A stretch of 64,000 nt of DNA from Mycobacteriaceae bacterium (GTDB taxonomy: Bacteria > Actinomycetota > Actinomycetes > Mycobacteriales > Mycobacteriaceae): the NCBI GenBank assembly GCA_019749805.1, contig JAIEPH010000044.1, positions 1-64,000 on the forward strand, in the 5' to 3' direction. Positions 1-64,000 of the stretch are shown here, in pieces; the stretch's first letter is position 1, and each line of letters begins with the position of its first letter. The position numbers and the translations under genes were made by a program. Below the pieces are notes generated by a model. The model was not told the DNA's origin and did no database searches. It saw only the letters and a program-made list of their open reading frames with translations.

Positions 1-90
1 GGAAAAAGAGGCAGACCAAAAAACAACAACAAACAAAAACCACCAAACACACTATTGAGTTCTCAAACAACACACCCGGTTTTCAGGCAA
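1..90 (-). other. 5' leader of an rRNA operon (16S gene lies off the left edge)
   Basis: Minus strand reads GTTTGAGAACTCAATAGTGTGTTTGGTGG followed by T-rich sequence, typical of mycobacterial pre-16S leaders, downstream of murA and two promoters. Confidence 0.8.
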
Positions 91-97
91 CCCTGCC

Positions 98-126
98 ACT
101 GTACTCCATGTGGTCAGAGAGGTCAA
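98..126 (-). promoter_or_regulatory. rrn promoter, proximal: TTGACC-N17-TACAGT
   Basis: -35 at 126..121, -10 at 103..98, 17-nt spacer, just upstream of the rRNA leader. Confidence 0.8.
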
Positions 127-175
127 ACCCGGGCCGCCGATCCATTTGGACTGGGGCCCTTGGCTTCTGGAGAAA

Positions 176-204
176 ATAGTACGCCTTCAACGACCCAGTC
201 CCAA
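176..204 (-). promoter_or_regulatory. rrn promoter, distal: TTGGGA-N17-TACTAT
   Basis: -35 at 204..199, -10 at 181..176, 17-nt spacer, just downstream of the murA stop. Confidence 0.65.
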
Positions 205-221
205 ACCCGGGTCTCCGAGCC

Positions 222-1475
222 CTACGCGATGCGCTCGATCTCCGCCCCAAGGCTGGTCAAATTCTCCACGAACAGCGGGTATCCGCGGTCGATGTGGAAC
301 ACGTCGTGGACTTCGGTGTCGCCGTCGGCGACCAGTCCGGCCAGGACCAACCCTGCGCCCGCACGGATGTCCGACGACCACACCGGAGCACTGGACAACT
401 GCGGAATCCCCCGTATCACCGCGTGGTGACCGTCTGTGCGGGCGTCGGCGCCCAGTCGGATCATTTCCTCGACAAAACGGAACCGCGCCTCAAAGACGTT
501 CTCGGTGATCATCGAGGTGCCGTCGGCAATGGACGCCAAGCCGATGGCCATCGGCTGCAGGTCCGTCGGGAAGCCCGGAAACGGCAGCGTCGCGACATTG
601 ACCGCCTTCGGCCGCTCGTACTGGACCACCCGGAACCCGTTGTCGTCCTGGGTGACGGTCGCGCCGGCATCGTGAAGCTTGTGCAGCACCAACTGCAGAT
701 GCTGTGGGTCGACACCCGTGACGGAGATGTCCCCGCGGGTCATGGCCGCCGCGATACCCCACGTCGCCGCCACGATGCGGTCACCGATGACCCGGTGCTC
801 GGTCGGATGCAGGCGTTCGACCCCCGTGATCGTCATGGTCGACGTGCCCGCCCCCGAGATCTCAGCGCCCATCTGGCTGAGCATCGTGCACAGATCGACG
901 ACGTCGGGCTCACGCGCGGCGTTGTGAATGGTCGTGACACCCTCGGCGACGACCGCCGCCATCAAGATGTTCTCGGTGGCACCTACCGACGGGAACTCCA
1001 ACTGAATCTCGGCGCCTCGCAGGTGATCCGCCTCGGCGACAACGCAACCGTGTTCGATATTGCATCGCGCACCCAGCTGACGAAGTCCGGCCTGATGCAT
1101 GTCCAGCGGCCGCGATCCGATCGCATCACCGCCGGGCAGGGCGACCTTCGCGCGTTTGCAGCGCCCAACTAGCGGGCCGAGCACACATACTGATGCCCGG
1201 AACTGACGGACCGCGGCGAAATCCGCGTCGTACTTGGGTTCATCGGGCGAGGTGATCCGCACGACGTCGCCCTCGAGTTCGACGGTCGCGCCGAGGCCGC
1301 GCAGCACCTCAGCCATTAGCGGCACGTCAAGGATGTCGGGACAGTTCGTGATCGTGCTGGTGCCCTCTGCCAGCAGAGATGCCGCCATCAGCTTCAGAAC
1401 ACTATTCTTTGCCCCCCCGACGGCAACTTCGCCTGCTAACCGGTTTCCACCGGTCACCACGAATCGCTCGCTCAC
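222..1475 (-). CDS. murA: UDP-N-acetylglucosamine 1-carboxyvinyltransferase
   Basis: Full-length MurA ([17 protein letters not shown]...[25 protein letters not shown]). Confidence 0.97.
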
Positions 1476-1555
1476 GCGGGTCAGTGTAAACAGCGCCGTG
1501 GGCCATGTCAGTTTCCTGACAGCTTTCCAGCCACCTTCTCCGGTACGGTTTCCAC

Positions 1556-2134
1556 ATGGCAGTTCATCTGACCCGTATCTACACGCGGACGGGTGACGAC
1601 GGAACCACTGGACTCAGCGATTTCAGCAGGGTGTCAAAGAATGACGCCCGGCTCGCGGCCTACGCCGACTGTGACGAAACCAATGCCGCCATCGGCGCGG
1701 CGGTCGCTTTAGGGAACCCCAGTGAGCGGGTTCTCAAGGTTCTCAGGCAGATTCAGAACGACCTCTTCGACGCAGGTGCAGACCTGTCCACGCCTGTGGT
1801 CGAGAACCCCGAACATCCACCGCTGCGGATCTCGCAAAGCTACATAGACCGGCTCGAGGCGTGGTGCGACGAGTTCAACGCGGATTTACCTGCGTTGAAT
1901 TCCTTTGTACTGCCCGGCGGTTCACCACTATCTGCGTTGCTCCATGTCGCCCGAACCGTGACGCGGCGGGCCGAACGGTCGGCATGGGTTGCGGTAGAAA
2001 CGCACGGTGAAACCGTCAGCGTGCTACCAGCCAAGTACCTCAACCGGCTGTCAGACCTGCTGTTCATTCTGTCTCGGGCGGCGAACCCGGACGGCGACGT
2101 ATTGTGGCAGCCCGGCGGTCCCGCAACAGGTTAA
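1556..2134 (+). CDS. PduO-type ATP:cob(I)alamin adenosyltransferase
   Basis: [30 protein letters not shown]...; syntenic with Rv1314c. Confidence 0.92.
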
Positions 2135-2577
2135 GACGTGCGACGTCGCGCGCGTGGTGACGGCCTTGACTCGACCCACGACAAGAAGGCCGTCAACGCG
2201 CCGCGATCCAATGCCACCTCGTAACCGCGTCGGCGCTCGGGGCTGGAGTCTCGCAGCTCGAGGACCACGATTTCGTCTGTCATGATGTCGAACTCGTCAC
2301 CCCGGGGCGCACGCCGTGACACAATTTCCAACCCTCGCCGGCTCAGCGTGCGATCGGGCCACCATCGCATACTGGATAACCGGTAGAAGCCGGCTTCCCC
2401 ACCGCGGTAGCGCATTACACCGTGGCGCCATCCGTGACCGCCCACCGCGGGCACGTCACGCAGGATCGCGGCGCTGCCGCCAACCTGCCGTAGCTTCCAC
2501 AGCCGGTAGCACATCATTACAACGAGCACCAGAAGCACGCCGATCAGCGCGACCATGAGGAACATGGACACGCTCAT
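2131..2577 (-). CDS. DUF2550 family membrane protein (Rv1312-like)
   Basis: N-terminal TM helix, position downstream of atpC. Confidence 0.85.
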   Translation of the reverse strand: MSVSMFLMVALIGVLLVLVVMMCYRLWKLRQVGGSAAILRDVPAVGGHGWRHGVMRYRGGEAGFYRLSSMRWWPDRTLSRRGLEIVSRRAPRGDEFDIMTDEIVVLELRDSSPERRRGYEVALDRGALTAFLSWVESRPSPRARRRTS

Positions 2578-2587
2578 GGGCGGCCCG

Positions 2588-2953
2588 CTAGTCGATCTTG
2601 CCTAGGGCGCGCAGCCTTGCGCGCCCCCTGGCGGCGGTATCAGCGTCGTCGGATTCGGAGTCGCTCTTGGCCGCATCGGCATCGATCTCGGACTCGAGCT
2701 CTGCGGACTCGGCCAGGATGATCACGCCTTCGTCGGTCACCGACATGAAACCGCCGTCGACGGCGATGCGCAGATCATCCTCGCCTTCACGCTCAACGCG
2801 CACCATGGCGTCATCGACCAGCTGCGCCACCAACGGAATGTGGTGGGGCAGAATGCCGATCTCGCCCGCAGTTGTACGGGTGAACAGGAACGTCGCCTTG
2901 CCCGACCAGATCTCGCGCTCGACGGCGACGATATCGACGTCCAGTTCGGCCAT
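2588..2953 (-). CDS. atpC: ATP synthase epsilon subunit
   Basis: [38 protein letters not shown]. Confidence 0.96.
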
Positions 2954-2955
2954 CG

Positions 2956-5447
<2,492 letters not shown>

Positions 5448-5457
5448 CTGTGTTGCC

Positions 5458-7104
5458 TTACTTCTTCTTCGGCTTGGGCTTGCGCACCTTCACCGATTCC
5501 TTTTCGACGTCTCCCTCATCCATTGCGTCGACATGCTCATCGGGAACGACTGAACTGCCGTCGGTGGTGTCGAAGCCCTTCTTGAACTCGTTCACCACAT
5601 TCTCGAGATTGGTTTCTAACTCCTCCGAGAGCTTCTTGCTCTCCCGGATCTCCTTGAGAATCGCTTCGTGCGAACCCTTGACGTGCTCGAGGAACTCCCG
5701 CTCGAACTTCTGAACATCCTGGATGGGCACGGAATCGAGGTGTCCCCTGGTGCCTAGGAAGATGGCCACCACCTGCTCTTCGACCGGCATCGGGCTGTTC
5801 TGCGGCTGCTTGAGTAATTCGACCAGGCGGGCACCACGATCCAACTGGTTCTTGGACGTTTCGTCGAGGTCGGAGGCGAACGCTGCGAACGACTCCAGCT
5901 CGCGGTACTGCGACAGGTCGAGGCGGAGACTTCCGGCTACCTCTTTCATCGCCTTGATCTGCGCGGCGCCACCCACTCGCGACACCGAGACGCCGACGTT
6001 GATGGCCGGACGTACACCCTGGTTGAACAGGTCGGTCTCCAGGAAGCACTGACCATCGGTGATCGAGATGACGTTGGTGGGGATGTAGGCCGAGATGTCG
6101 TTGGCCTTGGTCTCGATGATCGGCAGACCGGTCAGCGAGCCGCCGCCGAGCTCATCAGACAGCTTGGCGCAACGTTCCAGAAGCCGGGAGTGGAGGTAGA
6201 ACACGTCACCCGGGTAGGCCTCGCGGCCGGGCGGCCGGCGCAGCAGCAGGGAGATGGCGCGATACGCCTCGGCCTGCTTGGTCAGATCGTCGAAGACGAT
6301 CAGCACGTGCTTACCCTGATACATCCAGTGCTGGGCAATGGATGAACCGGTGTACGGCGCAAGCCATTTGAAGCCAGCGGAGTCCGATGCCGGTGAAGCA
6401 ACGATCGTCGTGTAGTCCATCGCACCGCCCTCTTCGAGGGTTTGACGCACACTGGCGATTGTGGTGCCCTTCTGGCCGATCGCCACATACACACAACGAA
6501 CCTGCTGGTCGGGGTCGTCGGTCTCCCAGTTCTGGCGCTGATTGAGGATGGTGTCCACGCACACCGCGGTCTTACCGGTCTTGCGGTCGCCGATGATCAG
6601 CTGACGCTGACCGCGGCCGATGGGCGTCTGCGAATCGATCGCCTTGATGCCTGTCTGCAGAGGCTCGCTCACACCTTGGCGCTGCACCACCGACGGCGCC
6701 TGCAGCTCGAGGGCGCGACGCTCGTCGGTATCGATCTCGCCGCGACCATCGATCGGCTGGCCCAACGGGTTGACTACACGGCCCAGGAAGGCGTCTCCGA
6801 CGGGCACCGAGAGGACCTCACCCGTTCGCTTGACCTGTTGACCCTGCTCGATCTTCTCGAACTCACCGAGAATCACCGCACCGATGCTGTGCTCGTCGAG
6901 GTTGAGCGCAACACCAAGGACGCCGCCGGGGAACTCCAACAGCTCCTGAGTCATGACCGACGGTAGGCCCTCGACGTGCGCGATACCGTCGCCCGCATCG
7001 ATGACCGTGCCGATCTCTTCACGCTCGGTCTCGGCCTCGAAGCTGGCTACGTACTCCTCGATAGCGCCCTGGATCTCATCCGCGGAGATCGTCAACTCTG
7101 CCAT
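5458..7104 (-). CDS. atpA: ATP synthase alpha subunit
   Basis: [19 protein letters not shown]-terminal lysine-rich extension. Confidence 0.98.
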
Positions 7105-7152
7105 GGCTTTTCGTCTTCCTACTTCGTGTGTCGGTCTTTGGTGTTATCGGGG

Positions 7153-8484
7153 TCAGTCGGGCAAATGGGTCTCGGCCGCGGCCAGCTTCGACGACAGCGC
7201 CCCGTCGATCACCTCGTCGCCGACGGCGATCGTCAAGCCGCCGAGCAGCCCGGGGTCCACATCGAGCTGAAGTGAGACCGGGTGACCGTAGATGCGGCTG
7301 AGGAGTTCGGTGAGCCGGTTCTCCTGCGCCTCGCTGAGCGGGGCGGCCGCGCGTACGTGCGCGACGACCTCTCCGCGTAGCGACACCGCCAAGTTCGCCA
7401 GCCCGCGCACGGTGTCGTCAGCACGCTCACCGTGCAACAGCTCGATCGACTGGCGAAGCAGATCTGCGGCGTTCTTGCTCGCGCGGCGCCCAAGCACGTT
7501 GTTGAGCAGAGTGATTCGACCGTCCAGCGGCGAGCTGAAATCACTCAGCAGCGTGATCAACAGAGGCTCGGAGTCGAGGATGCGGCTGAACCTGAACAGC
7601 TGGTCCTCCACGTCCTCGATCTGACCTTCGCGTTCGGCTCGCGTCAACAGCGCCAGCCTGGCGATGTGCTGCACTCCGTAAATCAAGTCGCCTGTGGAGG
7701 ACCAACGCTGCGACACCGCGGTTTTGAGTATGTCGAGTGCGGCATCGGAGACCTTGCCGGACAACAACCGCTCGGTCAGCTGGACCTTTGCCTCGGAGCC
7801 GCTGGAAGGATCGGCCACATGCCTGGCCAATACAGCCTCGGTGCGCAAGAGCTTCGCCGCCGACGCCAGATCGTTCGCCAAGCCGGTCAACGCCTCGGAC
7901 TCGAGATCGGCGGCGATCCCGTTGAATCGGTCGACGACGGTGAGCACCGAATCGCGACTGGCGGGGCGGAGCTTGGCCGTCGCGGCATTACCGAAACCGG
8001 TACTCGAGGAGGCCATCTCGTCGAGCTCGGTCAGGAAACGGTCGACTGTCGCCGATTGCTCCGATGGATCGGAGACGAAGTCGGCGACCAGATCGCTTGC
8101 CCGACGAACGGACTCGGCGCCGAGAGTCTGCCGCAGCTCACGGATGAGCTGCTGGCGCAGTAGTTGAACCTGTTGGCCACCTTGCACCTTGATGCGCTCG
8201 AGTTCGACGTCGGCCTGCGCGCGCAATTGTTCGGCGATCTTCTCGGCGTCGTGGCGCGCCTCGTCGATCACCTTCGCCGCCTCGGCCTTGGCTTCTTTGA
8301 GGGCCTTGGCGTGCTCGGCGTCGGCGTCGGCAACCTTCTTCTCCGCCTCCGAATGCTCCTCGAGCTGGGCGCGGACGGCCTCCTGCTGGTTCTTCATCAT
8401 GGTGCGGACCGGCGGCACAACGTACTTCATGAGCAGGAAGACGATGACCGCGAAGCCGATGAGCTGTCCGATGAAGGTCGACAT
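7153..8484 (-). CDS. atpFH: fused ATP synthase b'/delta subunit
   Basis: b-type TM and coiled coil fused to delta domain, 443 aa, the mycobacterial arrangement. Confidence 0.95.
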
Positions 8485-8487
8485 TTC

Positions 8488-9009
8488 CTACCGTCCCTGT
8501 CCGGTTGAGACGGGAACCGTACGAGTCGTGACGTCGACCCCGAGCACTCGGCTCGCCAGGTTCACCGCCAGTGAATCCACCGACGACTGGAGCTCAGCCG
8601 ACACCGCCAGGGATTGCTGGGTCAACTCGTCGTTGGCCTGCTGCAACACCTTTGACACTTCTGCGTTGGCCTTGGCCCGCGCGTCCTCGACGATCTTGCG
8701 CCCCTCGGCACGGGCCTCGTCCCGAACAGCGGTCGCCCCGCGACGGGCCTCACCCATCACGTTGCGGTAGTCGGCGTCCGCGGCAGCGCGCAGCTTCGCT
8801 GCACGACGATTGTCCTCGGCCGTCTTCTCGATCATGGCTTCGCGCTCGCGGAGCACTAAGGCGATCGGTGGCACCACCCACTTGGCGATGACACCGAGAA
8901 CGATCAGGAAAATGAGCAGCGCGAAGAAGAAGGTGCCGTTGGGCAGCAGGAAGTTTTGCTGCCCGCCGCCTTCTGCCGCGAGAACCGTCGTGGTGCTCAG
9001 GTCAACCAT
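8488..9009 (-). CDS. atpF: ATP synthase b subunit
   Basis: Single TM plus alanine-rich coiled coil; position between atpE and atpFH. Confidence 0.95.
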
Positions 9010-9029
9010 GAACTCTGCTTTCCGGCTGG

Positions 9030-9281
<252 letters not shown>

Positions 9282-9343
9282 TTATCCTCCTTGATAACTG
9301 GTAGCTGACCTACCAGGTGATTGGTACGAGCATTGCTGTGCGG

Positions 9344-10099
9344 TTAGTGGTGTTCGTCTTCGAGCTCCATCGACTGGCCGAAGTACAGGATGGTCAGCAG
9401 CGCGAAAATGAAGGCCTGGATCGCGCCGATGAACAATTCGAAGGACTTCCACAACGCGTTCGGGGCCCACAGGATGTAGGCAGGGAACAGCGCGATGATC
9501 GTGACCATGATGCCGCCGGCGAAAACGTTGCCGAAAAGTCGGAGCGACAACGAGATCGGCTTCGCGATCTCTTCGACGAGGTTGATCGGCGCGAGGAACG
9601 CCACGTGTCCCTTCAGCAACCTGACCGGATGGCCGAGAATGCCGCGCCGCCAGAACCCTGCGGCGTGGTAGCAGATGAAGACGAACAGACCCATGGCCAG
9701 GACGAAGTTGATGTCCGAGGCAGCCGGCTTGAGCACTTCATGGATGCCCGACTCATTGGAGTACTGCCACGGAAAGACTGACATCCAGTTCGCAATGAGG
9801 ATGTACACGAACAGCGTCACCGCGAGTGGCAACACGAATGGCGCGATCTTCATGCCTATCGCGGACTCGATCTGATTGCGGGCCTGGACCGTAATCGCTT
9901 CCCAGAACAGCTGCACACCACTGGGAACACCGCTTGACGTGACTTTGGCGCGTAGATAAAAAGCCAGCGCGAGCACGATCACAGCGGCGATGGATGCGGA
10001 CAGCAGCGTGTCGGTATTCACCGTGAGTCCGAACCAGTTGGCGGTGGTATGCGTGCCTACGTGGATGCCGGATTCCGCGGCGAGGATCGTCTCGGTCAT
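9344..10099 (-). CDS. atpB: ATP synthase a subunit
   Basis: Polytopic protein; [18 protein letters not shown] motif. Confidence 0.97.
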
Positions 10100-10545
10100 T
10101 GTTGGGTCGCCTCCCCTTGAGTTCCGTCCGCAGCGACGCCTGTCCGCAGTTTCTTCGCCACGGGCAGCGCGGTCGTAAACACCAGCAGAAGCTGGAACAA
10201 AGCCATGCCGAAGACCACGCCGAGTCCTGCGGGCCGGAAGACGAACGCGATCGTCAGGCCTACCGCGGTCAAGATCGCCAAGCGGGCCGCGGAATTCAGC
10301 GCCATTTTGCTCTTGAGCGGATGAGCCGAAGCGGTGATCGACAGCGCCGAACGCCGCACGAGGATGGCGTTGACCAAGCCGAGCGCCAGGCCGATCCCGA
10401 AGAACACCCCGACCATGACATGGCCGAGGAGTCCAGCGGCCAGCGTCACGAGCCCCGCGAACACGACACAGATGACCGACAGGCGCAATGGTCGAAAAGC
10501 AACGGATGGAAACACCAACGGCGCGTCCTGCGCTGGCGTCGTCAC
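10096..10545 (-). CDS. AtpI-like membrane protein (Rv1303-like), first gene of the atp operon
   Basis: 4-TM protein immediately upstream of atpB with 4-nt overlap. Confidence 0.85.
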
Positions 10546-10790
10546 TGCGTCACCTCAATCCCGCGGTCATAGGAAGATTCTCCGAATGATTCCGATGTTT
10601 CTGTGAGTGGCGCTCCGAGCGTATCGGAGGGCATTGTGCTCACTGGAATCACCCTGGGGTCGCTCCCTTTGTCGGTCGTTGTTCCGCGCCGATCGGTGGC
10701 TCACCGATGGCCCGGAGGCCGGCAACCCGCGAGGTTTTTTCGGGTTCTGACTGCACCCTAACACATGGTGAGAGCCATAAAAGACGTCTA

Positions 10791-11993
10791 CTACTTTTCG
10801 TCGTACATTTCGTCTAGTTGACCGTCTCGGCGGCGCAACAGCGGGATGAGAGTAACCACGATCGCGACCAGAATCGCCGCCAGCATGACGGCGCCGGTGT
10901 AGCGCGGATCGAAGAAAATCGTGCTGGCGGCGCCGACGGCGATGATGCCCACCCACAGGTAGATCAGCAACACCACCCGCCGGTGCGAATGACCGATGTG
11001 AAGCAGCCTGTGGTGCAGGTGCATCTTGTCCGGGCTGAACGGGCTGCGACCCGCGCGGGTGCGCCGCACGATCGCCAACAGCATGTCCAGCGCGGGCACG
11101 AACAGCACGGCGACCACCAACAGGAACGGCGACAGCAACGCGAACACATCGCGGGCGCCGTATGCGGTCTGCGATATCGGGCCCGCGGCCGTCGTCGAGG
11201 CCGCGGCGAGCATCAGGCCGATCAGCATCGAACCCGAGTCGCCCATGAAAATTTTGGCGGGGTGGAAGTTGTGCGGCAGGAACCCCAGGCAGGCTCCGGC
11301 GAGCACCACCGAGATCACGGCGGGCGGATAGAACAGGACATCGCCGCCGTGATCGCGCAGCAGCCCGATCGAGAAGATGCAGATGGCCGAAGCGGTGATC
11401 AGGCCAAGGCCCGCGGCGAGGCCGTCCAGCCCGTCGACGAAGTTCATGGCGTTGACGATCGCGACGGTCAACGCCAGCGTCAGCAGGATCGACGACACCT
11501 GGTCGAGCACGATGGTGCCGACACCGGGGATGTAGAGCACGCTCCACGCGACGCCCATCGTGACAAGCACACTGGCCGCGGTGATCTGGCCGGCGAACTT
11601 CGTCAGCGCATCCAGTCCCCATCTGTCGTCGATCAGACCGATCGCCATGATGAGCCCGCCCGCGACCACGACCGCGGGCATTCCCGACGAGTACACGAAC
11701 CCACGGGTGAGCGCCGGAAGCTGCGACGCCAGCAGGACGGCGCAGACCACGCCGACGTACATCGCCAGCCCGCCCATCCGCGGCGTCGGCTGCAGATGAA
11801 CGTCCCGTTCGCGTGGATAGGCCACCGCGCCGAGCCGGCGGGCGATGATGCGCACCCATCCCGTGGCGAAGTAGGTGATGATCGCTGCGGTGAGTCCGAC
11901 CAGCGCGAGCTCGCGAAGCGGGACGCCTGCCCCGCGATCGTTCAGCGCCAGCAGACTGTCTGCCGCGTAGACCACCGATGAACCGTATGCCAT
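10791..11993 (-). CDS. wecA: undecaprenyl-phosphate GlcNAc-1-phosphate transferase (WecA/Rfe, MraY family)
   Basis: NAMNFVDGLDGLAAGL, MGDSGSMLIGL, HLHHRLL motifs. Confidence 0.94.
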   Translation of the reverse strand: MAYGSSVVYAADSLLALNDRGAGVPLRELALVGLTAAIITYFATGWVRIIARRLGAVAYPRERDVHLQPTPRMGGLAMYVGVVCAVLLASQLPALTRGFVYSSGMPAVVVAGGLIMAIGLIDDRWGLDALTKFAGQITAASVLVTMGVAWSVLYIPGVGTIVLDQVSSILLTLALTVAIVNAMNFVDGLDGLAAGLGLITASAICIFSIGLLRDHGGDVLFYPPAVISVVLAGACLGFLPHNFHPAKIFMGDSGSMLIGLMLAAASTTAAGPISQTAYGARDVFALLSPFLLVVAVLFVPALDMLLAIVRRTRAGRSPFSPDKMHLHHRLLHIGHSHRRVVLLIYLWVGIIAVGAASTIFFDPRYTGAVMLAAILVAIVVTLIPLLRRRDGQLDEMYDEK

Positions 11994-12014
11994 GTTCTTT
12001 CAGGTCGCCCCGGA

Positions 12015-12668
12015 TCAGACCGTCAACGTCGCCGCGTCAACGCCAAGCACTTTCGCCACCGCGTCGACGGTGACCGGCCCCTGCCGCAACACCCTGGGAT
12101 GTACACCGGTCAGGTCCACGATCGTCGACGCCGCCTGCTGCTGCGACGGTCCGGCGTCGAGGTAGACCTCGACGAGGTCGCCGAGTTGGTCGCGCGCGTC
12201 TTTCGCGGTGACGGCGGCGGGCCGGCCCGAGATGTTCGCGCTCGACACCGCCATCGGCCCGACCTCGCGCAGCAGCTCGATGGCCACCGGGTGCAGCGGC
12301 ATGCGCACCATGACGGTGCCGTGTGCGTCGCCTAGGTCCCATTGCAGCGACGGCGCCTGTCGCACCACGAGACTGATGGCACCCGGCCAGAAGGCGCGGA
12401 TGAGTTCGCGGGCGGTGTTCGGGACGGAGTACACCAGCCCCTCGATCGTGTGCCAGGACCCGACGAGCACCGGAACGGGCATGTCGCGTCCGCGACCCTT
12501 GGCCGACAGCAGAGCCGAGACAGCCTCGCTGTCGAAGGCGTCGGCGCCGATGCCGTAAACGGTGTCGGTCGGCATCACCACCAGACTGCCGCCCTTGACC
12601 GCGCTGACGGCCGAGGCGATACCGATCGCCCGCGTCTGCTCATCGAGGCAGTCGAACATCTCCGTCAT
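12015..12668 (-). CDS. threonylcarbamoyl-AMP synthase (Sua5/YwlC/YrdC family)
   Basis: MPTDTVYGIGADAF...SSANISGRPA motifs. Confidence 0.94.
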   Translation of the reverse strand: MTEMFDCLDEQTRAIGIASAVSAVKGGSLVVMPTDTVYGIGADAFDSEAVSALLSAKGRGRDMPVPVLVGSWHTIEGLVYSVPNTARELIRAFWPGAISLVVRQAPSLQWDLGDAHGTVMVRMPLHPVAIELLREVGPMAVSSANISGRPAAVTAKDARDQLGDLVEVYLDAGPSQQQAASTIVDLTGVHPRVLRQGPVTVDAVAKVLGVDAATLTV

Positions 12669-12681
12669 GAAGTCCAGTTTC

Positions 12682-13545
12682 TCACCGGTTCCGGACCGCA
12701 GTGACGAAGCGGGGCCGACCCGTCAGGTCGAAGCGGCTGGTGACGTCGTCGAATCGTCCTGTCCGGGCGAACGCTTCGACCGTCCGCGCCGAGGTGGTGT
12801 CGTCGTGCTCGACGGCGCAAAGCCCGCCGGCACGAAGCCATCGGCCGGCGAGGTCGGCGATGGCTTCGATGAGCTCCATCCCGTCCGGCCCGCCGAACAG
12901 CGCGTGTGGTGGATCATGTTCGGCGACTTCGGGTTCCAGATCCGCCCCGTCCGGAATATAGGGCGGGTTGGCGACGAGCAGATCCACTGAGCCGTCGAGT
13001 GCGGGAAGCAAGCGCGGTTCGGTGACGTCGGCGCGCAGCAGTTCGACGCCGGCGCCCGCGAGATTGCGCGTCGCGTACTCGAGCGCGCTCTGCGAGTCGT
13101 CGACGGCGACAATGCGGGCCGCGGGCCAGAACTTCGAAAGCGCCAACGCCAGCGCACCGCTGCCGGTGCACAGGTCGACGATCAGCGGTTTCGGCGACAG
13201 CTGTTGTGCAACAGACCATTCCAGCATCGCTTCGGTCTCTGGCCTCGGTACGAAGACACCAGGACCGACATGGACGGTGACGGGACCGAACGCCGCGGTT
13301 CCGACTATGTGCTGAAGCGGCTTGCGGCTGACGCGCTCGGCGACCAGCCCGTCAAAGGTTTCGTAGAAGTCCGATCCGGGGTCGAAGAATGCCAGCCGTC
13401 CGCGCTCCACGCCGGCGGCAAATGAGGCGAGCAGTTCCGCGTCAGCCCGTGGCGATCCGACTCCCGCCCGTGCCAGTGTCGCCTCGGCAGCATCGATCGC
13501 CTGGCGGATGTTGGCGCATGCCGGCATCCGGCCGGGCCGGTTCAT
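12682..13545 (-). CDS. prmC: peptide chain release factor N5-glutamine methyltransferase
   Basis: NPPYIP motif; SAM fold [12 protein letters not shown]; adjacent to prfA. Confidence 0.95.
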
Positions 13546-14615
13546 GCTTGCTGAAGCCGGGACTGCTTGTCCGCGGTGGCCAGCGCGTCGAACAGGGCAT
13601 CGAGGTCGCCGTCGAGGACCTGGTCGAGGTTGTGCGCCTTGAAGTTGATCCGGTGATCGGCGATCCGGTTCTCGGGATAGTTGTAGGTGCGGATCCGCTC
13701 GCTGCGGTCGACGGTGCGGATCTGGCTGGCCCGGTCCGCCGACGCGTCGGCCTGCGCCTGCTCCTCGGCGAGTGCCTGCAGCCGGGCGGCAAGCACCTGC
13801 AGGGCGCGCGCCTTGTTCTGCAACTGGCTGCGCTCGTTCTGGCAGGTGACGACGATGCCGGTGGGCAGGTGCGTGATGCGCACAGCCGAATCGGTCGTGT
13901 TGACGCCCTGGCCGCCCTTACCTGAGGACCGGTACACGTCGATGCGCAGATCCGATTCGTCGATCTGGACTTCCTCGACCTCTTCGGGTTCGGGGTAGAC
14001 GAGCACGCCCGCGGCCGACGTGTGCACGCGGCCCTGCGACTCGGTCACCGGAACCCGCTGCACACGGTGCACGCCACCCTCGAACTTGAGACGCGACCAC
14101 ACCCCGTCGGCCGTATCGCCCTTGCTCCTGATCGACAACGTCGCGTCCTTGTAGCCACCGAGGTCGGAGGTGGTCTCGTCGAGCACGCTGACGGACCAGC
14201 CGTGCCGCTCGGCGTAGCGGGTGTACATACGCGCCAGGTCGGCGGCGAACAGTGCCGATTCCTCGCCTCCCTCACCGGACTTCACCTCGAGGACGATGTC
14301 GTCGGCGTCGTGCGGGTCGCGGGGTGAGAGCTGATCAGTCAGCTGAGTGTCGAGCTGCTCGACGGTGGCTTCCAGTTCGGGCACCTCGGCGGCGAACGAC
14401 TCGTCGTCGGCGGCCAGTTCCCGTGCAGCGTCGAGATCGCCGCGGGCAGCCTCGAGCTTGCGGTAGGTCGCGACGATCGGCGAAACCTGGGCGAACCGGC
14501 GGCCGACCTTGCGCGCGGCAGACGCATCCGCATGCAGGTTGGGATCGGAGAGCTGGCGCTCGAGGTCGGCGTGCTCGGCGAGCAAAGCCTCGATCACGGG
14601 TGCCGTGTCGGCCAT
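13542..14615 (-). CDS. prfA: peptide chain release factor 1
   Basis: [23 protein letters not shown] motif; start set at ATG 14615 ([12 protein letters not shown]). Confidence 0.96.
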
Positions 14616-14667
14616 GTCGTCCTCCTTACCCGCAGTGCACTCCCTCGGTTCTTCCGCCAAACGCAAA

Positions 14668-14708
14668 CCGACGCCCGGACTGCGCTCGTGCGCAGCATCG
14701 GGCGTCGG
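14668..14708 (-). terminator. intrinsic terminator downstream of rpmE
   Basis: CCGACGCCCG...CGGGCGTCGG 10-bp perfect outer stem enclosing CTGCGC-TCGT-GCGCAG; followed on the minus strand by TTTGCGTTTG; begins 9 nt after the rpmE stop. Confidence 0.8.
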
Positions 14709-14716
14709 GAGGACAG

Positions 14717-14965
14717 CTAGTTGTCAGTGCCTGTTTCGGGCGACTTCTCGCCCGCGCCCTTGCGTTTGCCGTAGCGCTTCTCGAAGCGGGCCACCCGGCC
14801 GCCGCTGTCGAGGATCTTCTGCTTGCCGGTGTAGAAGGGATGGCACTGCGAGCAGACCTCGACGTGGATCTGGCCGCCCTTCTTGGTGCTGCGGGTGGTG
14901 AACGTGTTACCGCAGCCGCAGATCACCGTGGTGTCGGCGTAGTCAGGATGAATGCCTGATTTCAT
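14717..14965 (-). CDS. rpmE: 50S ribosomal protein L31 (zinc-binding C+ form)
   Basis: [27 protein letters not shown]...[16 protein letters not shown]. Confidence 0.97.
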
Positions 14966-15177
14966 GGTTTCCTCTTCAATCGTGGGTCCCGGGTCGCCCC
15001 TCCGTTGACCAGGAGGTATCGGCGTGAACCGGAACCGAGGGTGTCGGCGCCATTATGCCAGGTCAACCGCCAACGGCCTAAACGCATGCGGCGGTGTTGC
15101 TATTCCACGCCCCGCTCTGGTGTGACCTCTGCGGCTGAACAGATCTGTGAGTCTGTCTACCGTGCCACAATGCCCAG

Positions 15178-15783
15178 GTGACGACCGGCACTGCCACCAA
15201 GAACGTCCGCGATCGACTGACCGACGCGGCGGAGATCTGCATGCGTGCGAAGGGGATCCGCGCGACCACGGTTTCCGAGGTGGCCGAGGTCGCCGGGGTA
15301 TCCCGCGGCTGGTTGTACCGCCACTTCCCGGACAAGGTCACACTGCTCGGCGCCGCGATCGTGCGATTGAACGAAGCGTACTGGTCAGACGCGCACGCGA
15401 TGCTGGAGCAGGTCGAGGGTCTGGACCGTCAGATGGCGCTGGGCATCCGGCACGCCCGCACCGCATACGACGATCCGGGTGCGCTGCTGATGAAGCTGCG
15501 GATGGAGGAGCCCGAGGAGTTCGCCGCTTGCGCGGGAGCAGGTGTCCAGGGTCTGGTCCCCGATTTGGCGGATTTCTGGTCGCGCTACCTCATCGCCGCC
15601 CGTGATCGTGGCGAAATCCATCCCGACATCGATATTGCCGAAGCGTCAGAATGGGTTGCGCGCGTACTGATTTCGCTGGCAACAGTGCCCGGCGACACGC
15701 TCGACCCGGAAAACTCCGACGCCCTACTGGTGCAGGTGCGCCGCTACGTGATGCCGGGCCTGAAAGCCGAACCCGCCGTGTGA
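15178..15783 (+). CDS. TetR/AcrR family transcriptional regulator
   Basis: N-terminal HTH (TTVSEVAEVAGVSRGWLYRHFPDK), GTG start. Confidence 0.9.
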   Translation: MTTGTATKNVRDRLTDAAEICMRAKGIRATTVSEVAEVAGVSRGWLYRHFPDKVTLLGAAIVRLNEAYWSDAHAMLEQVEGLDRQMALGIRHARTAYDDPGALLMKLRMEEPEEFAACAGAGVQGLVPDLADFWSRYLIAARDRGEIHPDIDIAEASEWVARVLISLATVPGDTLDPENSDALLVQVRRYVMPGLKAEPAV

Positions 15784-15837
15784 TTTCGGCTTGCCTTGTC
15801 CCGCCTGGGCTGACCCGGCACGTCCAAATCGCTGGTG

Positions 15838-17778
15838 TTAATCGGTGTCGGCGGAGCCCGGCGTGTTCTTGGAGACCTGCACCAGGAACTCGTAGTTGTT
15901 CTTGGTCTTGCGCAGCTGGCTCATCAGCAGGTCGATGGCCTGATGCGGGTCGAGACCCGAGAGCACGCGGCGCAGCTTGTGCACGACAGCGAACTCATCG
16001 GCCGAGAGCAGCAGCTCGTCCTTACGGGTGCCCGACGGGTTGACGTCGACGGCCGGGAACACGCGTCGCTCGGCGATCTTGCGGTCGAGCTTGAGCTCGG
16101 CGTTGCCGGTGCCCTTGAACTCCTCGAAGATCACCGTGTCACCGGTCGAACCGGTCTCCACCATAGCGGTGGCAATGATCGTTAGAGAACCACCGAACTC
16201 GATGTTGCGGGCCGCGCCGAGGAAGCGCTTGGGCGGGTACAGCGCGGTCGAGTCGACACCACCGGACAGGATCCGGCCCGACGCAGGCGACGCGTTGTTG
16301 TAGGCGCGGCCCAGTCGGGTGATCGAGTCGAGCAGCACGACGACATCCTTGCCCTGCTCGACGAGCCGCTTGGCGCGCTCGATCGCGAGCTCGGCAGCCT
16401 GAGTGTGGTCTGACGGCGGGCGGTCGAAGGTCGAGGCGATGACCTCACCCTTGACCGAGCGCTGCATGTCGGTGACCTCTTCCGGACGCTCGTCGACGAG
16501 CACGACCATCAGGTGGCATTCCGGGTTGTTCTTCGTGATCGCGTTGGCGATGTCCTGCATGATCGTGGTCTTGCCGGCCTTGGGCGGCGACACGATCAGG
16601 GCACGCTGGCCCTTGCCGATCGGCATGATCAGGTCGATCAGACGGGTCGTCAGCTTCTCCGAGGTCGTCTCCAGGCGCAGCCGCTGGTTCGGGTACAGCG
16701 GGGTCAGCTTGGTGAATTCGTCGCGATTCTTGGCGTCTTCAACGGGTCCGCCGTTGACCGTGTCCAACCGCACGAGCGGATTGAACTTCTGTCGCGGGTT
16801 CTGACCGCCACCTTCGCCCTCTTTGGGGACGCGGACGGCGCCGGTCACCGCGTCGCCGCGGCGCAGACCGTTCTTGCGAACCATGTTCATGGACACGTAC
16901 ACGTCGTTGGGGCCGGCCAGGTAGCCCGAGGTGCGGACGAACGCATAGTTGTCGAGCACGTCGAGGATGCCGGCTACGGGCTGCACGACATCGTCTTCGC
17001 GCAACTCGGTGTCGCGGTCTTGACCGCCGCCTCCTTCACCGCCGCGCTCACGGCGCCTACGGTCACGGAACCGGCGACCCCGACGACCGCCACGGCCCTC
17101 GCCGTCATCGTCGTTGTCCTGGTTGTTCTGGTTGTTCTGGTTCTGGTTGCTATTACGGTTCTGGTTGCGGTTCTGCTGACCGCCCTGCTGGTCGCCGCCA
17201 TCGGACTTGTCGCCGTCAGCCCTGCCGCCGTCGGACCTGTCGCTTTCGGACTTGGCGCGCTGTTTGGCGGGCTGCTCGTCGGCATCGGGCTTCGCATCTT
17301 GACGGCCCTGTGCAGACTGGTCGGATCCGCTCGGGGCGCCCGATCCGCGCGAAGCGCCGCGACGCTCACGGCGTGGGCGCTGTTGCTCGGTCTGCTCGCC
17401 GGCCTCCGTCGTCGGCTCAGAACCGGTCGTCGTCTCAGCGGCGGGCTCTGCTGGGGCGGCGTCGGCGGCCTTGGCGGTAGTGCCGTGGGATTCGCCGCGA
17501 CGCTCACGGATGGCGGCGACCAAGTCGCTCTTGCGCATTCCGGAGGCGCCCTCGACGCCGATCTGCTTGGCCAGTGCCCGCAGTTCGGGCAGCACCATCG
17601 TCGATAGTGAGCCTGCACGGTTGCCGGACGCTACGTCGGCGGTCGGTGCGGTTTCCGCAGTGGTCGTGCTGTTGGACGCTTCCTCGGCCGCGGGAGTCGA
17701 GATGTCTGAATTCACGGGGCTCGGCAGCTGGTCGTTTTCGCTGTTACCGCCAGCCGTGATCAGGTCCGTTTCGGTCAC
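15838..17778 (-). CDS. rho: transcription termination factor Rho with long disordered N-terminal region
   Basis: PPKAGKTTIMQDIANAI, VLVDERPEEVTDMQR; Asn/Gln/Arg-rich N-terminal half. Confidence 0.97.
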   Translation of the reverse strand: MTETDLITAGGNSENDQLPSPVNSDISTPAAEEASNSTTTAETAPTADVASGNRAGSLSTMVLPELRALAKQIGVEGASGMRKSDLVAAIRERRGESHGTTAKAADAAPAEPAAETTTGSEPTTEAGEQTEQQRPRRERRGASRGSGAPSGSDQSAQGRQDAKPDADEQPAKQRAKSESDRSDGGRADGDKSDGGDQQGGQQNRNQNRNSNQNQNNQNNQDNDDDGEGRGGRRGRRFRDRRRRERGGEGGGGQDRDTELREDDVVQPVAGILDVLDNYAFVRTSGYLAGPNDVYVSMNMVRKNGLRRGDAVTGAVRVPKEGEGGGQNPRQKFNPLVRLDTVNGGPVEDAKNRDEFTKLTPLYPNQRLRLETTSEKLTTRLIDLIMPIGKGQRALIVSPPKAGKTTIMQDIANAITKNNPECHLMVVLVDERPEEVTDMQRSVKGEVIASTFDRPPSDHTQAAELAIERAKRLVEQGKDVVVLLDSITRLGRAYNNASPASGRILSGGVDSTALYPPKRFLGAARNIEFGGSLTIIATAMVETGSTGDTVIFEEFKGTGNAELKLDRKIAERRVFPAVDVNPSGTRKDELLLSADEFAVVHKLRRVLSGLDPHQAIDLLMSQLRKTKNNYEFLVQVSKNTPGSADTD

Positions 17779-18077
17779 GGATTTCCTTTCTTTCCCTCGC
17801 TGATCAAGTCATGCGGGGGTTCGTGCGTTCAGCAAATCCGCTGAACGCGGGGGTCCCACCATTGCCTCTGCAACAGTGATCGCCGGGATTCGCCGCAAAC
17901 CGGCGAACCGTCAGTCCACGAGATGAGCACTTGAAGGAAGAGTGGTCGTCCTAGTGTCGACGCAGGCAGAGACGCTGCAATTGCTGGACGAGAGCGAGAA
18001 TAACCCGCTTCTGCGCTGGAAGCAAGAAAGACACTGGTTCGGATGTGACTCCTGTTGTCGGTGCGACCCAGCTCAGA

Positions 18078-19034
<957 letters not shown>

Positions 19035-20150
19035 CTAGACCAGACCCAGCATCTCGACCACAGCTGACGGGTCGACTGGTAGCGGGGTCACGACCGGCAT
19101 GCCTTTGAGGGCCGTATCGGGATCCTTGAGGCCGTTTCCGGTGACCGTGCACACCACCGTCGAGCCTTTGGCGACCCAGCCATCCTCGACGGACTTGAGC
19201 AGCCCGGCGATGCTTGCGGCCGAGGCCGGCTCGACGAACACGGCCTCGATGCGGGCCACCAGGTGATAGGCGGCGAGGATCTCCTCGTCGGTGGCGGCGA
19301 CGAAACGGCCGTCGGACTGCTCCTGGGCCTCCACAGCCGTCGTCCACGACGCGGGTGAGCCGATCCGGATCGCGGTGGCGATCGTCTCGGGATTGGTCAC
19401 CGGCTCGCCTAGCACCAGGGGTGCGGCGCCCGCGGCCTGCGTGCCCAACATGCGTGGCAGTCGGTCGGACAGCCCGTCGCGGTGGTACTCCTGGTAGCCC
19501 TTCCAGTACGCGGTGATGTTCCCCGCGTTGCCCACGGGCAGAGAATGCACGTCCGGCGCGGCGCCGAGAGCGTCGATGATCTCGAATGCGGCGGTCTTCT
19601 GTCCCTCGATGCGGAACGGGTTGACCGAGTTGACTAGCGACACCGTCGGATAGTCGTTGGTCAGCTTGCGCGCCAGCTCGAGGCAATCGTCGAAGTTGCC
19701 GTCGATCTGGATGATCTTCGCGCCGTGCATGACGGCTTGGGCGAGCTTGCCCATCGCGATCTTGCCCTGGGGAATCAGCACAGCGCAGGTGATGCCCGCC
19801 CTGGCCGCGTAGGCAGCCGCCGACGCGGAGGTGTTGCCGGTGGATGCGCAAAGCACCGCCTGCTGGCCGCGAGCGACGGCCTCGGTGACGGCCATTGTCA
19901 TACCGCGGTCCTTGAACGAACCCGTCGGATTGAGGCCCTCGACCTTCAAATGCACGGTGCAGCCGGTCAATTCGGACAGTCGAGGTGCGGGCAGCAGCGG
20001 CGTACCGCCCTCGTGCAGGGTGATCGGTGTCCAGCTGTCCTCGACCGGAAGGCGATCCCGATACGCGGCAATAAGCCCGGGCCAGGGCTGATGAACGGCC
20101 TCCGGCGGGACTGTGTTCACGGCTCGTCGCGCGAGCGGCTCATCGCTCAT
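19035..20150 (-). CDS. thrC: threonine synthase
   Basis: [18 protein letters not shown] motif; start at ATG 20150 overlapping the hom stop. Confidence 0.96.
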
Positions 20151-21472
20151 TCGCTGGTTCCTTCCAGTCGAAGCACGCTGTTGATGCCCTCCACGACATC
20201 GAGGTCGGCCAGCGCCTCGACGGTTTCGGAAAGTGCGGCGTCGGTCGCTTGGTGGGTGACGACGACGATGCGCGCGCCACACCGTTGGCCTTCTGGATCG
20301 ACCATGCCCTCTTGGCGCACTTCGGCGATGCTGACCTCACGCTTACCGAATTCGGCTGCCACAGCTGACAACACACCGGGGCGGTCGGCGACGTTCATAC
20401 TCACGTAGTACCGGGTGGGGATGAACCCGATCGGCGAGATCGGCAGCTTGGCGTACTTGGACTCACGCGGGCCGCGGCCACCCTGCACCCGGTTTCGCGC
20501 GGCCATGACCAGATCACCCATCACCGCGGAGGCGGTCGGGGCTCCACCGGCACCCTGGCCGTAGAACATCAGTCGACCTGCGGCCTCGGCCTCCACGACG
20601 ACCGCGTTGAACGCGCCGTTGACCGAGGCGAGGGGGTGAGCCAGGGGAACCAGCGCGGGGTACACGCGGGCCGAAACCCGCTGCTGCCCTTCGTCGGTAG
20701 TGAGCCGCTCGCAGATCGCGAGCAGCTTGATCGTGCAGCCGAGTGCGCGCGCCGAGACGAAGTCGGCCGAGGTGACCTTCGTGATGCCCTCGCGGTACAC
20801 GTCGTCGGCCGTCACACGGGTGTGGAAGGCGATCGAGGCGAGGATCGCAGCCTTGGCGGCGGCGTCATATCCCTCGACGTCGGCGGTCGGATCCGCCTCG
20901 GCATAACCCAGCGCGCTCGCATCGGCCAGCGCCGCGGTGTAGTCGGCGCCCGTGCTGTCCATCTCGGAAAGGATGTAATTCGTGGTGCCGTTCACGATGC
21001 CGGCGACCCGGATCACGGTGTCACCCGCGAGCGATTGGGTCAGCGGACGGATGACGGGGATCGCACCGGCCACGGCCGCCTCGAAATACAAGTCGACGTG
21101 GGCATGTTCGGCGGCCTGGGCCAGTTCGCCGGTGGAGACGGCCATCAGCGCCTTGTTGGCGGTGACGACGGACTTGCCCTGCTCGAGAGCGGACAGGATC
21201 GCCTTGCGCGCGGGTTCGACCGGCCCCATCAGCTCGACGACGATGTCGACGTCGTCTCGCGACACGAGTTCGTCGATGTTGTCGGTCAGCATGTCGACCG
21301 GCACGCCTCGGTCGTCGGCGACGCGGCGCACTCCGATGCCACGCAGCACCAAGGGGGCACCGATGCGGGCCGCGAGGTCCTGCGCACTCTCCTCGATGAT
21401 GCGGACGACCTGGCTACCCACGTTGCCGAAACCCAAGACCGCTACGCCGATGGGCTTTTCCTCGGTGCTCAT
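20147..21472 (-). CDS. hom: homoserine dehydrogenase with C-terminal ACT domain
   Basis: [14 protein letters not shown] Rossmann motif; NYILSEM. Confidence 0.97.
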
Positions 21473-21476
21473 TTGC

Positions 21477-22895
21477 TTACCTCACTTCCAGACTGAGTAG
21501 ATCGTCGACCGTTTCCCGGCGCAGAATCAGGCGGGCTTGCCCGTCGCGGACGGCCACGACCGCCGGGCGACCGATGAGGTTGTAACGGCTTGACATCGAA
21601 TAGCAGTAGGCGCCGGTGGCTGCGACACCGAGCAGATCGCCCGGCCTTATGTCGTCGGGCACCCAGGTGTCGCGCACGACGATATCGCCACTCTCGCAAT
21701 GCTTTCCGACGACACGACCCAGTATCGACGAACCCTCACTGGTGCGCGAGATCAGGCGCACGTCGTATTCAGCGCCGTACAACGAGGTACGGATGTTGTC
21801 GCTCATGCCGCCGTCGACGCTGACGTAGCGGCGGTATCGGTCGGATGCGACCGCCACATCCTTGACGGTGCCGACCTGATAGAGCGTGATGGTGCCCGGG
21901 CCTGCGATCGCGCGACCGGGCTCGACGACCAGTTGGGGGGTGGGCAGCCCGACCGCCGCCGACTCCTCGCGGACGATGGCGCTCAGCTTGGCGGCCAGCT
22001 CGGCGACCGGCGGCGGATCATCCTGTGGCAGATAGGAAATGCCCAGTCCCCCACCGAGGTCGACGATCGACATCTGCGACGTCTTCTCGACGCCGAACTC
22101 GGCGACGATGTCGCGCAGCAGGCCGATGACGCGATGCGCGGCGATCTCGAACCCGGCGACGTCGAAGATCTGCGATCCGATGTGGCTGTGCAGGCCCACC
22201 AGGCGCAGATGGTCGGTTGAAAAGACCCGACGCACGGCGGTCATGGCCGCGCCACTGGCCAGCGACAGGCCGAACTTCTGGTCTTCGTGCGCGGTCGAGA
22301 TGAACTCGTGGGTGTGCGCCTCGACCCCGACGGTGACACGGACCAGGACGTCCTGTACGACACCCGCCGCTCCGGCGATTTCGTCGAGCCGCTCGATCTC
22401 GACCATCGAATCGACCACCACATGTTCAATGCCCGCATTGACGGCGGCAGTCAGCTCTTCGACCGATTTGTTGTTGCCGTGCAATGCAATCCGATCAGCG
22501 GGAAAGCCGGCGTGAAGTGCGACGGCCATCTCCCCGCCGGTCGCGACGTCGAGGGACAACCCCTCTTCAGCGATCCAGCGGGCCACCTCGGAGCACATGA
22601 ACGCCTTGGCGGCGTAGCGCACGTTCTGACCGCCGCCGAATGCCGCAGCGATCTCCCGGCATCGCGACCGGAAGTCGTCCTCGTCGATCACGAACGTCGG
22701 GGTGCCGAACTGCGCGGCGATGTCGACGACGGGCACTCCGGCGATAGATACCACGCCGTCGTCACCGCGAACCGTGTTGCGCGGCCAGACATTCGGCGCG
22801 AGCAGCAAGACCTCGGCCGCCGAGAGCGGACGCGGCGGCGCACCACCGTGGTGGACTTCTTCGGCGTGCCGTGGGCCGGCCGGGTGCGCGATCAC
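21477..22895 (-). CDS. lysA: diaminopimelate decarboxylase
   Basis: PLP motif [16 protein letters not shown]; likely GTG start overlapping the argS stop. Confidence 0.96.
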
Positions 22896-24544
22896 ATCCG
22901 CTCCGGAGCGCTGACGCCGAGGATGCCCAGACCGTTGGCGATGACCTGGCGGGTGGCATCGCACAGCGCCAGGCGCGCGGAGTGCAGATCATTCGGCGCT
23001 TCGTCACCCTGAGGCAACACGCGGCAGGAGTCGTAGAACCGGTGATAGTCACCGGCCAAGTCTTCGAGGTAACGCGAGACGCGGTGCGGTTCACGCAGAG
23101 TCGCAGCGGTTTTCAGCACCCGGGGGAACTCGCCAAGATTGCGGATCAGCACGCCCTCTTTGTCGTGCGTCAGCACCTCGAGGTGCTCGGTACTCGCGGC
23201 AAGGCCGAGCTCGGCGGCGTTACGAGCCAGGGCGGAGAGGCGTGCGTGCGCGTATTGCACGTAGTAGACCGGGTTTTCGTTGGACGCCGACGACCACAAC
23301 GCCAGATCGATGTCGATGGGGGTGTCCACCGAGGAGCGGATCAGCGAGTACCGGGCGGCGTCGACGCCGATCGCGTCCACGAGGTCGTCGAGCGTGATCA
23401 CCGTGCCGGCGCGCTTACTCATCCGCACCGGCCGGCCGTCGCGGACCAGGTTGACCATCTGCCCGATCAGCACCTCGACCGTGGCGGGATCCTCACCCAG
23501 CGAGGACGCGATGGCCTTGAGTCGGGCGATGTAACCGTGGTGGTCAGCGCCGAGCATGTAGATGCACAGGTCGAACCCGCGCTCGCGCTTGTCGAGGTAA
23601 TAGGCGATGTCGGCGGCGACGTAGGCCGGCGCACCGTCGCTCTTGATGACGACGCGGTCCTTGTCGTCGCCGAAGTCGGTGGTGCGCAACCAGACTGCGC
23701 CGTCCTTCTCGTACACCTTGCCCGCCTCGCGCAGCTTGGCGATCGCCTGCTCGACGCGCCCCGACGTGTGCATCGAGTCTTCGTGGGTGTAGACGTCGAA
23801 GTCCGTGCCGAACTCATGCAATGAGGCCTTGATATGACTGAACATCAGGTCGACCCCGATGGCGCGGAAGGTCTCCCGCATTTCGTGGTCGGGCAGGCTC
23901 AGGACGCCGGGTTCCTTGGCAACCACTTGTGCGGCAATGCCCTTGATGTATTCGCCGGCGTAGCCGTCCTCGGGCGTCGGCTCACTCTTGGCCGCCGCGA
24001 TCAGCGAGTTGGAGAACCGGTCGATCTGGGCGCCGTGGTCGTTGAAGTAGTACTCGCGTAGAACGGACGCGCCCTGCGTCGAGAGCAGCCGGCCCAGCGC
24101 GTCACCGACGGCGGCCCAGCGGGTGCCGCCGATGTGGATCGGCCCCGTCGGGTTCGCCGAGACGAACTCCAGGTTGATGTGCTGGGCCTTCAGCTCCTCG
24201 GAGTGCCCGTAGTCCGCGCCCGCGGCGAGTACGTTGTTGACGATCACGCCCTGGGCGGAGGCGTCGAGACGCAGATTGACGAAGCCGGGCCCCGCGAGGT
24301 CGGCGGCGGCGATTCCGTCGGTCTGCGCCAGCGCGGCCGCCAACCAGCCGGCCAGCTCGCGCGGGTTCGCGCCGACCTTTTTGCCCAGCTGGAGGGCTAG
24401 ATTCGTGGCGTAATCGCCATGCTCGGGGTTACGCGGGCGCTCGACGGTGACCGTGTCCGGTAGCGCGGCGCTGTCGAGTCCGTGCTCGGAAAGCACCGCG
24501 GCCGCGGTGGTCTTGAGCAGCTCGGCCAAGTCGGCTGGGGTCAC
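22892..24544 (-). CDS. argS: arginyl-tRNA synthetase
   Basis: [26 protein letters not shown]-type motif; MSKRAGTVI. Confidence 0.97.
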
Positions 24545-24648
24545 GAGGGTCCATCCTATGGTCTGACGTGGTCAGGCCCCGAATCGGTTTCCGGTCATTC
24601 CGATGCGTTAGGCTGTCGACGCCCATTGGCGCAGCGTCGTGCACGTGC

Positions 24649-24724
24649 GCCCCCGTAGCTCAGGGGATAGAGCGTCTGCCTCCGGAGCAGAAGGCCGCAG
24701 GTTCGAATCCTGCCGGGGGCACCA
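24649..24724 (+). tRNA. tRNA-Arg(CCG), CCA encoded
   Basis: 7-bp acceptor GCCCCCG/CGGGGGC, TCTGC-CTCCGGA-GCAGA anticodon arm (CCG), GTTCGAATC T-arm. Confidence 0.97.
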
Positions 24725-24883
24725 CCTGACCAGCACGGATGCGTGTCCACGCAATATGGGCGAACTCGAGACTCCCTGGTGTCGTAACCAAGGAGAGTCG
24801 GCAATGTCAATTGCGCCAAACAACCACTGATCCGTGACAGCCTGGCAGCCCGCTACTGGGTCTGTCTCATGTGCGGCCGGCCC

Positions 24884-24937
24884 TCACCTCTCCGGCGGCG
24901 GGCCGAAATTCTCCAATATGTGGAAGATCTGCCACAT
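24884..24937 (-). CDS. possible 17-aa micro-ORF MWQIFHILENFGPPPER
   Basis: ORF 11 nt after the preceding minus-strand stop; shares an FGPP segment with the 51-aa ORF upstream; no clear ribosome-binding site. Confidence 0.2.
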   Translation of the reverse strand: MWQIFHILENFGPPPER

Positions 24938-24948
24938 ATGTCGTTAGG

Positions 24949-25410
24949 TCACGGTTTATCTTCGCCGCGGCGGGTGCCGGATACGTGAGCTGGTGCCTCT
25001 GCACCTTCATCGTCACTCTCGGTTTCCGAGCCCTGCGAGGCCGGCTGCTCGTCAGCCGGCGAAGCCGTCGCCCCACCGGGGGTGTCCTGCGGCTTCGGAG
25101 ACCGATACTCCGAATCTTTCTCTGGTCCGCTCGCCCCGCCTGTGCCCGAGTCATCGGCCGTGTCAATGTCTTTGGCGCTGGTTTGGCGGCCTTCATAGGG
25201 CGGTAGAACGGCCTCGGTCTTTTGGGATGGGATATTGCCTACGCCACCGTCACCAGTAGTTTTGTCGTCTGGGTCGCTGATGGGCGGGTTGGCATCAGGG
25301 TCAACGGCGCCGGCCGGGCGGTCCACATTCTTGATGGGTTCGTCTGATCCGGTGTTGTGTGTGCCTGGTCCGCCATCCACTTGCTGGGACTCTGTTTCCG
25401 GGTTGGTCAT
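24949..25410 (-). CDS. acidic, disordered hypothetical protein (about 153 aa)
   Basis: MTNPETESQQVDGGPGTHNTGSDEPI...; Asp/Glu/Gly/Pro/Ser-rich. Confidence 0.6.
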   Translation of the reverse strand: MTNPETESQQVDGGPGTHNTGSDEPIKNVDRPAGAVDPDANPPISDPDDKTTGDGGVGNIPSQKTEAVLPPYEGRQTSAKDIDTADDSGTGGASGPEKDSEYRSPKPQDTPGGATASPADEQPASQGSETESDDEGAEAPAHVSGTRRGEDKP

Positions 25411-25528
25411 GTTTTGCTTCTTCCTACGAGCCGGCGATGTGACGCCGCTCACATCCGGATACCCTGACCCTCCCACTCGAAACCGCCCCGCCACGGCCTC
25501 ACTCCCCAGTGGCGGGCCGAGACCGGTC

Positions 25529-25684
25529 TTAGGTACGACGCTTCGACTCCAGCGATTCTTGCGGTTGATCTGCAGCCTCATCTTTCGCGCCACTGAGAAG
25601 ACTGCCGATGCTCTCGAGTGGCGGGCCGAACCTGTCCAATGCGCCCCGCACCCGGGTGGGGCGCTGCTCCAACTTCCGAACCAT
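25529..25684 (-). CDS. small hypothetical protein (51 aa)
   Basis: MVRKLEQRPTRVRGALDRFGPPLESIGSLLSGAKDEA...; good upstream Shine-Dalgarno AGGAAGGTGG. Confidence 0.5.
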   Translation of the reverse strand: MVRKLEQRPTRVRGALDRFGPPLESIGSLLSGAKDEAADQPQESLESKRRT

Positions 25685-26158
25685 GGTCCACCTTCCTGAG
25701 GATTGCGCGGTACATGCTGAGTCGACCCTCTCGGCCTGAGCTTGGAGCTTCCTAAAAGGACTGTCGGCGCCCGCCGGCAGCATCCCTGCCGGTCACCGCA
25801 TCCACCGACAGTTGTCTGGCGCATTTGAATGTCCGGTACGGGTTTGTGAACGAGACGCCGATCGTGTGGGAACCGGCAGTGACTTTCCGTGTCCGCCCAA
25901 CAGCTGCCAATAGCATTGGTTTTGAACGACTCTCAACGAGGCTGGAGCGGGCAAGCACACTTGGCCGACGGCCAATCGCGGATGCACGTTCACAGGGGGG
26001 CGCCGTCGATTGCAACACCCGACGGAAAGACGGCGGGCACAACATGTTTCACCATCTACGCCGTAACTCTCAACGGTACGGCTGTCGCTACCACCGATGG
26101 CCCAGCATGCGGCTACTCGACCCCTACACGGGCGCGTCTACAGCGCCGCGACTTGGAG

Positions 26159-26791
26159 CTACGTCCACTCCGCGAGGACGCGCATCTTGGCCGCCTTCAC
26201 CGCGGCGGCCCGTCGCAGACGCTTGAGTTCCGGCGCAAAGCTGTTGCGTTCATTGTCCTGAAAGTTCAGCGGGAGATCCAGCGCGTTGATCAGCTTTGGT
26301 TCCAGGTACCACGGCTCCGGGTGCAGCACCCAGGAAACCGCGGCGTTCTCGGCCATCCACTGGGTCAGGACCGCTTCGCCGCCCGCGAAGGTCTGTCGCT
26401 TTCCCGAACCGATCCGGCGCAGCGCGAAACCGAGTCGGTCGCCGAGCAGAACCCCGAGCGATTTGCGCAGGGTGGAACCGTCGGCGCTCGCATTGCCGGC
26501 GCCGAAGTGATACCGGATGCGTTTGCGAAGATCCTGCTGGTTCTGCTGCTTGCTCCCGGACCGGGGTGGGCCGGGGCTGATTCCCACATAGAGCAGCGCC
26601 CAGCCGTCGCGTTGTTCGCACCCCGAGATATCGATGTCACCGGGGATGTCGCGGAACCACCAGCCATGGGCACCCGATTCGCCGGGCACCGGACATGGCT
26701 CGGCGAATATTTCGTCACGCGTATATCGCTGAGCCGCAAGGAAATTCGCGACAGCGTTTGCGGCCCGCTTCGCAGCCATCGACTCAGCCAT
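26159..26791 (-). CDS. GIY-YIG-like nuclease domain protein
   Basis: GWALLYVGISPGPPRSG...DLRKRIRYHFGAGNASADGSTLRKSLG; start uncertain (26869/26791/26779). Confidence 0.7.
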   Translation of the reverse strand: MAESMAAKRAANAVANFLAAQRYTRDEIFAEPCPVPGESGAHGWWFRDIPGDIDISGCEQRDGWALLYVGISPGPPRSGSKQQNQQDLRKRIRYHFGAGNASADGSTLRKSLGVLLGDRLGFALRRIGSGKRQTFAGGEAVLTQWMAENAAVSWVLHPEPWYLEPKLINALDLPLNFQDNERNSFAPELKRLRRAAAVKAAKMRVLAEWT

Positions 26792-26925
26792 ATAGTCAGC
26801 GTAGCCGCATTCAGCTCTGACCCGCGTTTCTCTGAACTGCTGCAGTCGCAAGTAACCCTTCCCAGGCATTCGCTAACCAAAGCGCCAAACGGAATGGAGA
26901 ACACATTGCCCGACGCTCAGCGCCG

Positions 26926-27540
26926 TTACTCGGCGGGGTCCACTCCTGCGATCGACATGATCAGGTGGTCGATACCGGCGCTCGCCTCGTCACGCGAAGC
27001 CTCGACATCGACCGCATTCGCGACAAACAGCGCTGCCTCATTTGTCGCGGCGTTAATCAGGCGCGCCATCATGCGGGTCGACGGCAACGGTCGCACGTCG
27101 CCAACCTCGATACCGCGTTGCAACAACCGGTCGAGGACATCGAGCGTGTAGCGATCGTCAATCTGATGCCACCGAACGAACCCGAGAACCGACAGCGCAT
27201 CCGTCAGCACCACCTGGCGGATGTAGGGATCCGTGCACCAGGCCAACAGGTTGTGTGCCGAGACCCGGATGATTTCCAGCGGCGAGGTCATGCCGGCGCT
27301 CCACCGCTTTGCTCTGCGCACACCCTCTTCCTCGAACTCGGCGAGCAGGGCCTCAAGAACCGCGGCCTTGTCCTGGAAGTGGTGGTAGAAGGCGCCCTTA
27401 CTGGATTGGGCACGTTTCAGAATCGTGTCGATGCTGCAGCCGTGATAGCCGTGCTCCGCGAACAGCTCGCGGGCGGCGGTGAGGATCGCGGCGCGGGTGG
27501 CGGCCCGGCGTTGCGCCTGGGTGCGTCGCATCTCAGCCAT
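26926..27540 (-). CDS. TetR/AcrR family transcriptional regulator
   Basis: ARELFAEHGYHGCSIDTILKRAQSSKGAFYHHFQDK HTH. Confidence 0.93.
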   Translation of the reverse strand: MAEMRRTQAQRRAATRAAILTAARELFAEHGYHGCSIDTILKRAQSSKGAFYHHFQDKAAVLEALLAEFEEEGVRRAKRWSAGMTSPLEIIRVSAHNLLAWCTDPYIRQVVLTDALSVLGFVRWHQIDDRYTLDVLDRLLQRGIEVGDVRPLPSTRMMARLINAATNEAALFVANAVDVEASRDEASAGIDHLIMSIAGVDPAE

Positions 27541-27555
27541 TCGGCCACCTCATCG

Positions 27556-27578
27556 GTTACAGACTACTAGTCTGTAAC
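27556..27578. promoter_or_regulatory. 23-bp palindromic operator candidate GTTACAGACTA-C-TAGTCTGTAAC
   Basis: Perfect 11-bp arms around one central base, between divergent TetR and membrane-protein genes. Confidence 0.85.
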
Positions 27579-27603
27579 TGACTACCGCGGAAAGTTGGGC
27601 CTG

Positions 27604-28260
27604 ATGTCCCTGATCGACGCGCTCGGACTCGCCAGCGGGATTTTCTGGATCTTGACCTACGCATGCGTGATAAGGCGTGGCCTGCTCGACCGCACGTACG
27701 CGATGCCGTTTCTCGCACTCGCGATGAACATCACCTGGGAGTTCCTGTTTACGTTCGTCTATCCTTCGGTCGGCGGCATCATGCAGGAAAGCATCAACGC
27801 GATCTGGTTCGCCGCCGACATTGCGATCCTCGCGATCTTCTTGAAGTACTGGCGCTCCGATTACCCGAAAAACCTTCCGGAGTCGTACTTCTGGCCCATG
27901 TTCGCCTTCACCTTCGCGATGGTGACCCCCATGATGGTCGCCACCGTTTCAGTGTTCGGGCGCGAGGACGGTTCGGTCTACACGGCGTACATCGATAACT
28001 TGATCATGTCGGTGCTGTTTTTGAGCATGCTTTTGCGCCGCGGTGACAGGCGCGGCCAGAGCATGTGGATCGCCTGGGGCAAGCTGCTGGGCACCGCGAC
28101 CGCCGCCATGTCCCAATACCTCTATGACCCTGGAAACGTTCTCTGGTTGGTGATCTACATCGAGATCCTGATCCTGGATCTTCTCTATGTGTTCCTGCTG
28201 TCGAAAGCCCCGCGGTACCAACGCGAGAAAGTGGCAGCATCAGCAGTCCTACAGCGCTGA
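27604..28260 (+). CDS. polytopic membrane protein resembling PaxB/Pyr4/DmtA-type transmembrane terpene cyclases
   Basis: ~220 aa, multiple TM helices, NITWEF motif and C-terminal LILDLLYVF; TTG 27595 also possible as start. Confidence 0.6.
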   Translation: MSLIDALGLASGIFWILTYACVIRRGLLDRTYAMPFLALAMNITWEFLFTFVYPSVGGIMQESINAIWFAADIAILAIFLKYWRSDYPKNLPESYFWPMFAFTFAMVTPMMVATVSVFGREDGSVYTAYIDNLIMSVLFLSMLLRRGDRRGQSMWIAWGKLLGTATAAMSQYLYDPGNVLWLVIYIEILILDLLYVFLLSKAPRYQREKVAASAVLQR

Positions 28261-28341
28261 ACTCGGGGCGGCTATCGAACTTGTCGTCGAGCGATGGCGG
28301 ACGGCAGGTCTGCGCACCTAACATTTTGCTAGCGTGTCCGG

Positions 28342-28614
28342 ATGCTGAGATCGATCGCTTACACGGTCGTGTCGGCGTTCGCATCAACCAACGGCCCCGA
28401 TAAAAGCCACCCACCGCGCCTGACGCCCCCGCTCCAGGACGATATCGGTGCGCCGCAGTCGTACGTCATCGATGCGTGGATCGGCGGTTACGCCTGCTGC
28501 GACTGCGGCTGGGAAGGGCCGACGGCGATGGCATCGGTCATTCGCCGTCCACGACGCGGTGCGCCACTTCGCCGAAACCAAGCACCATTTCGAGTGCTGA
28601 CTTCCGGCGACTAG
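28342..28614 (+). pseudogene. small Cys/His-rich protein gene with apparent frameshift
   Basis: Frame 1 gives DAWIGGYACCDCGWEGPTAM; a +1 frame shift continues FAVHDAVRHFAETKHHFEC-stop. Confidence 0.4.
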
Positions 28615-28714
28615 CTCACGGTGCTGACTCAGTGAACAACCGCTGAGTCTCCAAGGAATCACCAAGTGCTTCCTTTCAGGCTCCTCCAAACGCCTGATCG
28701 AAGGGAGAGACCCA

Positions 28715-29698
28715 GTGCCTGCTTCACGTCCCGACTTGCGGCCGGCCTGCGAGGTCGCGCCGTCGCTTCAGTTCCGCACCATTCACGGCTATCGCCGCGC
28801 CTTCCGCATCGCCGGATCGGGCCCCGCGGTGCTGTTGATCCACGGAGTCGGTGACAACTCGACGACCTGGGACAGCGTGCATTCCAAACTTGCGCAACGA
28901 TTTACGGTCATCGCGCCGGACCTCCTGGGCCACGGTGAGTCCGATAAGCCGCGCGCCGACTACTCGCTGGCGTCCTTCGCCAACGGCATGCGCGACCTAC
29001 TGGCCGTACTCGGTATCGACCGCGTCACGCTCGTGGGTCACTCCCTTGGTGGCGGCATCGCCGCTCAGTTCGCCTACCAGTACCCCCACATGGTGGAACG
29101 CATCGTGCTGGTCAGCTGTGGCGGGGTGACGAAGGATGTCACCCCGGCTCTGCGACTGGCAGCAGTGCCGATGGGGGCCGAGTCGCTGGCCGCGTTGCGC
29201 CTCCCGGGCGCGGTCCCCATCCTGAAATCCGCCGGCCGCGCCGCCAAGTCGCTGCTCGGTTCGACCAAGCACGGACGCGATCTGAGCAGCGGTATCGATC
29301 TGCTCGCCCGGCTGGCCGATCCGAAGGCATTGTCGGCGTTCGCGCGGACGGTGCGAGGTGTGGTGGACGGCCGTGGACAGTTCGTCACGATGCTCGATCG
29401 CGCCTACCTCATGCCGTCGATCCCCAAGCAGATCATCTGGGGCGAAGACGACATGGTGATTCCGGCGAGCCACGCGCGGATAGCTCACGAGGCGATGCCC
29501 GAGTCACGCTTGGAGATCTTCGAAAGCTCCGGGCACATGCCCTTTCGCGCCCACCCCGACCGCTTCGTCTCGGTTGTCGAGCGGTTCCTCGACACGACAC
29601 TGCCCGCCGAATACGACCAAACCAGCCTTGGCTCGATGATGCGGGGCTACGTCGGGGAGCACGGCGCTCCCGAGGCGACCGCGTCGATCAGCGCCTGA
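28715..29698 (+). CDS. alpha/beta hydrolase
   Basis: LLIHGVGDNSTTW, LVGHSLGGGIAAQ nucleophile elbow. Confidence 0.92.
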   Translation: MPASRPDLRPACEVAPSLQFRTIHGYRRAFRIAGSGPAVLLIHGVGDNSTTWDSVHSKLAQRFTVIAPDLLGHGESDKPRADYSLASFANGMRDLLAVLGIDRVTLVGHSLGGGIAAQFAYQYPHMVERIVLVSCGGVTKDVTPALRLAAVPMGAESLAALRLPGAVPILKSAGRAAKSLLGSTKHGRDLSSGIDLLARLADPKALSAFARTVRGVVDGRGQFVTMLDRAYLMPSIPKQIIWGEDDMVIPASHARIAHEAMPESRLEIFESSGHMPFRAHPDRFVSVVERFLDTTLPAEYDQTSLGSMMRGYVGEHGAPEATASISA

Positions 29699-29792
29699 GC
29701 AATCCTGTGTTGCCGGCTTCCCGGCTGACTTATCGTGATCCCGCACGCGTCCGCGCAGGTGATGGGCTCGCTCAGGAGGGACAACGGCGTAA

Positions 29793-30737
29793 ATGAAGGC
29801 TGCCGCCCCGGTCAGGCTGACCGCAACAGGTGTGGCACTTCTATGTGTGCTCGCAGGCTGCAGCAACAGCGACGGCCAGGCATCGCCAGCTTCGTCGGCG
29901 CCGGCGAGCGGTACGCCGAGCGAGTCTGCGACCACTGAGGCCACGACGCCCGTTGATTACAGCACCCTGCTCATCACGACCGAAGACATCGACTCATCGG
30001 AACCCTTCACCGCTGAGCCGCCGATCCTCAACCCGAACGGCGAGGCCGGCGTCAGCGGGCGCTTCTTCGCCGCGGACTCTTCGATGATCGGTTCCACCAT
30101 CAGAGTCCTGGCCGACCTTGCCGAAGCCGCGAGGGTGCTCGAAGTGACCAGGAATGGAATATCGAACGTCTCGGGCAGGCGAGAGCCGTCGCCGATCGGC
30201 ACCAACGGATCGGTGATCGCGGGGACGTCGTTGGATCAAATCACGGGTATCACGGTGCTCACATTCTCCGAACAGAACGCCGTCGTCACACTCGAGTTCG
30301 ACGGCCCCTACGGCAAGCTCGAAGGACTACCAACGGAACTCATTGATTCGGTCGCTCGGCGTCAACTGGAGATACTCAAGGCGAGACTGCCGGAAATCGC
30401 TCCCCCCGCGCCCCTTCGCGTCGCCGCGACCATAGGCGGCGAGCCGGTGGATATCCGAGGCCCGGTGGTGTGCAAGTACTGGAACGGCAGGTCCACCATC
30501 ACCGCGGGCAACTCGGTACTCAAGATCGTCGTCGAGCTCGAGCCGGACGCGTCGGTGGTACACCGCGTGGAGCTCGCCAACGTCGACGACGTCTACCTGA
30601 GTTCGCTCGGCAATATGGCCACCGCCACCAAGGCCGGCAACACCTATACGGTCATCGGCACCGCATCTGGTGAGAGCGACACCAACCCGCCGACGCAGGT
30701 CACCAAACCCTTCGAAATCAGCCTCACGTGCCCCTGA
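29793..30737 (+). CDS. lipoprotein with C-terminal LpqH (19-kDa antigen)-like domain
   Basis: Lipobox VLAGC; C-terminal VVCKYWNG...LGNMATATKAGNTYTVIGTASG...NPPTQVTKPFEISLTCP resembles LpqH. Confidence 0.85.
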   Translation: MKAAAPVRLTATGVALLCVLAGCSNSDGQASPASSAPASGTPSESATTEATTPVDYSTLLITTEDIDSSEPFTAEPPILNPNGEAGVSGRFFAADSSMIGSTIRVLADLAEAARVLEVTRNGISNVSGRREPSPIGTNGSVIAGTSLDQITGITVLTFSEQNAVVTLEFDGPYGKLEGLPTELIDSVARRQLEILKARLPEIAPPAPLRVAATIGGEPVDIRGPVVCKYWNGRSTITAGNSVLKIVVELEPDASVVHRVELANVDDVYLSSLGNMATATKAGNTYTVIGTASGESDTNPPTQVTKPFEISLTCP

Positions 30738-31668
30738 TGGGGAATGTCGTTCCCGTCTCGCTTTCTGCGAACTCCCAAAGCTTTTGGGCGTCTTCGTAGT
30801 CGCAGGCGTTCGCCGTCCGGCCGGCGAGCGTCGGTCCGCCCTTGAATCCGAACCGTCCGTCGATGCCCACGAAACTGCCCGGCGGAATGGGCTCGCTGAT
30901 GCAGTACAGCGACGTCGCGGCACCGGCGTCGATGTCGTTGCCGATGACGTTCGCGACTCTCGTCACCACCGAGTGAAACGCAGACATCACGCGGGTGTCG
31001 GAGACGTTGGACAGGTTCGAAGCCACCCAGCCCGGATGTGTCAGGAACGATGTGACCGGCGAATTCGCCTCACGCAAACGGCGATCCAGCTCTAACCCCC
31101 ACAACATGACGGCCAATTTCGAGCGGGCGTACGCCGGAAGGGAAGACCACTTCCGCGTGCGCAGATGCGGATCATCGAAGGCGATGACGCCCCCTTTGTG
31201 GGCGTCCGAGCCGACATTGATGATCTTCGATCGCACCCGTTCGAACAGCAGGTTGGTCAACGCGAACGGGCCGAGGAAGTTCGTGCCGAGCATCATCTCG
31301 AAACCATCGACGGTGTCGCGTCGCGTCTGTGCGACCAGGCCCGCGTTGTTGATCAGGATGTCGACGTCACCCTCGATCAGGTCGGGAAACGCACGCACCG
31401 AAGCCTGATCGGCGAGGTCGAGCTTGACGACGGAGGTGTCACCGCCCATCTCGGCCGCGCGCTCGGCGCCCAGGTCCAGGTTGCGCACCGCGAGAATCAC
31501 GTGCGCACCGGTGCGGACCAACGCGCGTGCCGTCCCCAGGCCCACACCGTTCGTCGCGCCGGTCACGACGATGCGCTTACCGCTCAAATCGCCGAGTCGG
31601 CTCGGCGCCCAGTTCGAGGTCACCCTGTTGACGATAGCCAGGGCGTATCCGACCACAAACGTTGACAT
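30724..31668 (-). CDS. short-chain dehydrogenase/reductase
   Basis: GKRIVVTGATNGVGLGTA; start set at ATG 31668. Confidence 0.9.
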   Translation of the reverse strand: MSTFVVGYALAIVNRVTSNWAPSRLGDLSGKRIVVTGATNGVGLGTARALVRTGAHVILAVRNLDLGAERAAEMGGDTSVVKLDLADQASVRAFPDLIEGDVDILINNAGLVAQTRRDTVDGFEMMLGTNFLGPFALTNLLFERVRSKIINVGSDAHKGGVIAFDDPHLRTRKWSSLPAYARSKLAVMLWGLELDRRLREANSPVTSFLTHPGWVASNLSNVSDTRVMSAFHSVVTRVANVIGNDIDAGAATSLYCISEPIPPGSFVGIDGRFGFKGGPTLAGRTANACDYEDAQKLWEFAESETGTTFPIRGT

Positions 31669-31697
31669 GACAGATTCAGCCTGGTTGTCTACCGCCG

Positions 31698-32141
31698 ATG
31701 AGCGACGGCGCCCGCGAGATCGAGAACCTCGTCTACACCTATGCCGAGCGCCTCGACGCAGGCGACCTCGACGGTGTCGCCGCGCTGTTCGCTCACGGTC
31801 GCATCTGCGGTATGGAGGACGGGCCTCCGGAAACAATCTTCGTTGGCGTTTCCCGGGTGCGGCAGATGTACGAGATGGCAACGCGCCTCTATGAGGACGG
31901 CACCCCGAAGACCAAGCACTTCACCACGAATGTGCGTCTGCAGGTGGATGACGCCGCCGGAACCGCCAACGGCAGCGCGTACTACTGCGTCACTCAGGCA
32001 ACGCCGGACCTGCCGCTGCAGATCATCGTGACCGGCCATTATCGCGACACCTTTCACCGCATCGACGGTGCCTGGTGGTTCGATACACGCACGATGTTCG
32101 TCGACCAGATCGGCGATACCAGCCATCACCTGAAGTTCTGA
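31698..32141 (+). CDS. SnoaL-like / NTF2-like polyketide cyclase-type protein
   Basis: MSDGAREIENLVYTYAERLDAGDLDGVAALF... Confidence 0.88.
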   Translation: MSDGAREIENLVYTYAERLDAGDLDGVAALFAHGRICGMEDGPPETIFVGVSRVRQMYEMATRLYEDGTPKTKHFTTNVRLQVDDAAGTANGSAYYCVTQATPDLPLQIIVTGHYRDTFHRIDGAWWFDTRTMFVDQIGDTSHHLKF

Positions 32142-32145
32142 TCCG

Positions 32146-33336
32146 GTGGACGATCCATTTCGCGCGACTGGACTCGCGACCGCCGCGCAGCGGAAGGAAG
32201 GCCTCGACGATTGGGGCCCGGTGCCGTTCGAGGAGCCGCTGGGAGTGCTCGCCGAGAGCTACTCGTCGGCGGATCTCAACGACATCGGCGTACACATCCT
32301 CCGTTCGGGCCTCATCCACAGCCTGCGAATGCGTCTGCGTGCTCAAGAGTGGATTCGGCGCCATCCCGAGATCACCGACGAGGTCATCGTCGCGCCGATC
32401 GTGGTGGTCGGCATGATGCGCAGTGGAACCACCCTGCTGCAACGGCTTCTCGCCGCCGACGACCGTTTCCACTGCGCGTACGGCTGGGAGGTGGTCGAGG
32501 TCGCGCCCCGGCTCGATTACAACTGGTCAGCCCAGGCGGATGACCCACGGATCGCGATCAGCGAGAAGCGCGAAGCGACGTCGCGTGAACTCGCCCCCGT
32601 CTTGTTCTCCATCCACCCGATGTATGCCCGCGAACCCGAAGAGGAGATCGTCTTCCTCTCCGATGCGTTTCTGTCGCACGTACCGGAGTCCGGCGCGAAC
32701 GTACCGCGATACCGCGCGTGGATCGACGAGCAGGACTTCACGCCGGCCTATGCATACCTGCACAGGATGTTGCAGTTTCTTCAGTGGCAGAAGCGGCAAC
32801 GCGGCTTGACGACGGGTCGCTGGGTGCTCAAATCCCCTGCGCATCTTGGATATCTGGATACATTGCGGGCCCACTTCCCCGACCTGCACCTGGTCCACAT
32901 GCACCGCGACCCCAGGGAGACGATCCCCTCCGGGGCCAGCCTCAACGCGACACTGCACGCCATGCACTCCGACGAGGTAGACCCCCGCCGTGTCGGCGCC
33001 CAGTGGCTACAACGGATGGGCTGGACCAACGACCGTGCGATGACGTCCCGCGCGGGATGGAGCGACGAGGTGCAGCGTTGTACCGACATCGAGTTCACCG
33101 ACGCGGTGGCCGATCCGATCGGGCAGGTCGCCCGTGTCTATCAAGCGATCGGCGCGACATTGTCCTCCGAAGCCGAATCCGCCATGCGCCGTTGGCTTGC
33201 GGAGCGCCCCCGCGAACCGGCCCGCCCGCCGTACTCGGCGGAGGACTTCGGGTTGAGCGATGCCCAGATCGGTGAACGCTTCGCCGATTACAACTCTCGT
33301 TTTCGCGCAGCAGCGAACACCCCGAGGAGGATGTGA
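32146..33336 (+). CDS. sulfotransferase family protein
   Basis: PAPS-binding loop VVVGMMRSGTTLLQRLLAAD; WVLKSPAHLGYLDTL; HMHRDPRETIPS. Confidence 0.9.
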   Translation: MDDPFRATGLATAAQRKEGLDDWGPVPFEEPLGVLAESYSSADLNDIGVHILRSGLIHSLRMRLRAQEWIRRHPEITDEVIVAPIVVVGMMRSGTTLLQRLLAADDRFHCAYGWEVVEVAPRLDYNWSAQADDPRIAISEKREATSRELAPVLFSIHPMYAREPEEEIVFLSDAFLSHVPESGANVPRYRAWIDEQDFTPAYAYLHRMLQFLQWQKRQRGLTTGRWVLKSPAHLGYLDTLRAHFPDLHLVHMHRDPRETIPSGASLNATLHAMHSDEVDPRRVGAQWLQRMGWTNDRAMTSRAGWSDEVQRCTDIEFTDAVADPIGQVARVYQAIGATLSSEAESAMRRWLAERPREPARPPYSAEDFGLSDAQIGERFADYNSRFRAAANTPRRM

Positions 33337-34589
33337 TGTCCGGTTTCGCGGGCGACCCGGTGGCCACGGCGTCGCAACATAACCAGGAGCTTGCCGCGTT
33401 GGAGCTCATGGAGCATCCCACCGTCAAAGCCGCGTACCGCAGCGTTGCCGAGACATGGCTTAGTCGGGCCAAGGCATCCGAAGCAATGCGGCAGCGGTTC
33501 GACGACGCGTTCGCCGAGGTGATGTTCTCGGCCGCAGTGTGGTCCTCCAATCAGGACAAACTGCGACCCAAGGTCAGCTGCATCACCAGGATCGGCCACC
33601 CGGTGGCGGGACGCGCCATTCCTGGATCACGTTGGGGCATCGACAATCCGGACAGCGTGTACAGGGTGATCCCCATCTCTGGTGACGAGCGCTATGAGAT
33701 TCACGGTCGCGTCGGCGCCAATCGTATGACGGAGAACTACTTCACACTCTGGGATGCCAACATGGGTACGGTCGCGGTGCTCAACGGTCGCACGATGGAG
33801 GTCGACGCGGAGGGTTCGTTCGTCGTCACGGTCGACTCCGACCCCGCCAACGGGCGTCCCAACCACGTACAAACGACGCCGGAGGCCCATGAGTTCTACA
33901 TCCGCGATGTGCTGCTCAACTGGGACCGCGACGACCCGAATCATCTCAGCGTGCAGCGGCTTGGCCCAGAGCCCGCGACACCGCCGCGCACACTCGACGA
34001 ACAGGCCGATGCCGCCGCGGCGATGATGGCGTACTTCGCCAACTTCACCGGAAAACTCAGCCACGGCGTCTACAAGATGGCGCCCAACAATTTCAACCTC
34101 GCGTGGTCCGCCGATCGTGTCGGCGCGATGCGCAACCAGGTGTACGTGATGGGTCGATTCGAGTTGAATCCCGGCGAAGCGTTCGTCGTCGACGTGAGTG
34201 ACGGCGGGGCCGAGTACTTCACCGTGCCGTTGAGCAACATCTGGGGCACCACGTTGGAGATCGTGAACCGCACGGGCAGCCTCAACAAGGCGCAGTCGGT
34301 ACCGAACGAAGACGGCACCTACACCTACGTGATCGCCCCTACCGATCCCGGCGTCGCGAACTGGATCGACTCCGACGGCCTGCACGAGGCCATCCTGACC
34401 CTGCGGATGGCCGAATTCGGCGGCGACGGGCCGACGGAGGATCTGGGCGCTCGCGGACGGGTGGTGAAACTCGACGACCTCGACAAGGAGGTGCCGTCGC
34501 TGCGCCGAGTGTCCACCGCAGAGCGGGCCGCCGAGCTCGCCGAGCGCCGAGCAGCATATCTGCGCCGGCTACCCGAAGGGACGAATTGA
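33333..34589 (+). CDS. DUF1214-like hypothetical protein
   Basis: NYFTLWDANMGTVAVLNGRTM..., coupled to flanking genes. Confidence 0.7.
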   Translation: MMSGFAGDPVATASQHNQELAALELMEHPTVKAAYRSVAETWLSRAKASEAMRQRFDDAFAEVMFSAAVWSSNQDKLRPKVSCITRIGHPVAGRAIPGSRWGIDNPDSVYRVIPISGDERYEIHGRVGANRMTENYFTLWDANMGTVAVLNGRTMEVDAEGSFVVTVDSDPANGRPNHVQTTPEAHEFYIRDVLLNWDRDDPNHLSVQRLGPEPATPPRTLDEQADAAAAMMAYFANFTGKLSHGVYKMAPNNFNLAWSADRVGAMRNQVYVMGRFELNPGEAFVVDVSDGGAEYFTVPLSNIWGTTLEIVNRTGSLNKAQSVPNEDGTYTYVIAPTDPGVANWIDSDGLHEAILTLRMAEFGGDGPTEDLGARGRVVKLDDLDKEVPSLRRVSTAERAAELAERRAAYLRRLPEGTN

Positions 34590-34590
34590 C

Positions 34591-35424
34591 ATGGGCCGCT
34601 GGCTGATCACCGGATGCTCCACGGGTATCGGACGAGAAATCTGTCGGGCCGCGCTGGAGGCCGGCCACTCCGTGGTGGTGACGGCGCGGCGCACAGACAC
34701 GGTGGCTGACTTCGCCGACGCGTATGGTGTGCGCGCCGCCGTGGTCGCATTGGACGTCACCGACAAGGACCAGATCGCCTCGGCGGTCCAAACGGCCGAC
34801 CAAGCATTCGGCGGGATCGACGTTCTGGTCAACAATGCGGGCAACGGTTACCTGTCCGCGATCGAAGAGGGTGAGGACGAAAAAGTTCGTAAGCTCTTCG
34901 ACACCAACTACTTCGGTGTCGTCGACACCATCAAAGCGGTGCTCCCCCAGATGCGTGGCCGCCAGTCCGGGCACATCGTCAACATCTCGTCCATGACGGG
35001 TCTGGTGGCCAATCCGCCGAATGCGTATTACTCGTCGACCAAGTTCGCGCTCGAGGCGCTGACCGAAGCCCTGGCGCAGGAGGTCAAACCGCTCGGCATT
35101 AAGGTCACCGCGATCGAACCGGGCGCGTTCCGCACCGACTGGGCCGCCCGGTCGATGTGGGAATCCTCCACTCCGATAAGTGATTACGATGAGAATGTCG
35201 GCGCGCGCAAGACGATGATCAAGGAATTCGCAAACCATCTTCCGGGCGACCCGCGCAAGGTCGCAGAAGCGGTGCTGATGGTGACCGAACTCGATGACCC
35301 ACCGTTGCGGCTCCTCCTCGGACGCGACGTGCTCAAGGCGGTACGCGACAAGCTCGCCGCGTTCTCCGCCTCGATCGACGAGTGGGAGTCCGTCACCAAA
35401 GACGTCAACTTCGGCAAGGAGTGA
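34591..35424 (+). CDS. short-chain dehydrogenase/reductase
   Basis: WLITGCSTGIGREI; YYSSTKFALE. Confidence 0.93.
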   Translation: MGRWLITGCSTGIGREICRAALEAGHSVVVTARRTDTVADFADAYGVRAAVVALDVTDKDQIASAVQTADQAFGGIDVLVNNAGNGYLSAIEEGEDEKVRKLFDTNYFGVVDTIKAVLPQMRGRQSGHIVNISSMTGLVANPPNAYYSSTKFALEALTEALAQEVKPLGIKVTAIEPGAFRTDWAARSMWESSTPISDYDENVGARKTMIKEFANHLPGDPRKVAEAVLMVTELDDPPLRLLLGRDVLKAVRDKLAAFSASIDEWESVTKDVNFGKE

Positions 35425-36245
35425 TGGTGAGCAGCCTCGATGACAGGGTCGCGCTCATCACCGGTGCCGCCAGGGGGATGGGCCGTGCGCACGCGGTCAG
35501 ACTCGCTGGAGAGGGCGCAGACATCATCGCCATCGACATCTGCGCCGACTTCGAATCCACCGACTATCCCGGCGCGACGGCCGCTGACCTCGCCGAAACA
35601 GCCAGGCTGGTCGAGGCGCAAGGGCGCCGGATCCTCCTGCGCGAGGCCGACGTTCGCGATGCCGACGCGATGGACGCCGTCGTCGCTGACGGAATGTCCG
35701 AATTCGGCCGCATCGACATCGTCCTTGCCAATGCGGGCATCATCCGGGTGACCGACTGCGAGCATCGGCGTCAAACGTTCCGAGACATCGTCGAGGTGAA
35801 CCTCGTCGGCGCCTGGAACACCGTCGACGCCGCGATACCGGCGCTGATCTCCGGCGGTCGCGGCGGATCAATCGTGCTGACGAGTTCGACGCAGGGGATC
35901 AAAGCGCTCGGTACCGACCGCGCGGGTCCGCAGGCCTATGCGGCATCCAAGCGTGCACTCGTGGCGCTGATGCAGGGCTGGGCGACTCAGCTCGCTCCCC
36001 ACTCCATCCGGGTGAACACCATTCACCCGAGCGGCGTGGCCACCGACATGATCCTCAATGACGCGACGATGCAACTCGTTGCCGCCGAGGATCCTTGGAT
36101 CGTCGCGCAACAGAACGCGCTGCCGATCCCGCTGTTGCAACCCGAGGACATCGCAGGAGCGGTGGCGTGGCTGGTCTCAGATGCCGGTCAGTTCATCACA
36201 GGCACTTCATGGCCGCTCGACGCGGGGTTCATGCTGCGCAATTAG
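35424..36245 (+). CDS. mycofactocin-coupled-type SDR family oxidoreductase
   Basis: RVALITGAARGMGRAHAVRLAGEGADIIAIDIC with long insert typical of that subfamily; ATG 35424. Confidence 0.85.
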   Translation: MVSSLDDRVALITGAARGMGRAHAVRLAGEGADIIAIDICADFESTDYPGATAADLAETARLVEAQGRRILLREADVRDADAMDAVVADGMSEFGRIDIVLANAGIIRVTDCEHRRQTFRDIVEVNLVGAWNTVDAAIPALISGGRGGSIVLTSSTQGIKALGTDRAGPQAYAASKRALVALMQGWATQLAPHSIRVNTIHPSGVATDMILNDATMQLVAAEDPWIVAQQNALPIPLLQPEDIAGAVAWLVSDAGQFITGTSWPLDAGFMLRN

Positions 36246-36910
36246 TAGGAGTCGGCCAATCGCATCCACTCGTACGGCGGTTGCTGCGGCCAGCCATGCG
36301 GTGACTGCTCCCACGTCTCCTGCCGTCCGTACGGCGTGAGGTCGAGCAGGTCGAACACCACCATGAACGGTTCCTCCCCGCGGTTGAAGGTCTGCCAGGT
36401 GTGGAAGACGCGGCCGCCGTCGCGCAGGAACACGCTCACCGACTGGCGCTCCTCTCCGTCGACGGTCACGCCGAAGTCCTCGTTGAACGTCGTGCCTCCC
36501 GACGACACCCACGGAAGCCGCCAGCCCATCCGGTCACGGAACTCCAGCAGCTTGGGCAGCGCAGCGCGCGAAACCAGCACGAACGACGTGTCTTTCGCGT
36601 GCAGATGCGACAGCGGGCCGACGTGTTCGGCCATCATGGAACACCCGTCGCATCCTTGCTCCCAATCGCTACCGAACATGAAGTGCTGCAGGATCAGCTG
36701 CCTGCGACCGTCGAACAGATCCAGCAGCGTCACCGCGCCCTCTTCGGAATCGAACGTGTACGCCTCGGTGATCTCGACCATCGGGAGGCGGCGCCGGGCC
36801 GCGCTGACGGAGTCCTTGAGCCGCGTCAGTTCTTTTTCCCGAAGCAGCAATTCGGCGCGCGCCTGCTCCCATTCGGAACGGGACACGATGGGCGGTAACG
36901 GCGTCGTCAT
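36242..36910 (-). CDS. DUF899 family thioredoxin-like protein
   Basis: LLLREKELTRLKDSVSAARRRLPMVEI...FMFGSDWEQGCDGCSMMAEH. Confidence 0.88.
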   Translation of the reverse strand: MTTPLPPIVSRSEWEQARAELLLREKELTRLKDSVSAARRRLPMVEITEAYTFDSEEGAVTLLDLFDGRRQLILQHFMFGSDWEQGCDGCSMMAEHVGPLSHLHAKDTSFVLVSRAALPKLLEFRDRMGWRLPWVSSGGTTFNEDFGVTVDGEERQSVSVFLRDGGRVFHTWQTFNRGEEPFMVVFDLLDLTPYGRQETWEQSPHGWPQQPPYEWMRLADSY

Positions 36911-36939
36911 GGTTCAAGCCTGCCTGATACGTTCGGCAG

Positions 36940-37374
36940 GTGCGCACAAGGTTCGAATTCGATTTCGTGACCACGGCGACGCCGGCACAGGTCGTCGAGC
37001 TGATGATCGACTTCTCCCCGAACCGCCCTCACCGATGGCCGGCCTCGTCGGTCCGCGCATTCGAGGTGTATCGAATCGGAGACACCGATGCCGACATTCG
37101 CGAGGGCCAGAACTTCCCGAAGCTCTGGGCCAAATGGCACTACGACTGGTCGCAACCGAACTCGGTGGTTTTGACGGTCGCCGAAAGCGACGACCTCGAG
37201 ACGGGCGGCTTCATGTCGCTCACGGCGGCGCACCACGAGGGCGGCAGCGCCGTCCACGGCGTGTGGCAGCAGACGTCGAAAAGCGCCAGGGGGCTGGCGG
37301 CGGTGACCCTGATGCGAATAGTGGGGCGGCGTTCGCTGTCGGCGTACTACAAGAAGGTCTACGACGACCTCTGA
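36940..37374 (+). CDS. SRPBCC/polyketide cyclase-like protein
   Basis: 144-aa protein starting MRTRFEFDFVTTATPAQVVELMIDFSPNRPHRWP. Confidence 0.7.
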   Translation: MRTRFEFDFVTTATPAQVVELMIDFSPNRPHRWPASSVRAFEVYRIGDTDADIREGQNFPKLWAKWHYDWSQPNSVVLTVAESDDLETGGFMSLTAAHHEGGSAVHGVWQQTSKSARGLAAVTLMRIVGRRSLSAYYKKVYDDL

Positions 37375-38249
37375 AGCTCGTCGACCACCTCTGCGACCTG
37401 CCGAACCTGGTCGATGTCCGAACTCGTCGGGATCAAATGGATCTCGTCAGCCCCGATCGCGGCGAATCCGCGCAGCACCTCCAGCAACTCGCTTCCGGTA
37501 CCCGCCCAACCTGTGGTGGGCGCCATCGCGTCGACGTACTCGACCGGAATCCAGTTCATGTAGCGGCGCAGATGCTCGTGGACCTGTGCCCGGGGGCCAT
37601 CGCCATCGCCGATCGCGAACCAGAACGACGTGGCCAGGTGCGGAGGTTGCTTGCCCGCCTGCGCCCACGCCTCGCGTGCGACCTCGAACAGTTCGTTCTC
37701 CTTAACGACGTCCAAATCCAACGTCGTACCCGCCAGCCCGTCAGCCCACGCGGCGGCACTGCGGACGGTCTTGGGACCCATGGTGCCGACCAGCAGTTGC
37801 GGCCCACCGGCCTGCAGCGGCTGCGGCCCGACCGGTTCGACGGACTCGGTGATCCTCTCCCCGGCCCACACGCGTCGCATCACCGCGACGCTGTCGGCCA
37901 TTCCGCGCATCGTCTGGGTCGCGACATCCGCGCCGACGGCGTGGTAATCCTCGTTCCTGCCGCCCACACCGAGCCCGACCGTCAGCCGACCACCGCTGAG
38001 CATGTCACCGGTGGCCAGCGCCTTGGCAAGCATGACCGGATCGTGCAGCTGCGGAACGATGACGGTGGTCACCAACCGCACCCGCTCGGTCCAGGCCGAC
38101 AACGCACCAAGCAGGGTCGGCGAGTCGGGGTTGCTGAACGCGATGCGCTCGCCCCAGCACAGCGACGAGAACGGCCCGGCGTCGATCACCTGCGCCCATT
38201 CTCGGAGCGTCGAGGCGTCCAGGTCCGGCTCCATCACCGGCATCGTCAT
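37359..38249 (-). CDS. LLM class F420-dependent oxidoreductase
   Basis: Luciferase-like: SLCWGERIAF...GGRLTVGLGVGGRNEDY. Confidence 0.88.
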   Translation of the reverse strand: MTMPVMEPDLDASTLREWAQVIDAGPFSSLCWGERIAFSNPDSPTLLGALSAWTERVRLVTTVIVPQLHDPVMLAKALATGDMLSGGRLTVGLGVGGRNEDYHAVGADVATQTMRGMADSVAVMRRVWAGERITESVEPVGPQPLQAGGPQLLVGTMGPKTVRSAAAWADGLAGTTLDLDVVKENELFEVAREAWAQAGKQPPHLATSFWFAIGDGDGPRAQVHEHLRRYMNWIPVEYVDAMAPTTGWAGTGSELLEVLRGFAAIGADEIHLIPTSSDIDQVRQVAEVVDELQRSS

Positions 38250-38289
38250 CCCAATGTGCACGATCGCGATTCTGGCACGATGGGCTTTT

Positions 38290-38703
38290 ATGGCGATCAA
38301 CACCACGTCTATTGCCCACGTCCGGCTCACCGTGACCGACATCGATCAGTCCCGGCAGTTCTACGACAGCGTGTTCGGCTGGCCGATCCTCGTCGAGGTG
38401 CCTGAACAGGCTGACGCCGCGACACGCGAGAGGCTGAGTTTCCTGTTCGGCGGCGTCATCTACGACCTGGGCGGCACACTGATCGGGCTGCGCCCGGTTG
38501 CCGCCGACCGCTTCGACGAGGACCGCGTCGGTCTGGATCATCTCGCGTTTCGGGTAGGCAGCAAGAACGAATTGGATTCCGCGGTCGATCATCTCGATTT
38601 TCTGGGCATCGCACATGAGCAGATAAAGGACATCGGCCCGGCTTACATCCTCGAGTTCCGGGACCCCGACAACATCGCGCTGGAGCTCAGTGCCCCGAAG
38701 TGA
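38290..38703 (+). CDS. VOC family protein (glyoxalase-like)
   Basis: IAHVRLTVTDIDQSRQFYDSVFGW...FRDPDNIALEL. Confidence 0.92.
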   Translation: MAINTTSIAHVRLTVTDIDQSRQFYDSVFGWPILVEVPEQADAATRERLSFLFGGVIYDLGGTLIGLRPVAADRFDEDRVGLDHLAFRVGSKNELDSAVDHLDFLGIAHEQIKDIGPAYILEFRDPDNIALELSAPK

Positions 38704-38777
38704 CATCGAGGTGGCCGTCGGCGGTCATCACCGTCCGGTCTGAGAACGGCGACGTGATCGTCGACGAACTGCGATAG

Positions 38778-40112
38778 CTAACCGAGAATCCGCTCGGCTT
38801 CGCGTACACCGCTCAGGTACGCACCGTGGACGGTGCCGAAGAACTCCGCGTTGGTGGCCTCTCCGGCGAACGCGAGTCGATCGTTCGCCGGTTCGGCGAG
38901 AGCCTCCATATCGTCGGGACTCGAGCCGACGGCGATGAAGCTGTACGAACCGCGCGCGTACGGGTCTGCGGCCCAACGGGTGACAAGCGATCCGGTCGGG
39001 GCCGGTGCATTCAGCGCCGTCACCACCTGGGCCACCGCGTCCTGATCGGAAAGGACTTCTCGCTCACGCGCATCCGAGCCGCCGCGCAGGCCGATCAACA
39101 ACGGCGCAGCGGCGAATGTCTCACCGTTGATCAGGAACGGCACCGGCTGCTCGCTGCCGACGAGCCCGATCACGTCGGCATCCGGCCAGAACGGCTCATC
39201 GAACCTGAGCACCACTTTGTCGAGGAGGCCGAAGCCCAGACGTTCGATCGCCGCCCGCTTCTCGTCGGGCAGCGGCGGGTCGAACGCGATCGTGCCCGCC
39301 TTGAGCACACCGAGCGGAATGGTGACGATCGCACGATCCGCCTCGACAGCGCCCTGCGACGTCTCGATCCGCACGCCTGAGCCGCCGTAGCTGACACGCT
39401 TGACCTCGGTGCTCAGTCGGATCGTCAGCCCGCGCGCAAGATGTTGTACCAGTTGGGTGTATCCGCCGGGCAGAATCAGATCGGGTCCGCCGAACTCGCC
39501 TTCGTTGCCCAACCACTTGAGCGACAGTTCTTCTGGATCGGCCGCATACTCGCCGACGATCTCGCCGGCCACACTCCACTGGACGAGCGGATCGTTGATA
39601 TCGGCGACCTCGGCGAGTCCGGTGGCGACCGACTCGTCCTCCCCCGCGTCTTCGCTCAGCACTCCAAGCTCTTCGGTGATCTCCTGCCAGCGCCGCAGGG
39701 TGGCTTGCACGACCTCCGCGGCGAGTTCTCGGCCGTCCTGGAATATCACGGGCTTGTCGAAGTCGGTCTCGACGCGCCGCGCATTGACCTGGTCGGCGAG
39801 TTCGGTGATCGGGTTGCCCTCGGGACCGTGGATCCATGCCGCGCCGAGATCGATCGGCACGCCGAGCGTCGTATCAGTCCACGTGCGGCCGCCGAGCCGG
39901 TCACGCGCTTCCACCACAGTGACGTCCATGCCGGCGTCGGCAAGACGCCGTGCGGCGGCCAGGCCGGCCATGCCTGCACCGATCACCGCGATGCGCTCTT
40001 TCGGCGCTTCGGGCTCTTTCGGCGTGTCGCCACTGCTGCTACACCCTGGAAGCAGTTGCGAGGCCGCAAGCGCGCCGCAACCCAGCGTGAACGCACGCCG
40101 GGAAAGCTGCAT
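38778..40112 (-). CDS. flavin monoamine oxidase family protein, predicted Tat-exported lipoprotein
   Basis: MQLSRRAFTLGCGALAASQLLPGCSS signal; IAVIGAGMAGLAAARRLADAG FAD motif. Confidence 0.93.
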   Translation of the reverse strand: MQLSRRAFTLGCGALAASQLLPGCSSSGDTPKEPEAPKERIAVIGAGMAGLAAARRLADAGMDVTVVEARDRLGGRTWTDTTLGVPIDLGAAWIHGPEGNPITELADQVNARRVETDFDKPVIFQDGRELAAEVVQATLRRWQEITEELGVLSEDAGEDESVATGLAEVADINDPLVQWSVAGEIVGEYAADPEELSLKWLGNEGEFGGPDLILPGGYTQLVQHLARGLTIRLSTEVKRVSYGGSGVRIETSQGAVEADRAIVTIPLGVLKAGTIAFDPPLPDEKRAAIERLGFGLLDKVVLRFDEPFWPDADVIGLVGSEQPVPFLINGETFAAAPLLIGLRGGSDAREREVLSDQDAVAQVVTALNAPAPTGSLVTRWAADPYARGSYSFIAVGSSPDDMEALAEPANDRLAFAGEATNAEFFGTVHGAYLSGVREAERILG

Positions 40113-40161
40113 GGTTCGAGAGAGTAGCTTGCCGCCGCCGACATCACGGCCATATTGACGT

Positions 40162-41172
40162 CTACGTCAGAACGGTGAAGATCTCGGCCACCGAACCCGC
40201 CTTCAGCTCGCGAAATCCGGTTCCAGCCCAGACGTTCACACCGTGCGGATCGCCTGCGCGCACCGCCGCCGCCCGGACGGGACTGGTCAGATAGTGCACC
40301 TCCGGGTAGCCGAACGGCGCTTCGGCTTCGTGCTCGTCGATGAACCGGTTCCGCAGCCCACGTGCATAGCGTCCGGAAAACGACCGGGTGACAACGGTTT
40401 CGGTGAACTGCGGATCCTTCAGCGCGGCGCGGTGCACGGGATTACTGCCGGCTTCGTCGGCCAGCAGGAACGCCGTGCCCAGTTGTGCCGCAACCGCGCC
40501 GACGTCCACGACCTGCCGGATGTCGTCAGCGGTGGACAGCCCGCCCGCCGCGATGACCGGAATGTCGGCGTCATGCATGAGCGCGGCCAGAAGTTGGTCC
40601 AGCGGTCCGGATGCCGGCTGCGCCGACGGGTCAAACGTCCCGCGATGTCCGCCCGCTGACGGGCCCTGCGCCGCCAACACATCGACGCCCGCCGCCATGG
40701 CCACCTGCGCCTCCGACTCCGTCGTCACCGTGCCGACGGTCGTGATGCCGGCGTCGCGCAGTCGTCTGCATTCGTCCGCGCTCGGCACGCCGAACGTGAA
40801 GGACGCCACTTCGGGGCGCAGGTCCAGCAAAGCCTCGATCTTCGCGGCCCAGGCGTCGTCGTCGAAGCGCGGCGACCCGAGGGTCGCGCCGTAGCGCAGC
40901 TCCTCGGTCGCCAGCGCCTTGGCGTAAGCCTCGATGGCCGCGGGCGTGCCCGCACTTGGCTGTGGCGCAAACAGATTGGCGCCGAGCGGCCCGGTCGTCA
41001 GCTGGCGCGCCTTGGTGACGCGTTCGGCGAATACTTCGGCCGTCAGGTACCCCCCGGGAACGAACCCGAGTCCGCCGGCCTCGGATCCCGCGGCGGCGAG
41101 TTCGGGCGTCGACGGGCCGCCGGCCATCGGCGCGACGATGATCGGGACAGTGAGGTCGCGAAGGTCGAACAT
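40162..41172 (-). CDS. nitronate monooxygenase family protein
   Basis: VPIIVAPMAGGPSTPELAAA; GPSAGGHRGTFD; start at ATG 41172. Confidence 0.92.
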   Translation of the reverse strand: MFDLRDLTVPIIVAPMAGGPSTPELAAAGSEAGGLGFVPGGYLTAEVFAERVTKARQLTTGPLGANLFAPQPSAGTPAAIEAYAKALATEELRYGATLGSPRFDDDAWAAKIEALLDLRPEVASFTFGVPSADECRRLRDAGITTVGTVTTESEAQVAMAAGVDVLAAQGPSAGGHRGTFDPSAQPASGPLDQLLAALMHDADIPVIAAGGLSTADDIRQVVDVGAVAAQLGTAFLLADEAGSNPVHRAALKDPQFTETVVTRSFSGRYARGLRNRFIDEHEAEAPFGYPEVHYLTSPVRAAAVRAGDPHGVNVWAGTGFRELKAGSVAEIFTVLT

Positions 41173-41227
41173 TGCTCCATCGTGCACTGTTGCCGCCCCC
41201 GCGTGAACGGTGGTTGACTGGATCGAC

Positions 41228-41620
41228 ATGGCAATCTCGTTCAACCACACCATCGTCGCCGCGAAGGACCGCCAAGAATCGGCCCGGTTCTTCACCGAAC
41301 TCTTCGGTCTACCGGCTGCCAAGGAGTTCGGCCCGTTTCTCGTCGTCGAGCTCAACCACGGCGCCAGCCTCGACTACGCCCAGGTGGGCGGTGACGAGGA
41401 GATCCGCCCGCAGCACTACGCGTTCCTGGTGTCCGAAGACGAGTTCGACGCCATCTACGGACGCATCCGCGAACGAAATCTGCAGCACTGGGCGGACCCC
41501 AGGGGCAGCCGGCCCGGCGAGATCAATCGCAACGACGGCGGTCGCGGCGTGTACTTTCAGGATCCCGGCGGGCACTATCTCGAGATCATCACCCGCCCCT
41601 ACGGATCCGGGACGGGCTGA
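41228..41620 (+). CDS. VOC family protein
   Basis: MAISFNHTIVAAKDRQESARFFTELFGL...FQDPGGHYLEIITRPY. Confidence 0.93.
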   Translation: MAISFNHTIVAAKDRQESARFFTELFGLPAAKEFGPFLVVELNHGASLDYAQVGGDEEIRPQHYAFLVSEDEFDAIYGRIRERNLQHWADPRGSRPGEINRNDGGRGVYFQDPGGHYLEIITRPYGSGTG

Positions 41621-42248
41621 TTCGCGAGGCGAGCAGCTCCACACCGTCACCGCGCAGTGCTGACAACATGCGCGGCCGGCTCCCCAGAACGGACAACAGC
41701 TCGATGCCGCGCCCCTCGACGAGCGGGCCGTTGTCACCGTGCCCCCAGTCGACATCGGTGGCACGCAGTCGCAGTCTCCTGCTGTTGCGAAACGCGGGGA
41801 CGAACGGATTGGGAAGCGCTACTTGCGTATTGAGCACCGCCACCACGGCGTCCCGCGGAATCTTCGGTTCGCGATCGAGCGCGAACAGGATGTCGAGTTC
41901 GTGGGTGATGTGGTCGCCCAGCAGCAGTTGAGGCGGAAAGATACGGCCGAGGCCACGAGGCCGGCCCACCAGCTCCCCGAATTCGTCGAGCAGTTCTGTG
42001 GGGCCCCGAGCCGCGGCGAGCGCACCCGCCATCGCGGTGTTCGCACGGTCGAATGAGCCGCCGTAACTGAGTATCTCGCGCATCATGCCGACGGCGCGCA
42101 ACCGGTAGCCGATGACGAGATGCGCCAGCACCTCGTGATTTGTCCATTCATCGCACAGGCTGGGCCGCGCCCACTCGTCGGGTCCGAGACCGGCCGCCAG
42201 CGTGCGGAATCGTTCGTCGTTGCTGCGCAACATGTCACGCACGGACAT
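41589..42248 (-). CDS. mycothiol-dependent maleylpyruvate isomerase-like (DinB-like) protein
   Basis: MLRSNDERFRTLAAGLGPDEWARPSLCDEWTNHEVLAHL. Confidence 0.88.
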   Translation of the reverse strand: MSVRDMLRSNDERFRTLAAGLGPDEWARPSLCDEWTNHEVLAHLVIGYRLRAVGMMREILSYGGSFDRANTAMAGALAAARGPTELLDEFGELVGRPRGLGRIFPPQLLLGDHITHELDILFALDREPKIPRDAVVAVLNTQVALPNPFVPAFRNSRRLRLRATDVDWGHGDNGPLVEGRGIELLSVLGSRPRMLSALRGDGVELLASRISPSRIRRGG

Positions 42249-43143
42249 CGAGATGCTCCTGCAGGAAGGCCGTCTGGTCGGCGAGAACCTGACTGACGAG
42301 CGGCGGATGGTAGATGGCGAAGTGGTCGGAGTCGTAGTGGCGGGCGACGCCGCGAGGGGCGCGGTGCGCCACGAGTTCGGCGTAGCGGGGGTCCATGAGG
42401 TTCTCGCGGTCGCACACGCACACCAGCAACGGCGCCTCGATTTCGCGTGCATGGCGCAGCGCCGACGTCGTCACCATTGCGAGCGCACCGGCGGCGGCGA
42501 TCCGGTTGTCGAACCGCCCGCCGGGCGGCACGGTGGAGTTCCAGCCGGTCTCGGCACCGGCGACGGTGACCATCGCGAATCCGCCCGGCGGTCCGACGAT
42601 CGGCACATAGCGGCGACCGCGCGCCGTGGCGAGACGCACCAGGTCTTCGGTGATCGCCGGTGCGAGGCGCAACGCCGCGAGCAGTCCGAGTCGGCGGGCG
42701 GCACCCGGCCCATGCACGATCGGGCATTGCACCACCGCGACGGCGACGTCGTCGCGGGCAGCGGCGACCCTGATCACGTTCATACCGCCGAGGCTGGTGC
42801 CCCACAAACCGACGCGTGCGGCGTCGATGTCGGATCGACGGCAAAGACGGCCAATGGCCGCGACAACGTCCTGACACTGGCTTCGCGTCGAGATGTGTTG
42901 GCGCGGTTGACCGTCGGATGCACCGGTATTCCGATAGTCGAACGCCAGAGTGGCGATACCCGCCGCGGCGAAGTGCTGTTCGTATTGAGCCAGCATCATG
43001 TCGTGGGTCGCGCCCAGGCCGTGGACCAGCACCACGGCCGGGTGCGGTCCCGCCCCTTCGGGCACCGTCAGCCACGCCGCACAGCGCGTGCCGCGGGACT
43101 CGAAGTCCACACGTTCGGCCGGGATCGTCACCGTCATCACCAT
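42235..43143 (-). CDS. alpha/beta hydrolase
   Basis: VVLVHGLGATHDMML, VGLWGTSLGGMNVI. Confidence 0.92.
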   Translation of the reverse strand: MVMTVTIPAERVDFESRGTRCAAWLTVPEGAGPHPAVVLVHGLGATHDMMLAQYEQHFAAAGIATLAFDYRNTGASDGQPRQHISTRSQCQDVVAAIGRLCRRSDIDAARVGLWGTSLGGMNVIRVAAARDDVAVAVVQCPIVHGPGAARRLGLLAALRLAPAITEDLVRLATARGRRYVPIVGPPGGFAMVTVAGAETGWNSTVPPGGRFDNRIAAAGALAMVTTSALRHAREIEAPLLVCVCDRENLMDPRYAELVAHRAPRGVARHYDSDHFAIYHPPLVSQVLADQTAFLQEHLDVRA

Positions 43144-43151
43144 CTCCTTAT

Positions 43152-43197
43152 AAGTACGTTGTACGTGTGGCTAGACTGCTTTACGTACGACGTACTT
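43152..43197. promoter_or_regulatory. TetR operator candidate: AAGTACGTTGTACGT-N16-ACGTACGACGTACTT
   Basis: 14/15 inverted repeat between divergent hydrolase and TetR genes. Confidence 0.75.
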
Positions 43198-43215
43198 GTC
43201 AAGGAGGTCAGCAGT

Positions 43216-43857
43216 TTGCGTGCACGGTTCACCACCGACGAGATCGCCGCCGCGGCGCTCGGCATCGTCGACGATGCGGGGGTCGGCGCGTTGAGCATGC
43301 GTGCACTTGCCGCCGCGCTGGGCACCGGTCCGATGACGGTCTACAACTACGTGCCGGACAAGGAGGGCCTCGAGGAACTCGTCGTCGCCGCGGTCGTGGC
43401 CAAGGTGCGAATACCCGAGCCGACCGCGAACTGGATCGACGACGTCTACGCGGTGGCCGAGGCCATGTGGCTGGGTATCCGTGCGCATCCGGCCGCCATC
43501 CCGTTGGTGCTGACACGCCGCACGTCGTCGGCGACCGGGTTCGCCGTGGTCGATGCACTCATCGCCGCACTCGGCCGCGGGGGCCTATCCGATCCCGATC
43601 GCCTGGCGGCTTTCCACGCCGTCCTCGCGCTGGTGGTCGGCGCGGCCCAGGCCGAACTCGCCGGGCCGTTCACCCGTGGACGCGATGCGCGCGACGCCGC
43701 GGCACGGATCGGATCGACGGCGGGTGCGGACCATCAGCACGTGGAAGCGCTCTCCCACGTCGCCCGCGAGGTGTCGGTGGAAGAAAGCTTCGCACAGGGT
43801 CTGCGCATGCTGCTCGACGGGATCGCAGTGCGGGGCGGGAAGCGACGCCGGGGTTAA
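43216..43857 (+). CDS. TetR family transcriptional regulator
   Basis: [52 protein letters not shown] start with AAGGAGG 7 nt upstream. Confidence 0.88.
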
Positions 43858-44342
43858 CCCAGGGAGTGGCCGCGGCTCTCTTCCTGCGCGCGATAGTCGT
43901 CGGCCAGCCTGCCGACGTGTTTCGGCAGGGCGCCGGCGGCGACCTCGGCGAGGCTGGTCTGTTCGAGCACCGACCGCATGCTGGCCCGCAGCGCCCGCCA
44001 GACGTCGGTCAGCGCCGCCGTCGGTCCGGAGTACGGGAGGTCACCGAGCCCGATGTCGCGCACGCTGGCCAGTGGACCGTCGATGCACCTCAGCACGTCG
44101 GCGATGCTGATATCGGCGGCACGACGAGCCAGCGTGTACCCGCCGTCGCGGCCGCGATGGCTGCGCACGAGGCGATCGGTACGCAGGTCGGAAAGGATGT
44201 CGACGAGGAATTGGGCCGGGATGCCCTGCGCCTTGGCCAGGTCGTCGGTCTTGACGACCTCACCGTCGTCGGCGGTGGCGAGCTGAATCATCGCGCGGAC
44301 GGCGTATTCAGCTTTGGCCGACATCCGCATGAGCCCAGTCAA
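43854..44342 (-). CDS. Rrf2 family transcriptional regulator (Rv1287-like)
   Basis: [18 protein letters not shown]...[33 protein letters not shown]. Confidence 0.93.
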
Positions 44343-45070
44343 TCACGTGTGACCGCGAGCACCGCCGCTGCGAGCTCCGGTCGGCACACCACCACGTCGG
44401 GTAATCGTGGGTCGCGCCTGTTGTAGGTGAGGGGTGAGCCATCGATGCGTGAGGTGTGCAGGCCCGCTGCGCGGGCCACCGCGACCGGGGCCGCGGAATC
44501 CCATTCGTACTGTCCGCCGGCATGGACGTACACGTCGGACAGACCTTGCACCACCGAGGCCACCTTGGCGCCCGCCGAACCCATTTCGACCAGGACGCCG
44601 CCCAGCGCGTCACGCACGGCCAGCGCCACCGCGGGCGGCCGGGTGCGCGAGACCACCACTCGCGGTTGCCCTGGAGCCGCCGGTGGTGCGCTGACATCCG
44701 GGGTGGCGAGCGTGATGCCCTGCGCCGGAAGGGCAACCGCTCCTGCGACCAGTTCACCCGCCTGCCACAGAGCGACGTGCACGGCCCAGTCGTCGCGCCC
44801 CAACTCGGAGAACTCGCGAGTGCCGTCGAGCGGATCGACAATCCACACGCGGTCGGCGGACAGGCGAACCGGGTCGTCGGCACCCTCTTCCGACAACACC
44901 GCGTCGTTCGGCCGCTCGGCGGCCAGCGCTGCCATCAGGAAGTCGTGGGACCGCTTGTCCCCCGCCGCCTTCCGCTCATCCTGATTGGCGTCGGCCAGCT
45001 CGTCGCGAACCTCGAGCAGCAGTTTGCCCGCCTCCGTCGCCAGTCGCGCGGCGACGTCGTGATCACTCAC
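44339..45070 (-). CDS. cysQ: 3'(2'),5'-bisphosphate nucleotidase (CysQ-like)
   Basis: Inositol monophosphatase fold: [41 protein letters not shown]. Confidence 0.92.
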
Positions 45071-46911
45071 CGCTTGCTCTCGAGCAGTTCGACCACCCTG
45101 TCGGCCAGCTCATCCGGCGCGAGTTCTGGGGTGAGCCGTAGGTCGGGATTCTTGGGCCGTTGATACGGGCTGTCGATCCCGGTGAAGTGGGTGATCTCAC
45201 CCGCGCGCGCCTTGGCGTACAGCCCCTTCGGATCACGGCGCTCGCAGTCTTCCAGCGGGGTGTCGCAGAAGATCTCGAAGAAGTCGAGGCCCGCCTCGTT
45301 GGTGAGCCGCCGCGCCAGCGCTCGATGCTCTTCGAGTGGACTGATGGCGGGCACGAGCACGACCTGCCCGGAGTCGGCGAGGATGGCCGCGATATGGGCC
45401 AGCCGACGCTGGTTCTCCGCACGGTCCGCCATCGAGAATCCGAGGTCGGCGTTGAGTCCATGGCGCAGATTGTCGCCATCGAGAACATAAGCGGGGCATC
45501 CCTTTTCAAGCAGCTTCTGCTCGACGAGCATCGCCACCGAGGACTTTCCGGAGCCGGACAGCCCGGTGAACCACACGGTCCTGCCCTTGGACAGCCGGTC
45601 TTCTGCCTTGCACAGCGATTCGTGGCGCACGGTGTTCGGGCTCGATGCGCGCGCCGTGACCTGCGGCAAGATCATGCCGGCCGCGACGGTGCCGTTGGTG
45701 TTCGGGTCGATCAGGATGAACGAACCCGTGGCAGCGTTGCGGCTATACTCGTCGAGCAGCAGCGGCACCTGGGTGCGCAGCGAAATGCGGCCGAGTTCAT
45801 TGAGTTTGAGCGCCGTGGCCGACTTGTCTCGATGCAGTGTGTTGACGTCCAGGCGGTAGTCCAGGGCCGCCACCTTGGCCCGCGTGGTGCGGGTCGTGTG
45901 CTTCACGATGTAGTCGCGGCCGGGTTCCAGCGAAGCCTCGTCGGCCATCCAACACACCGTGGCGTCGAATTCCGTTGCCACTCTTGGCTGGTTGTTCGGC
46001 CGGGCGATGAGATCGCCGCGCGAGATGTCGATGTCGTCGGCCAGGCTGATCGACACGGCCATCGGGGGGAACGCCTCCTGAACCGGTCCCCCTGGCCCTT
46101 CGATCTCGGTGATACGGCTCGTCTTACCGGTGGGCAGCACGACGACCTCGTCGCCCGGACGCATGACGCCACTGGCCACCGTGCCGGCATAGCTGCGGTG
46201 GTCGGCGTGCTCGCGGGTCTGCGGCCGAATCACATACTGCACCGGAAAGCGCACATCGACCAGATTGCGATCGCCGGCGATGTACACCTCTTCGAGGTGC
46301 GACAGCAGCGCGGGCCCGTCGTACCACGGCGTGACATCGGACTTGGTGACGACATTGTCGCCGTTGAGCGCCGACAGCGGAATGGTCGTCACATCGTGGA
46401 TGTCGAGGCGCGCCGCGAAGTCGTGGAAGTCGTCGCGAATCTTGTTGAAACGCTCCTCATCCCAGTCGACAAGGTCCATCTTGTTGACCGCCAGTACGAT
46501 GTGCCGGATGCCGAGCAGTGAGGCCAGAAAGGCGTGCCGACGCGACTGCTCGAGCAGGCCATGCCGGGCGTCGACGAGCACGATCGCCAGCTGGGCCGTC
46601 GAGGTTCCGGTCACCATGTTGCGCGTGTACTGGATGTGGCCCGGCGTGTCGGCGATGATGAACTTGCGTTTGGACGTGGCGAAGTAGCGGTACGCAACGT
46701 CGATCGTGATGCCTTGCTCGCGCTCGGCGCGCAGGCCGTCGGTCACCAAAGCCAGGTCGGTGTAGTCGTGTCCGCGTTCTTTGGAGGTGCGCTCAACGGC
46801 GGCAAGCTGATCCTCCATGACGGCCTTGGAGTCGAAGAGCAACCGGCCGATGAGGGTCGACTTCCCGTCGTCGACGGAACCGGCGGTCGCGATGCGCAGT
46901 AACGTCGCCAT
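45067..46911 (-). CDS. cysNC: bifunctional sulfate adenylyltransferase subunit 1 / adenylylsulfate kinase
   Basis: GTPase GSVDDGKSTLIGRLL; C-terminal APS kinase GLSGSGKSSVAM. Confidence 0.97.
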   Translation of the reverse strand: MATLLRIATAGSVDDGKSTLIGRLLFDSKAVMEDQLAAVERTSKERGHDYTDLALVTDGLRAEREQGITIDVAYRYFATSKRKFIIADTPGHIQYTRNMVTGTSTAQLAIVLVDARHGLLEQSRRHAFLASLLGIRHIVLAVNKMDLVDWDEERFNKIRDDFHDFAARLDIHDVTTIPLSALNGDNVVTKSDVTPWYDGPALLSHLEEVYIAGDRNLVDVRFPVQYVIRPQTREHADHRSYAGTVASGVMRPGDEVVVLPTGKTSRITEIEGPGGPVQEAFPPMAVSISLADDIDISRGDLIARPNNQPRVATEFDATVCWMADEASLEPGRDYIVKHTTRTTRAKVAALDYRLDVNTLHRDKSATALKLNELGRISLRTQVPLLLDEYSRNAATGSFILIDPNTNGTVAAGMILPQVTARASSPNTVRHESLCKAEDRLSKGRTVWFTGLSGSGKSSVAMLVEQKLLEKGCPAYVLDGDNLRHGLNADLGFSMADRAENQRRLAHIAAILADSGQVVLVPAISPLEEHRALARRLTNEAGLDFFEIFCDTPLEDCERRDPKGLYAKARAGEITHFTGIDSPYQRPKNPDLRLTPELAPDELADRVVELLESKR

Positions 46912-47840
46912 CAGAAGTAGCCCTCTCGTTTACGGTCTTCCATGCCTGCTTCGGAGATGCGGTCGTCGGCGCGGGTGGCGCCGCGTTCGGTCAGTCGTGA
47001 GACGGCGGTTTCGGCGATCACCTCGGACACCGTTCCCGCAAGGGATTCCACGCAGCCGGTGCAGGTGACGTCGCCGACCGTGCGGAAGCGCACGGTTTTC
47101 TCGACGATCTCCTCATCCTTGCGCGGCTGCAGGTACTTGTGGACGGCCAGCAGCATGCCGTCACGTTCGAAGACCTGCCGCTTGTGCGCGTAATAGATGG
47201 ACGGCAGCTTGATCTTCTCGGCGCCGATGTAGGACCAGATGTCGAACTCGGTCCAGTTGGACAGCGGGAACACGCGGATGTGCTCACCCTTGTGATGGCG
47301 ACCGTTGTACAGGTTCCACAACTCGGGCCGCTGCGCCTTGGGGTCCCACTGGCCGAACTCGTCGCGGAAGGAGAACACCCGCTCCTTGGCGCGGGCCTTC
47401 TCTTCGTCGCGGCGCGCACCGCCGAACGCGGCGTCGAACTTGTTCTCGCGGATGGCGCGCAGCAGCGTGAAGGTCTGCATCGGGTTGCGCGACGGGATGG
47501 TCTCCACGACGCGGCCCGCGTCGATGTCGTCCTGCACCTTGGCTACTACCAGTCGCACTCCGGACTCGGCGACGAGTTCGTCGCGGGCCTGCAGCACCTC
47601 ATCGAAGTTGTGCCCGGTGTCGACGTGCATCACGGGGAACGGCAGCCGGCCGGGCCGGAACGCCTTCAGAGCCAGATGCAGCATGACGATGGAGTCCTTG
47701 CCGCCGGAGAACAGCAACACCGGCTTCTCGAACTCCGCGGCCACCTCCCGGATGATGTGGATGGCTTCGGCCTCGAGCGAGCGCAGATGGCTCAGCTCGT
47801 ATCGGCCTGCGTTGAGTTGCTCGACGGTCTCGGTCATCAT
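46911..47840 (-). CDS. cysD: sulfate adenylyltransferase subunit 2
   Basis: LLFSGGKDSIVMLHLA; start at one of two tandem ATGs (47840/47837). Confidence 0.97.
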   Translation of the reverse strand: MMTETVEQLNAGRYELSHLRSLEAEAIHIIREVAAEFEKPVLLFSGGKDSIVMLHLALKAFRPGRLPFPVMHVDTGHNFDEVLQARDELVAESGVRLVVAKVQDDIDAGRVVETIPSRNPMQTFTLLRAIRENKFDAAFGGARRDEEKARAKERVFSFRDEFGQWDPKAQRPELWNLYNGRHHKGEHIRVFPLSNWTEFDIWSYIGAEKIKLPSIYYAHKRQVFERDGMLLAVHKYLQPRKDEEIVEKTVRFRTVGDVTCTGCVESLAGTVSEVIAETAVSRLTERGATRADDRISEAGMEDRKREGYF

Positions 47841-48003
47841 TTCCTCGTAAAGTTGGTAGAAATGACCAGCTTTATCTGCATAACCCGATATGAAACCAGG
47901 GTTGGCCTGCCATGTCAACGTTCGGCGTTTGCGAGACGGCCCCTGCCGGGGCGACTCGGCCGACTACCCCCGAGGTAATTGATCCGGTGCAGATACTGGA
48001 TGC

Positions 48004-48429
48004 ATGTCACTTACAGCTGGCGCGCCGACTGGCGCCGACATCATGGCCCAGTTCATCCCGGCGTCCCCGTTCGTCGCCAAACTCGGCATCGTCGCCGAGG
48101 CCCTCGACGGCGACGAGGTGCGGTTACGACTCCCATGGGACGAATCCAACGTCACGCTCGGCGACATGGTCCACGGTGGTGCTGTCGCCGCCCTGGCCGA
48201 CGTTGCGGTGATGGCTGCCGCGTGGGCGGGCGCGGAGGTACCCGAGTCGCTGCGGGGCGTGACCACGTCGATGTCCATACAGTTCCTCGCGCCGGCCCGG
48301 GCGACCGACCTGATCGCGATCGGCCGGGTGCTGCGGCGTGGCAAGTCGTTGGTCAATTGTGACGTCGACATCGTCACGCCGGACGGTGAAGCGGTCGCGA
48401 AGGCGATCGCGACCTACAAGGTGGGGTAG
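48004..48429 (+). CDS. PaaI-type hotdog thioesterase
   Basis: NVTLGDMVHGGAVAALADVAVM...APARATDL. Confidence 0.92.
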   Translation: MSLTAGAPTGADIMAQFIPASPFVAKLGIVAEALDGDEVRLRLPWDESNVTLGDMVHGGAVAALADVAVMAAAWAGAEVPESLRGVTTSMSIQFLAPARATDLIAIGRVLRRGKSLVNCDVDIVTPDGEAVAKAIATYKVG

Positions 48430-48444
48430 GCGACAGCGGAAGGT

Positions 48445-48936
48445 CTACAGAGTCACCTCGTTGAGGCGTCCGGTCGCCACGTCGAAGACGAAGCCGCGCA
48501 GGGACTCGTGCTTCGTGACGAACGGACTGGCCTCGATGCGGCGCAGCGACTGACGCACATCCTCGTCGATATCGACGAACGCCTCGGCCGCCCACTCCGG
48601 CTTGATACCGGTGTCGTCCTGGATCTGCTGTTTGAATCCGTCGTCGGTGAAGGTGAGCATGCCGCAGTCGGTGTGGTGGATCAGGATGATCTCTCTGGTG
48701 CCGAGCAGCCGTTGGCTGATGGCCAACGATCGGATCTCGTCGTCGGTGATCACACCGCCGGCGTTGCGGATGACATGCGCCTCGCCGTCGCCGAGGCCGA
48801 GGATCCGGTAGACGTCGAGCCGAGCGTCCATGCACGCCACCACGGCGACGTGCTTGCTCGGCGGCAGCGGCAGCGGGCCGGTGAAGGAACTCGCGTATGC
48901 CTCGTTGTTGTTCAGGTACTCGTCGGTCACGGACAT
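48445..48936 (-). CDS. beta-class carbonic anhydrase (Rv1284-like)
   Basis: VAVVACMDARLD, HVIRNAGG, HHTDCGM zinc motif. Confidence 0.95.
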   Translation of the reverse strand: MSVTDEYLNNNEAYASSFTGPLPLPPSKHVAVVACMDARLDVYRILGLGDGEAHVIRNAGGVITDDEIRSLAISQRLLGTREIILIHHTDCGMLTFTDDGFKQQIQDDTGIKPEWAAEAFVDIDEDVRQSLRRIEASPFVTKHESLRGFVFDVATGRLNEVTL

Positions 48937-48999
48937 CGTTGCACTGTATCCCCGCCGGCAGGTGTAGGAGCCGAAGAGAATCACCCCGATCGAATTGAC

Positions 49000-49036
49000 G
49001 ACGGCCGCCCTGCCGGGGGTACGCAGGGCGGCCGTC
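49000..49036 (-). terminator. hairpin terminator after the GT39 gene
   Basis: GACGGCCGCCCTG / CAGGGCGGCCGTC 13-bp perfect stem, 11-nt loop, 15 nt after the GT39 stop. Confidence 0.65.
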
Positions 49037-49050
49037 TGTTCGAGGGGTTA

Positions 49051-50964
49051 CTAGGGCGACGGCGTCGCGCTGCTGAACCGCGCGTCCAAGTCGTATACCG
49101 TCGTACCTCCGATATCGATCGGTGTGAAGTTCTGCTTCACCCAGGTCGCGATGTCGTTCGCAGCACCGGATTCCCGCCGGCCTGGCCCCTCGTGACCGCT
49201 GGCGATGAAGTACCGCACCTCGTGGTTGGCGACGTAGTCCTGAAACTGTTCGAGCGTCGGCGAGTTGTCCGAGCCGGTGAATCCACCGATCGCCATGACC
49301 GACGCGCCGGTCTTCAATTCGAGGCTACTGGCCGTCATCGAGCCGATGGTCGCTGCTGCCCAACGATTGCCCGCACCCCCGACCAGGTTCTCGAGCACCG
49401 GGTTGTCAACGGCACCACGGCCTGGACCGCCAGGCCCGTCATCTCCCGGCGGCCCCATCCGTGTGAACTCGCTAGGACCCGCCATGGCCATCGGTCCACT
49501 GCTGTGCGAGCTCGCCACGGTTGCGATTGAATACGCGGCCGGCGCGAGAACTCCGAAAAGCAGTGCGCCGGAGATCAAGACAGGAGCGAGGCGACCGACC
49601 CGGTGCGCCCCGGCCAGCAGGATCGAGGCGAGCATGATCGAGCCGACCAACGCGATCCAGCGCACGGCCGGCAACCACTCCGGCGTGCGGTCCAACAGAA
49701 TGAAGGCCCACACGCCGGTACCCGCCAACATGATTGCCAGCACGATGCGCGGGATGAGAAACGCCCTGCCGCGCCATAATTCTCGTACTGAAATGCCGAC
49801 GAGCGCCGCGATCGCCGGCGCCAGCGCAACGGTGTAGTAGGGGTGAATGATGCCGTCCATGAAGCTGAACACCGCGGCGGTGACGATCAGCCATCCACCC
49901 CACAGCAGCAGTGAGGCACGCACACCCCCGGTACGGGCGGTGCGGCGGGTGAACCAGAGCCCGGCGAGCAGGCCGACCAGTGCCGCGGGCAGCAGCCACG
50001 ACGCCTGGGTGCCCATCGAATGGTCGAACAGTCGGCCGATGCCGGGTGCTCCGCCGAAGAACAGGTGGTGGATACCGCCGGGCGGTCCATTGGGCGCTCC
50101 ACCGGGCGGCCCGTCTGCACCACCGCCCAGCACACGGTCGAGTCCGTTGTAGCCCAGCGTCAACTGCAGCAGGCTGTTGTCTGACGAGCCGCCGATGTAC
50201 GGCCGTGAGCCGGCCGGCCACAGATCGACGAGCACGAGGTACCAGCCGGCCGAGACCACCATCGCGATGCCGGCGATGAGCAGCTTTCCGATGCGCTTCC
50301 ACATGCCGACGGGGGCCGCGACGAGAAACGCCAGCGCCAGGCCTGGCACCACCAGGAACGCCTGCAGCAACTTGGTCAGGAACGCAAAGCCAATGACGCA
50401 GCCGGTCAACATCATCCAGCGATTACTCGCTGCTTCGATGGCCCGCACCATGCAGTAGCCGGCAACCACGAGCAGCAGCACCAGCAGCGCATCGGGATTG
50501 TTGAACCGGAACATCAGGGCCGCGACCGGCGTCAGCGCGAGCACCGTGCCCGCCATCAGGCCCGCCGCCGGTCCGCTGCAGCGTCGGACGGCCGCATACA
50601 GCACGGCGACGGCTCCGACACCCATCAACGCCTGCGGCAGCAGCATGGAGAAGGCGCTGAACCCGAAGATCCTGCCGGACAACGCCATCAGCCACAGTGA
50701 CGCGGGCGGCTTGTCAACCGTGATCGCGTTGCCCGCGTCCAGAGAGCCGAACAGCCAGGCCTTCCAGTCCTGGGTTCCGGCCTGCGCGGCGGCGGCGTAA
50801 TAATCGTTGGCCCAACCCGAGAACCCCAGGCCCCACAGGTAGAGCACTGCGGTCGCCGCTAGAAGGGTGAACAGCGCGGGACGCACCCAGCGCGGTTGGG
50901 CGACATCCCGGGGGGTGTTGTCAGCCGGCGTGGTGTGCGGCTGCGAGTCAGCGGTGATGGTCAT
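49051..50964 (-). CDS. glycosyltransferase family 39 (ArnT/PMT-like) membrane protein
   Basis: ~637 aa polytopic; LFGSLDAGNAITVDKPPASLWLMALSGRIFG. Confidence 0.93.
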   Translation of the reverse strand: MTITADSQPHTTPADNTPRDVAQPRWVRPALFTLLAATAVLYLWGLGFSGWANDYYAAAAQAGTQDWKAWLFGSLDAGNAITVDKPPASLWLMALSGRIFGFSAFSMLLPQALMGVGAVAVLYAAVRRCSGPAAGLMAGTVLALTPVAALMFRFNNPDALLVLLLVVAGYCMVRAIEAASNRWMMLTGCVIGFAFLTKLLQAFLVVPGLALAFLVAAPVGMWKRIGKLLIAGIAMVVSAGWYLVLVDLWPAGSRPYIGGSSDNSLLQLTLGYNGLDRVLGGGADGPPGGAPNGPPGGIHHLFFGGAPGIGRLFDHSMGTQASWLLPAALVGLLAGLWFTRRTARTGGVRASLLLWGGWLIVTAAVFSFMDGIIHPYYTVALAPAIAALVGISVRELWRGRAFLIPRIVLAIMLAGTGVWAFILLDRTPEWLPAVRWIALVGSIMLASILLAGAHRVGRLAPVLISGALLFGVLAPAAYSIATVASSHSSGPMAMAGPSEFTRMGPPGDDGPGGPGRGAVDNPVLENLVGGAGNRWAAATIGSMTASSLELKTGASVMAIGGFTGSDNSPTLEQFQDYVANHEVRYFIASGHEGPGRRESGAANDIATWVKQNFTPIDIGGTTVYDLDARFSSATPSP

Positions 50965-51003
50965 TCGATGGATTCCTTTGTCTGAGAGGTCCTGGTGGAA
51001 TAT

Positions 51004-52263
51004 TCAGCTGGTCCGGCGGGGGTGAAACACCCATCCGCGAAGCAGGACGAAGCGCGCCGCGGTGGCGACGAGGTTGGCTATCACCAGGACGACGAGCTCG
51101 ACCAGATGATGCGGGTCGGTGACGACCGTGTGTAGGACGGCAAGCGACCCGCTTGTGATCGCCAGCGCGATCGCGAACACGATGAGACCTTCGACGTGCT
51201 GACGTGCCACGTGAGTCCTGCCGCCGATCCCGAACGTGAAGCGACGGTTCGCCGCGGTGTTTCCGATGGCGGTCAGCAGCAATGCGATCAGGTTGGCCGT
51301 CTGCGCGCCGAGCGACCCCTGCATCAGCATGAACAACGCTGCGTACACCGCCGACGACACCACCCCGATCGTGCCGAATAGCACGACCTGCCGGAACAGC
51401 GAGCCCGGGGCGGCCGAGCGCTGCGACGAACCCAGCTGTGCCGCAATCGCGTTCACCGGTATCGAACCGTTGGCGAAGTTGCGCAGCAGGCGGCCGATGC
51501 CCTTGATATCGGCCGCCGCGGTCGCGACGATGTCCACCCGACTGTCGGGATCGTCGACCCAGTCCACCGGGACCTCGTGGATTCGCAGACCACTGCGTTC
51601 GGCCAGCACCAGCAGTTCGGTGTCGAAGAACCATCCGGTGTCAGCCACGTGCGGCAACAGGCGTTGTGCAACGTCGGCCCGAATCGCCTTGAACCCGCAC
51701 TGCGCATCGGAAAAGCGCGCCGCGAGAGCAGATTTCAGGATCAGGTTGTAGCAGCGGGAAATGACCTCGCGCTGGGCGCCTCGCACCACCCGCGAGCCGC
51801 GGCCCAGCCGGGTGCCGATCGCCAGGTCGGAATGTCCCGAGACCAGTGGCGCCACCAGCGGTGCGAGTGCGGCGAGGTCGGTGGATAGATCCACGTCCAT
51901 GTAGACGAGCACCGGCGCGTCCGACGTAGACCACGCGGCGTGCAAGGCACGGCCACGACCCTTCTCCAGCAGCCGCACCACCCGGACGTCGCTCAGTTCG
52001 GAAACCAGTTGCGCGGCGATCCGTGCGGTGTCGTCGGTGCTCGCGTTGTCGGCGATGGTGATGCGCGCCGAAAACGGAACGTGCTCCCGGAGGTGACGGT
52101 GCAGACGGTGCACCGAGTCGGCCAGAGCGGCCTGCTCGTTGTACACCGGCACCACCACGTCGAGCACGGGCACACCCGCCTCGCGCGCTATCTCGGTGGC
52201 GTTCGGCCGGGATTCGAATCGGGTCCGAGCAGAAGTGCCACGTTCAAGGGCGGTATCGGTCAT
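51004..52263 (-). CDS. fusion of family-2 glycosyltransferase and GtrA-like membrane domain
   Basis: VLDVVVPVYNEQAALADSV, VYMDVDLSTDLAAL; C-terminal 4-TM GtrA-like domain. Confidence 0.93.
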   Translation of the reverse strand: MTDTALERGTSARTRFESRPNATEIAREAGVPVLDVVVPVYNEQAALADSVHRLHRHLREHVPFSARITIADNASTDDTARIAAQLVSELSDVRVVRLLEKGRGRALHAAWSTSDAPVLVYMDVDLSTDLAALAPLVAPLVSGHSDLAIGTRLGRGSRVVRGAQREVISRCYNLILKSALAARFSDAQCGFKAIRADVAQRLLPHVADTGWFFDTELLVLAERSGLRIHEVPVDWVDDPDSRVDIVATAAADIKGIGRLLRNFANGSIPVNAIAAQLGSSQRSAAPGSLFRQVVLFGTIGVVSSAVYAALFMLMQGSLGAQTANLIALLLTAIGNTAANRRFTFGIGGRTHVARQHVEGLIVFAIALAITSGSLAVLHTVVTDPHHLVELVVLVIANLVATAARFVLLRGWVFHPRRTS

Positions 52264-52319
52264 GGAACCCATCGTCGAGGTGCAGATTGTGCTGGCCGTT
52301 GGGCCAAGCTGTATGCCAG

Positions 52320-52630
52320 TTATGTGTTCGGCGGAGGCGCGCTGAGGTCGTAGACGACCGCACGGTCGACGACGAGCGGGGTGCGATGCGTCTCCACCCA
52401 CTGAGCGATGTCGGCGCCGCGCGGCTGCCGCCGCTCGACGACCCGAACAGCATCGCCGTCCAGTTGTGCGCGCCGGCCTGCACCGCCGCGGTCTAGAAGA
52501 CGTTCGCCCACCCGCTGTCGCCCAGTCTCCACAGGTAGAGCACCGCCGTCCACGCCACCAGAAGAGGTAGTCCCAGCCCCGAGACCAGGCCAGCGAGCCT
52601 GTTGTCGGGGCGATTCGGGGTCGTCGTCAC
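52320..52630 (-). pseudogene. internally deleted remnant of a GT39 glycosyltransferase
   Basis: N-terminal VAWTAVLYLWRLGDSGWANVF*TAAVQAGAHNWTAMLFGS joined to C-terminal GADIAQWVETHRTPLVVDRAVVYDLSAPPPNT; both ends match GT39 at 49051..50964. Confidence 0.88.
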
Positions 52631-52653
52631 TGAGACGATCCTGTCCGGCCCGG

Positions 52654-54246
52654 CTACGCCCCGGATTGGCTCGCGCCGTGGCTTGACTCTGAATTGCCGG
52701 GCAAGGTCACCGTGAACACCGTCGCGCCGGGCCCGCTGCGCACATCGATGGTGCCCCGATGCGCCTTGACCACGGCCGCGACGATCGCCAGCCCCAGCCC
52801 GGTGCTTCCGCCGCGCCGCGACCGCGAGGTGTCGCCGCGGGCGAATCGCTCGAAGATCTCGGGCTGCAGCCACTCGGGTATTCCCGGTCCGTCGTCGGCC
52901 ACCGTCAGGACGACTTCGCCGGCCTCTGATCGGGTCAGCGACGTCGTGATCGACGTGCCCGGCGGGGTGTGGGTGCGCGCGTTGGCGAGCAGATTGGCCA
53001 GGACCTGGTGCAGTCGCGCTTCGTCACCGGTGACGACGACCGGTTCGTCGGGCAGGTCCAGTGACCATTCATGGCCGGGACCGGCGATGTGGGCATCGCT
53101 GACGGTGTCGACGATCAACCGCGAAAGATCCACCGACTCCTGCTGCAGCGGTCGCCCGGTGTCCAGGCGGGCAAGCAAGAGCATGTCCTCGACGAGCCGC
53201 GTCATGCGCTCGGTCTCGGACTCGACCCGGTTCATCGCGTGCGCGACGTCGTCGGGTACTTCACCGCGCTTGCGTTGCGCCAGTTCGGTATATCCGCGGA
53301 TCGCCGCGAGCGGCGTGCGCAGTTCGTGACTCGCGTCGGCGACGAACTGACGCACCCGGGTCTCGCTGGCATGCCGGGCGGACAACGCGCCCGCAATGCG
53401 GTCGAGCATCCGGTTCAGCGACGAGCCGAGCTGCCCGATCTCGGTGTGCGCCGCCGCCGGGTCGACCTTGACGATCGGGGTCGGCAGGCGGACCTCGCCG
53501 CGGTCGAGTTCCAGGTCGGCGACCTGACGGGCTGCGGCGGAAACCGTTGACAACGGGGCGAGTTGGCGACGAATGATGAGAAAACCCGCCGTCGTCCCGC
53601 CGAACAGCGCAACGACGCCCACCACACTGAAGATGATCCCCACGGTGAACAGGGTGTCATCCACTTCCGACGTCGGCAGGCCGGTGACGATCGTCTGGCC
53701 GGGCGGGTGCGCGCGCATCGCGATCACGCGGTAACGGCCGAGGCCGTCTAGTTCGACGGTATGCGGCACCTCGTGAGGTTCGATGTGCGCCAGTTGTTCT
53801 GCCGCGGCGGGGCTGATCCGGTCGCGGGTGCCGTCGGCGGTGATGACGCCGGCGTCCAACGGAGTGCCGCGCGAGACCACCGCGCCGACCGTGCGCGCGG
53901 CCTGCCCCGGCGCGTTGAGGAAGGACGGTCCCGGTCCCATGTCGTCACGGATCACCATCCGTCGCGGAAAGCCGGGGGGCGCCGGGAACCTGGGCGGCGG
54001 CGGGGGCGGACCGAACTCGAACAGGCCCGCGGAGCGTCTGGCGGTCTCCGCCAGCCGATCATCGAGCTGGTTGGTCAGAAAGTGTTGCAGCGCAATCATT
54101 GTGCCGACACCGATCCCGGCACACACCAACGCCAACAATAGGATCTGGGACACGAGCAGCCGCGTGCGAAGCGACCAGGTGCGCGGTGAAAGCAGCCGGC
54201 TCCTGCTCGGTGGCTCAGCGTGCGGGTTTGAGGACATAACCGGCAC
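52654..54246 (-). CDS. HAMP-domain sensor histidine kinase
   Basis: FVADASHELRTPLAAIRGYTEL; GDTSRSRRGGSTGLGLAIV. Confidence 0.96.
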   Translation of the reverse strand: MPVMSSNPHAEPPSRSRLLSPRTWSLRTRLLVSQILLLALVCAGIGVGTMIALQHFLTNQLDDRLAETARRSAGLFEFGPPPPPPRFPAPPGFPRRMVIRDDMGPGPSFLNAPGQAARTVGAVVSRGTPLDAGVITADGTRDRISPAAAEQLAHIEPHEVPHTVELDGLGRYRVIAMRAHPPGQTIVTGLPTSEVDDTLFTVGIIFSVVGVVALFGGTTAGFLIIRRQLAPLSTVSAAARQVADLELDRGEVRLPTPIVKVDPAAAHTEIGQLGSSLNRMLDRIAGALSARHASETRVRQFVADASHELRTPLAAIRGYTELAQRKRGEVPDDVAHAMNRVESETERMTRLVEDMLLLARLDTGRPLQQESVDLSRLIVDTVSDAHIAGPGHEWSLDLPDEPVVVTGDEARLHQVLANLLANARTHTPPGTSITTSLTRSEAGEVVLTVADDGPGIPEWLQPEIFERFARGDTSRSRRGGSTGLGLAIVAAVVKAHRGTIDVRSGPGATVFTVTLPGNSESSHGASQSGA

Positions 54247-54973
54247 CGCGCAGCGTATGGATCATCGGTTCGCGCCCGCTGTCGATTTTCTTGCGCAGAT
54301 ACGAGACATACAGCTCGACGATGTTCGACCTTCCGCCGAAGTCGTAGCTCCAGACACGGTCCAGGATCTGCGCCTTGCTCAGTACGCGTTTGGAATTGCG
54401 CATCATGAACCGCAACAGCTCGAACTCGGTGGCGGTCAACGTGATCAATTCACCGGCACGAGTCACCTCGTGACTGTCCTCATCGAGCACCAGATCACCG
54501 ACGACGACCTTCGCACCGCCCGCCTCGCTCGTGACCCCCGTGCGCCGCAGCAGCGCGCGCAGTCGCAGCACCACCTCTTCGAGACTGAACGGCTTCGTCA
54601 CGTAGTCATCGCCTCCCGCGGTCAGCCCGGCAATTCGATCCTCGACCGAATCCTTCGCCGTCAGCAGCAACAACGGCAGCCCCGGAATCTGCTCGCGCAG
54701 CTGGTGCAGGACATCAAGCCCGCTCATGTCGGGCAGCATGACGTCGAGCACGACCACGTCGGGCGGGGTCTGGCGGGCCAGCGCAATGGCGGTTGCCCCG
54801 TCGCCCGCCGTCGCGATTTCCCAGCCCTCATACCTCAGCGCCATCGACACCAACTCGGCGAGAACCGGTTCGTCGTCGACGACCAGGACATGGATGGGTC
54901 TACCGTCGGCCCGGCGCATAACGACGCGCGCGGGCTCCTGGTCGTTGACCGCCGAACCGCTGGAACTCGCCAC
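54215..54973 (-). CDS. OmpR-family response regulator
   Basis: VLVVDDEPVLAELV, VVLDVMLPDMSGLDVL, winged-helix C-terminus. Confidence 0.96.
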   Translation of the reverse strand: MASSSGSAVNDQEPARVVMRRADGRPIHVLVVDDEPVLAELVSMALRYEGWEIATAGDGATAIALARQTPPDVVVLDVMLPDMSGLDVLHQLREQIPGLPLLLLTAKDSVEDRIAGLTAGGDDYVTKPFSLEEVVLRLRALLRRTGVTSEAGGAKVVVGDLVLDEDSHEVTRAGELITLTATEFELLRFMMRNSKRVLSKAQILDRVWSYDFGGRSNIVELYVSYLRKKIDSGREPMIHTLRGAGYVLKPAR

Positions 54974-55057
54974 GCCTCCATTATCGGCAGGAGTCGTGGG
55001 CTATCCCTGTGCATTGTCTATGCGCCCGCTGTGAATGTTGGTGTCTACGTACAGATG

Positions 55058-55089
55058 GGTCCCGGCGGTCCTGCCGGACCACCGGGACC
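55058..55089 (-). terminator. strong hairpin between small secreted-protein gene and response regulator gene
   Basis: Minus strand GGTCCCGGTGGTCC-GGCA-GGACCGCCGGGACC, 14-bp stem with one G.U pair. Confidence 0.55.
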
Positions 55090-55109
55090 TGCTCCGCAGA
55101 ACTAGTGGC

Positions 55110-55349
55110 TTACGCCGTCGGTGCCGGCTCGGCCGTGACTTCGGGGACCGCCACCGATGTCTCGGGTTCTGGCGGCGCCGTCGTGGACGTCGTCGTCTCC
55201 CCGAGCGTGATCTCCGGACTCGGAACCTCGGTCTCGTCCTGGGCCGAGCTCACACCGGCCGCCACGCCCATGGCCCCCATCGCCAGCAAGGCACTCGTTC
55301 CCAGTGTTGCCGCGCCCAGTTTCAGCTGTTTCGATTTCACCTTGACCAC
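55110..55349 (-). CDS. small secreted or membrane Pro/Thr/Glu-rich protein (79 aa)
   Basis: Signal-like LKLGAATLGTSALLAMGAMGVAAGVSSAQ followed by low-complexity tail. Confidence 0.65.
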   Translation of the reverse strand: MVKVKSKQLKLGAATLGTSALLAMGAMGVAAGVSSAQDETEVPSPEITLGETTTSTTAPPEPETSVAVPEVTAEPAPTA

Positions 55350-55461
55350 TCCATTCGGCCTTCGGGAGCCACCTCGTCGCGGCTCGTCGAACAGTGCGCT
55401 GAAGGGTCGTCCTTGACCCTTGCGACTGTTGGGTAACCGGTGTGGAGAGGGGTGAAACGAC

Positions 55462-55728
55462 CTACTTGGCGGCCTCCTCCTCGGACGGCAGCGGTGCGGG
55501 GCCCTTCATGACCGGCTTGGCCACCGCGACGGCGGGCGCGTTGGACGGTGTGGTCTGCGTACTTGTCGAGCCGACGGCCATCGACGACGATTTCGCCACG
55601 GGGTCCCCCGTGTGCTCCTGAGCGACAATCAGGCCGATCGCGGCCATCGCGACGACCGCGCTGCCACCGACCATGGCCGCACACAGCCTCAGATCGCCGC
55701 GGGATTTGCTCTTGTGCTGATCATCCAT
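55462..55728 (-). CDS. small membrane or secreted protein (88 aa)
   Basis: MDDQHKSKSRGDLRLCAAMVGGSAVVAMAAIGLIVAQEHTG...; start at ATG 55728. Confidence 0.65.
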   Translation of the reverse strand: MDDQHKSKSRGDLRLCAAMVGGSAVVAMAAIGLIVAQEHTGDPVAKSSSMAVGSTSTQTTPSNAPAVAVAKPVMKGPAPLPSEEEAAK

Positions 55729-55914
55729 TTCGAAATTGCCCCTCTGGTGTTGTCGGTCGCCCCTTCCTCGCGGCCACCGTCGAATAACTGCAGGTGACCA
55801 CCAGTGAACGCGCCGAGTCTGGAGACCCGCTGACCGCCACGTGTGAGTTGTCCAAAGGTCGGCCACCCGAATCTCATAACCTGTGCGCATGCAGCGCACA
55901 TGCGGACCGGACGG

Positions 55915-56892
55915 ATGACGCGCTTTCTCGCGCGCCGGCTGCTCAACTACCTCGTGCTGCTGGCGCTGGCGTCGTTCGTGGCCTACGTTCTGGCCGCCTG
56001 GCAGTTCGACCCGCTCGAGAACCTCCTGAGTCGCAACCCGCGCCCGCCTGAAGCGGTCATCGAAGCCAAGCGGGTCGAGCTGAATCTCGACAGGCCGCTG
56101 CTGGTTCAATTCGGCCTGTGGGCCTCCGGCGTTCTCCACGGAGATTTCGGCACCACCATCGCCGGCCAGCCTGTGACCGACGAGTTGTGGCGCCGTGTCG
56201 GTGTCAGTCTTCGACTGCTGGTCCTCGGTTCGGTGATAGGCACCGTCGCCGGCGTGGTCATCGGCGCGTGGGGCGCGATCCGTCAATACCGCGTGAGCGA
56301 CCGCGTCATCACCGCGCTGTCATTGTTGGTGATCAGCACTCCGTCGTTCGTGATGGCCACTCTGCTGATCCTGTCGGCGTTGGGCATCAACTCGGCGGTG
56401 GGCGTTCAACTTTTCGAGTTCACCGGCGAGACATCGCCGGACGCGGTCGGTGGTGCATGGAACCGATTCGTCGATCGTCTCCAGCATCTCGTGCTGCCGA
56501 CGCTCACCCTTGCGCTGGGAGGGATGGCCGGCTACAGCCGCTACCAACGCAACGCGATGCTCGACGTGCTCGGCCAGGACTTCATCCGCACCGCGCGGGC
56601 GAAGGGATTGACCCGTCGCAGAGCGCTTTTCAAGCACGGGCTGCGCACGGCGCTGATCCCGATGGCGACGATGTTCGCCTACAGTTTCGCGGGACTGTTC
56701 ACCGGCGCGGTATTCGTCGAGAAGATCTTCGGATGGCACGGCATGGGTGAATGGTTCATCCAAGGCCTCAACACACAGGACATCAACATCATCTCCGCCA
56801 TCGTCGTGTTCGCGGGCGTCACGGTCCTGTTGGCCGGGTTGCTGTCGGACATCATCTATGCCGCACTCGATCCGAGGGTGCGCGTGACATGA
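55915..56892 (+). CDS. ABC transporter permease (DppB/OppB type)
   Basis: MTRFLARRLLNYLVLLALASFVAYVL...IRTARAKGLTRRRALFKHGLR EAA motif. Confidence 0.95.
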   Translation: MTRFLARRLLNYLVLLALASFVAYVLAAWQFDPLENLLSRNPRPPEAVIEAKRVELNLDRPLLVQFGLWASGVLHGDFGTTIAGQPVTDELWRRVGVSLRLLVLGSVIGTVAGVVIGAWGAIRQYRVSDRVITALSLLVISTPSFVMATLLILSALGINSAVGVQLFEFTGETSPDAVGGAWNRFVDRLQHLVLPTLTLALGGMAGYSRYQRNAMLDVLGQDFIRTARAKGLTRRRALFKHGLRTALIPMATMFAYSFAGLFTGAVFVEKIFGWHGMGEWFIQGLNTQDINIISAIVVFAGVTVLLAGLLSDIIYAALDPRVRVT

Positions 56893-57773
56893 CCGATGTC
56901 ACGTCCTTCGCGTCGAGGCGCACTCTGGTCCTGCGGCGGTTCGTGCGCAACAAGCCCGCCGTCGTGTCGATCGCGATACTCGTCCTTCTGTTCGTCGGCT
57001 GCTACGCACTACCGCCGCTACTGCCCTACAGCTACAGCGATCTGGATTACTTCGCGCTGCAGCAGCCGCCGAGCACCGATCACTGGTTCGGCACCAACGC
57101 ACTCGGCCAGGACCTGTTGGCCCAAACTTTGCGTGGCATGCAGAAGTCGATGCTCATCGGTGTCTGTGTCGCGTTCATCTCCACCGTCATCGCGGCCACG
57201 GTCGGGACGATCGCCGGCTACTTCGGCGGCTGGCGCGATCGCACCCTGATGTGGATCGTCGACCTCATGTTGGTGATACCCAGCTTCCTGCTCGTCACCA
57301 TCGTCGTGCAGCGCACCAAGGGCGATATCCTCTGGATGATCGTTCTGCTGTCCGTCTTCAGCTGGATGATCAGTTCGCGCATCGTGCGGGGAATGACGAT
57401 GAGCCTGCGTGAACGCGAATTCGTCGTGGCCGCACGCTATATGGGCGTGAGCAACACGCGAATAATACTGCGTCACATCATTCCGAACGTCGCCTCCATC
57501 ATCATCATCGACACCGCACTGAACGTCGGGATCGCGGTCCTCGCCGAGACAGCGCTGAGCTACCTGGGTTTCGGTGTGCAGCCACCCGACGTGTCGCTGG
57601 GAACCCTCATCGCCAGCGGCACCCCGTCGGCGACGACCTTCCCGTGGCTGTTCCTGTTCCCCGCAGGTGCGCTCGTGTTGATCATCTTCTGCGCCAACCT
57701 CATCGGCGACGGCCTGCGCGACGCGCTCGACCCCGGTAGTAAAGCTCTGCGGCGGCGGAGGGCACGCAAGTGA
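56889..57773 (+). CDS. ABC transporter permease (DppC/OppC type)
   Basis: [30 protein letters not shown] motif [20 protein letters not shown]. Confidence 0.95.
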
Positions 57774-59608
57774 GCCTGCTCGAGGTGAGCGATCTGACGG
57801 TTGCCTTCCCCACCGACACCGACGTCGTCAATGCCGTGCGGGGAATGAACTTTCACGTCGACCCCCGCGAGGTCGTCGCGCTCGTCGGCGAATCGGGTGC
57901 AGGCAAGTCGGCCAGCGCGATGGCCGTCGTCGGCCTGCTGCCGGAATACGCCGCGGTGTCGGGTTCGGTTCGGTTGCAGGGCAACGAGCTCATCGGGCTT
58001 TCCGATCAAGAGATGTCGCAGATTCGCGGCAAGACCATCGGTACGGTGTTCCAGGACCCGATGTCGGCGCTCACGCCCGTCTACCCGGTCGGTGACCAGA
58101 TCGCCGAAGCGATCGAGATCCACCAGCGCGACACCACCAGGCGGGCGGCCCGGGCTCGGGCCATCGAACTGCTCGATCTGGTCGGTATCGCCCAGCCGGA
58201 TCAGCGGGCGCGGGCGTTCCCTCATGAACTGTCCGGCGGCGAGAGGCAACGGGTGGTCATCGCCATCGCGATCGCCAATGATCCGGATCTGCTGATCTGT
58301 GACGAGCCGACGACTGCACTGGACGTCACGGTGCAGGCACAGATCCTCGATGTGCTCAAGACCGCGCGCGACGTGACCGGTGCCGGCGTTCTGATCATCA
58401 CCCATGACCTCGGGGTGGTCGCCGAGTTCGCTGACCGTGCCCTGGTGATGTACGCCGGACGGCCCGTCGAGATCGCTTCCGTCGACGAGCTGTACCAGAA
58501 CCGCCGAATGCCCTACACCGCAGGGCTTCTCGGATCGGTACCTCGCTTGGACGCCGCGCAGGGGGCGCGGCTGGTGCCGATACCCGGCGCCCCGCCCGCC
58601 ATGACCGCGCTACCGCCAGGATGCCCGTTCGCGCCGCGCTGCCCGCTCGCCATCGACGACTGCCGCGCCAACGAACCGGAACTGCTCGAGATCGCACCTG
58701 ACCACTGGGCCGCCTGCATCCGCACCGACGAGGTAGCCGGACGCAGTGCGGCGCAGATCTACGGCGTGTCCACCGACCCTCCCGACACCGCCGATGAGGG
58801 TGCCGACCCCACTGTGGTGCTGCGAGTCCGGGACCTCGTCAAGACGTACAAGCTGACCAAGGGTGTGGTGTTTCGCAGGCAGGTCGGCGAGGTGCGCGCG
58901 GTCGACGGCGTCAGTTTCGAACTTCAACAGGGCCGCACGCTCGGCATCGTCGGCGAATCCGGTTCGGGGAAGTCGACCACGTTGCATCAGATCCTGGAAT
59001 TGACCACACCGCAGTCGGGTTCGATCGAGGTGCTCGACACCGACGTCGCGACACTCGATTCACGGTCCCGCCGTGCGCTGCGCGGCGATCTGCAGGCGGT
59101 GTTCCAGGACCCGGTGGCCTCGCTGGACCCACGGCTGCCGGTGTTCGAAGTGCTCGCAGAGCCGTTGAGCGCCAACGGTTTCGACAAGAAGACCATCGAC
59201 GACAGGGTGGCCGAGCTGCTCGGTATCGTCGGCTTGCGGCGGGAGGACGCCGCACGCTACCCCGCTGAGTTCTCCGGTGGGCAGAAGCAGCGCATCGGTA
59301 TCGCGCGTGCCCTGGCGCTGCAACCCAAGATCCTCGCCCTCGACGAGCCGGTTTCGGCGCTCGACGTTTCGATCCAAGCGGGCATCATCAACCTGCTGCT
59401 GGACCTGCAGCAGCAGTTCGGGCTGTCCTACCTGTTCGTGTCCCACGACCTTTCCGTGGTCAAGCATCTGGCCCACCGGGTGGCGGTGATGTACAAGGGC
59501 ACGATCGTCGAGCAGGGCGACGGTGACCAGGTGTTCAGCAGCCCGCAACACGCGTACACCCGCCGATTGCTTGCCGCGGTTCCGCAACCAGAGGTGAATC
59601 GCCGCTAA
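57770..59608 (+). CDS. dual-ATPase ABC transporter protein (DppD-DppF fusion)
   Basis: Two Walker A/ABC signature sets: [12 protein letters not shown] and [12 protein letters not shown]. Confidence 0.96.
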
Positions 59609-59619
59609 AGTCGATCGGC

Positions 59620-61299
59620 ATGAGCCTCCGACGCATCACTCAGGCCCTGGGCATGGCAACTGTAATCGCTGGCCTGACCCTGACCGCCTGCTCCGACAGG
59701 AACCAGGAGGCGCCATCGGCGGGCGGATCCGCAGAAGTCGGCAGCACCAACGACGTCAACCCACAGGACGTCGCGAACCTGAAGCAGGGCGGCAACCTGC
59801 GGCTGGCGCTCAACGACTTCCCGCCGAACTTCAACTCACTTCATATCGACGGCAACACCGGCGACGTCGCATCGATCGAACGCCCGACGATGCCGCGGGC
59901 ATTCCGCATCGGCGCCGACGGCTCGGCCTCCGTCAACACCGACTACTTCACCAGCGTTGAGCTGACGAGCACCGACCCTCAGGTCGTCACGTACACCATC
60001 AACCCCAAAGCGGTGTGGAGCGACGGGACCCCGATCACCTGGGAGGACCTCCAATCCCAGATCAACGCCACCAGCGGCAAAGACAAAGGTTTCGCGATCG
60101 CGGCCACCAATGGCAGCGATCGCGTGGAGAAGGTGGAACGCGGCGTCGACGATCGACAGGCCGTGATCACGTTTGCCAAACCCTGGTCCGACTGGAAGGG
60201 CATGTTCGCCGGCAGCACCATGCTGCTGCCGAGGAGTTCGACGGCCACGCCGGAGGCGTTCAACCGAGCGCAGCTCAACGGGCCGGGGCCGTCGGCGGGG
60301 CCCTTCCTCATCTCAAATCTCGACCGCGGCGCGAAGCGGATCACGTTGACGCGCAACCCCAAATGGTGGGGTGAGGCACCGCTGCTGGACAGCATCACGT
60401 ACCTGATCCTGGACGACGCCGCGCGCATCCCGGCACTGCAGAACGACACGATCGACGCCACCGGCCTCGCCACGCTCGACGAGATGGAGATCGCCAGGCG
60501 CACCAACGGCGTCGCCATCCGCCGCGCCCCCGGGCTGGGCTGGTATCACTTCACGTTCAACGGATCCCCGGGCCGGATCCTGGCGGATCCAGCGCTGCGA
60601 CGCGCCGTCGCGCGAGGCATCGATCGCAACACCATTGCCGCGGTGGTCCAGCGGGGGCTCGCCGACAAGCCGGTGCCGCTGAACAACCACATCTACGTCG
60701 CCGGCCAGGAGGGATACCAGGACAACAGCGGCGTCGTCGCCTTCGACCCCGAAAAGGCGAAGCAGGAACTGGATGCGTTGGGCTGGCGGATGAACGGCCA
60801 GTTCCGCGAGAAGGACGGTAAGCAGCTGGTCATCCGCGATGTGCTCTTCGACTCGCTCGGGACGAGGCAATATGCGCAGATCGCGCAGAACAATCTCGCC
60901 CAGATCGGCGTCAAGCTCGACCTCGACATCCGGCCGGCAGCGGGCTTCTTCACCGATTACGTCACGGTCGGCAACTTCGACATCGCCCAATTTTCATGGA
61001 GCGGTGACGCTTTCCCGCTGTCGAGTCTGACCCAGATCTACCGCACGGGCGCGGAGAGTAACTTCGGCAACATCAGCAGCCCGGCGATCGACGCCAAAAT
61101 CGAGGAGACGGTGAGCGAACTGGATCCCGCGAGAGCCCGCGCGCTCGCCAACGAGTTGGACAAGTTGCTGTTCGAGGAGGTCTTCAGCCTTCCGCTGACA
61201 CAGTCGACCGGAAACGTCGCGGTGCGAAGCAATTTGGCGAACTTCGGCGCGTTCGGCCTTGCCGACGCGAACTACGCGACGATCGGCTTCATGAAGTAG
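59620..61299 (+). CDS. family 5 extracellular solute-binding lipoprotein (DppA/OppA type)
   Basis: Lipobox LTAC; 559 aa; follows permeases and ATPase. Confidence 0.94.
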   Translation: MSLRRITQALGMATVIAGLTLTACSDRNQEAPSAGGSAEVGSTNDVNPQDVANLKQGGNLRLALNDFPPNFNSLHIDGNTGDVASIERPTMPRAFRIGADGSASVNTDYFTSVELTSTDPQVVTYTINPKAVWSDGTPITWEDLQSQINATSGKDKGFAIAATNGSDRVEKVERGVDDRQAVITFAKPWSDWKGMFAGSTMLLPRSSTATPEAFNRAQLNGPGPSAGPFLISNLDRGAKRITLTRNPKWWGEAPLLDSITYLILDDAARIPALQNDTIDATGLATLDEMEIARRTNGVAIRRAPGLGWYHFTFNGSPGRILADPALRRAVARGIDRNTIAAVVQRGLADKPVPLNNHIYVAGQEGYQDNSGVVAFDPEKAKQELDALGWRMNGQFREKDGKQLVIRDVLFDSLGTRQYAQIAQNNLAQIGVKLDLDIRPAAGFFTDYVTVGNFDIAQFSWSGDAFPLSSLTQIYRTGAESNFGNISSPAIDAKIEETVSELDPARARALANELDKLLFEEVFSLPLTQSTGNVAVRSNLANFGAFGLADANYATIGFMK

Positions 61300-62551
61300 C
61301 CTTGCGCACGGTTCGGGGAATCGCCGCGGGCACAGCCGATTCGAGGGCTGCCGCGGCCTCGATGCCCCAGATCAAAGCGCGCACGCCGAGCCCGGCGGGC
61401 TTCGAATCGAGGGCGGTCTCGTGTTCGGGGAGTGTCTGGAACGTGCCGTCGTAGATCTCCTTGACGATGTCCAGGGCCGCGCTTTCGCGCAGATCGACGA
61501 TGCTGTGCCCCGCGGTCGCCAGGTTGACCAGGACCGCGTTCGGGATCAGCGACGCGACCCGCTGTGCCACCGTCGGCGGCGCTATCAGGTCACGGCCTCC
61601 CGAGATCACCACCGTGGGCCAGGTGAAGTTCGGCATCTGGGCGACCAGGTCGAAGGGTTCGGCATCGAATTCTGTTGTGCCTGTGTCGGCTTCGCGATAT
61701 GCCACCGCGGGGTCGAACGGCTTGCCGTCCGGTGTCGCGCCATAGTTCAGCTCGCGGTATGCGATGCGGTTGACGAGGTCGGGCTCGTTTCTATATGGCG
61801 CCTTGCGTTCCAGCACCAGCCGGGTGGCGTGGGCCATGCTCGACCACAGCCAATGCCTGCCGGTCAGCAGCAGATCCAGTTGGCGCCGCAGCAGTGCGGG
61901 TCCGGCCAGGCCGTAGACGGCGATCGCCAGCTGGGTGGCCGCCGGCGTCAACTGGTTGTCGCCGACCAACCGTCGCACCTTGGGCGCCAGGTCTGCGGTC
62001 TCGGGGTCCTCGCCGTTCCAGAGCAGGCTGCGGGCCGCCTCGCGGACGGCGTCGATGTCCTGGGCGGACAGCACAGGTGAGTCGAGGACCATGGCGTGCA
62101 CCCGCTGGGGATGGCGCACGCCGAATCCCGACGCGAGATAGGTGCCGTAAGAGGTGCCGTAGACGACCGCTTTGTCGACGCTCGCATCGTCGAGTACCGC
62201 AGCCACGTCGTCGACGACCTCGCCGATCGTCAACGCCTCCGGCGGGAGGTCGGCGCCGCGATCGTCGTGGCGGGACAGGCCGACACCGCGGTGCTCGACC
62301 ATGATGACGTCCAGGCCCTCAGCGGCCGCGCGACGGCGGAAGCCCCGGTACAGCGCGACCGATGCCGCTCCGGGACCACCCGGGATGACGACCAGCGGAT
62401 GAGCAGACTTGCGCCCGGCGCGCACGTAGTAGAGGTCGAACTCGTCATCTGCGCCGTCCTGGCCGCTGCGCACCGGCCGCCGGACGGCGCGAACACCAGG
62501 GAGCGCCGCGAGTTTGTCGTGCGCGCGCCGGCGTCTGGCGTTCATCGTCAT
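61289..62551 (-). CDS. alpha/beta hydrolase (prolyl aminopeptidase-like)
   Basis: VIPGGPGAASVALYRGF, VVYGTSYGTYLASGF. Confidence 0.9.
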   Translation of the reverse strand: MTMNARRRRAHDKLAALPGVRAVRRPVRSGQDGADDEFDLYYVRAGRKSAHPLVVIPGGPGAASVALYRGFRRRAAAEGLDVIMVEHRGVGLSRHDDRGADLPPEALTIGEVVDDVAAVLDDASVDKAVVYGTSYGTYLASGFGVRHPQRVHAMVLDSPVLSAQDIDAVREAARSLLWNGEDPETADLAPKVRRLVGDNQLTPAATQLAIAVYGLAGPALLRRQLDLLLTGRHWLWSSMAHATRLVLERKAPYRNEPDLVNRIAYRELNYGATPDGKPFDPAVAYREADTGTTEFDAEPFDLVAQMPNFTWPTVVISGGRDLIAPPTVAQRVASLIPNAVLVNLATAGHSIVDLRESAALDIVKEIYDGTFQTLPEHETALDSKPAGLGVRALIWGIEAAAALESAVPAAIPRTVRKATS

Positions 62552-62632
62552 CGCCCTACATTCTGCCCGTTGCGCGCCCAGGTTCTATAGAGTCGCGGGA
62601 CTGATCGAACACCCCACGGGAGCCGAGGCAGC

Positions 62633-63046
62633 GTGCGAACACAGGAGTTCTTCGAGCGGGCGACGCAGGCGTTCGAAGTGCTGGGCGTGCTGTCGATGAT
62701 CATTGGGTTCGCGTTCGCGTTCGGACTTTCGCTGATCACCTGGAGACGCACCAAAAGCGGTGGTCGTGCGTTCAAGACGTTGCGGCAATCCCTGGGTGGA
62801 GCAATTCTTCTCGGCCTCGAACTGCTTGTCGCGGCCGACATCGTCAAGACCGTGACGTCGACGCCGTCGCTCACCGATGCTGCCGTTCTGGGGATGATCG
62901 TCCTCATCAGGACGGTGCTGAGCATCACGATCGAGATTGAAATCGACGGTGTCGCACCATGGCGCAAGGCGCTACGCACCGGCCCCGAGGTGCTGACGAG
63001 TGCGGCCCGAAAGGCCATGAGTTCGCAGCCCGACTCCCCCGCCTAG
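62633..63046 (+). CDS. DUF1622 family membrane protein
   Basis: FKTLRQSLGGAILLGLELLVAADIVKTVT. Confidence 0.9.
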   Translation: MRTQEFFERATQAFEVLGVLSMIIGFAFAFGLSLITWRRTKSGGRAFKTLRQSLGGAILLGLELLVAADIVKTVTSTPSLTDAAVLGMIVLIRTVLSITIEIEIDGVAPWRKALRTGPEVLTSAARKAMSSQPDSPA

Positions 63047-63049
63047 TGC

Positions 63050-64000
63050 TCAGGCGCGGATGAGGTCCGCGGCCTTCTCACCGATCAGCACGCTGGGCGC
63101 GTGGGTGTGCCCGCGGATGATCGTCGGCATCACCGATGCATCCGCGACCCGCAGGCCCTCGACCCCGCGGACCCGCAAATGCGGATCGACGACGCTGCCG
63201 TCGTCGCCACCCATGCGGCAGGTGCCGACGGGATGATAAAGCGTGTGCGACAACGAGTTCAGCGCGCGGTCCAACGTCTCGTCGTCGAGGTACGTGGCGT
63301 TCAGCGGTCTGGCGATCTTGCCGATGATGCCGTTCAGCGCGGGTGACTTCGCGATGGTCGCGCACATCCGCAGGCCGGCCATCAGCGCGTCGCGGTCCGC
63401 GCCGGCCGAGTCGGTCAGGTACCGCGGATCGATGATCGGCTTGTCTTTGGGATTCGAGGACCGCAAGGTGATGGTGCCGCTGCTGTATGGCTTCAACAAG
63501 ATCGGGCCCATCACGACCGCATGGCCCGGATATGGGTCGCCGAGGCCTTCCTCGAAGTACGGTGCCGGCGCGAATATCAGCTCCAGATCGGGTAATTCGA
63601 GATCGGCACGGCTCTTCACGAAACCGTACGCCTCACCGACGTTGGATGTGAGCATGCCGCGCCTGCGGATCAAGTAGTTGAGCAGTTCCAGCGGCTTCTC
63701 TGCCGCGAACAGAGTGTCGTTGGGCACGTCGAATCCCAGCGGCACCACTAGGTGATCGAGCAGATTGGCGCCGACGTCCGGTGACTCGGCAACCACGTCG
63801 ATGCCGTGTTCGGTGAGCTGGTCGCGGTCACCGATTCCGGAGAGCATCAGTAGCTGCGGGCTGTTGATCGCGCCTCCGCACAGCACCACCTCGCGTTTTG
63901 CCCGCACCACCTGCTTGCGTCCGTCTTTCTCGAGCTCGACCCCGGCGGCGCGTTTCCCGTCGAACAGCACCTTGGTGGCGGTCGCTTCGGTCAGCAGCGT
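63050..64000 (-). CDS. GMC-family oxidoreductase, N-terminus beyond the right edge
   Basis: [30 protein letters not shown]; frame stays open to the window end. Confidence 0.95.

Follow-up and report, generated by a model that had tools for sequence, protein, structure and literature searches.

A mycobacterial candidate of the Pyr4-like transmembrane terpene cyclase family, divergent from a TetR-family gene across a palindrome found once per genome

Background

What does a gene for a Pyr4-like transmembrane terpene cyclase (TMTC) do in a mycobacterium when no prenyltransferase gene lies beside it? Work on Pyr4-like proteins of bacteria has been confined almost entirely to those encoded in terpenoid gene clusters; a 2026 survey of 1107 bacterial Pyr4-like sequences kept 264 for their nearby terpenoid genes and set 843 aside (PMC13307353). 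A first-pass annotation of a 64,000-nucleotide stretch of DNA from a Mycobacteriaceae bacterium (the whole stretch is called the window below) had proposed an open reading frame at 27604-28260, forward strand, as a Pyr4/PaxB/DmtA-like candidate. In this study, we report the family assignment, conserved residues, distribution and genomic setting of this gene. The new observation is that, in one set of species, a TetR-family gene is divergent from the TMTC gene across a 23-bp palindrome with a core present once per genome.

Results and discussion

Gene, protein and family assignment

The open reading frame begins either with an ATG at 27604, giving a protein of 218 aa, or with an in-frame TTG at 27595, giving 221 aa. 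Orthologues begin at the position of 27604 (with ATG, or GTG in L031 and L032), even where the upstream sequence contains no TTG, and residues were therefore numbered from there; the acids first listed from the TTG as E49 and D195 are thus E46 and D192. Both stretches that had drawn attention to the protein, ALAMNITWEFLFTFV and IEILILDLLYVFLL, were found in it. Its description as polytopic agrees with the AlphaFold model, which predicts seven membrane passes made by five single helices and one long element (residues 93-146) that crosses twice. Members of the family have about 220-270 aa and seven membrane helices, and the 218-aa protein fits this description.

A profile search, which had been named as one of two tests that could refute the proposal, returned the Pyr4-like family and no other. 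The protein matched Pfam PF25129 (Pyr4-like transmembrane terpene cyclases) with an E value of 2.4e-29 and 103 bits against a cut-off of 27, nearly over the full length (residues 3-200 on profile positions 16-222 of 227). The sole other Pfam entry, DUF2231, scored under its own cut-off (E 0.054). NCBIfam contained no model for the protein, and no sequence relative was found in the PDB, either with the single sequence or with a profile. Motif look-alikes arise among small polytopic proteins, and the match could in principle be a coincidence in an unrelated membrane protein; this explanation is already refuted, with a probability close to nil, by the margin over the cut-off of a curated profile and by 19 invariant columns in an alignment of ten diverse family members. 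Judged from its sequence, the protein almost certainly belongs to the Pyr4-like family. The curated match, the orthologues and a low dN/dS ratio (see below) identify a real gene, and the profile match together with the invariance of the two acids (see below), which was the second of the refuting tests, supports the original reading, for which "candidate" was the right word.

Conserved residues and comparison with DmtA1

In an alignment of 44 family members, Y19 (codon 27658-27660, forward strand as are all codons given here), E46 (27739-27741), which is the proposed proton donor, and D192 (28177-28179) were invariant (44/44), and D72 (27817-27819) was Asp in 39 members and Asn in 5. The first-pass annotation had rightly singled out E46 and D192, which were likewise invariant in 37/37 members of our first alignment; it had missed Y19 and D72, as well as the dedicated regulator and operator described below. 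These four residues match Y33, E60, D94 and D214 of DmtA1, the drimentine cyclase of Streptomyces youssoufiensis, which shares the Pfam family. Mutants Y33A/F and E60A/Q of DmtA1 lost all activity, D94A failed to complement and D214A retained traces of activity (PMC6173783). The acidic pair is also conserved in the fungal proteins Pyr4, for which PF25129 is named, and PaxB (PMC6173783).

The correspondence was followed through a DmtA-type protein of a Streptomyces locus (L120), which shares 30% identity with the TMTC protein across 218 columns and has its catalytic residues at matching positions. Its Y21, E48, D82 and D202 align with Y19, E46, D72 and D192, and their spacings (27, 34 and 120) are exactly those of Y33, E60, D94 and D214 in DmtA1. 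L120 is a dmt-type locus, in which the cyclase gene is followed by a cyclodipeptide synthase gene (PF16715, E 1e-22 on the first 60 residues), and a 311-aa protein stands in place of DmtC, judged by length and position only.

Alignment of D72 with D82 of L120, the D94 equivalent of the DmtA subgroup, is not diagnostic of that subgroup because D72 is common across the whole family. The TMTC protein is not placed in the DmtA subgroup: its alignment has hydrophobic residues around position 113 and no counterpart of DmtA1 E133, and its gene stands alone, whereas the neighbours of the DmtA gene encode a cyclodipeptide synthase and a prenyltransferase of phytoene-synthase-like type. The mycobacterial protein also differs from DmtA in two extra membrane acids, D131 (codon 27994-27996) and E187 (28162-28164). 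D131 was present in all mycobacterial rows and in a Bacteroidales member (L030), most other rows having Gln or a hydrophobic residue, and E187 was found in 14/14 mycobacterial rows and in 0 other rows of the 44-row alignment.

Predicted fold

The top nine PDB fold matches of the AlphaFold model (pLDDT 79, pTM 0.74) were all structures of SWEET transporters, cystinosin or the KDEL receptor (Foldseek probability 0.8-1.0, TM 0.43-0.57), the best E value, from this one model, being only 0.008 and not significant. A search of BFVD gave only weak PQ-loop matches, and the model of the Bacteroidales protein L030 was poor (pLDDT 59.5) and was left out of the comparison. A weak internal three-helix repeat was detected (E 0.013), which 2/200 column shuffles equalled, a figure that overstates the support because such shuffles destroy helix periodicity; rotated copies scored equally high. 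D72 and D192 occupy equivalent places of this possible, weakly supported repeat. The Pyr4-family fold is possibly closest to the 3+1+3 fold of SWEET, cystinosin and the KDEL receptor, and may be a transporter-type fold turned enzyme. No paper was found in the open-access literature that connects Pyr4-like cyclases either with mycobacteria or with the PQ-loop fold.

It is mainly this fold resemblance that keeps a transporter-like role under consideration. The protein could have the Pyr4 fold and residues and yet act as a small membrane carrier, a flippase or a lipid- or xenobiotic-handling protein, induced through the TetR regulator by a hydrophobic compound. The fold matches and the repeat point this way, but the matches are not significant, the residues that are conserved are those tied to cyclisation by the DmtA1 mutagenesis, and the conserved framework is common to members from proven cyclase clusters. 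We consider a carrier of this kind rather unlikely.

TetR-family regulator and putative operator

Just upstream of the TMTC gene and divergent from it lies a gene for a TetR-family repressor (26926-27540, reverse strand; PF00440 and PF21351), an arrangement, here called context A, that was found in the window and at L019, L020, L029 and L031-L034. The closest solved structures of the regulator are those of Rv0078/EthR2 (5wm9, E 1.9e-27; 5icj, E 2.5e-27; residues 4-193). Between the two start codons, at 27556-27578, lies the putative operator GTTACAGACTACTAGTCTGTAAC, a perfect 23-bp palindrome of 11+1+11 bp (GTTACAGACTA-C-TAGTCTGTAAC), of which 0 are expected in the window. The palindrome core is kept in all context-A species, with one arm mismatch in L031 and L033, and the flanking bases change in pairs in several of them (L020: ATGTAGATACAGACTACTAGTCTGTATCTACAT).

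With up to 3 mismatches allowed, the core has one site in the 6.48-Mb genome; six further context-A genomes likewise had exactly one apiece, and seven genomes that lack the arrangement had none. No wider regulon through further palindrome sites was seen in the own genome or in the six others. Because of the divergent TetR gene and a core that occurs once per genome, the context-A TMTC gene appears to form a single-gene unit under private control. A lone gene divergent from an EthR2-like TetR gene also recalls inducible efflux or detoxification units, which fits a carrier.

Rv0078 of M. tuberculosis has a large hydrophobic ligand pocket, and its 21-bp binding site consists of two 10-bp inverted repeats and overlaps both start sites of a divergent pair (PMC6016246). 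The Rv0078/EthR2-Rv0077c pair resembles the present locus in having a homologous TetR gene divergent from its target and the same operator layout as 27557-27577; however, the target Rv0077c is not a membrane cyclase, and the half-site sequences agree only partly. With full-length homology and a predicted 21-bp, 10+1+10 operator between divergent genes, the regulator is Rv0078/EthR2-like. By analogy, it would repress itself and the TMTC gene, as judged from the gene arrangement only, and would respond to a hydrophobic ligand.

Several further genes were noted around the site. The argS gene (22892-24544, reverse strand), which lies outside the TMTC unit, is the landmark of a site common to most context-A loci and was found near the TMTC locus in the window and at L019, L020, L022, L029, L032 and L034. 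A tRNA-Arg(CCG) gene (24649-24724) lies just upstream of argS, near the context-A site, and is a possible reason for the variability of the region. The TetR gene is adjoined by a gene for a GIY-YIG domain protein (PF20815; 26159-26869, reverse strand), with relatives near the locus in L019, L020 and L034. An alpha/beta hydrolase gene (28715-29698 in the window) occurs within about 3.5 kb of the TMTC gene in the window, L019, L033 and L034; its side differs between loci, and the L034 copy is interrupted by a transposase-like ORF. A block at 31698-36245 (SnoaL, sulfotransferase, DUF1214-like, SDR and SDR genes), kept in M. tusciae, M. neglectum and L034, is unrelated to the TMTC finding.

A second genomic setting

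At L021, L023-L028 and L035 (context B), the TMTC gene has neither the TetR gene nor the palindrome. It is divergent from an operon that variably encodes an isochorismatase-like hydrolase, a DUF1348/SnoaL protein, a PNPOx-like flavoprotein and a MOSC/ferredoxin-reductase fusion, and on its other side most of the context-B loci have a MarR gene and an opposing SDR gene. L022 keeps the argS site, but the TetR gene survives there only as remnants and just half of the palindrome is left. Context-B proteins form a clade within the mycobacterial group (100/98), and since they nest inside it, context B probably derives from context A. Two unrelated regulatory settings round a lone TMTC gene argue for a self-contained functional unit. 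The context-B neighbours, none of them terpenoid genes, would suit a carrier as well.

Distribution and inheritance

The TMTC gene is single-copy in its genome, and 16/396 genomes of the genus carry a match above the family cut-off. Orthologues are 79-97% identical across at least 16 mycobacterial genomes, named carriers including M. tusciae (97% identity), M. neglectum, M. sphagni, M. vinylchloridicum, M. rhodesiae and M. montefiorense. The dN/dS ratio of 0.08-0.23, about 0.1, corresponds to purifying selection and therefore to a working gene. Among six argS-linked relatives, TMTC identity tracks that of argS (0.97/0.97, 0.91/0.91; Spearman 0.63 over 21 pairs), as of an inherited and maintained gene. 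A recent horizontal gain within mycobacteria was considered and rejected, because the argS-like similarity favours inheritance with many losses; the comparison suggests vertical inheritance with repeated loss and not recent transfer.

Prenyltransferases in the window and in the genome

The earlier observation that no prenyltransferase is adjacent was borne out, as no member of the prenyltransferase, terpene synthase or P450 families was found among the window ORFs scanned. Bacterial meroterpenoid clusters are recognised by a neighbouring prenyltransferase, polyprenyl synthase or P450/epoxidase, and the TMTC locus has none of these. A genome search that covered UbiA, SQS/PSY and polyprenyl synthase families and left out ABBA/DMATS-type enzymes found three UbiA homologues (one strong CtaB-like match and two others), one SQS/PSY protein (phytoene synthase) and three polyprenyl synthases, all on other contigs; the single SQS/PSY gene lies near a polyprenyl synthase gene. 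Going by the scores and by the usual mycobacterial set, we take the three UbiA proteins to be heme O synthase, MenA and decaprenyl-phosphoribose synthase. When UbiA homologues were counted in 15 carriers and in 15 non-carriers, no prenyltransferase emerged that goes with the TMTC gene. Most of the context-B genomes searched (G068, G161, G313, G337, G339, G347) had a divergent UbiA homologue as their fourth (E 1e-9 to 1e-12), which is not linked to the TMTC gene; it was also seen in two non-carriers, and in none of the context-A genomes searched.

The TMTC protein might catalyse a single step in a meroterpenoid pathway for which the remaining genes are located at other sites in the genome. A precedent is the drimentine F methyltransferase gene, which was not found beside the dmt1 locus (PMC6173783), and the fourth UbiA homologue of several context-B genomes could serve such a pathway. 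But that homologue is found in non-carriers too and did not turn up in any context-A genome searched, and the genome of the window has three UbiA genes only and its single SQS/PSY gene near a polyprenyl synthase gene. A pathway split in this way thus appears improbable.

Place in the family

The mycobacterial proteins form one clade (100/100) on a long stem in a tree of 44 members, apart from the zig-type (L069, L070) and tryptophan-dioxygenase-type (L066, L072, L075, L119) proteins and from the DmtA-type protein. The nearest group (L067, L121-L123, L126), placed by midpoint rooting and with a support of only 93/75, is common in Streptomyces and has no terpenoid neighbours. We know of no activity for any mycobacterial member or for the clade nearest to it. 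The bacterial Pyr4-like cyclases XiaH, TylF, GroF and ZigF belong to the same family, and proton-initiated cyclisation has been proposed for them (PMC13307353); they are encoded in meroterpenoid or triterpenoid clusters, whereas the mycobacterial clade branches apart. Fungal Pyr4 and PaxB also sit in meroterpenoid clusters, unlike the mycobacterial gene.

Elsewhere, in one actinobacterial family (L060-L065), a stand-alone Pyr4-like gene lies between a GcvT-like gene and suf genes, an arrangement conserved across genera in which no terpenoid genes were seen. As both these loci and the nearest Streptomyces group are without terpenoid neighbours, stand-alone members appear to be common, which agrees with the survey in PMC13307353; the mycobacterial clade appears to fall among its sequences without nearby terpenoid genes.

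Other Pyr4-like loci were observed in passing. For these and the other distant loci in this report, neighbours are named from the lengths and the starts of their sequences unless a Pfam match is given. In one group (L037, L115, L117, L127, L128), an AMP-ligase-like gene (~535 aa) repeatedly lies just before the Pyr4-like gene; L037 and L115 have a flavin amine-oxidase-like gene after it, L117 adds polyprenyl-synthase-like and IspH-like genes, and the set looks like a recurrent uncharacterised cluster. At L066, L072, L075, L119 and L130, the Pyr4-like protein is accompanied by polyprenyl-synthase-like, P450-like, flavin monooxygenase-like and SnoaL-like genes and, where the stretch reaches, by a tryptophan-dioxygenase-like gene; at least 4 of the five have Asn at the D72 position. 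At L131, which has a polyprenyl-synthase-like gene close by, the Pyr4-like domain forms the C-terminal end of a 513-aa ORF that carries an additional part at its N-terminus.

Proposed function

We propose, with a probability of roughly 0.55, that the TMTC protein cyclises, by Bronsted-acid catalysis, the prenyl chain of an isoprenoid lipid that other loci supply; a cyclase function in any form is more probable than not. E46, helped by D72, D192 and Y19, would protonate a prenyl chain at an alkene (or epoxide) within the membrane and so start carbocation ring closure. The substrate is most likely made elsewhere and protonated directly at the alkene, because no prenyltransferase or epoxidase gene is nearby and the D72 position, that of D94 in the alkene-protonating cyclase DmtA1 (PMC6173783), is kept; activation of an alkene rather than an epoxide is what we infer from this. 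In the lineage of the window, the EthR2-like TetR protein would sit on the palindrome and keep both genes silent until released by a hydrophobic ligand. A menaquinone-type quinol is our guess for the substrate, as it is the only UbiA-made aromatic prenyl lipid that the genome appears to offer.

Against a cyclase stand the separation of the mycobacterial clade from all gene-cluster-associated members, the lack of terpenoid neighbours in its nearest group, the missing E133 counterpart and a fold most like those of transporters and receptors; the acids could have been retained for transport instead of cyclisation.

Conclusions

The mycobacterial protein is, by its sequence, a further member of a family known from fungal and Streptomyces natural products with prenyl-derived rings. 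A single-gene TMTC unit that has a putative repressor to itself and a lone operator in each genome would offer a clean entry point to the substrate without rebuilding a pathway. More speculatively, and with low odds, the gene may belong to a long-established mycobacterial line of membrane cyclases that stand alone and are induced by a ligand, and whose task is to remodel a resident polyprenyl lipid, for example by closing rings in the menaquinone side chain, instead of making a secondary metabolite. If so, this would be a terpene cyclase serving membrane or redox physiology.
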